Shown piece after piece: positions 1-32,594 of a stretch of DNA of 32,594 nucleotides; within the stretch, counting starts at the first letter, position 1, and each line of letters begins with the position of its first letter. The notes under the pieces are model-generated. The model saw only the letters and a list, made by a program, of their open reading frames with translations, did no database searches and was not told the origin of the DNA. The translations under genes were made by a program, and so were the position numbers. This DNA is from an uncultured Clostridia bacterium (GTDB taxonomy: Bacteria > Bacillota > Clostridia > Christensenellales > DTU072), in contig CALVNL010000014.1 of NCBI GenBank assembly GCA_944349655.1, positions 1 to 32,594 on the forward strand, in the 5' to 3' direction.

Positions 1-1230
1 AAAGCCAAGGTGATGAAGACTCTGGTGATGTTCGGAGAAATATTCGGAGCGGAAAAAATGGTACCCGTAACTCACGCTCAAGGTCACCTCGTCACCAGTT
101 TCGGAATAGGACTTCTCAAGCCGCTTTTCCGGATCATGGACGAGCTCGTCAACGACGGGCTGAAAGCCGAAGGCGGTTTCACCGTCGATCCTCGTCCGGT
201 GGATTACGATAACGTGAAATGCAATCCTCTTTTGAAACTGGTTTTCGATAAATTCATGTATTCCGCACAAAAAAGTTACGAGGAACAGCTTGCCAAGGTC
301 GGGTTGCGGGATAAAGACGCTTTTACCTGTACCTGTTATCTACCCGAAGTCGGCAATATCCCTCAAAAAGGCGACGTATTGAGCTGGGCTGAGTCTTCCG
401 CCGTGGTTTATGCAAATTCCGTTTTGGGCGCAAGATGCAACCGCAATTCGGGGATGCTGGATCTGTTCGGATCGATAGTCGGATACGTTCCGTATTTCGG
501 ATTATTGACGGATGACGGTCGTAAGGCGAGCTGGAAAGTTTACGTCGAGACCTCGGTAAAACCCGAAGCACAGATACTCGGGAGCGCCGTAGGAATGAAA
601 GTTATGGAAGACGTGCCTTACGTTTACGGACTGGATAAATGGATAGGTACCGATCTTAGCGAGGAAGCCGCGGCTTATCTCAAGGATTTCGGAGCGGCTA
701 CGGCGTCCAACGGGGCTGTGGGACTTTACCATATAGACAATTTGACTCCCGAAGCCAAAGAGTCCGGGGAAAAGCTCATAAAAGACGATGCGAAAACTTA
801 CGTTATAGACGACGCCGAACTGGAAAGGATATATGCGTCGTACCCCGTTATGTGGAAAGAGGGAGGGAAAGCAAAACTCGTTTTCATCGGGTGTCCGCAT
901 CTTACCTATACGCAGCTGGTGAGGTGGGCGGCGGAAATAATAGGCGCAGTCGGAAGTGCGGGACGGAAGAAAACCGCCGTCAGGACCATACTGTGCGCAA
1001 GTCCGTACGTCGTGAAGAAGTTCGTCGGCGAAAATGCCACGTTATACGACGATTTAATGCTTACCGGGACTAAGATCACGAGTATTTGTCCTCTGATGTA
1101 CACCAACAATCCTTTGACCAAAGCCACGGCGATAGCAACAAACAGCAATAAGCTGCGCACGTATTCGCTTTCGAGGTATTACAAAGACAAGGATATTCTG
1201 AAAATAATCAGCGGGGAGGTTTCGAGATGA
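1..1230 (+). CDS. Aconitase X catalytic (large) subunit, 5' end cut by window edge
   Basis: This is the large subunit of the aconitase X (AcnX, DUF521) family of Fe-S hydro-lyases. Known members dehydrate mevalonate 5-phosphate in archaea or cis-3-hydroxy-L-proline in bacteria; this sequence does not say which substrate applies. The frame is open from base 1. The in-frame GTG at 10 and ATG at 13 fall inside the normal N-terminal helix, so the true start probably lies some 15-20 codons upstream. Counting from the GTG, the family signature ESSAVVYANSVLGARCNR is at residues 128-145. Cysteines that could hold the Fe-S cluster occur in FTCTCYLP (107, 109), in GARCNR, in FIGCPHLTY and in SICPLMY near the C-terminus. 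The stop overlaps the start of the small-subunit gene by 4 bases (ATGA), which implies translational coupling. The family call is firm; the substrate is open. Confidence 0.9.
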   Translation, partial: KAKVMKTLVMFGEIFGAEKMVPVTHAQGHLVTSFGIGLLKPLFRIMDELVNDGLKAEGGFTVDPRPVDYDNVKCNPLLKLVFDKFMYSAQKSYEEQLAKVGLRDKDAFTCTCYLPEVGNIPQKGDVLSWAESSAVVYANSVLGARCNRNSGMLDLFGSIVGYVPYFGLLTDDGRKASWKVYVETSVKPEAQILGSAVGMKVMEDVPYVYGLDKWIGTDLSEEAAAYLKDFGAATASNGAVGLYHIDNLTPEAKESGEKLIKDDAKTYVIDDAELERIYASYPVMWKEGGKAKLVFIGCPHLTYTQLVRWAAEIIGAVGSAGRKKTAVRTILCASPYVVKKFVGENATLYDDLMLTGTKITSICPLMYTNNPLTKATAIATNSNKLRTYSLSRYYKDKDILKIISGEVSR

Positions 1231-1670
1231 AAACTTTTCAGGGCAGAGTTATAGCCGGCGGCAACTGGGAAGGGGAAGCGGTGGTTTCGAGAGCGGGAGT
1301 CAACACTCTCGCCACTTTTCAGAAGAGCGCAATGGCAAATAAGAAAGAAGTTACCGTTTCCGATCAGAACAACCCGGATATATACGGGCTCAATATCACC
1401 GGGAAGGCGTTATGCCTGCCGATAACCATAGGTTCCACCACGGGAGGACTGGTCATCCAGACCGTCTGTTCGATGAAAATAAATCCCGCATGTTTTCTGT
1501 TTTCTGAACATATAGATTCCCTTGCGGCGAGCGGAATAGTGTTGGCTAAGATATGGGAAAACAGCGACGTCATAGCAGTGGATAAACTTGGAAAGGAATT
1601 TTTGGAAACGGTCAGCACCGGAGACAGACTGAGAGTGTCCGAGGACGGAACGGTAACGATACTCGGATGA
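1227..1670 (+). CDS. Aconitase X small (swivelling) subunit
   Basis: This 147-residue protein is the DUF126 swivelling domain that closes over the active site of the AcnX large subunit. The hallmark segments are SDQNNPDIYG (about residues 45-54) and LPITIGSTTGG (64-74); Ser70 in the latter is the conserved substrate-phosphate or carboxylate-binding serine of the family. The ATG lies within the last codons of the large-subunit gene (ATGA overlap), so the two chains should be made in a fixed ratio. Separate large and small chains correspond to the split form of AcnX rather than the fused single-chain form. It ends 48 bases before a convergent gene. The pair is clear; the pathway would have to be read from genes to the left of this window. 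Confidence 0.9.
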   Translation: MKTFQGRVIAGGNWEGEAVVSRAGVNTLATFQKSAMANKKEVTVSDQNNPDIYGLNITGKALCLPITIGSTTGGLVIQTVCSMKINPACFLFSEHIDSLAASGIVLAKIWENSDVIAVDKLGKEFLETVSTGDRLRVSEDGTVTILG

Positions 1671-1693
1671 CCGAGGGCGTACCGCAATGAAAT

Positions 1694-1711
1694 AAAAACG
1701 CTCCGGAAGCG
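1694..1711 (-). terminator. Weak intrinsic terminator after the EEP-fold gene
   Basis: Read on the minus strand, a short GC stem (CGCT at 1708-1711 pairing with AGCG at 1699-1702 around a 5-base loop) is followed by five U residues (plus-strand A run 1694-1698). It sits just past the stop of the minus-strand gene ending at 1719. The stem is only 4 bp, so it may be weak. I saw no separate terminator for the convergent aconitase-X genes. Confidence 0.35.
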
Positions 1712-1718
1712 GCTTGCC

Positions 1719-2636
1719 TCAAAGCAAGATCTTTACTACGACGGGGAAGTGGTCGCTGGGATAATCGCCGTTTATAAGCGTATTGTCTATTGCGTAGGAG
1801 GATACTTTTATCCCCTTCGACAGGAAACAGAAGTCTATCCTCGGCGAGGTGCTTTTACCGTAGCCCGTGAAGGTCACGCTGTCGGCGTTGAAGGTCTTTT
1901 CGGCAATTTTAGCCGAGTCGCAAAGTCCCGCCTCCGTCGCACGGACGTACATGGGAGAGTCCTCGCAGTCGTTCATATCTCCGGTCAGGATGATAGGGAG
2001 AGAAGGAGTGCGGGAAGTTTGTTCCAGCAGGACTGCCATACCGTTATCCCTCGCGAGAGCGCTTTTTGCGTCGAGGTGAGTGTTGTAGAAAGCGAACCGT
2101 TTTCCCGTGGCTTTCTCGGTCAGTACCACATAATTTGCGTCGCGGTAGCGTTCGCTTTTCCAGTTTTTGCTCTGTATGTCGGGGGTTTCGCTCAGCCAGA
2201 AATGTCCTTCGCTTTCCAAGTCAAAACGATCGGTGCGGTAAGCAATGGCGGTAGCTTCTTTCGCCGCAAAATCGTCTCGGTAGACTATGTGGAAGGAGTA
2301 GCCATTCAGATGTTCGGTGAGATATTTCTCGTGTTCGGAGGTGACTTCCTGAAACCCTATCAGGTCGGGAGCGGAACGGGCGATCGTTTGCGTAACGAGG
2401 TCGGCGCGGTAGAACCAGCTTTTTTTGCCGCAATCGATGGCGGAAAGGTATCGCACGTTGTAACTCATTACCGTTATTTCCTCCCCGTAAGAGACTGCGC
2501 TTACGTCGAAAAACGCATCGGACTCGAGATAATCTGGACGATAGAAATAATATGCGGCAAGCCACCCGGTCGCAGCGAGGACGACGAGGACGGCGAGGAC
2601 CGTCAATGAGATTATAATCTTTTTTTTCTTAGTCAT
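1719..2636 (-). CDS. Membrane-anchored endonuclease/exonuclease/phosphatase-fold protein
   Basis: This 305-residue protein has four lysines followed by one hydrophobic segment (about residues 7-30), then an extracytoplasmic endonuclease/exonuclease/phosphatase (EEP) domain. The fold's catalytic landmarks are present in order: SYNVR with Asn60, GFQEV with Glu97, YNTHLDAK with His187, TGDMND with Asp220 and Asn222, IDFCF, and the terminal SDHFPV with Asp295-His296. The metal-dependent phosphodiesterase or phosphatase active site therefore looks intact. EEP enzymes act on nucleic acids, phosphoinositides or sphingomyelin; with a surface anchor, an extracellular substrate is likely, but which one cannot be told. 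AGAGGA precedes the start by a few bases, and a good promoter lies at 2667-2695. It is downstream of, and on the same strand as, the LysR gene but appears to be transcribed independently. Confidence 0.85.
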   Translation of the reverse strand: MTKKKKIIISLTVLAVLVVLAATGWLAAYYFYRPDYLESDAFFDVSAVSYGEEITVMSYNVRYLSAIDCGKKSWFYRADLVTQTIARSAPDLIGFQEVTSEHEKYLTEHLNGYSFHIVYRDDFAAKEATAIAYRTDRFDLESEGHFWLSETPDIQSKNWKSERYRDANYVVLTEKATGKRFAFYNTHLDAKSALARDNGMAVLLEQTSRTPSLPIILTGDMNDCEDSPMYVRATEAGLCDSAKIAEKTFNADSVTFTGYGKSTSPRIDFCFLSKGIKVSSYAIDNTLINGDYPSDHFPVVVKILL

Positions 2637-2666
2637 CTTTTCCTCTTTTTCGGTTTTCTTAAAAAA

Positions 2667-2695
2667 ATTATAACAAACAGACGGACAATAAACAA
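2667..2695 (-). promoter_or_regulatory. Sigma-A-type promoter for the EEP-fold gene
   Basis: On the minus strand, TTGTTT (plus 2690-2695) and a perfect TATAAT (plus 2667-2672) are separated by 17 bases. Transcription would start near 2660 and give a leader of about 24 bases carrying the AGAGGA ribosome binding site. Confidence 0.6.
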
Positions 2696-2704
2696 TACCC
2701 GTTT

Positions 2705-3595
2705 TTATTTACCGTATGACGCTATATATGAGGAAAGGCAGGAGATGAATTTTTTACTCGGAGCGGAAAATATGGTATCGGGTTTCCAAACTATGGAAAC
2801 AGGGCTGATTAAAGGCGGATTTAACGGACGGAAACACAATTCCGAATCTTCCGAGACGTCCACCAGTTTATCCAAAGCCAAAGCGTATCCGAGTCCTTGT
2901 TTTACTAAAAGAGAGGCATTGTAGATCAGGTTATAGGTGGCTACTACGTTAAGTCCGTCGCCGTACGGAGCAAACCAGTCGGCAATAATATATTCGTTGA
3001 GAGAATGTTTGGAAAGGATAAGATCCTTGTCGAAGATATCTTCTTTGGTCACGAACGGTTTTTCGGCGAGAGGGGAAGTCTTTTTCATAAGCACGCCCCA
3101 GGTGTCGGCAAGAGGGAGTTTCAAAAAAGAATATTTCGAAAGGTCGGCGGGTTCTATAAGTATCCCGAAATCAATAAGCCCTTTATCGAGTTTTTCTATA
3201 ACTTCGTGGGTATCTCCGCTGAAGAAATCGAATTTGATTTTCGGATATTCTTTTTGCAAACGACTGGCGGTTTCGGCTATGAGTTCCACGGCGTAAGACT
3301 CGCCGCCGCCTATGGCTATCCGTCCTGCGATTTCTCCGTATTTTACCGACAGTTCGCTTTCGGTTTTGTCGGAAAGAGCGATAATTTCCTCGGCACGTTT
3401 TTTAAGAAGTTTTCCCGCTTCGGTCAGAGTTATTTTCCTATTCCCGCGGACGAAGAGCTTTTGTCCGAGTTTGCTTTCCAGCCCCTGCATTTGTCGCGAG
3501 AGATTGGGTTGCGTGAGGAAAAGACTTTCGGCGGCTTTAGATATGCTTCCTTTTTCCGCTACCGCAATAAAATACTTCAATTCCCGTAATTCCAT
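2705..3595 (-). CDS. LysR-family transcriptional regulator
   Basis: This 296-residue protein has the standard LysR layout: a winged helix-turn-helix in the first ~65 residues (opening MELRELKYFIAVAEKGSISK, then AAESLFLTQPNLSRQMQGLE, ending in a FVR...ITLTEAG wing), a linker helix, and a two-lobed periplasmic-binding-like effector domain to the C-terminus. Length is normal. GGAGG lies 5 bases before the ATG. It is transcribed divergently from the acetyltransferase/alcohol dehydrogenase/lipoprotein operon starting at 3725, the usual position of a LysR regulator relative to its target. It therefore most likely controls that operon and itself from the shared 129-base gap. The effector is unknown. 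Confidence 0.92.
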   Translation of the reverse strand: MELRELKYFIAVAEKGSISKAAESLFLTQPNLSRQMQGLESKLGQKLFVRGNRKITLTEAGKLLKKRAEEIIALSDKTESELSVKYGEIAGRIAIGGGESYAVELIAETASRLQKEYPKIKFDFFSGDTHEVIEKLDKGLIDFGILIEPADLSKYSFLKLPLADTWGVLMKKTSPLAEKPFVTKEDIFDKDLILSKHSLNEYIIADWFAPYGDGLNVVATYNLIYNASLLVKQGLGYALALDKLVDVSEDSELCFRPLNPPLISPVSIVWKPDTIFSAPSKKFISCLSSYIASYGK

Positions 3596-3619
3596 ATTTA
3601 CCTCCGTATGCTTATATAT

Positions 3620-3648
3620 ATTATTTCATTGTTTAATATGCTTGTCAA
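3620..3648 (-). promoter_or_regulatory. Promoter of the LysR gene
   Basis: On the minus strand there is a perfect TTGACA (plus 3643-3648), a 17-base spacer and AATAAT (plus 3620-3625). The -35 box faces the -35 box of the divergent promoter at 3676-3704 with 27 AT-rich bases between them, where a LysR tetramer could act on both. Confidence 0.55.
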
Positions 3649-3675
3649 TTATGGATATATATAAAATATAAGTAT

Positions 3676-3704
3676 TTGACATATATAAAACCCCGACATA
3701 CAAT
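3676..3704 (+). promoter_or_regulatory. Promoter of the acetyltransferase-ADH-lipoprotein operon
   Basis: A perfect TTGACA (3676-3681) is followed after 17 bases by TACAAT (3699-3704). An AAGGAG ribosome binding site follows at about 3712, before the ATG at 3725. It is divergent from, and probably controlled by, the LysR regulator. Confidence 0.65.
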
Positions 3705-3724
3705 AAAGACGAAGGAGAAAGTTT

Positions 3725-4315
3725 ATGGAAAAAGCGGAATTTCTGAAAATAATGCAGAGCGGCGCTACGGTAAAGGGCGGTTCGGAGGCGCATAAATTTA
3801 TGCACGAACTGTCGGCGAGGGCGCAGGAAAAACTGGCTGTGCTGAATTGCGGATTTCATACAGACGAAGAAAAAGCGGAGCTTATTTACGAACTTACCGA
3901 CGGGAAAGCAGATAAGTCCGTCAAAGTTTTTCCGCCTTTTTATACCGATTGCGGAATAAATACGACTATCGGGAAAAACGTTTTTATAAATTTCGGGTGT
4001 TGTTTTCAGGATCAGGGAGGGATCAGAATAGGCGACGGCGTACTGATAGGGCACCAGGTGGTTATCGCCACGCTCAACCATTCCTTGAACCCTGCCGAAA
4101 GGAGCGATATGATTCCGTCGCCCGTAGTTATAGGCGACAACGTATGGATAGGGTCACATTCCACGATACTTGCCGGAGTTACCGTAGGAAAAAACGCCGT
4201 TATCGCGGCGGGGAGCGTAGTGACCAAAAACGTCCCCGAAAACGCCGTGGTTGCGGGAGTCCCGGCTAAGGTGATAAAGAATATTCCCGACGTAAGTACG
4301 GGTTACGATAAATAG
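3725..4315 (+). CDS. Hexapeptide-repeat sugar O-acetyltransferase (Maa/LacA/NodL-like)
   Basis: This 196-residue protein matches the maltose/galactoside acetyltransferase family in length and layout. An N-terminal helical Mac-type region (about residues 5-60) is followed by a left-handed beta-helix built from hexapeptide repeats, for example IRIGDGVLIG, VVIGDNVWIG and VTVGKNAVIA. The catalytic histidine is His119 in LNHSLNP. The enzyme would transfer acetyl from acetyl-CoA to a sugar or similar hydroxyl in the cytoplasm and act as a trimer. It is the first gene of the operon divergent from LysR, and the next gene starts 15 bases downstream. The actual acceptor is unknown; such genes often sit in LysR-controlled redox or detoxification clusters. 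Confidence 0.88.
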   Translation: MEKAEFLKIMQSGATVKGGSEAHKFMHELSARAQEKLAVLNCGFHTDEEKAELIYELTDGKADKSVKVFPPFYTDCGINTTIGKNVFINFGCCFQDQGGIRIGDGVLIGHQVVIATLNHSLNPAERSDMIPSPVVIGDNVWIGSHSTILAGVTVGKNAVIAAGSVVTKNVPENAVVAGVPAKVIKNIPDVSTGYDK

Positions 4316-4330
4316 GAAGGAGGTTTGTTT

Positions 4331-5493
4331 ATGAAAGAATTTACGGCATATATGCCCACGAAAGTTTTGTTCGGAGCGGGAGTTTTGAATGAATTGAAAA
4401 ATCAAACGTTACCGGGAGAAAAAGCGCTTATTTTGCTCTCCGAATAAAAAACGGTTATTACGACAGAGTTAAGTCGTTACTGGAAGAAGCGGGGGTAAGG
4501 ACGGAAACCTTTAAGGGGATAGAAGCCAATCCTCTGAAGGATACGGTTATGAAAGCGGCGGCTTTTGCGCAAGATAAGGGTTGCGATTTCGTAGTGATGC
4601 TGGGGGGCGGTTCGGTTATGGACGCAGGAAAAGCCGTTGCGGCGATGGCAACCAACGAGGGCGACTTGTGGGATTACGTAAACGGCGGCACGGGCAAGGG
4701 TAAACCTTTGGCGAAAGCTCCGCTGCCTACCGTAGCCGTAACGACCACTGCCGGTACGGGCAGCGAAGTGGATGCGTGGGGAGTGGTTTCCAATCCCGAA
4801 ACCAACGAGAAAATAGGTTTCGGCGGAGACGACAGGCTTTTTCCGACGCTTTCGATAGTAGACCCCGAACTTATGCTCACGGTTCCGCCTGCATATACCG
4901 CTTATCAGGGTTTCGACGCGTTTTTCCACAGTACCGAGGTTTATATAGGGAATTTTTCCAACGAGTTCAGCGATATGGTGGCGGAAAAAGCCATAGAATC
5001 GGTGGCAAAATATCTTCCCGTTGCGGTAAAAGACGGAAAAAATCTCGAAGCGAGAAGCAAAGTTGCGTTAGGAAACACTTTGTCGGGATACGCTATGGTT
5101 TACGGGTGTACCACAAGCGAACATTCCATTGAACACGCAATGAGCGCATATCATCATAATTTGCCGCACGGAGCGGGACTTATAATGATTTCCTTAGCGT
5201 TTTACGAACATTTCATAAAGAAAGGAGCCTGTCCCGAAAGGTTCGTGAAAATGGCAAAACTTATGGGAAAAGAAGACGCCGAAAAAGCCGAAGACTTTTT
5301 GAAAGCGTTGAAAAAGTTACAGTACGACTGCGGCGTAGCCGACCTTAAAATGTCCGATTACGGAATAAAAAAAGAAGAATTAGAAAAAATCGCCGTCAAC
5401 GCGCGGGAAACGATGGGAGGACTTTTCGCCTCCGACCCGTTGCCGCTTACCGATGCCGACGTGGTGGAAATACTGAAAAATTCCTATAAATAA
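4331..5493 (+). pseudogene. Iron-containing alcohol dehydrogenase, reading frame broken near codon 38
   Basis: Group III (Fe-dependent) alcohol dehydrogenase split over two frames. The first 38 codons (4331-4447) encode the normal N-terminus (MKEFTAYMPTKVLFGAGVLN) and stop at TAA 4445-4447. The rest continues in another frame from about 4441 (IKNGYYDRVKSLLEEAG) to 5493. The body is otherwise intact: the GGGSVMDAGK nucleotide-binding motif, the GTGSEVD segment, and iron ligands in DAFFH and in EHAMSAYHHNLPHG. Relatives carry a short Gly-Lys-Ser-type loop where the frames meet, and about four residues of it are missing. That fits a net loss of 1, 10 or 13 bases rather than a simple homopolymer miscount, because the A6 run lies at or after the stop. 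Either a real lesion or an assembly error is possible; translation could reinitiate only at inner codons such as ATG 4549, which would lack the first strands. It has a GGAGG site and is 15 bases after the acetyltransferase. Confidence 0.8.
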
Positions 5494-5494
5494 T

Positions 5495-6076
5495 ATGAAA
5501 AAAATTATTTTTGTTTTAACTATAATTCTTTGTTTGATTTGCGTTTCGTGTATAAATCAGACGACGGACGCGGATACGGGGACGGACGGAAATAAGCAGG
5601 AAGGGAGTTTATCTGACCAAAGCGGAGACTCCGTTCTGCCCGACGGCGAAAACGGCGAAAAGGATAACGCAGAGGAAAACGAAGAAACGGACGACGGCGA
5701 CGAAACGCTCGTCACGGAGGAAAGAATTATGTATATTACCGTAAACGGACGCAAACTTACAGCGGAACTGGAAGACAATTCCTCTGCGAGGGCGTTAACG
5801 GAACTGTTGAAAGACGGACCGCTTACCGTATCGGCTTCCGATTACGGCAATTTCGAGAAAGTGGGGTCGTTAGGGGTGACTTTGCCGAGAAACGACAAGT
5901 ATTTTACCACCGCACCCGGAGATTTAATTCTTTATCAAGGCAGTAATTTCGTGCTTTATTACGACGTAAACAGCTATACCTTTACTAAACTCGGAAAAGT
6001 CAAGGATATAACCCGTACCGAACTCGTCGCTTTGCTCGGAAAAGGCGACGTGGAGATGGTTTTGTCCCTTTCTTAA
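5495..6076 (+). CDS. Cyclophilin-like-fold protein, probable lipoprotein
   Basis: This 193-residue protein has three parts. A hydrophobic signal segment (about residues 3-18) ends in CVSC with Cys19, an imperfect lipobox. An acidic Asp/Glu/Gly/Asn-rich linker spans roughly 20-78. A C-terminal cyclophilin-like beta-barrel domain (about 80-193) has the family features ITVNGRKLTAELEDNSSARA, a PGDLILYQGSNFVLYYD stretch and a final GKGDVEMVL strand. This small-domain family resembles cyclophilins in fold but is not known to have prolyl isomerase activity; it recurs next to LysR, flavodoxin and Fe-ADH genes in gut Bacillota and Bacteroidota. Its ATG is one base after the ADH stop, so it is the last gene of the LysR-divergent operon. 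Its molecular role is unknown. Confidence 0.75.
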   Translation: MKKIIFVLTIILCLICVSCINQTTDADTGTDGNKQEGSLSDQSGDSVLPDGENGEKDNAEENEETDDGDETLVTEERIMYITVNGRKLTAELEDNSSARALTELLKDGPLTVSASDYGNFEKVGSLGVTLPRNDKYFTTAPGDLILYQGSNFVLYYDVNSYTFTKLGKVKDITRTELVALLGKGDVEMVLSLS

Positions 6077-6106
6077 AATTGCCGCCCCAAAAATGATTTT
6101 CGCTTG

Positions 6107-6134
6107 AAACCCGAATATTTTTTCGGGTTTTTTT
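6107..6134 (+). terminator. Intrinsic terminator of the LysR-divergent operon
   Basis: A 9-bp stem (AAACCCGAA at 6107-6115 with TTCGGGTTT at 6122-6130) with a 6-base loop runs into seven T residues (6128-6134). It is placed 31 bases after the lipoprotein stop. Confidence 0.85.
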
Positions 6135-6175
6135 ATATCGGAAAAAAGATATCCGTTTTTTCTATATCATAAAAA

Positions 6176-6204
6176 TTGACCTCATTATCCCGATATGTTA
6201 TTAT
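6176..6204 (+). promoter_or_regulatory. Promoter of the YitT-family gene
   Basis: TTGACC (6176-6181), a 17-base spacer and TATTAT (6199-6204). Transcription would start near 6211, leaving a leader of about 100 bases before the ATG at 6311. Confidence 0.65.
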
Positions 6205-6218
6205 AAAATAATAAAACT

Positions 6219-6238
6219 TCCGCTTAAAGCGGATTTTT
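6219..6238 (+). promoter_or_regulatory. Terminator-like hairpin in the 5' leader of the YitT gene
   Basis: A perfect stem TCCGCT (6219-6224) / AGCGGA (6228-6233) with a 3-base loop is followed directly by five T residues (6234-6238). It lies about 8 bases after the predicted start of transcription. A second weak hairpin (CCGAC 6248-6252 / GTCGG 6262-6266) follows. The position suggests attenuation, but no competing antiterminator or leader peptide is obvious. Confidence 0.4.
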
Positions 6239-6310
6239 ATTCCCTTTCCGACAAGTTAAAAGTCGGGAATAATATAAAGTTTTCCAGATAAAATTTTTTT
6301 AGAGGCGAAG

Positions 6311-7372
6311 ATGAAGGATTCAAGAGTTAAATTGCGTGCGTGGAATATAATTTTGTTACTCGTGGCAGGGTGTATAAATGCGGCGGGAGTGGTGTTGCTT
6401 CTTTCTCCTGCCGACCTTCTCGACAGCGGAATATCCAGTCTTTCGATGCTCCTTAGCAGAGTAACCAACCTTAATATTGCTCTTTTCTTGGTGGTATTGA
6501 ACGTGCCGCTGTTTATCTTCGGAATAAGAAAGATGGGCGTTACTTTTATCGTTTATTCTTTGGTGGCGATAGCAAGTTATTCGCTGATGGCGTACGTTTT
6601 CAGCGAAATAGCCCACCTCAACGAAAAAGTTTACGAACTTATAAGCCACGATATGTTGATAGCCGCGCTGTTCGGTGGATTTCTTTCGGGAGTAGGGAGC
6701 GGACTTACCATAAGACAGGGCGGAGCCATAGACGGAGTGGAAGTCCTTGCCGTCACTTTCGCGAAAAAAATCGGGCTTTCGGTAGGGCAGTTCGTTATGG
6801 CGTTCAACGTCATAATTTATACCGTAAGTTCGATAATAGGAAAAAGTCTTCTTATCGGGCTTTATTCTGTAGTGTCATACCTGGTGGGACTTAAGGTAAT
6901 AGACTTTATCGTGGACGGTTTCGACAAGGGTAAGGCCTGTACCATAATAACCAAAAACCCCGACGTGCTTGCGGCGGCTTTGAGCGAAGAACTGGGCAGA
7001 GGCGTTACCGTCCTCGATTGCAAAGGCTATTTCAGCAACGAAGATATGACTATGCTTTACTGTGTGGCAAACCGTTTCGAAATAACCAGAATAAAAAAAC
7101 TTATTTCCGAAATCGACCCCGAAAGTTTCGTCGCCGTCAACGAAGTCAGCGAGGTGTTGGGCAACAGGATAAAATTTTCCCTGAATACCGCAGTAAAGCC
7201 CAAACAGTTGCGTAAAAGAGCGGAAGAGGAAAACGTTTCGTCCGCCGTTAGTACGGAAGAAAAGCCCTCGGATAAAACACAGGATAAGTTTCCCGAAACC
7301 GTAACCGAGGATAGCGTCGAGTCCGAAAAGGCAAAAGACGACGATACAAGCAAAACGCAGGAAAAAGAATAA
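6311..7372 (+). CDS. YitT family membrane protein (DUF161 + DUF2179)
   Basis: This 353-residue protein has a polytopic N-terminal half (about residues 10-205, roughly five or six membrane segments, with the family signature IRQGGAIDGVEVLA). The DUF2179 cytoplasmic domain follows at about 215-290 (ITKNPDVLAAAL, RGVTVLDCKGYFS, then FVAVNEVSEVLG). Family members are about 280-290 residues. The last ~60 residues here are an added, highly charged Ser/Thr/Glu/Lys-rich tail that looks disordered. The function of YitT proteins is not established; transport or small-molecule sensing has been suggested. The ATG follows AGAGG by 6 bases. Single-gene unit with its own promoter, a hairpin-bearing leader and a terminator. 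Confidence 0.9.
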   Translation: MKDSRVKLRAWNIILLLVAGCINAAGVVLLLSPADLLDSGISSLSMLLSRVTNLNIALFLVVLNVPLFIFGIRKMGVTFIVYSLVAIASYSLMAYVFSEIAHLNEKVYELISHDMLIAALFGGFLSGVGSGLTIRQGGAIDGVEVLAVTFAKKIGLSVGQFVMAFNVIIYTVSSIIGKSLLIGLYSVVSYLVGLKVIDFIVDGFDKGKACTIITKNPDVLAAALSEELGRGVTVLDCKGYFSNEDMTMLYCVANRFEITRIKKLISEIDPESFVAVNEVSEVLGNRIKFSLNTAVKPKQLRKRAEEENVSSAVSTEEKPSDKTQDKFPETVTEDSVESEKAKDDDTSKTQEKE

Positions 7373-7376
7373 ATCG

Positions 7377-7403
7377 AAGAGGCGAAAGAAAGCCTCTTTT
7401 TTT
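7377..7403 (+). terminator. Intrinsic terminator of the YitT gene
   Basis: A 7-bp stem AAGAGGC (7377-7383) / GCCTCTT (7392-7398) with an 8-base purine loop ends in a run of seven T residues (7397-7403), four bases after the stop codon. Confidence 0.85.
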
Positions 7404-7424
7404 ATTGAGGGAACGGACACCGCC

Positions 7425-7453
7425 TTGACCGAAGGGAATATCCGTGTTAAAAT
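7425..7453 (+). promoter_or_regulatory. Promoter that places transcription start at the PEBP start codon
   Basis: TTGACC (7425-7430), a 17-base spacer and TAAAAT (7448-7453). With the usual 6-8 base distance, the transcript begins at about 7460-7462 and the ATG is at 7463, so the mRNA has essentially no leader. No Shine-Dalgarno sequence is visible before the ATG, which agrees. Confidence 0.65.
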
Positions 7454-7462
7454 TTTTACATT

Positions 7463-7972
7463 ATGAAAACTCAATTTACCATTACAAGCAAGGTTTTTAA
7501 GGACGGTATCATTCCCGACAAGTACGGGAAGAGAGGAGAATGCGACGGTTTCGGTATGCCCGTAGTCAGTCCGCCGTTGGAATTCAACGATTTGCCCGAA
7601 GGGACGGTCAGCATAGCTTTGGTGTGCGAGGATAAGGACGCTTTTAAGGTGAGCGGTTTTTCCTGGGTGCATTGGACTGTGGCGAATATCACGACCACGG
7701 CGCTGAAAGAGGACGCTTCCCGCTTTCCCGACGGGTTCGTACAGGGACTGAACAGTTGCTTCAGTATCTTAGGAGGGAGAAGGAATAAAGCCGAAGTAGC
7801 CCGTTACGGCGGTATGGCCCCGCCCGACGCTCCGCACGTTTACGAATTCCACGCCTACGCATTGGACTGTAAACTCGACTTGAAAGACGGGTTTTATATG
7901 AACGATCTATACAAGGCTATGGACGGACACGTTCTTGCCCAAAGCACTTTGAAAGGGCTTTATCGAAACTAA
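7463..7972 (+). CDS. YbhB/YbcL-family PEBP (Raf kinase inhibitor-like) protein
   Basis: This 169-residue protein is of the phosphatidylethanolamine-binding-protein fold, bacterial YbhB/YbcL branch. Landmarks are the opening FTITSKVFKDGIIPDKYG, SPPLEFNDLP, ALVCEDKDA, the WVHWTVANI motif at the ligand pocket, YGGMAPPDAPHVYEFHAYAL and the C-terminal helix LAQSTLKGLY. The family binds small anionic ligands; its physiological role in bacteria is unclear. The ATG at 7463 is needed to include the first conserved strand, and it lies at the predicted transcription start with no ribosome binding site, so translation is probably leaderless. nnr starts 15 bases after its stop, so the two genes are likely cotranscribed. 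Confidence 0.9.
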   Translation: MKTQFTITSKVFKDGIIPDKYGKRGECDGFGMPVVSPPLEFNDLPEGTVSIALVCEDKDAFKVSGFSWVHWTVANITTTALKEDASRFPDGFVQGLNSCFSILGGRRNKAEVARYGGMAPPDAPHVYEFHAYALDCKLDLKDGFYMNDLYKAMDGHVLAQSTLKGLYRN

Positions 7973-7987
7973 CCTTACCGAGTAATT

Positions 7988-9481
7988 ATGATAAGCGTAG
8001 TTTCTGTGGACTCGATGCGTATAAGCGACGCCAAGACTCAAACGGGCGGCACGTCGGGGCGTGAACTTATGTTCCGCGCAGGAAAAGCCATATACGACAG
8101 TTTTGAAAAGAAAGGAAAGACTGCCGTATTATGCGGCAGCGGCAACAACGCAGGCGACGGTTTCGTCGTGGCGTATCTGCTTGCCGAAAAAGGCTACGAA
8201 TGTAAAATTTTTCTTTGTTCCGACCGTTTTTCCGCTGACGGATGGTATTATTTCGAGCGTTGCAAGGAAAAGGGCGTTCCGTACGTTTTTTGTAACGGAG
8301 AAGAGGATTTTTCCTCTTACGCGGTAATAGTCGATTGCCTTCTCGGAACGGGTTTCAAAGGTAAATTAAGCGGACTTTACGCGGAAATCGTAGAAAAAAT
8401 AAACGAGTCCGCTTCCTACGTCGTTTCCGCCGACATCAACAGCGGCTTAAACGGCGACGGAGGCACGGGAGATGTATGCGTAAAAAGCGATCTTACCGTA
8501 AGTATCGGTTTTCCGAAAACGGGACATTTCCTCGGGAAAGCGAAGGACGTCATAGGCAGACTGATAAACGCCGATATAGGAATAAAACTGTATGGGGAAG
8601 AATATAAACTTCTGGAAAAAGAAGACGTAAAAAAGGTCTTTCCCGAAAGGAAGAACTATTCCCACAAGGGTAGTTACGGCTACGTGGGACTGATAGGCGG
8701 CTGTACCCGTTACTGCGGCGCGCCGCGTTTAGCCTTGCACGCCGCCGCGGCTATGCGAGCGGGGGCGGGGGTGGTCAGACTTGCCGTACCCGAAAGCATA
8801 AAATCCGCTTTTTTCAAGGAAGTTACCGAAGCGACGTTGTTTTTTCTGCCCGACGACGGAGAGGGTCTCGTCTTCGACGAAAGCGCTCTCGAGGAATTTT
8901 TAAAAGGGCTTACCTCCGTAACGATAGGTATGGGTTTAGGTAACGGAAAAGATAATTTAAGGATATTAAACTACATATTACATAACTTCAAAGGGACCGT
9001 CATAGTCGACGCCGACGGCTTGAACGCCATAAGTCGCGACCTCGGCGTGTTAAAGGGCAGAACTTGCAAAAATTTAATTTTTACTCCGCACGTAAAGGAG
9101 TTTTCCCGATTGTCGGGATACTCCGCGGAAGAGATACTTGCCGCCCCCGTAGAAAAGGCGAGGGAATTTGCTTCACGTTACGACGTTACGGTTTTACTTA
9201 AAGGAACGGCTACCGTAGTTACCGACGGAAAAGAGGTTTATCTCGTCGACAGGGGGTGTCCCGGGATGGCAACGGCGGGCAGCGGCGACGTCTTAAGCGG
9301 TATTCTTGCCGGTATCTCGGGATACAACGATCCTTTCGATGCCGAGAAAGTCGCTTGCGGAGCGTTTCTCAACGGTTTTGCAGGCGAAACGGCGCAAAGG
9401 AAAATCAATCCCGTAAGTATGACGGCCTCCGACACGGTGAACGCCTTGGCAGACGCCGTGAGCGAAATTTTGAAAAATTAA
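7988..9481 (+). CDS. nnr: Bifunctional NAD(P)HX epimerase / ADP-dependent NAD(P)HX dehydratase
   Basis: This 497-residue fused enzyme repairs hydrated NADH and NADPH. The N-terminal YjeF_N epimerase domain (about residues 1-205) has the GSGNNAGDG loop at 50-58 and VDCLLGTGF with its catalytic Asp. The C-terminal ribokinase-like dehydratase domain (about 220-497) has GSYGYVGLIGG, AAMRAGAGVVRLAVPE, VDADGLNAIS (about 340-349), FTPHVKEFSRLSG and the anion-hole/catalytic motif ATAGSGDVLSG (about 427-437). All expected motifs are intact and the length is normal. Downstream is a strong bidirectional terminator. The ribosome binding site is poor (only GAG upstream), so translation may be coupled to the PEBP gene 15 bases upstream. 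Confidence 0.95.
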   Translation: MISVVSVDSMRISDAKTQTGGTSGRELMFRAGKAIYDSFEKKGKTAVLCGSGNNAGDGFVVAYLLAEKGYECKIFLCSDRFSADGWYYFERCKEKGVPYVFCNGEEDFSSYAVIVDCLLGTGFKGKLSGLYAEIVEKINESASYVVSADINSGLNGDGGTGDVCVKSDLTVSIGFPKTGHFLGKAKDVIGRLINADIGIKLYGEEYKLLEKEDVKKVFPERKNYSHKGSYGYVGLIGGCTRYCGAPRLALHAAAAMRAGAGVVRLAVPESIKSAFFKEVTEATLFFLPDDGEGLVFDESALEEFLKGLTSVTIGMGLGNGKDNLRILNYILHNFKGTVIVDADGLNAISRDLGVLKGRTCKNLIFTPHVKEFSRLSGYSAEEILAAPVEKAREFASRYDVTVLLKGTATVVTDGKEVYLVDRGCPGMATAGSGDVLSGILAGISGYNDPFDAEKVACGAFLNGFAGETAQRKINPVSMTASDTVNALADAVSEILKN

Positions 9482-9524
9482 AGCTAATTTAAAATTATTG
9501 TTTGGAAATAAAAATAAGTATTGC

Positions 9525-9553
9525 AAAAAACCGCTTCTTAATAAGCGGTTTTT
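9525..9553. terminator. Bidirectional terminator between nnr and rubrerythrin
   Basis: An 11-bp perfect stem (9526-9536 with 9543-9553; core ACCGCTT/AAGCGGT) with a 6-base loop, flanked by A on the left arm and T on the right, works in both directions between the two convergent genes. Confidence 0.85.
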
Positions 9554-9582
9554 CGTAATTAAAGGTAGGGTATGAAAATTAT

Positions 9583-10179
9583 TCAGTTCGAGCCGTCCTC
9601 TATAATGAGTTTTATCGAACCTTGGCACGCCTGGCAGACGGGGCATTTCGGGAATGCTTCTTTTGCGGTCATTTCGTAACCGCAGTCGCCGCATTTCCAC
9701 TTGACGGCTTTGGTCTTTTTGTAGAGGGTACCTTTGGTCAGTTGGTCGTAGAGCTGGCTGAAAAGCATTTTGTGGCAGTTTTCTATCTGAACTACGTTTT
9801 CAAACAGTCCCGCAATGTCGGGGAAACCTTCTTCACGGGCGATTTTTGCGTATTCGGGATAGATTTTCGTGGCTTCGTTGTTTTCGTCTTCGGCGGCGAT
9901 ACGCAGGTTTTCGGCGAGGTTCCATTTCTGCTTGAAAGGATATCCGCTGCAAATATCGATGTTGTCTATCAGACCTTCGTCGGCGGTCTGTATGAAGGTG
10001 TAGAACATTCTGGCGTGATGGAATTCCTGATAAATCACGTCTTCCACGAGTAAGGCGATATTCTTGTAACCTTCCTTTTCCGCACCGTATTTCAAGAATT
10101 CGTAACGGGTGCGAGCCATACATTCGCCTGCGTACGCTTTGGCGAGATTGAGATAAGTTTTGCTGTTTTTGAGTTTCAT
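9583..10179 (-). CDS. rbr: Rubrerythrin
   Basis: This 198-residue protein is a classic two-domain rubrerythrin, which reduces hydrogen peroxide in anaerobes using electrons from rubredoxin or NADH:rubredoxin reductase. The ferritin-like di-iron domain (residues 1-150) has Glu19, Glu52-x-x-His55, the DENNEA segment with Glu102, and Glu133-x-x-His136. The C-terminal rubredoxin-type Fe(Cys)4 domain (about 158-195) has Cys163/Cys166 and Cys179/Cys182, with an extra Cys185 next to the second knuckle. GGAGG lies 5 bases before the ATG. The larger ferritin-like gene is 76 bases upstream on the same strand, so the two could be cotranscribed as a peroxide or oxygen defence unit. Confidence 0.95.
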   Translation of the reverse strand: MKLKNSKTYLNLAKAYAGECMARTRYEFLKYGAEKEGYKNIALLVEDVIYQEFHHARMFYTFIQTADEGLIDNIDICSGYPFKQKWNLAENLRIAAEDENNEATKIYPEYAKIAREEGFPDIAGLFENVVQIENCHKMLFSQLYDQLTKGTLYKKTKAVKWKCGDCGYEMTAKEAFPKCPVCQACQGSIKLIIEDGSN

Positions 10180-10255
10180 TTATACCTCCGTTTTTGGAAT
10201 AATTATTTTGTTTCTAAAGGGAAAAAGCTTCTTTTATCGGAATTATATTTTGCTT

Positions 10256-11515
10256 TTAGGCGTAAATTTGTTCTTTCACTCTGCCGAGGGTGGTGTTGTC
10301 CTTTTCACGGTCGCAAAGTACGTTTACGGGATTCGGGGCGATTTCCGAACGGTAGTCCCGTCCGAGTTTTTCCTGTATTGCGGCGATGACTTTATGGCTT
10401 GCCACGTCTCCTATGGTGTTGTTGACTTGCTTTTGGTAATAGAAAAAGTCGCTGTCGTCGGGGACGGAATTTATTTCGGTGTAATCTTCCCTGTCGGAGG
10501 TCAAAGTCACCGTTTCTTTCAGGACGTCCCGTATATAATCTTTTTGAGAGCGGAACATTATAATCTCGGGGAAAGTGCCGTCTTTTATAACTTCAGAACG
10601 GTCTCTTTTTTCGATATTTTCGAAAAGCTCGGCGGCTTTGTGCAGATGAGCTATTTCGCAGACGAGGTGCTGTTCCCAGATTTTCTTGACGTGAGGATCG
10701 GTCTCGTCGGAATAAAGAGAGTAGTAAAGATAGCACTCGGTGTATTCGTGCATCAGGAGATTTTCGGCAAAAGTCATTCTCGGGTCGAGCAAACTCCCGT
10801 AATGAGTGACGTGCTGTTCCTCTATCATACCTATTTCCGAGTAAAGCTGACGGCCGAGGTCGTTGGTGTAGAATTGCGCCTGGTTCATATAATAATTCAT
10901 CGTCTGCTGTTCGGCGGCGGTGATTATGGCGGCGTCGAGTTTCTCGAGAGGGGTCGCTACGGAATTGTCGCAGAATCGTCTTACGTCGTCGGCGGGATAC
11001 CTGTGTTCGCTTACGGTAGGTCTGCCGGGGGTGATCTCGGTGTAATCGCCCACCAGCGTTTCGGCGTGAATCCCGGTATCGAGTTCGAGAAGGTTGGCGT
11101 AACGGTAAAGGTGGTCGAAGTCTTCCAGCAAAGCGAAGTCGAAAGCCTGTTTCAGGTATCCTTGATGGCGGCGGGCAAAAATCGCCGTCAGATCCACGGC
11201 GAGCTGTTCGTAACCTATGGTGGTCTCCAGGACGGTCTCGTTCAGCGGTTTGAGACAGGCGATGCGTTTTTGCTGTTGCTGTTCCTGTCTGCGGGTGACG
11301 GCGAGGAAACGGCGGACGTCGTTATCGCTGCAGGAACGGTGAAAGGCGTGGCTGAAACGCACCGCTTCGAATTCCGCTCCGTTAGCCAAAATACACCTTA
11401 CCCTGGTGTAAGGATCGGCGTCGCATTTGTCGTAAGGACGGGGATACATTTTTTCCCAGTCCATAAACAGAGAGTCTAAGTTTTCGCATTTTTCTTTGAA
11501 GGGATTAAAATTCAT
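10256..11515 (-). CDS. Unrecognised 419-residue protein with a probable ferritin-like di-iron domain
   Basis: I do not recognise a named family. The strand choice is supported by AAGGAG 8 bases before the ATG. The central region is helical and shows the ferritin/rubrerythrin ligand order: Glu202 in TAAEQQTMNY, Glu232-x-x-His235 in IEEQHVTHY, Glu257 or Glu260 in LMHEYTECYLYY, and Glu287-x-x-His290 in CEIAHLH. The spacing between each first Glu and the ExxH that follows (30, and 27-30, residues) is that of a di-iron four-helix bundle. An earlier helical part (about 97-145) contains Glu103 and EDFDH (131-135) and may add helices. The first 95 residues are polar, with a QEQQQQK stretch near 77-83. 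It lacks a rubredoxin domain and membrane segments. Being 76 bases upstream of rubrerythrin on the same strand supports an oxidative-stress or iron-related role. The di-iron call is an inference from motif spacing. Confidence 0.65.
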   Translation of the reverse strand: MNFNPFKEKCENLDSLFMDWEKMYPRPYDKCDADPYTRVRCILANGAEFEAVRFSHAFHRSCSDNDVRRFLAVTRRQEQQQQKRIACLKPLNETVLETTIGYEQLAVDLTAIFARRHQGYLKQAFDFALLEDFDHLYRYANLLELDTGIHAETLVGDYTEITPGRPTVSEHRYPADDVRRFCDNSVATPLEKLDAAIITAAEQQTMNYYMNQAQFYTNDLGRQLYSEIGMIEEQHVTHYGSLLDPRMTFAENLLMHEYTECYLYYSLYSDETDPHVKKIWEQHLVCEIAHLHKAAELFENIEKRDRSEVIKDGTFPEIIMFRSQKDYIRDVLKETVTLTSDREDYTEINSVPDDSDFFYYQKQVNNTIGDVASHKVIAAIQEKLGRDYRSEIAPNPVNVLCDREKDNTTLGRVKEQIYA

Positions 11516-11574
11516 ATACGGATCTCCTTATTTTGTTCGGAGAGATTATTGCCTTAAATTTCTGACCTTATACG

Positions 11575-11603
11575 TTGCACTTCGGGTGGAAAAGTGATAT
11601 TAT
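11575..11603 (+). promoter_or_regulatory. Promoter of mnmA
   Basis: TTGCAC (11575-11580), a 17-base spacer and TATTAT (11598-11603). The predicted start near 11610 gives a leader of about 14 bases with AGGAAAGGCAGG as ribosome binding region. Confidence 0.6.
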
Positions 11604-11623
11604 TTTAGGAAAGGCAGGTGTGA

Positions 11624-12700
11624 ATGAAAAAAACCGTAGCGGTAGGAATGAGCGGAGGCGTGGACAGCAGCGTGGCGGCGTTGCTTCTGAAGGAGCAAGG
11701 TTACGACGTCATAGGGCTTTTTATGCACAACTGGAAGGAAAGCGCGGGAGGTTACTGTAACGCCGAGGAAGACTACGCCGATGTGAGAAGAGTGGCCGGA
11801 GTTCTCGGAATACCTTATTATACCGTGGATTTCAGTCAGGAATATCTGGACAACGTGTTTTCGTTGTTTCTGAACGAGTACCGTGCAGGCAGAACGCCTA
11901 ATCCCGACGTTTTGTGCAATCGGGAGATAAAATTCGGAGTGTTCAAGGAAAAAGCCGAACAAATAGGAGCCGATTTCATCGCGACGGGACATTATTGCGG
12001 AGTGAAGAGAGAAAACGGCAGGACTTACCTTACCCGTGCCTCGGACGAAAACAAGGATCAGACGTATTTTCTGAATCAGGTTCACGAAGAACAGATAAAA
12101 AACGTCCTTTTTCCGTTGGAAAAACTGACTAAACCCGAAGTCAGGGCTATTGCGGAAAAATACGGACTCGCCACCGCAAAGAAAAAGGACAGCACGGGGA
12201 TATGTTTTATCGGAGAAAGGAATTTCCGTAAATTCATGAACGAATACCTGCCGATGAAGAAAGGGGAAATAAAAACGCTGGACGGCAGGACGGTAGGCGA
12301 ACACGAAGGCGTTTTCTTCTATACCATAGGTCAGCATAAAGGTTTCGGACTGGGGGGAGTAAAAGGCGAAAGCAATTCCGAACCCTGGTATATTATAGAT
12401 AAGGACGTCAAAAACAATATTCTTTACGTAAATCAAGGGGAATGCGAGGAACTCTTCTCCAAAGCGTTGAAAACCGAAGGGTTTAATTTTATTACCGAAG
12501 ATATCCCCGACGGGAAAGAGGTTTTGGCGAGGATACGACACCGTCAGCCTTTACAGAAAGCGGTATTTTATTCCGACGGAGAGGGTGCGAGGATAGTGTT
12601 CGAGGAAAAACAACGTGCGATAACTCCGGGGCAGTATTGCGTACTTTACGACGGACAGGTGTGTTTGGGGGGCGGAGTCATAGCCGAGAAGGGAAACTGA
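11624..12700 (+). CDS. mnmA: tRNA-specific 2-thiouridylase MnmA
   Basis: This 358-residue enzyme inserts sulfur at C2 of the wobble uridine of tRNA-Lys, -Glu and -Gln, using ATP and a persulfide relayed from a cysteine desulfurase. The PP-loop SGGVDSS is at residues 10-16. The catalytic cysteines are Cys98 in NPDVLCNREIKFG and Cys194 in DSTGICFIGER; ATGHY and the C-terminal beta-barrel domain (FYTIGQHKGFGLGG through PGQYCVLYDG) are present. Length matches the family. No cysteine desulfurase gene is adjacent in this window. It is a single-gene unit with its own promoter, closed by a bidirectional terminator. Confidence 0.97.
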   Translation: MKKTVAVGMSGGVDSSVAALLLKEQGYDVIGLFMHNWKESAGGYCNAEEDYADVRRVAGVLGIPYYTVDFSQEYLDNVFSLFLNEYRAGRTPNPDVLCNREIKFGVFKEKAEQIGADFIATGHYCGVKRENGRTYLTRASDENKDQTYFLNQVHEEQIKNVLFPLEKLTKPEVRAIAEKYGLATAKKKDSTGICFIGERNFRKFMNEYLPMKKGEIKTLDGRTVGEHEGVFFYTIGQHKGFGLGGVKGESNSEPWYIIDKDVKNNILYVNQGECEELFSKALKTEGFNFITEDIPDGKEVLARIRHRQPLQKAVFYSDGEGARIVFEEKQRAITPGQYCVLYDGQVCLGGGVIAEKGN

Positions 12701-12765
12701 GTTTTTATCGGAGAGTGTATTTTTTTCCGATAAAGTTACGCAATTTCAGTAAAATAATTAGAAAC

Positions 12766-12798
12766 AAAAAAGCGGTTTTCGATTGAAAACCGCTTTTT
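12766..12798. terminator. Bidirectional terminator between mnmA and the ABC transporter gene
   Basis: A 14-bp perfect stem (12767-12780 with 12785-12798; core AGCGGTTTTC/GAAAACCGCT) around a GATT loop has an A-rich left flank and T-rich right flank, so it can stop both convergent transcripts. Confidence 0.88.
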
Positions 12799-12819
12799 GA
12801 GTACATCTCGGAACAGAGA

Positions 12820-15800
12820 TTATCTTCGTATGGCGTCTATCGGTTTTTTGCGGGAAATCCGATATGACGGGACGAAACTTGCAATCAAAGCAACGCCTAC
12901 GCTTATAGCCAGCATTATACCGAGTTGTCGAATGCCGAAGTTCAGGATGGTGAGAGCGAAGTTGTATTGATTGCGGAGGGTGTTGTTGATGATGAAGACA
13001 GCCGCCACCGTGGCTATTACGCTTAAAACGAAGTTTATCAAAGCGATTATCAAACTTTCGTTGGCGAAAATTCCGTAAACGTCGCCGCTTTTTGCGCCGA
13101 CGGCTCTTAAGATACCGATTTCGTGTTTTTTGTACGCCACGCTGGAAGAGATGAAGTTAGTGAGCATCAACGCCGAAAACGCCGCCAGCGCAAGACCTAC
13201 GTAAAGGAAAACTTTGGCTAACGTTTCCACGAGGTTGTTCACGGTGTTGAGGGTGGACATAACGCCGTTCTGAATACGGTAGAAGGTATCGTTTATCGGA
13301 TCGGCATAATTGAGGTCGATTGCGGAACGGAGTTTTGCGTTGTCGTCGAGATAAGCTATGGCAAAGGAATATTTCCCCGAATTCAGAGAGATAACGGAGT
13401 CGTAATCGCTTTCCGACAGAGCTATGCTGTAGTCTTCCGAGTTAGAGTTATTGTCGAAATGGTGGAAATATATGCCTTTGATAACAGTCCTTCTGTTTTC
13501 GTAAAAATTATCCGAATTGTAGGAAAAGTCGAAAGCTAAGTTTGTTAAGGAGGCAAAAACGTTTCTCGATTCCAGGTAAGAAGCGTATTTTTCCAACGTG
13601 TATTTTTGGCGGAACGCTTTGTATGCCGAAGGATTTTCGGAGATAGCCTTGTCGAACAAAGCCTGAAGTTCGTTTTCATAGAAATCGTCGTAGTTTTCCA
13701 CGGTTACGCCTTGGGGAAGAAGTCCCGCGTCGGCTAATTTTTGCGGTTCTATCTGCATAAAGGAGTAGGATGAAATATCGCTGCTTTCCATAAAAATCGA
13801 AGTGATATTTTCGTCTTCGGGATATCTATAACTCAGTAAATTAAAGAAATTTGCCGCGCTTATCAGAACTTCGCCTTTTTCGAGGGAAGTTTTCCCTTCT
13901 TCGAAAAACATCGTGTCGAGTTCGGAACTCATTTTTCCGAAATTGGCGATAGCGTTTATTGCGTTAAGGGAAAAATAAATATTCAGAGCGGGGTCGGAAT
14001 AGTGCATATTTACCGAGGCGTTGCCTTTTGTCAAGTCGGTATATTTAGCTGAGTCGGCTTCGGATTTGAATAAAACGTCGTCGAAAAATCCTTTCTTAAC
14101 GAAAGCCATTCCGTGATAACCGTATTTTACCGTGGTTTCCAGTTCGCTTGTCAGGAACATAAGAGAAAGCGCGTTGGGATTTTTTTCTTTCAGGGCAGAA
14201 AAATGGTCGGAATCGAGTTTGGTATCGATAATTGCGGTAATGCGGAATTGACCCGAGGTAGAGAAAACGTTTTCGTAAAATCCCGAAAAGACGGTGGGGT
14301 TCTTAGCGAGGAACGCTTCGGGGGAGGTTATTTCCGAGGAGGCGATTTCCTGATTGTTGTTACGGTATCCGTAGTTGACGAACATTTCGTAATAATAATA
14401 TGAAATAGCTACTTCGTCGTAAGAAGAAGGTAAGGTGCCGTAAACGGTAAAACCTGCTTTTTGGAACAAATCGGGGTCGGTTTCGGTAACTCCGCCTAAA
14501 CTCGTTACCGAATAATAATAATTCTGTTGCGATCCGTCCAAAAGATTATCGGTCACGGAAAGGCGAGAATTATAAGACGAATCGGAATAAACAGGGGTAA
14601 ATTCAAGTGCTGTTTTTTCGTTAAGCAAAATCAGATCCGTTTCATCCATTTTTATGTTTCTCGTGCCGTAATAATCGTCGTTTTCATTGTATTTGAATTG
14701 CTGATTTTTCTGAAAAGCGATACCGTTTATGCCGGAGTCCACGATGGAACTGTAGGTAGAGTCGTATTTGTCGTAAGAAGCTATGGTGTCGGCAAGTCCG
14801 AACATAGTGAAAGCGACGACGGAAAGAATTATCGTCACGATAAGACGGACGGGTTTGCTTTTCAATCCGCTTGCGCCGATTTTGAAAGAATTTTTGAAGG
14901 GCAGGCGGCTTTTTATGAGACGGAAACTTTTCTTGTCGGAATAGACTATTTTGCTTTCGTCGGTAGCCTTGAAACTTTCTTTGTTGCCGTCCTCGTCTAT
15001 ACGGGCAAAACGCTTGAGATCCTTATTGGACTTTTCGTCGGTGGAGATAAGGGCTTCGTTGTCCTTAAGGTACTTGTTGAGGACGGGCAGATCTTCTTCG
15101 GTAAGGGTGTAGCCTTTCTTTATACGGATGATTTTATCGTCGATAACGCTGAGCCCTTTGCCTACGGTTTTTGCCTGGGCGGAATATTTTTCGATGTCGC
15201 TTATAACCACTCCGTCCTTGAATTCGATAACTCTGTCGCCGTAAAGTTCGGCAAAATCCCTGTCGTGGGTGACGACGATGACGAGTTTGTCGCGGGAAAG
15301 TTTTTTCAGAGTATCGAAAACCTGCAGTCCGGTATTGCTGTCCAAAGCTCCTGTGGGTTCGTCGGCAAGGATAATCTCGGGGTCTTTGACCAAGGCTCTC
15401 GCGATAGCCACTCTCTGTTTCTGACCTCCGGAAAGTTCGGCGGGTTTACGGTTGCCGTAACCGGAAAGATCCACTTCGGTAAGGATTTTTTCCACGGCGT
15501 CTTTGGTGGCTTTCTTGCCTTGCAGTTCCAACGCAAGGGCGATGTTGGCGGCTACGTTGAACTCGTTGAGGATGTTGTATTCCTGAAAAATAAATCCGAG
15601 ATATGTATTACGATAACTGTCGAAATCGCTTTGAGAAAAGTTTTTGCTGGATTTTCCTTTGATTATTATTTCGCCGTCGTCGTAATTGTCCAGTCCTCCC
15701 ATAACGTTGAGAAGGGTGGACTTACCGCTGCCGGATTTTCCGAGAATAAAAACCATTCCTTTTTCGGGAAACTTCAAACTAACGTCTTTAAGGGCGGTCA

Positions 15801-15855
15801 CCGGCACGCCTTTTTTGGGGCGGTAGACCTTGTATAGATTTTTTACTTCTAACAT
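12820..15855 (-). CDS. Fused ABC transporter: MacB/LolD-type ATPase plus FtsX-type permease
   Basis: This 1011-residue protein starts with a complete nucleotide-binding domain (about 1-225): Walker A GKSGSGKST at 39-47, Q-loop Gln91, signature LSGGQ at 141-145, Walker B IILADE at 161-166 and His197. A charged cytoplasmic linker (about 225-330), one membrane segment (about 336-356) and a very large extracytoplasmic region (about 360-870, rich in Tyr, Ser and Asn) follow. Three C-terminal membrane segments (about 878-905, 932-958 and 977-998) carry the FtsX signature around KKHEIGILRAVGA. One ATPase and four membrane helices per chain is the MacB plan, with the ATPase fused at the N-terminus; it should work as a homodimer. 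MacB-type proteins are mechanotransmission machines for peptides, antibiotics or lipoproteins; the substrate here is unknown. AGGAGG precedes the ATG and a good promoter lies at 15917-15945. Confidence 0.92.
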   Translation of the reverse strand: MLEVKNLYKVYRPKKGVPVTALKDVSLKFPEKGMVFILGKSGSGKSTLLNVMGGLDNYDDGEIIIKGKSSKNFSQSDFDSYRNTYLGFIFQEYNILNEFNVAANIALALELQGKKATKDAVEKILTEVDLSGYGNRKPAELSGGQKQRVAIARALVKDPEIILADEPTGALDSNTGLQVFDTLKKLSRDKLVIVVTHDRDFAELYGDRVIEFKDGVVISDIEKYSAQAKTVGKGLSVIDDKIIRIKKGYTLTEEDLPVLNKYLKDNEALISTDEKSNKDLKRFARIDEDGNKESFKATDESKIVYSDKKSFRLIKSRLPFKNSFKIGASGLKSKPVRLIVTIILSVVAFTMFGLADTIASYDKYDSTYSSIVDSGINGIAFQKNQQFKYNENDDYYGTRNIKMDETDLILLNEKTALEFTPVYSDSSYNSRLSVTDNLLDGSQQNYYYSVTSLGGVTETDPDLFQKAGFTVYGTLPSSYDEVAISYYYYEMFVNYGYRNNNQEIASSEITSPEAFLAKNPTVFSGFYENVFSTSGQFRITAIIDTKLDSDHFSALKEKNPNALSLMFLTSELETTVKYGYHGMAFVKKGFFDDVLFKSEADSAKYTDLTKGNASVNMHYSDPALNIYFSLNAINAIANFGKMSSELDTMFFEEGKTSLEKGEVLISAANFFNLLSYRYPEDENITSIFMESSDISSYSFMQIEPQKLADAGLLPQGVTVENYDDFYENELQALFDKAISENPSAYKAFRQKYTLEKYASYLESRNVFASLTNLAFDFSYNSDNFYENRRTVIKGIYFHHFDNNSNSEDYSIALSESDYDSVISLNSGKYSFAIAYLDDNAKLRSAIDLNYADPINDTFYRIQNGVMSTLNTVNNLVETLAKVFLYVGLALAAFSALMLTNFISSSVAYKKHEIGILRAVGAKSGDVYGIFANESLIIALINFVLSVIATVAAVFIINNTLRNQYNFALTILNFGIRQLGIMLAISVGVALIASFVPSYRISRKKPIDAIRR

Positions 15856-15879
15856 AATTCCTCCTAAATATGTATTTAT

Positions 15880-15903
15880 GGCGTTAACGCCTTTCCCGAA
15901 AGG
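15880..15903. promoter_or_regulatory. Paired palindromes in the leader of the ABC transporter gene, possible operator
   Basis: A perfect 12-base palindrome GGCGTTAACGCC (15880-15891) abuts an inverted repeat CCTTTC/GAAAGG (15890-15903) just downstream of the predicted minus-strand transcription start (about 15910). Either could be a dimeric repressor site or an mRNA structure. No regulator gene adjoins the transporter. Confidence 0.35.
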
Positions 15904-15916
15904 AAAAGACCTATCG

Positions 15917-15945
15917 ATTATAACAGTATTTTATGCCTTTGACAA
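15917..15945 (-). promoter_or_regulatory. Promoter of the ABC transporter gene
   Basis: On the minus strand, TTGTCA (plus 15940-15945), a 17-base spacer and a perfect TATAAT (plus 15917-15922). The leader would be about 55 bases and contains the palindromes at 15880-15903. Confidence 0.65.
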
Positions 15946-16021
15946 TAGATTATTTTGATAAAAACTTATTCACGTTTACTATATTTAATAAAAACATATT
16001 TTCGTCCGCAGGCGTAAAAGT

Positions 16022-16050
16022 TTGCATTCCGACGGTAAAGGGTATATAAT
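16022..16050 (+). promoter_or_regulatory. Promoter of the YjjG-like HAD gene
   Basis: TTGCAT (16022-16027), a 17-base spacer and a perfect TATAAT (16045-16050). Transcription should begin at about 16057, which is also the first base of the GGTGA ribosome binding site (16057-16061). This leaves a leader of only about 9 bases before the ATG at 16066. Confidence 0.65.
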
Positions 16051-16065
16051 ATCGACGGTGAAACT

Positions 16066-16752
16066 ATGAAGAATGTTTTTGACGAGGTAAAAACCGTATT
16101 ATTGGATATAGACGGGACGGTAATGGATTTCCACGCAGGGCAGAGAAAGGCTTTTTTCGCTTCGGTTGCGGAAACGGGAGAAAAAGCCGACGAGGACGTT
16201 TACCTTACTTTCGACGAAGTCAACAAGAGTTACTGGAAAAAGTTCGAACGGGGAGAGATAGCCAAGGAAGTTCTTATTTTCGAACGATTCCGCACGTTGA
16301 GAGAACTCAAGGGAATACCGAAAGACGAATACGCTTTCGAAAAGGTGTATCAAAGACTTTTAGGCGAACAGTGTATCTATATCGACGGAGCGGAAAAGGG
16401 CGTCGAGTATCTTTCGGGAAAATATAAAGTTTATATAGTGACCAACGGAGTAAAACACACTCAGCTCAACCGCATAAAAAAGAGCGGACTTTCATCGTTT
16501 ACCGACGGAGTGTTTATTTCCGAAGAGGTTGGTTATCAAAAACCGCAGAAAGAGTTTTTCGATTACGTTTTTGCCAAAACGGGAGCGGACAGAAAGACGT
16601 CCGTAATAATAGGCGACAGTCCGTCAAGCGACATTCAAGGGGGCATAAACGCAGGTATAAAAACAGTGCGTTTCAACCCGTCGGGCATAAAGGAAGAGCC
16701 TTATGCCGACGCCGAAGTCGCTTCTTGGGAAGAACTTTGTAAATTATTATAA
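16066..16752 (+). CDS. HAD-superfamily phosphatase, YjjG-like pyrimidine 5'-nucleotidase
   Basis: This 228-residue protein is of HAD subfamily IA. Motif I is LLDIDGTV with the nucleophile Asp14 and acid Asp16; motif II is VTNG; the motif III lysine is in GYQKPQKEFF; motif IV is IIGDSPSSDIQGG. The helical cap (about 20-95, with NKSYWKKFERGEI) resembles YjjG, a nucleotidase that removes phosphate from non-canonical pyrimidine nucleotides such as dUMP and 5-fluoro-dUMP to keep the pool clean. Length fits that family. The subfamily assignment is probable rather than certain, since HAD-IA specificity is hard to read. It is a single gene with a very short leader, convergent with mazF and separated from it by 20 bases. 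Confidence 0.82.
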   Translation: MKNVFDEVKTVLLDIDGTVMDFHAGQRKAFFASVAETGEKADEDVYLTFDEVNKSYWKKFERGEIAKEVLIFERFRTLRELKGIPKDEYAFEKVYQRLLGEQCIYIDGAEKGVEYLSGKYKVYIVTNGVKHTQLNRIKKSGLSSFTDGVFISEEVGYQKPQKEFFDYVFAKTGADRKTSVIIGDSPSSDIQGGINAGIKTVRFNPSGIKEEPYADAEVASWEELCKLL

Positions 16753-16772
16753 AATTTATTCGGGTAACTTTT

Positions 16773-17117
16773 TTATTGACTAAAGAACCCTAAACTAACA
16801 AGTAAAGCGTTATTTACCTTTTCCATCGCTTTGTTGTCGAGGGCGCCTATCCTATCCTTTAAGCGGCGTTTGTCGAGGGTGCGGACCTGTTCGGCGAGGA
16901 TAACGCTGTCTTTGGGAAGACCGCTGGTAGTGTCTATTTCGATATGTGTGGGGAGTTTGGCTTTATTCATCTGACTGGTGACGGCTACGGCGATTATGGT
17001 GGGGGAATACTTGTTGCCTATATTGTTCTGCACGATAAGAACGGGACGTACTCCGCCCTGTTCGCTTCCCACGACGGGACTTAAATCGGCGTAATAAAGT
17101 TCACCTCTTTTTATCAT
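16773..17117 (-). CDS. mazF: MazF/PemK-family endoribonuclease toxin (EndoA/NdoA-like), no antitoxin seen
   Basis: This 114-residue protein closely follows Bacillus EndoA: the opening [30 protein letters not shown] with the active-site Arg24, TSQ with Thr47, [27 protein letters not shown] and a hydrophobic C-terminus. The known relative cuts single-stranded RNA at UACAU. GGGAGAAGGAA precedes the ATG. In most Bacillota an antitoxin gene (ndoAI/mazE type) ends just before mazF, but here the 240 bases up to the divergent metG gene contain no reading frame on this strand that could encode one. The toxin therefore looks orphan, or its antitoxin is encoded elsewhere. No residue seems lost. Confidence 0.93.
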
Positions 17118-17298
17118 TTTCCTTCTCCCGTTTTTCGATAATTTATCCTGTTACATACTATTCGCGGATAAATTTTTTCGTTAAGGATTTTTCCCGCGGA
17201 CAAAATTTTTATACCGGGGAGACAAGGAAAAGGTTTGCTTTTAGGTATTTCGATATCTTTTTACGGTCAAGAAAATACGCTCACGACAAGCAATTCGG

Positions 17299-17327
17299 TT
17301 TACAAAGGGGGATTTTAGTTATATAAT
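17299..17327 (+). promoter_or_regulatory. Promoter of the metG-tatD-radical SAM operon
   Basis: TTTACA (17299-17304), a 17-base spacer and a perfect TATAAT (17322-17327). The start near 17334 leaves only about 30 bases of leader, too short for a T-box riboswitch. The rest of the 246-base gap back to mazF (17118-17298) holds AT-rich sequence with no reading frame or clear structure. Confidence 0.65.
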
Positions 17328-17363
17328 TATTTAATCGGAAGAAATAAAGAAGAGGTTTTGACA

Positions 17364-19334
17364 ATGAAAGAAAAATTTTACATCACCACCCCGATATATT
17401 ATCCCAGCGGAGCCTGGCATATAGGTACTTGTTACACGACGATAGTCTGCGACGCGCTTGCACGTTTCAAAAGAATGGACGGCTACGACGTGTTTTATCT
17501 GACGGGAACCGACGAACACGGGCAGAAAATAGAAAAAATAGCCGCTGCGGCAGGAGAGGACACCAAAAAGTTCGTGGACAAAAGGGTGGAAAACCTCATT
17601 AAGCTTTGGAAAAGGTTGAATATTTCCTACGATAAATTTATCCGCACCACCGACGAACAGCACGAAAAGGCCGTGCAGAAAATTTTTACGAAACTCTACG
17701 AACAGGGCGATATCTATAAAAGCGAATACGAAGGTTGGTACTGCACTCCCTGTGAGTCTTTCTGGACGAAAACTCAGTTAAAGGACGGAAAATGTCCCGA
17801 TTGCGGAAGGGAAGTGGAGCTTACGAGAGAGTCGAGTTACTTTTTCCGTCTTTCCAAATACAGGGATAAACTCATCGACCTTATCGAGAACGACCCGGAC
17901 TTTTTACAGCCGAAATCGCGTAGAAACGAAATGCTCAATAATTTCCTCAAAGCAGGACTGACCGACCTTGCGGTAAGCAGAACTTCTTTCAAATGGGGTA
18001 TTCCCGTACCGTTCGATCCCGAACACGTCGTTTACGTCTGGGTGGACGCTCTGACCAATTACATTACCGCTTTGGGGTATATGTCCGACGACGACGAACT
18101 TTTCAAAAAATACTGGCCCGCCGACCTGCATATGATGGGCAAGGAAATAGTGAGATTTCACAGTATAATCTGGCCGGCTATGCTGATGGCGTTGGGTCTT
18201 CCGCTTCCGAAAAAGGTTTACGGACACGGCTGGCTTATGCTCGGCAGCGACAAGATAAGCAAGTCCAAAGGTAACATAGTGGATCCGTTTATCTTAAGCG
18301 ACAGGTACGGAGTGGACGCCGTAAGGTATTATCTTTTGAGGGAAGTGCCTTTCGGTTCCGACGGAGCTTATTCCAACTATTCTTTCCTCAGCCGCATCAA
18401 CGCCGATCTCTGTAACAGTTTAGGAAACCTTCTTTCCCGTACCACGGCTATGATAAATCAGTATTTCGGCGGAAAGATACCTGCCGAAAGGGAAGCGACG
18501 GAATTCGACGCAGAACCGGAAAACCTTATAAACGGGCTTTACGGCAAAGTGAAAAAATATATGGACGAATTGCTCGTACCCGAAGCGCTGAACGAAATTT
18601 TCACTCTCGTAAACAGAGCCAACAAGTATATAGACGAAACCACTCCGTGGCTTTTGGCTAAAGACGAGGGCAAGAAAGCCCGTCTTGCGAACGTACTTTA
18701 TCACCTGGCGGAAACGCTCAGGGTAGCAGGAGTGATGCTTGAAGCCTTCCTGCCCGAGACCGCGGGGAAAATACTTGCCGACCTCGGAACGGAAGTTTGC
18801 GATTGTTTCGAAGGGAACGTTTCTTACGGGAAACTTTCGGGAGAGGAAACTTTCGTAAAGAGCGCGCCTCTTTTCCCGAGAATAGACGTCAACAAGGAGC
18901 TTGCGAATATGGAAAAAATTGCTTTGGAAGCGGAAAAATCCAAGGAAGAAAAGAAGGAAGAAAAAAAGGAAGAAAAATTCGTCGAACCGAAAAAAGATGA
19001 ACCCGTCAAGGCGGAAATCGGTATAGACGATTTTGCGAAAATCGAATTGAAAATCGGGAAAATTCTCACTGCGGAGAAAGTGGAAAAGAGCAAGAAACTT
19101 TTACATTTTACCGTGGACACGGGCGACAGAGTGAGGAGTATAGTCAGCGGCGTAGCCAAGTACTTTACCCCCGAAGAAATGGTAGGTAAGGAAGTGGTAG
19201 TCGTCGCCAACCTCAAACCTGCCACTTTAGGCGGAGTGTTGAGCGAAGGAATGATACTGTTTGCCGAAAACGCCGACGGGCTTGCCACCGTGGAACCGGG
19301 TAAACCTATGGGAGGAGGCAGTACGGTTTCGTAA
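17364..19334 (+). CDS. metG: Methionyl-tRNA synthetase with C-terminal tRNA-binding domain
   Basis: This 656-residue enzyme charges tRNA-Met. I chose the ATG at 17364 over the in-frame TTG at 17358 because AGAGG (17351-17355) is 8 bases from the ATG but only 2 from the TTG. The class I motifs are HIGT (19-22) and KISKS (297-301). A single zinc knuckle is formed by CTPCES and CPDCG. Next come the anticodon-binding helical domain (about 380-510), a lysine/glutamate-rich linker (around 515-550) and an OB-fold EMAPII-like tRNA-binding domain (about 553-656, from IGIDDFAKIELKIGKI). This is the dimerising form usual in Bacillota. The stop overlaps the tatD start by one base. Confidence 0.97.
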   Translation: MKEKFYITTPIYYPSGAWHIGTCYTTIVCDALARFKRMDGYDVFYLTGTDEHGQKIEKIAAAAGEDTKKFVDKRVENLIKLWKRLNISYDKFIRTTDEQHEKAVQKIFTKLYEQGDIYKSEYEGWYCTPCESFWTKTQLKDGKCPDCGREVELTRESSYFFRLSKYRDKLIDLIENDPDFLQPKSRRNEMLNNFLKAGLTDLAVSRTSFKWGIPVPFDPEHVVYVWVDALTNYITALGYMSDDDELFKKYWPADLHMMGKEIVRFHSIIWPAMLMALGLPLPKKVYGHGWLMLGSDKISKSKGNIVDPFILSDRYGVDAVRYYLLREVPFGSDGAYSNYSFLSRINADLCNSLGNLLSRTTAMINQYFGGKIPAEREATEFDAEPENLINGLYGKVKKYMDELLVPEALNEIFTLVNRANKYIDETTPWLLAKDEGKKARLANVLYHLAETLRVAGVMLEAFLPETAGKILADLGTEVCDCFEGNVSYGKLSGEETFVKSAPLFPRIDVNKELANMEKIALEAEKSKEEKKEEKKEEKFVEPKKDEPVKAEIGIDDFAKIELKIGKILTAEKVEKSKKLLHFTVDTGDRVRSIVSGVAKYFTPEEMVGKEVVVVANLKPATLGGVLSEGMILFAENADGLATVEPGKPMGGGSTVS

Positions 19335-20116
19335 TGATAATCGATTCGCACGCCCATCTGAACGACGAAAAACTTTTTCCTTTAGCCGAGGAGATACACG
19401 CAGGACTGGAAAAAAACGGACTCAGTGCGGTAGTCAACGTCGGCTACGACGAGGAAAGTTGTCTTAAATGCGTCGCTTTAGCGGAACAATACCGAAAGTT
19501 TTATGCGGTGGTAGGAATGCACCCCCACGACAGCCGTCTTGCCGACAACGCTTTTTACGACCTTATAACCCGTCTTGCGCAAGGGAAAAAGGTCCTTGCG
19601 ATAGGAGAGATCGGGTTGGATTATTATTACGATCTGAGTCCGAGGGAAACGCAGAAAAAAGTGTTTCTGGAACAGCTGGAACTTGCCCGCGCGTTGAAAC
19701 TTCCGTCCGTCGTACATCTTCGTGACGCTTACGGCGATATGTATAAATTGCTGAAAGAAAACCGTCCCTTGTTGGAATACGGATTTTTGCTTCATTGCTA
19801 CAGCGGAAGCAAGGAGATGCTTTCCGAGTTTGCCAAAATGGGAGCGTATTTTTCCTTCGGCGGAGCGGTGACGTTCAAAAACGCCGTGGATAAACCCGAC
19901 GTGGTCAGAAGCGCTCCTACGGACAGAATCTTGCTGGAAACCGATTGTCCTTATATGACGCCCGTGCCTTTCAGAGGTAAACCGAACCGCCCCGAATATA
20001 TCGTTTATACGGCGGAAAAAATAGCTTCTTTCCTCGGAAAAGACAGAGAGGAAATAGAAGATATTACCTTAAAAAACACAAAGGAGTTTTTCAAAAAAAT
20101 CAATGATAGTCTATAA
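19334..20116 (+). CDS. tatD: TatD family metal-dependent hydrolase (DNase)
   Basis: This 260-residue TIM-barrel metallohydrolase is of the TatD/YcfH family, DNA exonucleases linked to DNA repair and turnover. Metal ligand motifs are IDSHAHL (His6, His8), GEIGLDYYYD, VHLRDAYGD, HCYSGS and LLETDCPYMTPVP. Length matches the family. It is translationally coupled at both ends: its ATG shares one base with the metG stop, and its last 14 bases overlap the following radical SAM gene. The metG-tatD order is conserved in many Bacillota, which makes the YcfH-like branch most likely. Confidence 0.95.
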   Translation: MIIDSHAHLNDEKLFPLAEEIHAGLEKNGLSAVVNVGYDEESCLKCVALAEQYRKFYAVVGMHPHDSRLADNAFYDLITRLAQGKKVLAIGEIGLDYYYDLSPRETQKKVFLEQLELARALKLPSVVHLRDAYGDMYKLLKENRPLLEYGFLLHCYSGSKEMLSEFAKMGAYFSFGGAVTFKNAVDKPDVVRSAPTDRILLETDCPYMTPVPFRGKPNRPEYIVYTAEKIASFLGKDREEIEDITLKNTKEFFKKINDSL

Positions 20117-20687
20117 AATAGGCGAAAAAATTTATATCAATCTTACAAACAAATGTTCTAACGCCTGCACTTTCTGCGTAAGGAACAATTCCTCGTTTTA
20201 TTCCGGTTACGGGCTGTGGCTGGAAAAAGAACCCACCGTCGAGGAGGTCAAAGAGGCGTTGAAAGATTATCTTTCTTACGAAGAGTTCGTTTTCTGCGGC
20301 TACGGAGAACCTCTTTACAGAGCCGACGCCATAAGAGAAATCGGGCTGTATCTGAAGTCTTGCGGGAAAAAGGTCAGAGTAAACACCAACGGTCAAGCCG
20401 ACCTCATTGCGGGCAAGGGCGTAGCGGAGAAATTCGCAGGGGCGGTAGATACGGTGAGTATTTCCCTGAACGAAACCAACGCCGCCGATTATCAGAAACT
20501 TTGCAGGTGCCGTTTCGGGGAAGAAGGGTTTTACAGTATGCTCCGTTTCGCCAAGGAATGTAAGGAAGCAGGACTCAGGGTCATACTTTCCATAGTGGAC
20601 GTGATAGGTGAAGAAAAAATCGCTCTTGCCGAAAAAATCGCCGAAAGAGTAGGTGCCGAATTGCGTGTAAGAGCGTTGATAAAATAA
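20103..20687 (+). CDS. TatD-linked radical SAM protein
   Basis: This compact 194-residue radical SAM protein carries the 4Fe-4S motif CSNACTFC (Cys18, Cys22, Cys25), followed by a glycine-rich SAM motif in FCGYGEPLYR and the barrel strands VRVNTNG and VDTVSISLNE. It matches the family recognised by its invariable linkage to tatD. There is no SPASM or other C-terminal extension, so it is close to a minimal half-barrel enzyme. The ATG lies 14 bases inside tatD; the only AAGGAG is 16 bases upstream, so coupling to tatD translation is likely. The reaction is unknown; obligatory coupling suggests it acts on, or together with, TatD or a nucleic-acid substrate. CRCRFGEE in the middle adds two cysteines that could hold a second cofactor. 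Confidence 0.85.
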   Translation: MIVYKIGEKIYINLTNKCSNACTFCVRNNSSFYSGYGLWLEKEPTVEEVKEALKDYLSYEEFVFCGYGEPLYRADAIREIGLYLKSCGKKVRVNTNGQADLIAGKGVAEKFAGAVDTVSISLNETNAADYQKLCRCRFGEEGFYSMLRFAKECKEAGLRVILSIVDVIGEEKIALAEKIAERVGAELRVRALIK

Positions 20688-20704
20688 CTCATTACAGGAA
20701 AAAA

Positions 20705-20724
20705 CTGCCCGTGAAAACGGACAG
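20705..20724 (+). terminator. Hairpin after the metG operon, possible weak terminator
   Basis: Arms 20705-20712 and 20717-20724 (CTGCCCGT/ACGGACAG) form 7 pairs with one mismatch around a GAAA tetraloop. It is followed by CATTTCCCTT rather than a clean T run, so termination would be partial and ksgA may be reached by read-through. Confidence 0.4.
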
Positions 20725-20810
20725 CATTTCCCTTCTTTCGTACATTATTATTTTTATCTTTTGTACACCGTTATTATATATCAAAGTCAAAAAATAAACA
20801 GAGGGAAATA

Positions 20811-21650
20811 ATGGAAATTAAAGATATTCTGAAAAAATATAACTTCCGTTTCAATAAGGCTCTCGGGCAGAATTTTATAACCGACGGCAATCTTCTGAAC
20901 GCTATAGCCGCCGACGCGGAAGTCGGTAAGGACGACGTTGTGGTGGAGATAGGCGCAGGAGCGGGGACGCTCACGAGGGTGCTTGCCGAAAAAGCCCGCT
21001 ACGTTTACGCTTTCGAGGTGGACAGAGCTTTACAGCCCGTTCTCGACGAGGTTCTGAAGGCCGTTGACAACGTTACGGCGGTTTTCTCGGACGTTTTGAA
21101 GATGAGCGACGAGGAAATTAAAAATATAGTTTCAGGACCCTTTAAGGTGGTGTCCAATCTCCCATATTATATAACTACTCCTCTGATGACGAGGTTTTTG
21201 GAAAGTTCTCTGCCCGTTACGGAAATGACTTTGCTTATGCAAAAAGAAGTGGCGGAAAGACTTACCGCAAAACCCGGTACGGCAGAATACGGGGCGATAA
21301 CGGTCGGGGTGGAGGCTTTCGCCGACGCTGCCGTAACGAGAATAGTGGGAAGAAACAATTTCTTTCCCGTTCCCAAGGTGGACAGCGCATTGTTAAGGCT
21401 TGTAATCGATAAAAACAAGTATAAAATAGACGATGAAAAATTTTTTAGAAAAACGGTAAAATGCGCGTTTTTATGGCGGCGTAAAACTTTGGCAAATAAT
21501 CTTAAAAATATGTTTTCTTTCACTTCGCAGGACTGTGAAAAAATACTTTCGGAATGTAATTTTGAACCTATGATACGCGGCGAAAAATTGTCGGTAAACG
21601 ATTTTATTTTATTGTCTTCGGTAGTCAAAAAATACCTGAAAAACAGATAA
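20811..21650 (+). CDS. rsmA: 16S rRNA (adenine1518/1519-N6) dimethyltransferase
   Basis: This 279-residue protein is KsgA/RsmA, which dimethylates two adjacent adenines near the 3' end of 16S rRNA late in 30S assembly. It shows NKALGQNFITDGNLL at the start, the SAM-binding motif EIGAGAGTLT (46-55), an acidic FEVD loop, the catalytic NLPYY motif (116-120), PVPKVDSALL and a C-terminal helical domain. Length is typical. AGAGGGAAATA precedes the ATG. I see only a weak promoter-like stretch between 20750 and 20780, so it may be partly transcribed from metG. The usual rnmV gene between tatD and ksgA is absent here. No clear terminator follows. Confidence 0.96.
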   Translation: MEIKDILKKYNFRFNKALGQNFITDGNLLNAIAADAEVGKDDVVVEIGAGAGTLTRVLAEKARYVYAFEVDRALQPVLDEVLKAVDNVTAVFSDVLKMSDEEIKNIVSGPFKVVSNLPYYITTPLMTRFLESSLPVTEMTLLMQKEVAERLTAKPGTAEYGAITVGVEAFADAAVTRIVGRNNFFPVPKVDSALLRLVIDKNKYKIDDEKFFRKTVKCAFLWRRKTLANNLKNMFSFTSQDCEKILSECNFEPMIRGEKLSVNDFILLSSVVKKYLKNR

Positions 21651-21740
21651 AAATAAAATTTACGATTGATTTTTTTTCGAGCCGATCAAAGGGCTGAGTT
21701 TCTGAATTCAGGATAATTTTGTCTTTTTCAAAAATCGGTA

Positions 21741-21770
21741 TTGACATTTTTTTTAATTATATAATATAAT
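21741..21770 (+). promoter_or_regulatory. Strong promoter of the giant surface protein gene
   Basis: Both hexamers are perfect: TTGACA (21741-21746) and TATAAT (21765-21770), separated by 18 bases including a T8 tract. The predicted start near 21777 gives an 85-base leader containing an inverted repeat TTCGGT/ACCGAA (21818-21832), then GGAGG (21848-21852) 9 bases before the ATG. Confidence 0.75.
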
Positions 21771-21861
21771 TATTTCGGAGAAGTCTTTTGATTTGTCCGG
21801 AACTTTGTTTGCATTTATTCGGTCCGACCGAAAAATATTTACTCTGCGGAGGCATTGAATT

Positions 21862-24800
21862 ATGAATAACGGTACCGCCTTGAATCTCAGAATTAAAAAA
21901 GAGGAGTCTTTATCGCGTTTCTTGTCGGAAAGGTTGAAAAAGATAGTTATTCCTTTCCTTCTGGGCGCGATGATACTCGTGCTTTTCCTGGCGACCGGTA
22001 TTTGTTTCGGAAATCCGGATATTGCCATGACCTTATCCGACGAGGTTTACGATTCCGGCAGTGAGCTTACGGAAGGGGGCGTGATCGGACCGGAAACGGA
22101 GGAAGAGTTTTACGCGCAGTTGGACGGGCAGTCCGATTTCGGCGGACTTGACGCCGCTTACGCCATAGGTTCGGCGGGTACTATGGGTCCTAACAGCGTC
22201 AGCGGAAACAACGGTCAATACAAAACCTGGTCAATGACCTACGGCGGAAATCCCGGCGGAAATATGGTAAGCACTTTCTATTGGGCGGGAAACAGAAGTT
22301 CAAACAACCGTTCCACCTGGGGCGGCGGTTGGCAGGTCTGGGGCAGCGGAATCGTGCGTCAGAAAGAGATAATTTTCCGCGGATACGTTTACCTCAGCTT
22401 TTCTACTTTTTTCAGATCGCTTGCGTCAAAAGGTAAATTGTATGTAAGCGGAGCATATGCGGATATTTTTTCGGTCAACGGCTACGATCAACACGTCTGG
22501 TGGGGATACGGCTGGGGGGCGATACATCCTCGGACGGGCGACGGAAACTGGCTTCGCGATTCTTATGCTTCCTGGAATATCTGGACTACCAGTGCAAGAG
22601 GAGAGAGAAAAGGTCATAGTCCCTACGTTCAGGTTCCGACCTGGGCTAGCGGTATTACCATTATGCTGATGTGCCGTACCGACTATAATGCCTGGGTAGG
22701 CGGGCGTTTACCCGGCGGAAAAATTCAGAATATATGGTTCGGTTTTGAAATAAGAGATACCGCGGCTCCTACGGTCACCTTGAAGAATGTCGGGGGTTGG
22801 GCGCAAAGCAAAAGCGTGAAATTTACTCTTTCCGACGACGCCGCGGGGGTCAATAGCGTTCAGTACAGTACCAACAACGGTGCGTCCTATACCAATCTGG
22901 GCAGTCCTTACAATATTAACGGCGTTACCACCGCTCTTAAAATCAGAGCATACGATAAAGCCTCTAACTCTAGAGTTTACGATTTCAGTTTAGCGAAATT
23001 GAAGATAGACCGATCGGCGCCGACGATAACGGGACTTACGTTCGTGGATACGGGGGGAGCGAAGATTTCGAAAGCGACCAGCGGACAGATAAACTTGCGA
23101 ATTACGACCTCGGACGTGGGGTCCGGGGTCTCCTCAGTAGCGGTAACCAATAAATCTACGGGAAAAACTTATACTGCCAAAAAAGTCAGTGCAAACAATT
23201 ATCTTGTCGAAAACGTGGATAACGGTCAGTATTCCGTCGTGGCAAAAGACGGAGTCGGGTGGAGTTCTGCGACGAAGACGGCAAATCTGATTTATAAAGA
23301 TACGCAGATGCCGACTGTCAGCGTAAGTATGACTGCCACGTCGGCGACAAACTATGCCAAGTCTGCAATTACCGCCACTATTACCGTTACGGACGGTACG
23401 GGCGATACCAATGCCAACGTGCTGAATTTACCGGGATTTGCTCAGGCGAGAGAAATAAAGTCTTTGGTAGTCAGCGACGGAGCGAGGACTTATAAAGCGA
23501 CCGCAGGCACTCCCACATATTCCGGCGGGAAAGTTACCGTAAAATATACCGTTCAGTTGCCGTTTACGGGGAGTTACTCTTTCAAGGCGACGGATAACGT
23601 CGATATGACTGCGACTACTTTCAGTCTTAACGGCGGAGCCGCAGTAGACGGTACCTATGTATTTATCGACACCACCGCTCCCTGGATAAGCGGCGTGACA
23701 GTATCAGGCGACGCAAATGTGCTGTGGACGTCTTCCGACGTGACGTTGACCGTAAATTTCAAGGACGACGGTTATACCGCGCCGAGCGGGCAAGGGCTTA
23801 ACCAAGGTAGCGGCGTGGAAAAAGTCAGACTCTTTTACGCTAACGGAAGTCTGATGAAGGAGAAATCGGTAGACGCTTCGGCAACGAGCGTAAGCTTTAC
23901 CTTGACCAAAAACTATAACGAAAACGCTTCTTATAAAATTGTACTGGTAGATGCCGCCGGGAATACTTCCGATTTAGGGGCAGGTGCGGCAAGTTTTAAC
24001 GGGGTCAATTATTCCAACTATTATCAGAATAAAAATAACGTAAATCTTAAAAACGTTACCATATATAAAGATTCCAATCCCGTTAAAATTCAGGTTTTAA
24101 GTGCAGACAAAACTACGGAATATTCCGCAGACCCTTATACTCTTCCCTGGACGACGGCGGCAAGTACGACTTTTGTTCTCAGAGTCACTTTCGGGCCCAG
24201 CGGAGTAACGTTACGTAACAAAGTAGGGTCCTCCGACGCGTTTTTGAGCATCAGCGGGGGAAGTTTCCAGAGTGCCAAAGAAAATTCCGCTTTCAATAAC
24301 GCAGCCAACGTGCGCGAAGTGACCGTTACTTATTCTGCGCAAGGCGTCATACCTTACCAGTTCCAGGCAGCCAACGGCGCCGGGACGATAGCTACAAGTA
24401 ACGTAGTTAATACCAGAATGGACCGTACTCCGCCGGAAGTTAAACTTCTCGGTTTCGGTTCGAGTCTCAGCGGAGGAGCTTCTCTTACTACAGAGGAAGA
24501 CATAATAAACAATATCGAAGACTTTATCAGCGAATCCGATTTCTATAATTCCACTTCCTGGTATAAAAGTTTTATAAGAGCTTATATCCTGATATCCGAC
24601 AGTTATTCCGGCGCGGACGGATCCGATCAGTCCTATTCCGGCGGTACGCAAAGCAGTCTTGCAAAAGGTACTTTATCGTTCAGCCATAACGGTTATACTT
24701 ATACCGAGGTTACCCCGTACTACAGTAAACAGGGCGGAGGGTATTACGTCCTCGGATTGTTGTTGTGGAGTGAAGCCGACATCAGGGCAAAAGCCAGGAA

Positions 24801-27800
24801 TGCGTCGGGGCAGTCTATCGTTATGTCCGACGGAAATCTCGATATCCTGTACGGACAGGGGATTCCCTTTACCTATAATATAGAAATTTCAGACTTTATC
24901 GGGAACAAGAGGTTTGTCACCAATTCCAACAACTCCTCCAACTTGAACTATAACGTCGATCCGTTCAATATAAGTATGGAAATAGTTTCTATAAAAACCG
25001 CCGACGGAGCGGATTACGACTATACTCCCGACGGTAAATCATGGACCAGGCAGGCGGTGACCGTTACCATAAACAAAACCATGGGACTCAGTCCTACGTT
25101 TATAAACTACGGAACCTCGTCGATAGAGGATAAAGACGACGGAACCACTTCGGGCTTAGGCGTATCGCCCACTTCGGCGTGGATGTCGGCGACGACAGAT
25201 TCCGGCTCATCCCGTACTGCTACCGTAGTGCTGACGGCGGAAAGCCGAAGCGAGCAGCTGTTCTTCAAAGTCTTTAACTCCGCCAGGGAAAGTCAGACGT
25301 TTATGTTTAACGGAGAAAGAATAGTCGTTCGTCAGGATACCGATATTCCCACGATGGTGAGTTTCTTCTTCTCGGTCAATCCCGATATAGACTTTAATCC
25401 TTTCGTTCAAGGAGCTCTTAACAAAGACGTACTGCTTTATTACGAAGCTCAAAGAACAGACAACGTTTATACCGTCACCAGGAAATACGTCAACGAAAAT
25501 CTCGATACCGTGTGGGTACACGACGACGTTTATCTTTACGTTATGGCGACCGATTATAACGGCAAAGGTATGGGTTCGGGGATAACATACGTACAAATAA
25601 CCTATAACGGTTCGTACGAATATCTCTATACTTCGCAGACTGGAGAATATCCCAAGTCGATGGTGTACTACGACAGCGCAAGTAAGATAGGGCTTTACAG
25701 AAGCAATAATACTTACGGATATACCAAAGCTACCGAGGTGTTCGGATTAAGTTTCAAACTCATAGACAATCAGAACAATTCCCACTCTTTCTCGGTGGAA
25801 AAAGATTCCGACGGGCATAAACTTCTGCCGGTAGTGGATAAAGTTATTCCCAACGTTTCCATAGAATCCGCTTATTACGGCGGTTCTCAAACGAATTATC
25901 TCGAAAACGGTAAACTTATCGGAAGCGAGGATAATATTATCAGAGAAGATCTTACCGTTAATTTCATATATACGAGCGGTATTTCCGACGTCGGGATTTA
26001 CGCAAGGAAAAACGTCTTTGACGTACCGCTGGATCCGAACGATCCGATTGTCGGATTTTCTTCCGACGCTTTAAGCGGTAAATACGGACTTATTTCCCAG
26101 GCAGGTATAGACCTTAACGACGGAAGCTGGGAACTTCTCGACGGTAAAACAGCCTCCGGAGCGGCGGAAGGCGCGCTGTGGCGCTGGATTACCGAAGCAA
26201 GCGGAAAATCCATAAAGAACCGCTACGACATCATTATAGTCAACGGGGCGGGAGTTTATTATTATCTCGACGCAGGCAACGTGTTTATCGATACCGTCGC
26301 GCCCGAAATTCACGACGAGTTTACTTTCTTTGCGCTCGCCGGAGACGCAGAAAACACCGCCGACGTTATAAATTTCGATTCCCTTAAAAAAATCGATCTC
26401 TCCACTTATACAAACGACAACGTTTACGCATATTTCCGCATTACCGACGCAGCGAGCGGGATAGGTGAAGTTTATACCTATCTTTCGGGCGTAAAAACCT
26501 CCTTGGAAAAGGTTACCGTCAGAAGATCGGTGGACGGTGTTTATTCCGAAGAGGAATATTACCGTCTGTTGCTTACCGAAAACCTCGATTATAAGATTAT
26601 TGCCGTCGATAAAGCGACAAACGTTTCGGAAAGCGCGTCCTTCAAACCGCTTATAGACAAAACCGAAGTAGATCTTAAAATTACCGCCGTTACCGCAAGC
26701 GATAAGATTTATACGAGCGGAAAATTCACCAATGAAAATTATATCCGCCTGACTCTTTATGTCACAACCGGTATAAGCGGCTTCTCGGAAACCACGTTTA
26801 TGTTGAACGACGAAGGACCCTTCGCTATCGATTCGCTTCTGAACGAAGGTAGCTGGGTGATTACCGACAACGGAAGATCGGCTACGGTAAGTTTCTTCCT
26901 CGCCGAAGAACAGAATAAAACTTACACCTTCCGCGCGTACAATAATATAGATACCGAGTATGCTGTGGACGGAATTAAACCTTTCTACGAAAGGCAAATA
27001 ACCATAGCCATCGACCGCACGGCTCCCGTTATCGACGAAAACGACGGAAACTACCTTTTTGTTACCGAAAATTGGCATCCCGACGGACAGGTGCTACAAC
27101 TCAATATCTCCGATCCCAACGATTACGGTTCGGGTATCGCTTCGGTAAAAATCGATTTTACCCTTAACGGCGTGGCACAGCCGCAGGCGGAAATGAAACT
27201 TTCCGACGACGGATATTATTATTCTTATTATAAGGATAAGGAATTCGCTTTAGGGTATTATGCCGATTATACGCTTACCCTTACCGATAACGCCGGGAAC
27301 AGAACGGTTAAAGTAATTCGTCCTAAGGTCGATACCGTAGATCCGTCTTTCGGTGCTTACGCGGACGGCAGTCTGTTCCGCCTTATGACGGCTGCTCGCT
27401 CCGACGACGAGGAGGCGCTCACTCCGTACGAATATACCCCCGATACCTGGACGAAAATGAACGTCGAAAATTATATGAATATCGTTTATTCCATCAGCGG
27501 AGCCCGTCTCCAATACGCTTATGCGGTCAAGGACGGCACTTCCTTCGGAGAATGGAAAGACGCTTTCGGCGCACAGTTTAACTGGGAGGTCGAAGTACCG
27601 CCCACCGAAGCCTGCGGCACCACGGTTTCCGTAAACGATTTCATTTATCTGTTCGACGTCGCTTTCGGCGGCAGTATGGATTACACATATAAATTCCGTA
27701 TCGTCAGCGGAGCGGGCAGAGTAAGCGAGGAACTTACCGTAGGTCGAATAAAAATCGATAAAGTTAAACCGGAAATTGTAGTTAATACGCGTATTAACGG

Positions 27801-30800
27801 AAACAATACCGATTACGGAACGGCAGGGGAAAACGAAACCGTCTTACCCGGTTGGATAGACAACTATCTCTACGTTAACGTTTCCACCCCGTCCACGTTG
27901 GTAAGCGGATATACCGTTTACTACAATATCAGCCAGTCCGATACCCCCGATTGGAAACCCATTACTCTCGGGTTCGTAAATAATCAGAATTTCAATTTCG
28001 ATTATAAGACGCAGCTTCTTATTCATACCGTTACCAACTCTACCAATAACGAAACGTATTCGTATTACTTCGAAAGCGCTTCGGGTATGAGAAGCGAAAT
28101 CTATCACGTAAGGGGTATCAAAATCGATATGGTTAATCCGAGTTTTACTATCTTCGGAGAGGAAAGCGACTCTTTCGGTACTCCGAACACCGATCCCGAT
28201 AAGCTCAATACGGGAACGGCAGCCGATTATACCGGAGACCCGGATAAAAACTATAACTTCGCAAACGCCGTATGGACAGACAGAAACTCCGTAGTTATGA
28301 AAATTTTGATTGAAGAAATCAGAAACTACAGCGGTTTGAGTCTTTACATCAACGACGTTCTTTACGAAGAAATACCTTACGGTACTCCTACGCCATACGA
28401 AAGTTATTACGTGGTGGACAAGACTTCGGACTTTACTTTGGTTTTGAGAAGCGGAGCCAATAAGACCGCGCAACAATCGGCTAAAGTAAGGATAGACAAC
28501 GTTATTCCTATGCTCTATCTTGCGGGCGTCGAAGGCAACAAATCCACTAACTGGGACGATACCGCACCAAACAGCTGGTACACAAGCGTTACCAGACTTA
28601 ATTTCAAGGTCGGTACACTCGTTAAAGGCGAAGACGGCACTTATTCGTTCAGCGACGACTTCCCTGCCAGCGGATACGAAATTCAATATCGCACGGGCAG
28701 AGAAGTGGACGACTCCTGGAATTCCAACGACGCTAGTACCGTTCTTACGGTCGTCGGCAATCCTGCCGAACAGAACGATTATTCCTTCCGTATAGTTTCC
28801 GGTTCGGGAATGACCTTTACTCTCGGTTCTGCGGCTCTCGACAATATGGGTTCGGTTGCGTTTACCAACGAAGAAATTTCCCTTCTTATCGGTAGCGCCG
28901 GCGGATTGATAAGCCATTTGTCGGAAGAAGAATTCAAATATATAGTCAACGTAGACAGCAACGTTTATTATCTCACCACCAGACAGCTCCTCGAATTGGA
29001 AGCCAACGGCAGGGATATACTCGTAACCAGCACTACGTTTGCCGATTATACGGTAGAACTCCTTTTGAACGGATCGTTCACCGTTATACCGGTAGCCGAA
29101 CAGATTTTCCATCGCGGCGATTATATCCGTGTAAGTTATGACACCAACGATTATATTCACCGTTATACCGATTACGGAGTGATAGACGAAAACGGCGACT
29201 GGACGGACGTTAAGGAAACCTACGAGGGCACCGCCGATAACGAAATACAGGGATCGTTCGAATTCAGGTATGTCAACAGTTCCTATACCGTCAAGGCGTA
29301 CTTTATGAAGGAACTCGACGTAACTTACGGCAAAACCGTTATGTATAAACAGTCGGAAACCGAAGCCGCGGTCACTGCAAGTACGTCCTTTACCTATACC
29401 ACCGACCAGGGAGCTATAGACACCGTAACCATACCTTTGCAAATTACTTATACCGATATGAACGGAGTTCCCGCACAGGCGGATAATCTCTCACTCGGCG
29501 GATATATAGTCAATACCGAAGTAGTAGGCAAAAATGCTTTGAGTTTCCGTTTAACCAATCCGCAAACGGTTCTCCTCGTCAAGTATTTCGACGAAAAACT
29601 CGCCTCCGACGGTTCTGAAACGGCTAATTCGGAAACCAATCCTTACGACGTGAGGGCGGCTGTCGATATGGAATATCTGTCCGCCGTTTATTATAAGGAT
29701 TATACCCAAACAGAGGAAGGTTTTGTGTTGGGTACGCCTTACTCTTACTCTACCGCTTATTTCAGAATGAGCGAAGATATTACGCTCGCCGATACCTTTA
29801 CTTCGGTAAGCGGAGTATTCAGCGGTTCCTTCGACGGCAACGGACATACCGTTACCAGAACGGGCGGTATCAGAGTGGACGGAAATTACGGATTGTTTGA
29901 AAATCTTTCCGGTAGCGTGGATAACCTGACGGTTAAATTAAACGGAGAAATAAGCCTTTATAACGTTTCACGTGCAGGTATTCTTGCCCAGACCATTACG
30001 GGCGGAAAAGTTACCGATACAGTGGTACAAGGCAGATTTAACGTGATTACCGCGGCTATGGGTGCACAGATAGGCGGTTTAGCCGGTTCGGTTACCGGTG
30101 CGGAAATAGGTTCTTACAGCGGCGTATCCGACAGACATCCCGTTTATATCGACGTGGTTATTTCCAACCTCGGGAACGCTGTCGCTTCGGCTTCGGTAGG
30201 AGGTCTTACGGGCTATCTCGGCGACGCAAAACTGTTCCATACCTATACCTATTCGCATCTGACGTTCTATAACGTGGACGGCGGAGTAAAAGTGGGCGCG
30301 GTTATAGGTGAGACAGAGCGCACAACTTACGGTGAAGAGGCGTACGAGTACTTCTTCAACAACAGATATCTCGCCGCAAACGTATTCCTCAACGACGCTC
30401 TGAAAGACGGGTTTACGGGAGTTGCGACGGATATTAACGACGCTACGGAAAGCAAAAATACCGTACAGGGACTTTCCTATGAAAACTTTATCGGAGTCGG
30501 TTCCGCTTCTCAGGCCGGTACGGTAAACGTTAACGGCAGTACGATCAGAACTATGGTGCTCGACAGACTTTATTCCGATTTCGGTATCGAAGACGCGGAA
30601 TATGCTTCGGGAACGGGCATTGAAGCCGATCCTCTGCAGATAAGCGTCGTTACTCAGCTCAGGGCTATAGACGAATATATGAACCTCAGTTTCTCGCTTA
30701 TCGAAGACCTCGACCTTTCGGACTTCGGCCAGGCTATCGGGTTGCATAAAGTTTATGCCGGTAAGTTCTTCGGAAACGAACATAAGCTTAATTCCTTCGG

Positions 30801-32220
30801 TATGGGTTACGATATATCCGACGGAGACAGAATAGGGTTGTTCGCCGAAGTCAGCGGCACGGTCACCGATTTGATTTTCCTCGATGTAGCGGTTAATTAT
30901 GAAGGAAATATCGGTAATCTCTATTCCGCTGTGGTTGCCGCAAGACTCAACGGAGGCACGGTAGGAAACGTTTATGCCATAGGTACTTCCGTAGTGGATA
31001 ACGGTAACGGAATGGTTTACTCGGGCGCCGTGGCAGGCGAAGCCGTAAACGCTACGGTTTACGATATATTCAGTATCGTGAATATAAAAGTATCCACTAC
31101 TACGGAGGTTTATGCCGGCGGAATAATCGGAAAATCCGACTCAACTCGTCTGGGTAGTTATACCGACAAATATAACGTAGAAAAAGTCGGCGCGGTATTT
31201 GCTCTCGGCAGGACGGAAATTGTCGGCGATATAGTTCACTCGGCGTCGGCTGTCGCGGAGGGGACCGTACAAGCGGATTCCGTTAACGTGTTTACCATAG
31301 CAGGAAACGTTTATACCAACGGCAAGACCGTAGATAATACTTTATCCGACGCAATAAGCATAGTGGACTTCGAGTCTCTCGAAATGAGAAGCGCGGTATT
31401 CTCTAACGGCGTCAACGCGTTCAATAAAGTTTTCGAAACCGATAATCTTTACTATCTGCAAGGTAAAGGTATTTCTACCGACAAGTTTATAGTAAGCAAC
31501 GTGGAAGATTTTGCAAAAATCGAACATATGCTTTACGCCGACTACAATATTGCAAACGATATCGATTTCGGCGGAACGGAGTTCAAGACTATCGGAGAAG
31601 GTTTACTCTTTACCGGGTCAATAGACGGTAAAAACGAAAACAGCGGAAGCGCTGAAGAAGGAACGGTAAGCAGTCTTACCAACGTGACGGACGCCTTTGT
31701 ATATAATAATGCGGGAAGCATTTCCGACTTGGTTATCAACATTCAGTACGAAAGAACCATAGACGGAGAAGACCTCGTATTCGGTGCCGTTGCGATAATA
31801 AACAGTATCGGAACCATTCGTAACGTAACCGTAAGCGGAACCATCGACATCAACGCACTTAACAAAAACTCCAGCGTAACGGTATCAGGTTTCGTGGGAA
31901 TAGCCGAGGGCGGTAGGATAGAAACCGACAGTAAAGTACAAAACAGCATAAGCGGATTGACTATTACCGTAAGCGACGTACTGACCGTTTACGCAGGCGG
32001 CTTCATCGGACTCGTGGAACACGATATGACGCTTACCTACGGAATAGGCGACGGCGAATTGATTATCGAGAACTGCGACAACGTCAATGCAGGTACGCTC
32101 GTCGGACGCGCTAATGCGGTGTGTGACTGGTCGTCCATTGCAGAAACGGAGGAATACCGTTATACCGTATTTATCGACGGAGTGGAAAGCACCAAACTTT
32201 TCGGATACAAATCCGTCTGA
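21862..32220 (+). CDS. Giant (3452-residue) anchored surface protein: Ig-like repeat array plus GLUG-type beta-solenoid
   Basis: A positively charged N-terminus and one hydrophobic segment (about 28-49) give either a signal anchor or a signal peptide. Residues 120-295 are aromatic-rich, with 14 tryptophans in about 170 residues and a beta-sandwich look. Ig-like modules follow, each opening with an Asp-x-x-x-Pro-type boundary such as DRSAPT, DTTAPW, DRTPPE, DTVAPE, DRTAPV or DKVKPE. I place boundaries at residues 299, 383, 480, 603, 854, 1159, 1326, 1477, 1599 (degenerate), 1718, 1824, 1966, 2089 and 2212. Residues ~2300-2620 are beta-rich and unassigned. Three GLUG-like cassettes start near 2633, 2942 and 3228; the best is GSFDGNGHTVTRTGG then YGLFENLSGSVDNLTVKL. 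Only about five cysteines occur. No LPXTG, SLH, dockerin or C-terminal membrane segment is present, so retention would rely on the N-terminus. An adhesin or carbohydrate-contacting role is inferred; no enzyme domain is recognised. Confidence 0.85.
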   Translation: MNNGTALNLRIKKEESLSRFLSERLKKIVIPFLLGAMILVLFLATGICFGNPDIAMTLSDEVYDSGSELTEGGVIGPETEEEFYAQLDGQSDFGGLDAAYAIGSAGTMGPNSVSGNNGQYKTWSMTYGGNPGGNMVSTFYWAGNRSSNNRSTWGGGWQVWGSGIVRQKEIIFRGYVYLSFSTFFRSLASKGKLYVSGAYADIFSVNGYDQHVWWGYGWGAIHPRTGDGNWLRDSYASWNIWTTSARGERKGHSPYVQVPTWASGITIMLMCRTDYNAWVGGRLPGGKIQNIWFGFEIRDTAAPTVTLKNVGGWAQSKSVKFTLSDDAAGVNSVQYSTNNGASYTNLGSPYNINGVTTALKIRAYDKASNSRVYDFSLAKLKIDRSAPTITGLTFVDTGGAKISKATSGQINLRITTSDVGSGVSSVAVTNKSTGKTYTAKKVSANNYLVENVDNGQYSVVAKDGVGWSSATKTANLIYKDTQMPTVSVSMTATSATNYAKSAITATITVTDGTGDTNANVLNLPGFAQAREIKSLVVSDGARTYKATAGTPTYSGGKVTVKYTVQLPFTGSYSFKATDNVDMTATTFSLNGGAAVDGTYVFIDTTAPWISGVTVSGDANVLWTSSDVTLTVNFKDDGYTAPSGQGLNQGSGVEKVRLFYANGSLMKEKSVDASATSVSFTLTKNYNENASYKIVLVDAAGNTSDLGAGAASFNGVNYSNYYQNKNNVNLKNVTIYKDSNPVKIQVLSADKTTEYSADPYTLPWTTAASTTFVLRVTFGPSGVTLRNKVGSSDAFLSISGGSFQSAKENSAFNNAANVREVTVTYSAQGVIPYQFQAANGAGTIATSNVVNTRMDRTPPEVKLLGFGSSLSGGASLTTEEDIINNIEDFISESDFYNSTSWYKSFIRAYILISDSYSGADGSDQSYSGGTQSSLAKGTLSFSHNGYTYTEVTPYYSKQGGGYYVLGLLLWSEADIRAKARNASGQSIVMSDGNLDILYGQGIPFTYNIEISDFIGNKRFVTNSNNSSNLNYNVDPFNISMEIVSIKTADGADYDYTPDGKSWTRQAVTVTINKTMGLSPTFINYGTSSIEDKDDGTTSGLGVSPTSAWMSATTDSGSSRTATVVLTAESRSEQLFFKVFNSARESQTFMFNGERIVVRQDTDIPTMVSFFFSVNPDIDFNPFVQGALNKDVLLYYEAQRTDNVYTVTRKYVNENLDTVWVHDDVYLYVMATDYNGKGMGSGITYVQITYNGSYEYLYTSQTGEYPKSMVYYDSASKIGLYRSNNTYGYTKATEVFGLSFKLIDNQNNSHSFSVEKDSDGHKLLPVVDKVIPNVSIESAYYGGSQTNYLENGKLIGSEDNIIREDLTVNFIYTSGISDVGIYARKNVFDVPLDPNDPIVGFSSDALSGKYGLISQAGIDLNDGSWELLDGKTASGAAEGALWRWITEASGKSIKNRYDIIIVNGAGVYYYLDAGNVFIDTVAPEIHDEFTFFALAGDAENTADVINFDSLKKIDLSTYTNDNVYAYFRITDAASGIGEVYTYLSGVKTSLEKVTVRRSVDGVYSEEEYYRLLLTENLDYKIIAVDKATNVSESASFKPLIDKTEVDLKITAVTASDKIYTSGKFTNENYIRLTLYVTTGISGFSETTFMLNDEGPFAIDSLLNEGSWVITDNGRSATVSFFLAEEQNKTYTFRAYNNIDTEYAVDGIKPFYERQITIAIDRTAPVIDENDGNYLFVTENWHPDGQVLQLNISDPNDYGSGIASVKIDFTLNGVAQPQAEMKLSDDGYYYSYYKDKEFALGYYADYTLTLTDNAGNRTVKVIRPKVDTVDPSFGAYADGSLFRLMTAARSDDEEALTPYEYTPDTWTKMNVENYMNIVYSISGARLQYAYAVKDGTSFGEWKDAFGAQFNWEVEVPPTEACGTTVSVNDFIYLFDVAFGGSMDYTYKFRIVSGAGRVSEELTVGRIKIDKVKPEIVVNTRINGNNTDYGTAGENETVLPGWIDNYLYVNVSTPSTLVSGYTVYYNISQSDTPDWKPITLGFVNNQNFNFDYKTQLLIHTVTNSTNNETYSYYFESASGMRSEIYHVRGIKIDMVNPSFTIFGEESDSFGTPNTDPDKLNTGTAADYTGDPDKNYNFANAVWTDRNSVVMKILIEEIRNYSGLSLYINDVLYEEIPYGTPTPYESYYVVDKTSDFTLVLRSGANKTAQQSAKVRIDNVIPMLYLAGVEGNKSTNWDDTAPNSWYTSVTRLNFKVGTLVKGEDGTYSFSDDFPASGYEIQYRTGREVDDSWNSNDASTVLTVVGNPAEQNDYSFRIVSGSGMTFTLGSAALDNMGSVAFTNEEISLLIGSAGGLISHLSEEEFKYIVNVDSNVYYLTTRQLLELEANGRDILVTSTTFADYTVELLLNGSFTVIPVAEQIFHRGDYIRVSYDTNDYIHRYTDYGVIDENGDWTDVKETYEGTADNEIQGSFEFRYVNSSYTVKAYFMKELDVTYGKTVMYKQSETEAAVTASTSFTYTTDQGAIDTVTIPLQITYTDMNGVPAQADNLSLGGYIVNTEVVGKNALSFRLTNPQTVLLVKYFDEKLASDGSETANSETNPYDVRAAVDMEYLSAVYYKDYTQTEEGFVLGTPYSYSTAYFRMSEDITLADTFTSVSGVFSGSFDGNGHTVTRTGGIRVDGNYGLFENLSGSVDNLTVKLNGEISLYNVSRAGILAQTITGGKVTDTVVQGRFNVITAAMGAQIGGLAGSVTGAEIGSYSGVSDRHPVYIDVVISNLGNAVASASVGGLTGYLGDAKLFHTYTYSHLTFYNVDGGVKVGAVIGETERTTYGEEAYEYFFNNRYLAANVFLNDALKDGFTGVATDINDATESKNTVQGLSYENFIGVGSASQAGTVNVNGSTIRTMVLDRLYSDFGIEDAEYASGTGIEADPLQISVVTQLRAIDEYMNLSFSLIEDLDLSDFGQAIGLHKVYAGKFFGNEHKLNSFGMGYDISDGDRIGLFAEVSGTVTDLIFLDVAVNYEGNIGNLYSAVVAARLNGGTVGNVYAIGTSVVDNGNGMVYSGAVAGEAVNATVYDIFSIVNIKVSTTTEVYAGGIIGKSDSTRLGSYTDKYNVEKVGAVFALGRTEIVGDIVHSASAVAEGTVQADSVNVFTIAGNVYTNGKTVDNTLSDAISIVDFESLEMRSAVFSNGVNAFNKVFETDNLYYLQGKGISTDKFIVSNVEDFAKIEHMLYADYNIANDIDFGGTEFKTIGEGLLFTGSIDGKNENSGSAEEGTVSSLTNVTDAFVYNNAGSISDLVINIQYERTIDGEDLVFGAVAIINSIGTIRNVTVSGTIDINALNKNSSVTVSGFVGIAEGGRIETDSKVQNSISGLTITVSDVLTVYAGGFIGLVEHDMTLTYGIGDGELIIENCDNVNAGTLVGRANAVCDWSSIAETEEYRYTVFIDGVESTKLFGYKSV

Positions 32221-32232
32221 TACTACAGCATA

Positions 32233-32266
32233 AAAGGGGCGTATGACAATATACGCCCCTTTTTTT
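32233..32266 (+). terminator. Strong intrinsic terminator of the giant gene
   Basis: A 12-bp stem (32233-32244 with 32251-32262; core GGGGCGTAT/ATACGCCCC) with a 6-base loop ends in seven T residues (32260-32266), 12 bases after the stop codon. Confidence 0.92.
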
Positions 32267-32276
32267 CGGAAAACAC

Positions 32277-32306
32277 TTGCCAAAAAGCAATACCTTATGA
32301 TACAAT
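32277..32306 (+). promoter_or_regulatory. Promoter of the tRNA-Glu gene
   Basis: TTGCCA (32277-32282), an 18-base spacer and TACAAT (32301-32306). The predicted start near 32313 is about 6 bases before the mature tRNA 5' end, so the precursor would have a very short leader. Confidence 0.6.
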
Positions 32307-32318
32307 AAACACGTTTAC

Positions 32319-32393
32319 GGCCCCATGGTCAAGCGGTCAAGACTCCGCCCTCTCACGGCGGCTACAGGAGTTCGAATCTCCTTGGGGTCACCA
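32319..32393 (+). tRNA. tRNA-Glu (anticodon CUC), CCA encoded
   Basis: This 75-base tRNA folds fully. The acceptor GGCCCCA pairs with TGGGGTC (one G-U pair), followed by discriminator A and an encoded CCA. The anticodon stem CCGCC/GGCGG encloses the loop CTCTCAC, with anticodon CTC at 32352-32354, which reads GAG. The T arm is AGGAG-TTCGAAT-CTCCT. The CUC anticodon marks it as a minor companion to a tRNA-Glu(UUC) that must exist elsewhere. It stands alone here, directly after the giant gene's terminator, and has its own promoter and terminator. Confidence 0.95.
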
Positions 32394-32408
32394 AAAAAAA
32401 CATACCCA
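32387..32408 (+). repeat. tRNA 3' end/terminator repeat, copy 1
   Basis: GGTCACC, an A8 run and CATACCCA recur at 32572-32594 with an A7 run. Copy 1 is the functional tRNA 3' end plus the first arm of its terminator. See the second copy and the element between them. Confidence 0.8.
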
Positions 32409-32432
32409 TTTATTAGTGGGTATGTTTTTTTT
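32393..32432 (+). terminator. Terminator of tRNA-Glu
   Basis: Beginning at the last base of the CCA, an A8 tract plus CATACCCA (32401-32408) pairs with TGGGTATG (32417-32424) plus T8 (32425-32432) around an 8-base loop. The A and T tracts let the stem extend to about 16 bp. Confidence 0.9.
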
Positions 32433-32571
32433 GCCCAAGAGATAGACCCCTGTCAGGAGTTCGCAAATTCTGCGAAGCAGAATCTGGCGGCAGATTTAAG
32501 AAATAGAAAGGTAAAATAAAATCAAAAGAGAAATAAATGAAAGGAATATTCTGCCGCTATCTCCTAAATAG
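32433..32571. repeat. Non-coding hairpin-rich element between tRNA-end repeats
   Basis: No gene is visible in these ~140 bases. The segment holds a second CAGGAGTTCG (32454-32463), identical to 10 bases of the tRNA T arm (32365-32374). Two back-to-back perfect hairpins follow: ATTCTGC-GAA-GCAGAAT (32467-32483) and AATCTG-GCGG-CAGATT (32481-32496). An inverted repeat GCGGCAGA (32487-32494) / TCTGCCGC (32550-32557) brackets an A-rich stretch. ATCTCCT (32559-32565) again matches the tRNA (32376-32382). It looks like a tRNA 3'-half copy broken by an inserted small structured element, possibly a MITE or REP-like unit. This is inference from matches seen by eye. Confidence 0.5.
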
Positions 32572-32594
32572 TGGTCACCAAAAAAACATACCCA
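32572..32594 (+). repeat. tRNA 3' end/terminator repeat, copy 2 (cut by window edge)
   Basis: GGTCACC, A7 and CATACCCA repeat the end of tRNA-Glu and its terminator arm, about 185 bases after copy 1. There is no complete tRNA directly upstream, so this is a tRNA-end remnant or an attachment-site-like duplication. The rest lies beyond the window. Confidence 0.7.

Follow-up and report, generated by a model that had tools for sequence, protein, structure and literature searches.

The window, meaning here the whole stretch of DNA analysed, is a complete contig (C14) of 32,594 bp from a genome of 1.66 Mb. At positions 21862..32220 of its + strand lies the single gene of the giant protein with an Ig-like array and GLUG-type cassettes that was described in an earlier note on this DNA. 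The 3,452-aa product has a mass of about 375 kDa and a pI of 4.5, the ATG start codon is preceded by GGAGG, and orthologues are present in G009, G003, G002, G008, G010, G011, and other genomes. The earlier statements that its promoter is the best of the window and its terminator strong both hold: apart from the sigma-70 promoter TTGACA-N18-TATAAT (21741..21770, +), no site in the window gives a 12/12 match, and the intrinsic terminator hairpin at about 32232..32263 (+) has a folding energy of -20.3 kcal/mol (z = -5.3). Over a block of 54 nt that takes in the promoter and the start of the leader, the nearest species has exactly the same sequence, the adjoining intergenic DNA having diverged. 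The gene stands isolated between ksgA (20811..21650, +) and a tRNA-Glu gene. This upstream neighbour is conserved in the window's genus, where ksgA directly precedes the giant gene in G000, G009, G003, and G008 and lies nearby in G002, as well as in the sister genus g2 (G010 and G011); G004 is an exception to the arrangement. Following tRNA-Glu, at 32394-32594, there is a short AT-rich hairpin element, and its recurrence where the contig ends makes it probable that the contig breaks off at a repeat. At positions 1-1670 aconitase X is encoded by two adjoining genes, for the large and the swivel domains, overlapping by four bases.

The order of the domains given earlier, from the N-terminal hydrophobic segment and a Trp-rich head through the Ig-like array and a beta region to three GLUG-type cassettes, is borne out and recurs in the orthologues. 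The Ig-like array, delimited by motif, structural model, and Foldseek, spans residues 298-2326 (22753..28836, +). Its boundary motif, [IVLM]Dxx(x)PxPhi, was found 12 times in the protein versus 0.7 times in shuffled sequences; with degenerate forms included, there are 16-17 boundaries spaced by 84-178 residues. Two long gaps had been suspected of concealing degenerate boundaries, and these were found at residues 735 (YKDSNPVKI) and 1031 (NVDPFNI). Residues about 391-471 are modelled as a beta-sandwich with Foldseek matches of the Bap/SiiE type, and it is from this model together with the motif periodicity that the tandem beta-sandwiches of a bacterial Ig-like array adhesin are recognised. An NCBIfam OmpL47-like match at residues 313-370 stays under its cut-off, and no Pfam Ig family exceeds its own in this protein. 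In a repeat self-alignment (BLASTP) the domain copies show no mutual similarity at E < 0.01. Between the array and the cassettes, the beta region (residues 2326-2593; 28837..29640, +) has neither a boundary motif nor a family match.

The three GLUG-type beta-helix cassettes, defined by sequence cores and the structural model, comprise residues 2594-2830 (29641..30351, +), 2920-3160 (30619..31341, +), and, together with the C-terminus, 3205-3452 (31474..32217, +). Seven GLUG-like cores (G-G-hydrophobic-x-G) are present in residues 2594-3452 versus 0.7 in shuffles, and their groups coincide with the three beta-helical segments of the C-terminal model, which is weak overall (mean pLDDT 57) and often reaches 70-90 locally in the beta-helical parts. 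A beta-helix with such cores is what defines the GLUG type structurally; the GLUG profile PF07581 finds no match in the window protein, and in relatives it yields E values of 0.0036-0.0077, the relative in G028 attaining 18 of the 20.5 bits of the gathering score and so remaining below threshold. Scans of the window protein with Pfam and NCBIfam yielded no match exceeding a curated cut-off; the labels "Ig" and "GLUG" are therefore based on motifs, on the fold, and on relatives. A sequence search against solved structures gave no match either.

For the C-terminal model, Foldseek ranked highest the Bacteroides putative IgA1 protease 3n6z (probability 0.99, E 0.013) and M26 IgA1 proteases, with no E value better than 0.013. 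Such a resemblance, along with the lack of any anchor described below, would suit a matrix or effector protein that is released freely, is not retained, and acts on host or dietary polymers. However, the protein contains no HExxH motif and matches no peptidase or glycoside-hydrolase family, which sets it apart from the M26 IgA1 proteases. Ig rods of giant size are, moreover, typical of cell-attached fibres, and the constraint extending over the whole length of the giant (see below) suggests a structural role, which argues against free secretion; we regard this reading as improbable.

Comparison with other genomes indicates that the giant gene is a core, vertically inherited gene of the family rather than a lineage-specific adhesin. 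BLASTP against the G003 orthologue gives one alignment covering residues 134-3441 of the window protein at 29% identity; since this single alignment is colinear, the domain order has been inherited and not reshuffled. With the C-terminal profile, matches were obtained in 33 of the 40 family genomes, many of them with open reading frames of about 2,900-4,300 aa, 33 being an upper bound for true orthologues because the weaker matches include other GLUG proteins. At a threshold of 1e-10 the same profile matches 21 of the 297 genomes of the order, four of which are outside the family, all with weak matches. The first 436 residues have relatives in the same genus only, and a scan of genome contigs with this N-terminal part gave no match. 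A contig search with the C-terminal alignment retrieved four named relatives, with names such as "uncultured Christensenella sp." and "uncultured Clostridia bacterium", which are labels and not a verified classification. No paper on this bacterial family was found in a literature search.

Relative to G009, dN/dS of the giant gene is 0.13 overall. It is highest in the head and the first Ig domains (0.18-0.31) and lowest at residues 2009-2258 (0.03), the last GLUG cassette also being highly constrained (0.05 for residues 3259-3452). That the gene is a chance open frame or a low-complexity repeat expansion might be supposed from the length of the ORF and the lack of a curated domain match, but the purifying selection, the colinear orthologues in several genera, the conserved promoter, and the absence of repeat self-similarity at E < 0.01 leave this supposition a negligible probability, and the conservation of the orthologues refutes it. 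Two orthologues have irregular frames. In G004 (L009:7798-17046) one in-frame stop follows 1,131 open codons, after which the frame resumes, either a real feature or an assembly error; in G001 (L074:1-11261) the gene is split into two overlapping frames beside unresolved bases, probably at an assembly gap.

The earlier note had found no LPXTG, SLH, or C-terminal membrane segment, and this is correct and conserved in the orthologues: the only LPXTG-like sequence, LPFTG at residue 566, lies within the Ig array and does not represent a C-terminal sorting signal, no SLH domain is present, and a C-terminal hydrophobic segment is absent from both the window translation and the G009 orthologue. Neither a sortase nor an SLH domain was detected in any of 38 family genomes, so that the missing LPXTG and SLH say little. 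The earlier claim of an unusual topology finds only partial support. Other surface proteins of the same genome (L148 and L151) end in a transmembrane (TM) segment with a basic tail, and by lacking one the giant deviates from what is usual in this genome, whereas the want of LPXTG and SLH is the rule in the family. Export of the diderm type was rejected, as no Omp85 was detected in the own genome. Lipoprotein anchoring was rejected as well, C48 lying outside a canonical lipobox and not being conserved in G002, G003, and G004.

Residues 1-50 (21862..22011, +) form a predicted export signal with a long basic n-region of about 30 residues and a 22-aa hydrophobic segment closed by a conserved GxxxG, after which signal peptidase (SPase) could cut at the predicted compatible site G50|N51. 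Residues 51-101 (22012..22164, +) make up an acidic spacer (net charge -13) ending in AAYA, and sequence comparison points to A101|I102 as a candidate processing site. Each of the eight giants examined from the window's genus and the sister genus g2 shows the succession of acidic spacer, AxA-type site, and head, the site directly preceding the head. Of 25 N-termini belonging to giants and their partners (see below), 24 have AxA in the 62 residues counted from where the hydrophobic segment ends, versus 13.1 +/- 2.3 expected; the distance is 4-50 residues in most orthologues and mostly 6-12 in those of other genera. In the window's genus the spacer is 22-156 residues long. Its longest form was seen in the G008 orthologue (L071, residues 62-217 of the open frame), where it has grown to 156 residues with a net charge of -31 and is followed by AAYA and the Trp-rich head.

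Both an SPase-compatible site and TM-like features are therefore seen in this N-terminus, and the main rival of the retained-fibre reading favoured below is an uncleaved type II signal anchor, by which the chain would hang from its N-terminus, the acidic spacer crossing the wall and the GLUG cassettes standing at the tip. The long n-region and the hydrophobic core are in keeping with it, and the conserved GxxxG could be a TM-packing motif of such an anchor; a search for anchors of other kinds was negative. In addition, AxA in the window's genus is not near the hydrophobic segment: it lies about 50 residues behind it in the window protein and about 155 in G008, far from the usual position of a signal-peptidase site, which counts against cleavage there. 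Against the signal anchor stand the site at G50|N51, the close AxA of most orthologues from other genera, and the occurrence of the same AxA before the mature part of the partner protein, which already has a C-terminal anchor. Furthermore, constraint on the last GLUG cassette exceeds that on the head: this cassette ranks among the most constrained parts while the head and the first Ig domain evolve fastest, which is not the pattern of a variable adhesive tip. We consider the signal anchor a serious but doubtful candidate. The earlier view of the N-terminal segment as an anchor is supported by its TM-like features, yet the AAYA junction and the SPase-compatible site make it more likely, judging from sequence, that the segment belongs to a cleaved presequence; the extension from the N-terminus with GLUG at the tip is accordingly not established. 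A signal peptidase I gene is present in the own genome. As for paralogues sharing the N-terminus, which had also been raised, none was convincing in this genome, the strong matches being orthologues; the best other match there is a 237-aa protein on C11 (E 3e-4) with a lipoprotein-like signal.

Behind the spacer lies the basic Trp-rich head (residues 102-297; 22165..22752, +), with a net charge of +9 and a pI of 9.8, contrasting with the strongly acidic rod. The domain is defined by composition; its model, of low pLDDT (mean 47), is too poor to interpret, so the Foldseek matches of this region were disregarded. Despite a likeness seen by eye, hhalign did not link the head of the window's genus to the heads of other genera or of the partners, and no shared head family is claimed.

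In the genera g4, g8, g9, and g10 the gene next after that of the giant, on the same strand, encodes another giant, which measures 2,481-3,604 aa and contains MBG-like repeats. In eight genomes of sister genera this partner, located directly downstream of the orthologue in L105, L106, L107, L108, L109, L110, L111, and L112, has a C-terminal TM segment followed by a basic tail. A profile of its C-terminal part finds full-length or near-full-length matches in most other genera; in the window's genus (ten genomes) and in g2 (three) it finds only weak MBG-like matches, none of full length. In three g10 genomes the partner gene is followed by one of about 250-270 aa (L105:11074-11868, L108:6901-7716, and L109:8414-9166), the products being similar to one another and sugar isomerase-like by eye. 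MBG-like matches also occur in open frames of 11,351 aa (G022:C138), 8,009 aa (G009:C9), 7,908 aa (G030:C6), and 7,750 aa (G010:C35), and such frames suggest that giant surface proteins are numerous in the family.

A basic head is found in seven of eight giants from the partner-less genera, that of G011 being near neutral, versus one of nine (G025, the exception) from the partner-bearing genera. As the Fisher test (P = 0.003) was made without correction for phylogeny, the correlation is only suggestive. One may imagine a switch from two giants to one, in which an acidic pro-region is cut off at AAYA and the basic head then tethers the fibre to the wall by itself, replacing docking on the partner; this specific scenario we hold to be rather unlikely.

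The reading we favour, giving it an even chance, is that of a secreted fibre of the cell envelope, cleaved, tethered by its head, and retained non-covalently, with a presumed structural or adhesive role. The giant would be exported by the Sec pathway, and signal peptidase or a second protease would cut it at A101|I102, with loss of the hydrophobic segment and the acidic spacer, or earlier, at G50|N51. The mature rod would then consist of about 16 Ig-like domains followed by the three beta-helix cassettes, strongly acidic and devoid of a membrane segment. Non-covalent retention would most likely be achieved by binding of the basic Trp-rich head to anionic wall polymers, with partial release from the cell. 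In the sister genera the adjacent, C-terminally membrane-anchored giant would do the holding, probably serving as a dock for the first; the window's genus and its nearest sister have no such partner.

It is worth stressing that most genomes of the family, although small, have retained a gene for an exported protein some 3,000-4,300 residues long, apparently without sortase or SLH domains. The occurrence of the giant with and without a membrane-anchored neighbour offers a natural comparison for fibre display in sortase-less monoderms, and the gene, being nearly confined to the family, is a potential marker of these uncultured organisms.

Several known systems share features with the window giant. 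SiiE, a type I-secreted adhesin of Gram-negative bacteria, and Bap, which is sortase-anchored, resemble it in the long tandem Ig-like stalk and were matched by Foldseek (Bap through its C region), but neither route of export or anchoring is evident for the window giant, and its Ig copies have no BLASTP-detectable similarity to one another. The likeness to M26 IgA1 proteases and BACOVA_03286 (3n6z), the best matches of the C-terminal model, lies in the beta-helix; the window giant differs by having three C-terminal cassettes and no metalloprotease domain or HExxH, and the match is weaker than E 0.001. Within the family, the MBG-like giants such as L107 and G030 are also exported, measure 2,500-3,600 aa, show the same layout of hydrophobic segment, spacer, and AxA, and are encoded by the adjacent gene in sister genera, but they have a C-terminal TM anchor and MBG-like repeats and, as orthologues, are absent from the window's genus. 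The closest published parallel is provided by Giant1-5 of Apilactobacillus kunkeei, extracellular rods of 3,000-8,000 aa from a 1.5 Mb genome, with a beta-solenoid, an Ig-like domain, and no predicted TM segment (PMC12863079). They have a basic wall-binding end and were found in both cell lysate and supernatant, which was read as loose attachment (PMC12863079). The window giant shares with them the giant size, the lack of a TM segment, and a basic end, which in A. kunkeei is the wall-binding one (PMC12863079). The A. kunkeei rods, however, are built of alpha-helical repeats instead of an Ig-like array, their beta-solenoid is N-terminal and not C-terminal, their wall-binding domain is SH3b-like, a type not found in the window giant, and they recombine and duplicate (PMC12863079), whereas the window giant is single and colinear.

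Follow-up and report, generated by a model that had tools for sequence, protein, structure and literature searches.

The window, that is, the whole 32,594-base stretch analysed here, is contig C14 of a 1.66-Mb draft genome (G000; 72 contigs, 96% complete), and its right end coincides with the end of that contig. The sole tRNA predicted in the window, tRNA-Glu(CTC), is followed by a terminator and by a series of short repeated and folded parts that run up to the contig end (Table 1). Upstream of the tRNA lies an ORF of 3452 aa (21862–32220) with no Pfam match, a homologue of which occupies the same position in the related genome G004. A mini-ORF spotted by eye at 32537–32594, open at the contig end, was judged to be a chance occurrence.

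Table 1. Features at the right end of the window
Feature	Position	Strand	Basis or detail
tRNA-Glu(CTC), CCA encoded, host tRNA of the module	32319..32393	+	ARAGORN; Rfam RF00005, 60.5 bits
First terminator hairpin, opens module 1	32392..32433	+	Inverted repeat, 17-bp arms 32392–32408 / 32417–32433
Inverted, degenerate acceptor/T-arm copy, CCCAAGAGATAGACCCCTG (tRNA antisense CCCAAGGAGATTCGAACTCCTG)	32434..32452	-	Other modules have inverted copies at the corresponding position
Direct copy of the T-arm 5' strand, CAGGAGTTCG (tRNA original 32365–32374)	32454..32463	+	Sequence match
Type-B core: hairpins ATTCTGC-GAA-GCAGAAT (32467–32483) and AATCTG-GCGG-CAGATT (32481–32496); 8-bp inverted repeat GCGGCAGA/TCTGCCGC (32487–32494/32550–32557)	32464..32558	+	
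Displaced tRNA 3' tail copy (ATCTCCTAAATAGTGGTCACCA) whose acceptor part bears an insertion; closes module 1	32559..32580	+	
Second terminator copy, 5' arm (CAAAAAAACATACCCA); opens module 2, cut by the contig end	32579..32594	+	

Module 1 is ~187 bp long. The repeat of GGTCACC with seven or eight A residues, on which the first-pass annotation had based its reading, proved to be real once its coordinates were corrected: GGTCACC-A8-CATACCCA (32386–32408) belongs to tRNA-Glu(CTC) and its terminator; a second copy with one A fewer, GGTCACC-A7-CATACCCA, is at 32573–32594. The longest exact direct repeat measures 15 nt. The reported T-arm repeats were also present, both as the copy of the T-arm 5' strand listed in Table 1 and as a further occurrence of ATCTCCT (32559–32565), as were the two tandem hairpins and the 8-bp inverted repeat. 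Comparison of the tail plus terminator arm with the 161 nt following the terminator gave a score of 49, the best of 2000 dinucleotide shuffles reaching 39. The displaced tail without the terminator arm, degenerate by an indel relative to the tRNA, was marginal in the window (matched by 23 of 2000 shuffles), as was the inverted T-arm copy on its own (48 of 2000). For the copy of the T-arm 5' strand, the adjoining tRNA outscored all 19 other tRNAs compared. The single-stranded DNA fold of 32434–32579 had a z-score of −3.38 (0 of 200 shuffles).

A search of the genome for the core (ATTCTGCGAAGCAGAAT), as proposed at first pass, gave no second close copy. Relatives of the same type, termed B (TTCG-CAAATT-hairpin-AATCTG), were located at a tRNA-Ser on contig C1 of G000 and at a tRNA-Glu in G004. 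The first core hairpin occurs once in the genome with up to one mismatch allowed. Pattern GAGATAGACCCCTGTCAGGAG from the window was present in the window's own genome only among 396 genomes of the order and was absent from the viral contigs searched; plasmids and phages gave no BLASTN match to the element. A family-wide BLASTN listed matches in 9 of 40 genomes, those outside the window's own genome being short A/T-rich or coding stretches that were judged to be chance. When the window end and the modules described below were searched against Rfam, the only families above cut-off were tRNA, a SAM riboswitch in one locus (L223) and RtT in E. coli.

Extension to the right led to contig C67, at whose end a further copy of the element lies (exact over 42 nt, 76% over 126 nt) and which runs on into a GH3 beta-glucosidase gene. 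No integrase was found in or beside the module, and none on C14 or C67, between which the draft has a gap. The sister species G003 has tRNA-Glu(CTC), its terminator, a short gap with no module, and then the GH3 orthologue (68% identical over 467 aa). This is a module-free version of the locus, a comparison of the kind that the first-pass annotation had proposed, and it shows presence/absence variation between sister species. On one contig of G004, a homologue of the upstream gene (50% over 479 aa) is followed by tRNA-Glu(CTC), modules, ~2 kb of other sequence and the GH3 gene (73%); the tail of the tRNA recurs exactly, in direct orientation, 383 bp further on, and the interval contains an inverted copy as well as the terminator again, at 184-bp spacing. 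Because of the module copy and GH3 gene on C67 and the gene order in G003 and G004, contigs C14 and C67 are very probably neighbours in the genome, with an array of at least two modules between them as judged from sequence. The contig breaks within a repeat, and the genome is a draft of 72 contigs, as would be expected if the arrangement were an assembly artefact at the contig end; however, the two copies differ by an indel, and the same arrangement lies inside the orthologous G004 contig, on many other contigs and in E. coli K-12, which makes an artefact extremely improbable.

The duplicated tRNA 3' half of the first-pass annotation, whose insert proved to lie in the T loop, downstream of a tRNA that served as an insertion site, is thus supported; the arrangement recurs at the orthologous locus and at other tRNAs as well. 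Out of 42 tRNAs in G000, 39 were in the loci examined; 24 of them end an operon and 16 of these have at least 150 nt of sequence downstream. Modules were found at 8 of these 16 testable operon-ending tRNAs, contrary to the notion of an isolated, one-off element. The tail is copied exactly behind Ser-TGA, Gly-CCC, Arg-CCT, Trp and Pro-CGG; Leu-CAA carries a core of a second type (core A, see below), and Thr-GGT and Glu-CTC carry tail copies with indels. Behind the remaining 8 of the 24 the sequence breaks off within 150 nt, mostly at contig ends, and such contig ends at tRNAs may be places where module arrays broke the assembly. Contigs C10, C23, C25, C27, C54 and C67 of G000 stop ~0–40 nt from a tRNA 3' end, as if tail repeats had interrupted them. 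Behind tRNA-Ser(TGA) (L186; G000:C1:1-3420, reverse strand), 2.4 kb with ABC-transporter genes is followed by an array in which unlike modules succeed one another in the order B-A-B-C, every one of them ending in the Ser tail; the two B copies are alike. At tRNA-Gly(CCC) (L198, G000:C31), the module is swollen to ~545 bp by inserted sequence with repeats of its own.

Modules are thus small, hairpin-rich, non-coding-looking DNA units behind many tRNA genes, mostly ~100–210 bp long (<250 bp). Their parts come in a set order: tRNA terminator, inverted T-arm copy, in some the T-arm 5' strand, hairpin core and copy of the tRNA 3' tail, each module ending in a copy of about the last 19 letters of the adjoining tRNA. 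A 19-nt tail copy (at most two mismatches, within 600 nt) was found at 12 of 412 tRNAs scanned, each with at least 60 nt downstream, which is not an unbiased rate because the set includes loci chosen for the pattern and E. coli; one copy was found in upstream controls and one with the tail of another tRNA. The 5' boundary of the copy, extended from a seed of the last 12 nt, fell at tRNA position 56–58 in 15 of 16 copies and at position 63 in the remaining one. Across the 20 modules available for flank comparison (locus L180 yielded none), the best fit of the inverted copy was to its own tRNA in 12, the window's not among them, and the T-arm 5' strand did so in 6, the window's included. An inverted tRNA-Glu pattern was found at 16 loci in a genome search, half of them (8/16) at a tRNA-Glu, and at four loci in viral contigs. 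Tandem units were nearly identical at two loci (L034 and L144), as expected from plain tandem duplication. In L034 (CALVWO010000032.1) and L042 (CALVLV010000003.1), tRNA-Glu(TTC) precedes a tandem series of units that have inverted tail copies and GC-rich hairpins, a number of these units being near-identical in L034; the units of both loci lack a match to the model R1 introduced below.

BLASTN against 38 genomes of the family placed core A at 22 sites in 7 genomes, all of the window's genus. Many of these sites adjoin a tRNA for Arg, Gly, Pro, Val, Leu, Ser or Glu; several others have no tRNA nearby, and some of those have tail-like flanks. No core-A motif was found in viral contigs. At one such site (L185, G007:C18:12000-29497), two core-A modules enclose 5.2 kb encoding a WYL regulator and a metallophosphatase, and a large serine recombinase gene adjoins this ectopic pair. 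Core identity and tail identity were uncorrelated (r = 0.13; 14 cores, 91 pairs, the G007 Val core being a few bases too long at its left flank boundary). For instance, the Gly core of G009 and the Ser core of G000 are 96% identical while their tails share 50%, and the Arg modules of G000 and G007 have a common tail and cores only 71% identical. Cores with identities of up to 96% are thus found beside different tRNAs whose tails are unrelated, so that the cores appear to move, their flanks matching the target.

Model R1, built for core type A, had matches at 64 places in 33 of 297 genomes of the order (mostly drafts) and in 15 of 125 genera. Twenty-five of these places were examined (loci L209–L233), 24 of them outside the window's genus. 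A tRNA lies 32–221 nt upstream of the match in 24 of 25 loci, and the match ends in the own tail of the neighbouring tRNA with 19/19 identity in 21 of 25 and 18/19 in one; weaker matches were seen in one locus at 16/19, where tRNA bases were undetermined, and in one at 15/19. In a control on 22 of the loci, the own tail reached 19/19 in 20, and the tails of other tRNAs stayed at or below 18/19 in all 452 comparisons. Applied to 18 sources including the window and E. coli, R1 matched L186 and L040 only. Because it misses the window, E. coli and several other tail-copy loci, more than one core type exists, and the tie of the window module to type A rests on the shared order of parts and on the type-B relative that stands in an array with type A.

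Core A also showed signs of a conserved fold. Ten of the 14 core-A modules extracted were aligned (alignment A2, which omits G002_SerGGA, G007_ect3, G004_Glu and G001_Gly) and share a 38-pair structure with compensatory changes in 14 pairs. Covariation was 0.291 against 0.121 ± 0.014 in shuffled alignments (0 of 500), and 0.288 against 0.094 (0 of 500) for 35 distinct sequences matched by R1, an alignment biased towards the model to which it had been fitted. These values support the core A fold; the flank and covariation statistics come mostly from type A, and the window module is of type B.

Genomic islands classically land at tRNA 3' ends, and the first-pass annotation had offered an attachment-site remnant of an integrated element as one explanation. 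In a broader form, islands would have integrated repeatedly at T loops by means of tyrosine integrases and then been lost, leaving displaced tails. Displaced 3' tDNA fragments are a signature of tDNA islands, and sites in the T loop and T stem are common among them, according to the Islander report (PMC4383910); like such islands, modules have a displaced 3' tRNA fragment downstream, in the same orientation and starting in the T loop. Some intervals also hold genes, namely the ABC transporters at tRNA-Ser and the 5.2 kb of G007:C18. Unlike islands, however, modules have no integrase, share a core among several tRNAs and carry an inverted T-arm copy, and they fall far under the 2-kb minimum of Islander. 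Islander drops candidates below 2 kb or without an integrase (PMC4383910), so modules would be missing from that catalogue. A single remnant of one island is not supported, as no integrase lies in or beside the module: the one PF00589 protein of the genome, encoded on contig C1, is Xer-like, below every curated NCBIfam cut-off listed and nearest to XerS (193 against a cut-off of 267). A simple attachment-site remnant also fails to explain the same cores at many tRNAs with flanks matching each, and a tRNA-specific inverted T arm and a conserved covarying structure argue further against repeated integration and loss, which we regard as improbable. A tyrosine integrase using the whole T loop as its overlap was considered and rejected, as most copies lack the loop TTCG.

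We therefore favour, at somewhat better than even confidence, the reading that an array of tRNA-tail modules occupies the right end of the window, the modules being non-autonomous elements that settle at tRNA 3' ends and are moved in trans. It draws on what the comparisons showed: a recurrent architecture, flanks that match the tRNA, cores common to different tRNAs, covariation and presence/absence. Against it count that no recombinase could be linked to the modules and that the window's inverted copy is marginal and not specific to its own tRNA. A module opens right after the CCA with the terminator, continues with the inverted T arm and the hairpin core, and closes with a fresh tail from T loop to CCA; this fresh copy keeps the tRNA whole, so that the next module can follow. 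Cores would travel between tRNAs with both flanks matching the resident tRNA. Insertion may take place at the tail (T loop to CCA), either by recombination or by copying, through an enzyme that acts in trans and has the folded module as its substrate.

How the flanks come to match is a question in its own right. On simple integration in the T loop the donor's tail would spoil the new host tRNA, and plain integrase action thus fails to explain target-matched flanks. We tentatively suggest, as a possibility held with rather low confidence, a new mode of insertion in which the structured core acquires both flanks by copying the target, the tail (~58 to 76) directly and the T arm (53–65) inverted, while the tRNA stays whole. 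Such copying might go through a folded single strand or a reverse-transcription-like step with the tRNA as primer or template; retroviral plus-strand synthesis copies roughly this stretch of a tRNA before it stops at position 58. The suggestion is retained because a circle that simply integrated would carry the donor's tail with it. If the modules are indeed mobile, elements mostly <250 bp long behind many kinds of tRNA, with flanks matched to each, would represent a new use of tRNA 3' ends, and the puzzle of flank matching makes the copying step testable.

Among known systems, integron cassette arrays (attC) resemble the modules in that unlike units are parted by a short common site and in that a site is folded and covarying. 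In contrast to cassettes, modules look non-coding and have the tRNA tail as their common site, and no integron integrase was found in G000 (96% complete draft), where the PF00589 protein scored 74.4 bits against TIGR02249 (cut-off 265). No paper on clostridial tRNA-tail modules was found in the literature searched, the coverage of which leaves out most subscription papers.

To our knowledge, the only described relative of the modules is one E. coli locus, tyrT, with its 178-bp repeats (RtT RNA; Rfam RF00391, rttR, tpr). At tyrT/tyrV (L094, E. coli MG1655 1286000-1288500), the 19-nt tail copies correspond exactly to tRNA positions 58–76 at 178-bp spacing, and the inverted tail copy outscored all 2000 shuffles. 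There are four RtT matches, one between the two tRNAs, the tyrT–tyrV spacer itself being an RtT unit. The order of parts is identical, with inverted tail copy (GGGGAAGGAT), T-arm 5' strand (AAGGTTCG), hairpin core and tail, and the units are likewise in tandem. In addition, GAGCGCCAGCGAGAGAGCG in the E. coli unit resembles GAGCGATAGCGAGAGTGCG, the right end of clostridial core A. The E. coli repeats differ from the clostridial modules in occurring at tRNA-Tyr alone, in the locus examined, and in that no terminator hairpin was noticed straight after the tRNA; the models do not cross either, RtT matching E. coli and neither the window end nor the clostridial loci searched, and R1 giving no match in E. 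coli. This likeness, together with the strong covariation in core A, could mean that the modules are RtT-like structured RNA units, cotranscribed with the tRNA, freed by 3' processing at the copied CCA and kept for a function of the RNA, with arrays arising by tandem duplication; RtT RNAs are reported to be set free in the course of tRNA processing (PMC4986893). We consider this unlikely, since in the clostridial modules read a terminator stands between tRNA and core, so that transcription past the tRNA should be low, and since cores cross between tRNAs with flanks matching the new one and arrays are mosaics of unlike cores. If, as we favour, the clostridial modules are elements moved in trans to tRNA 3' ends, they would offer a possible origin for the E. 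coli tyrT repeats.
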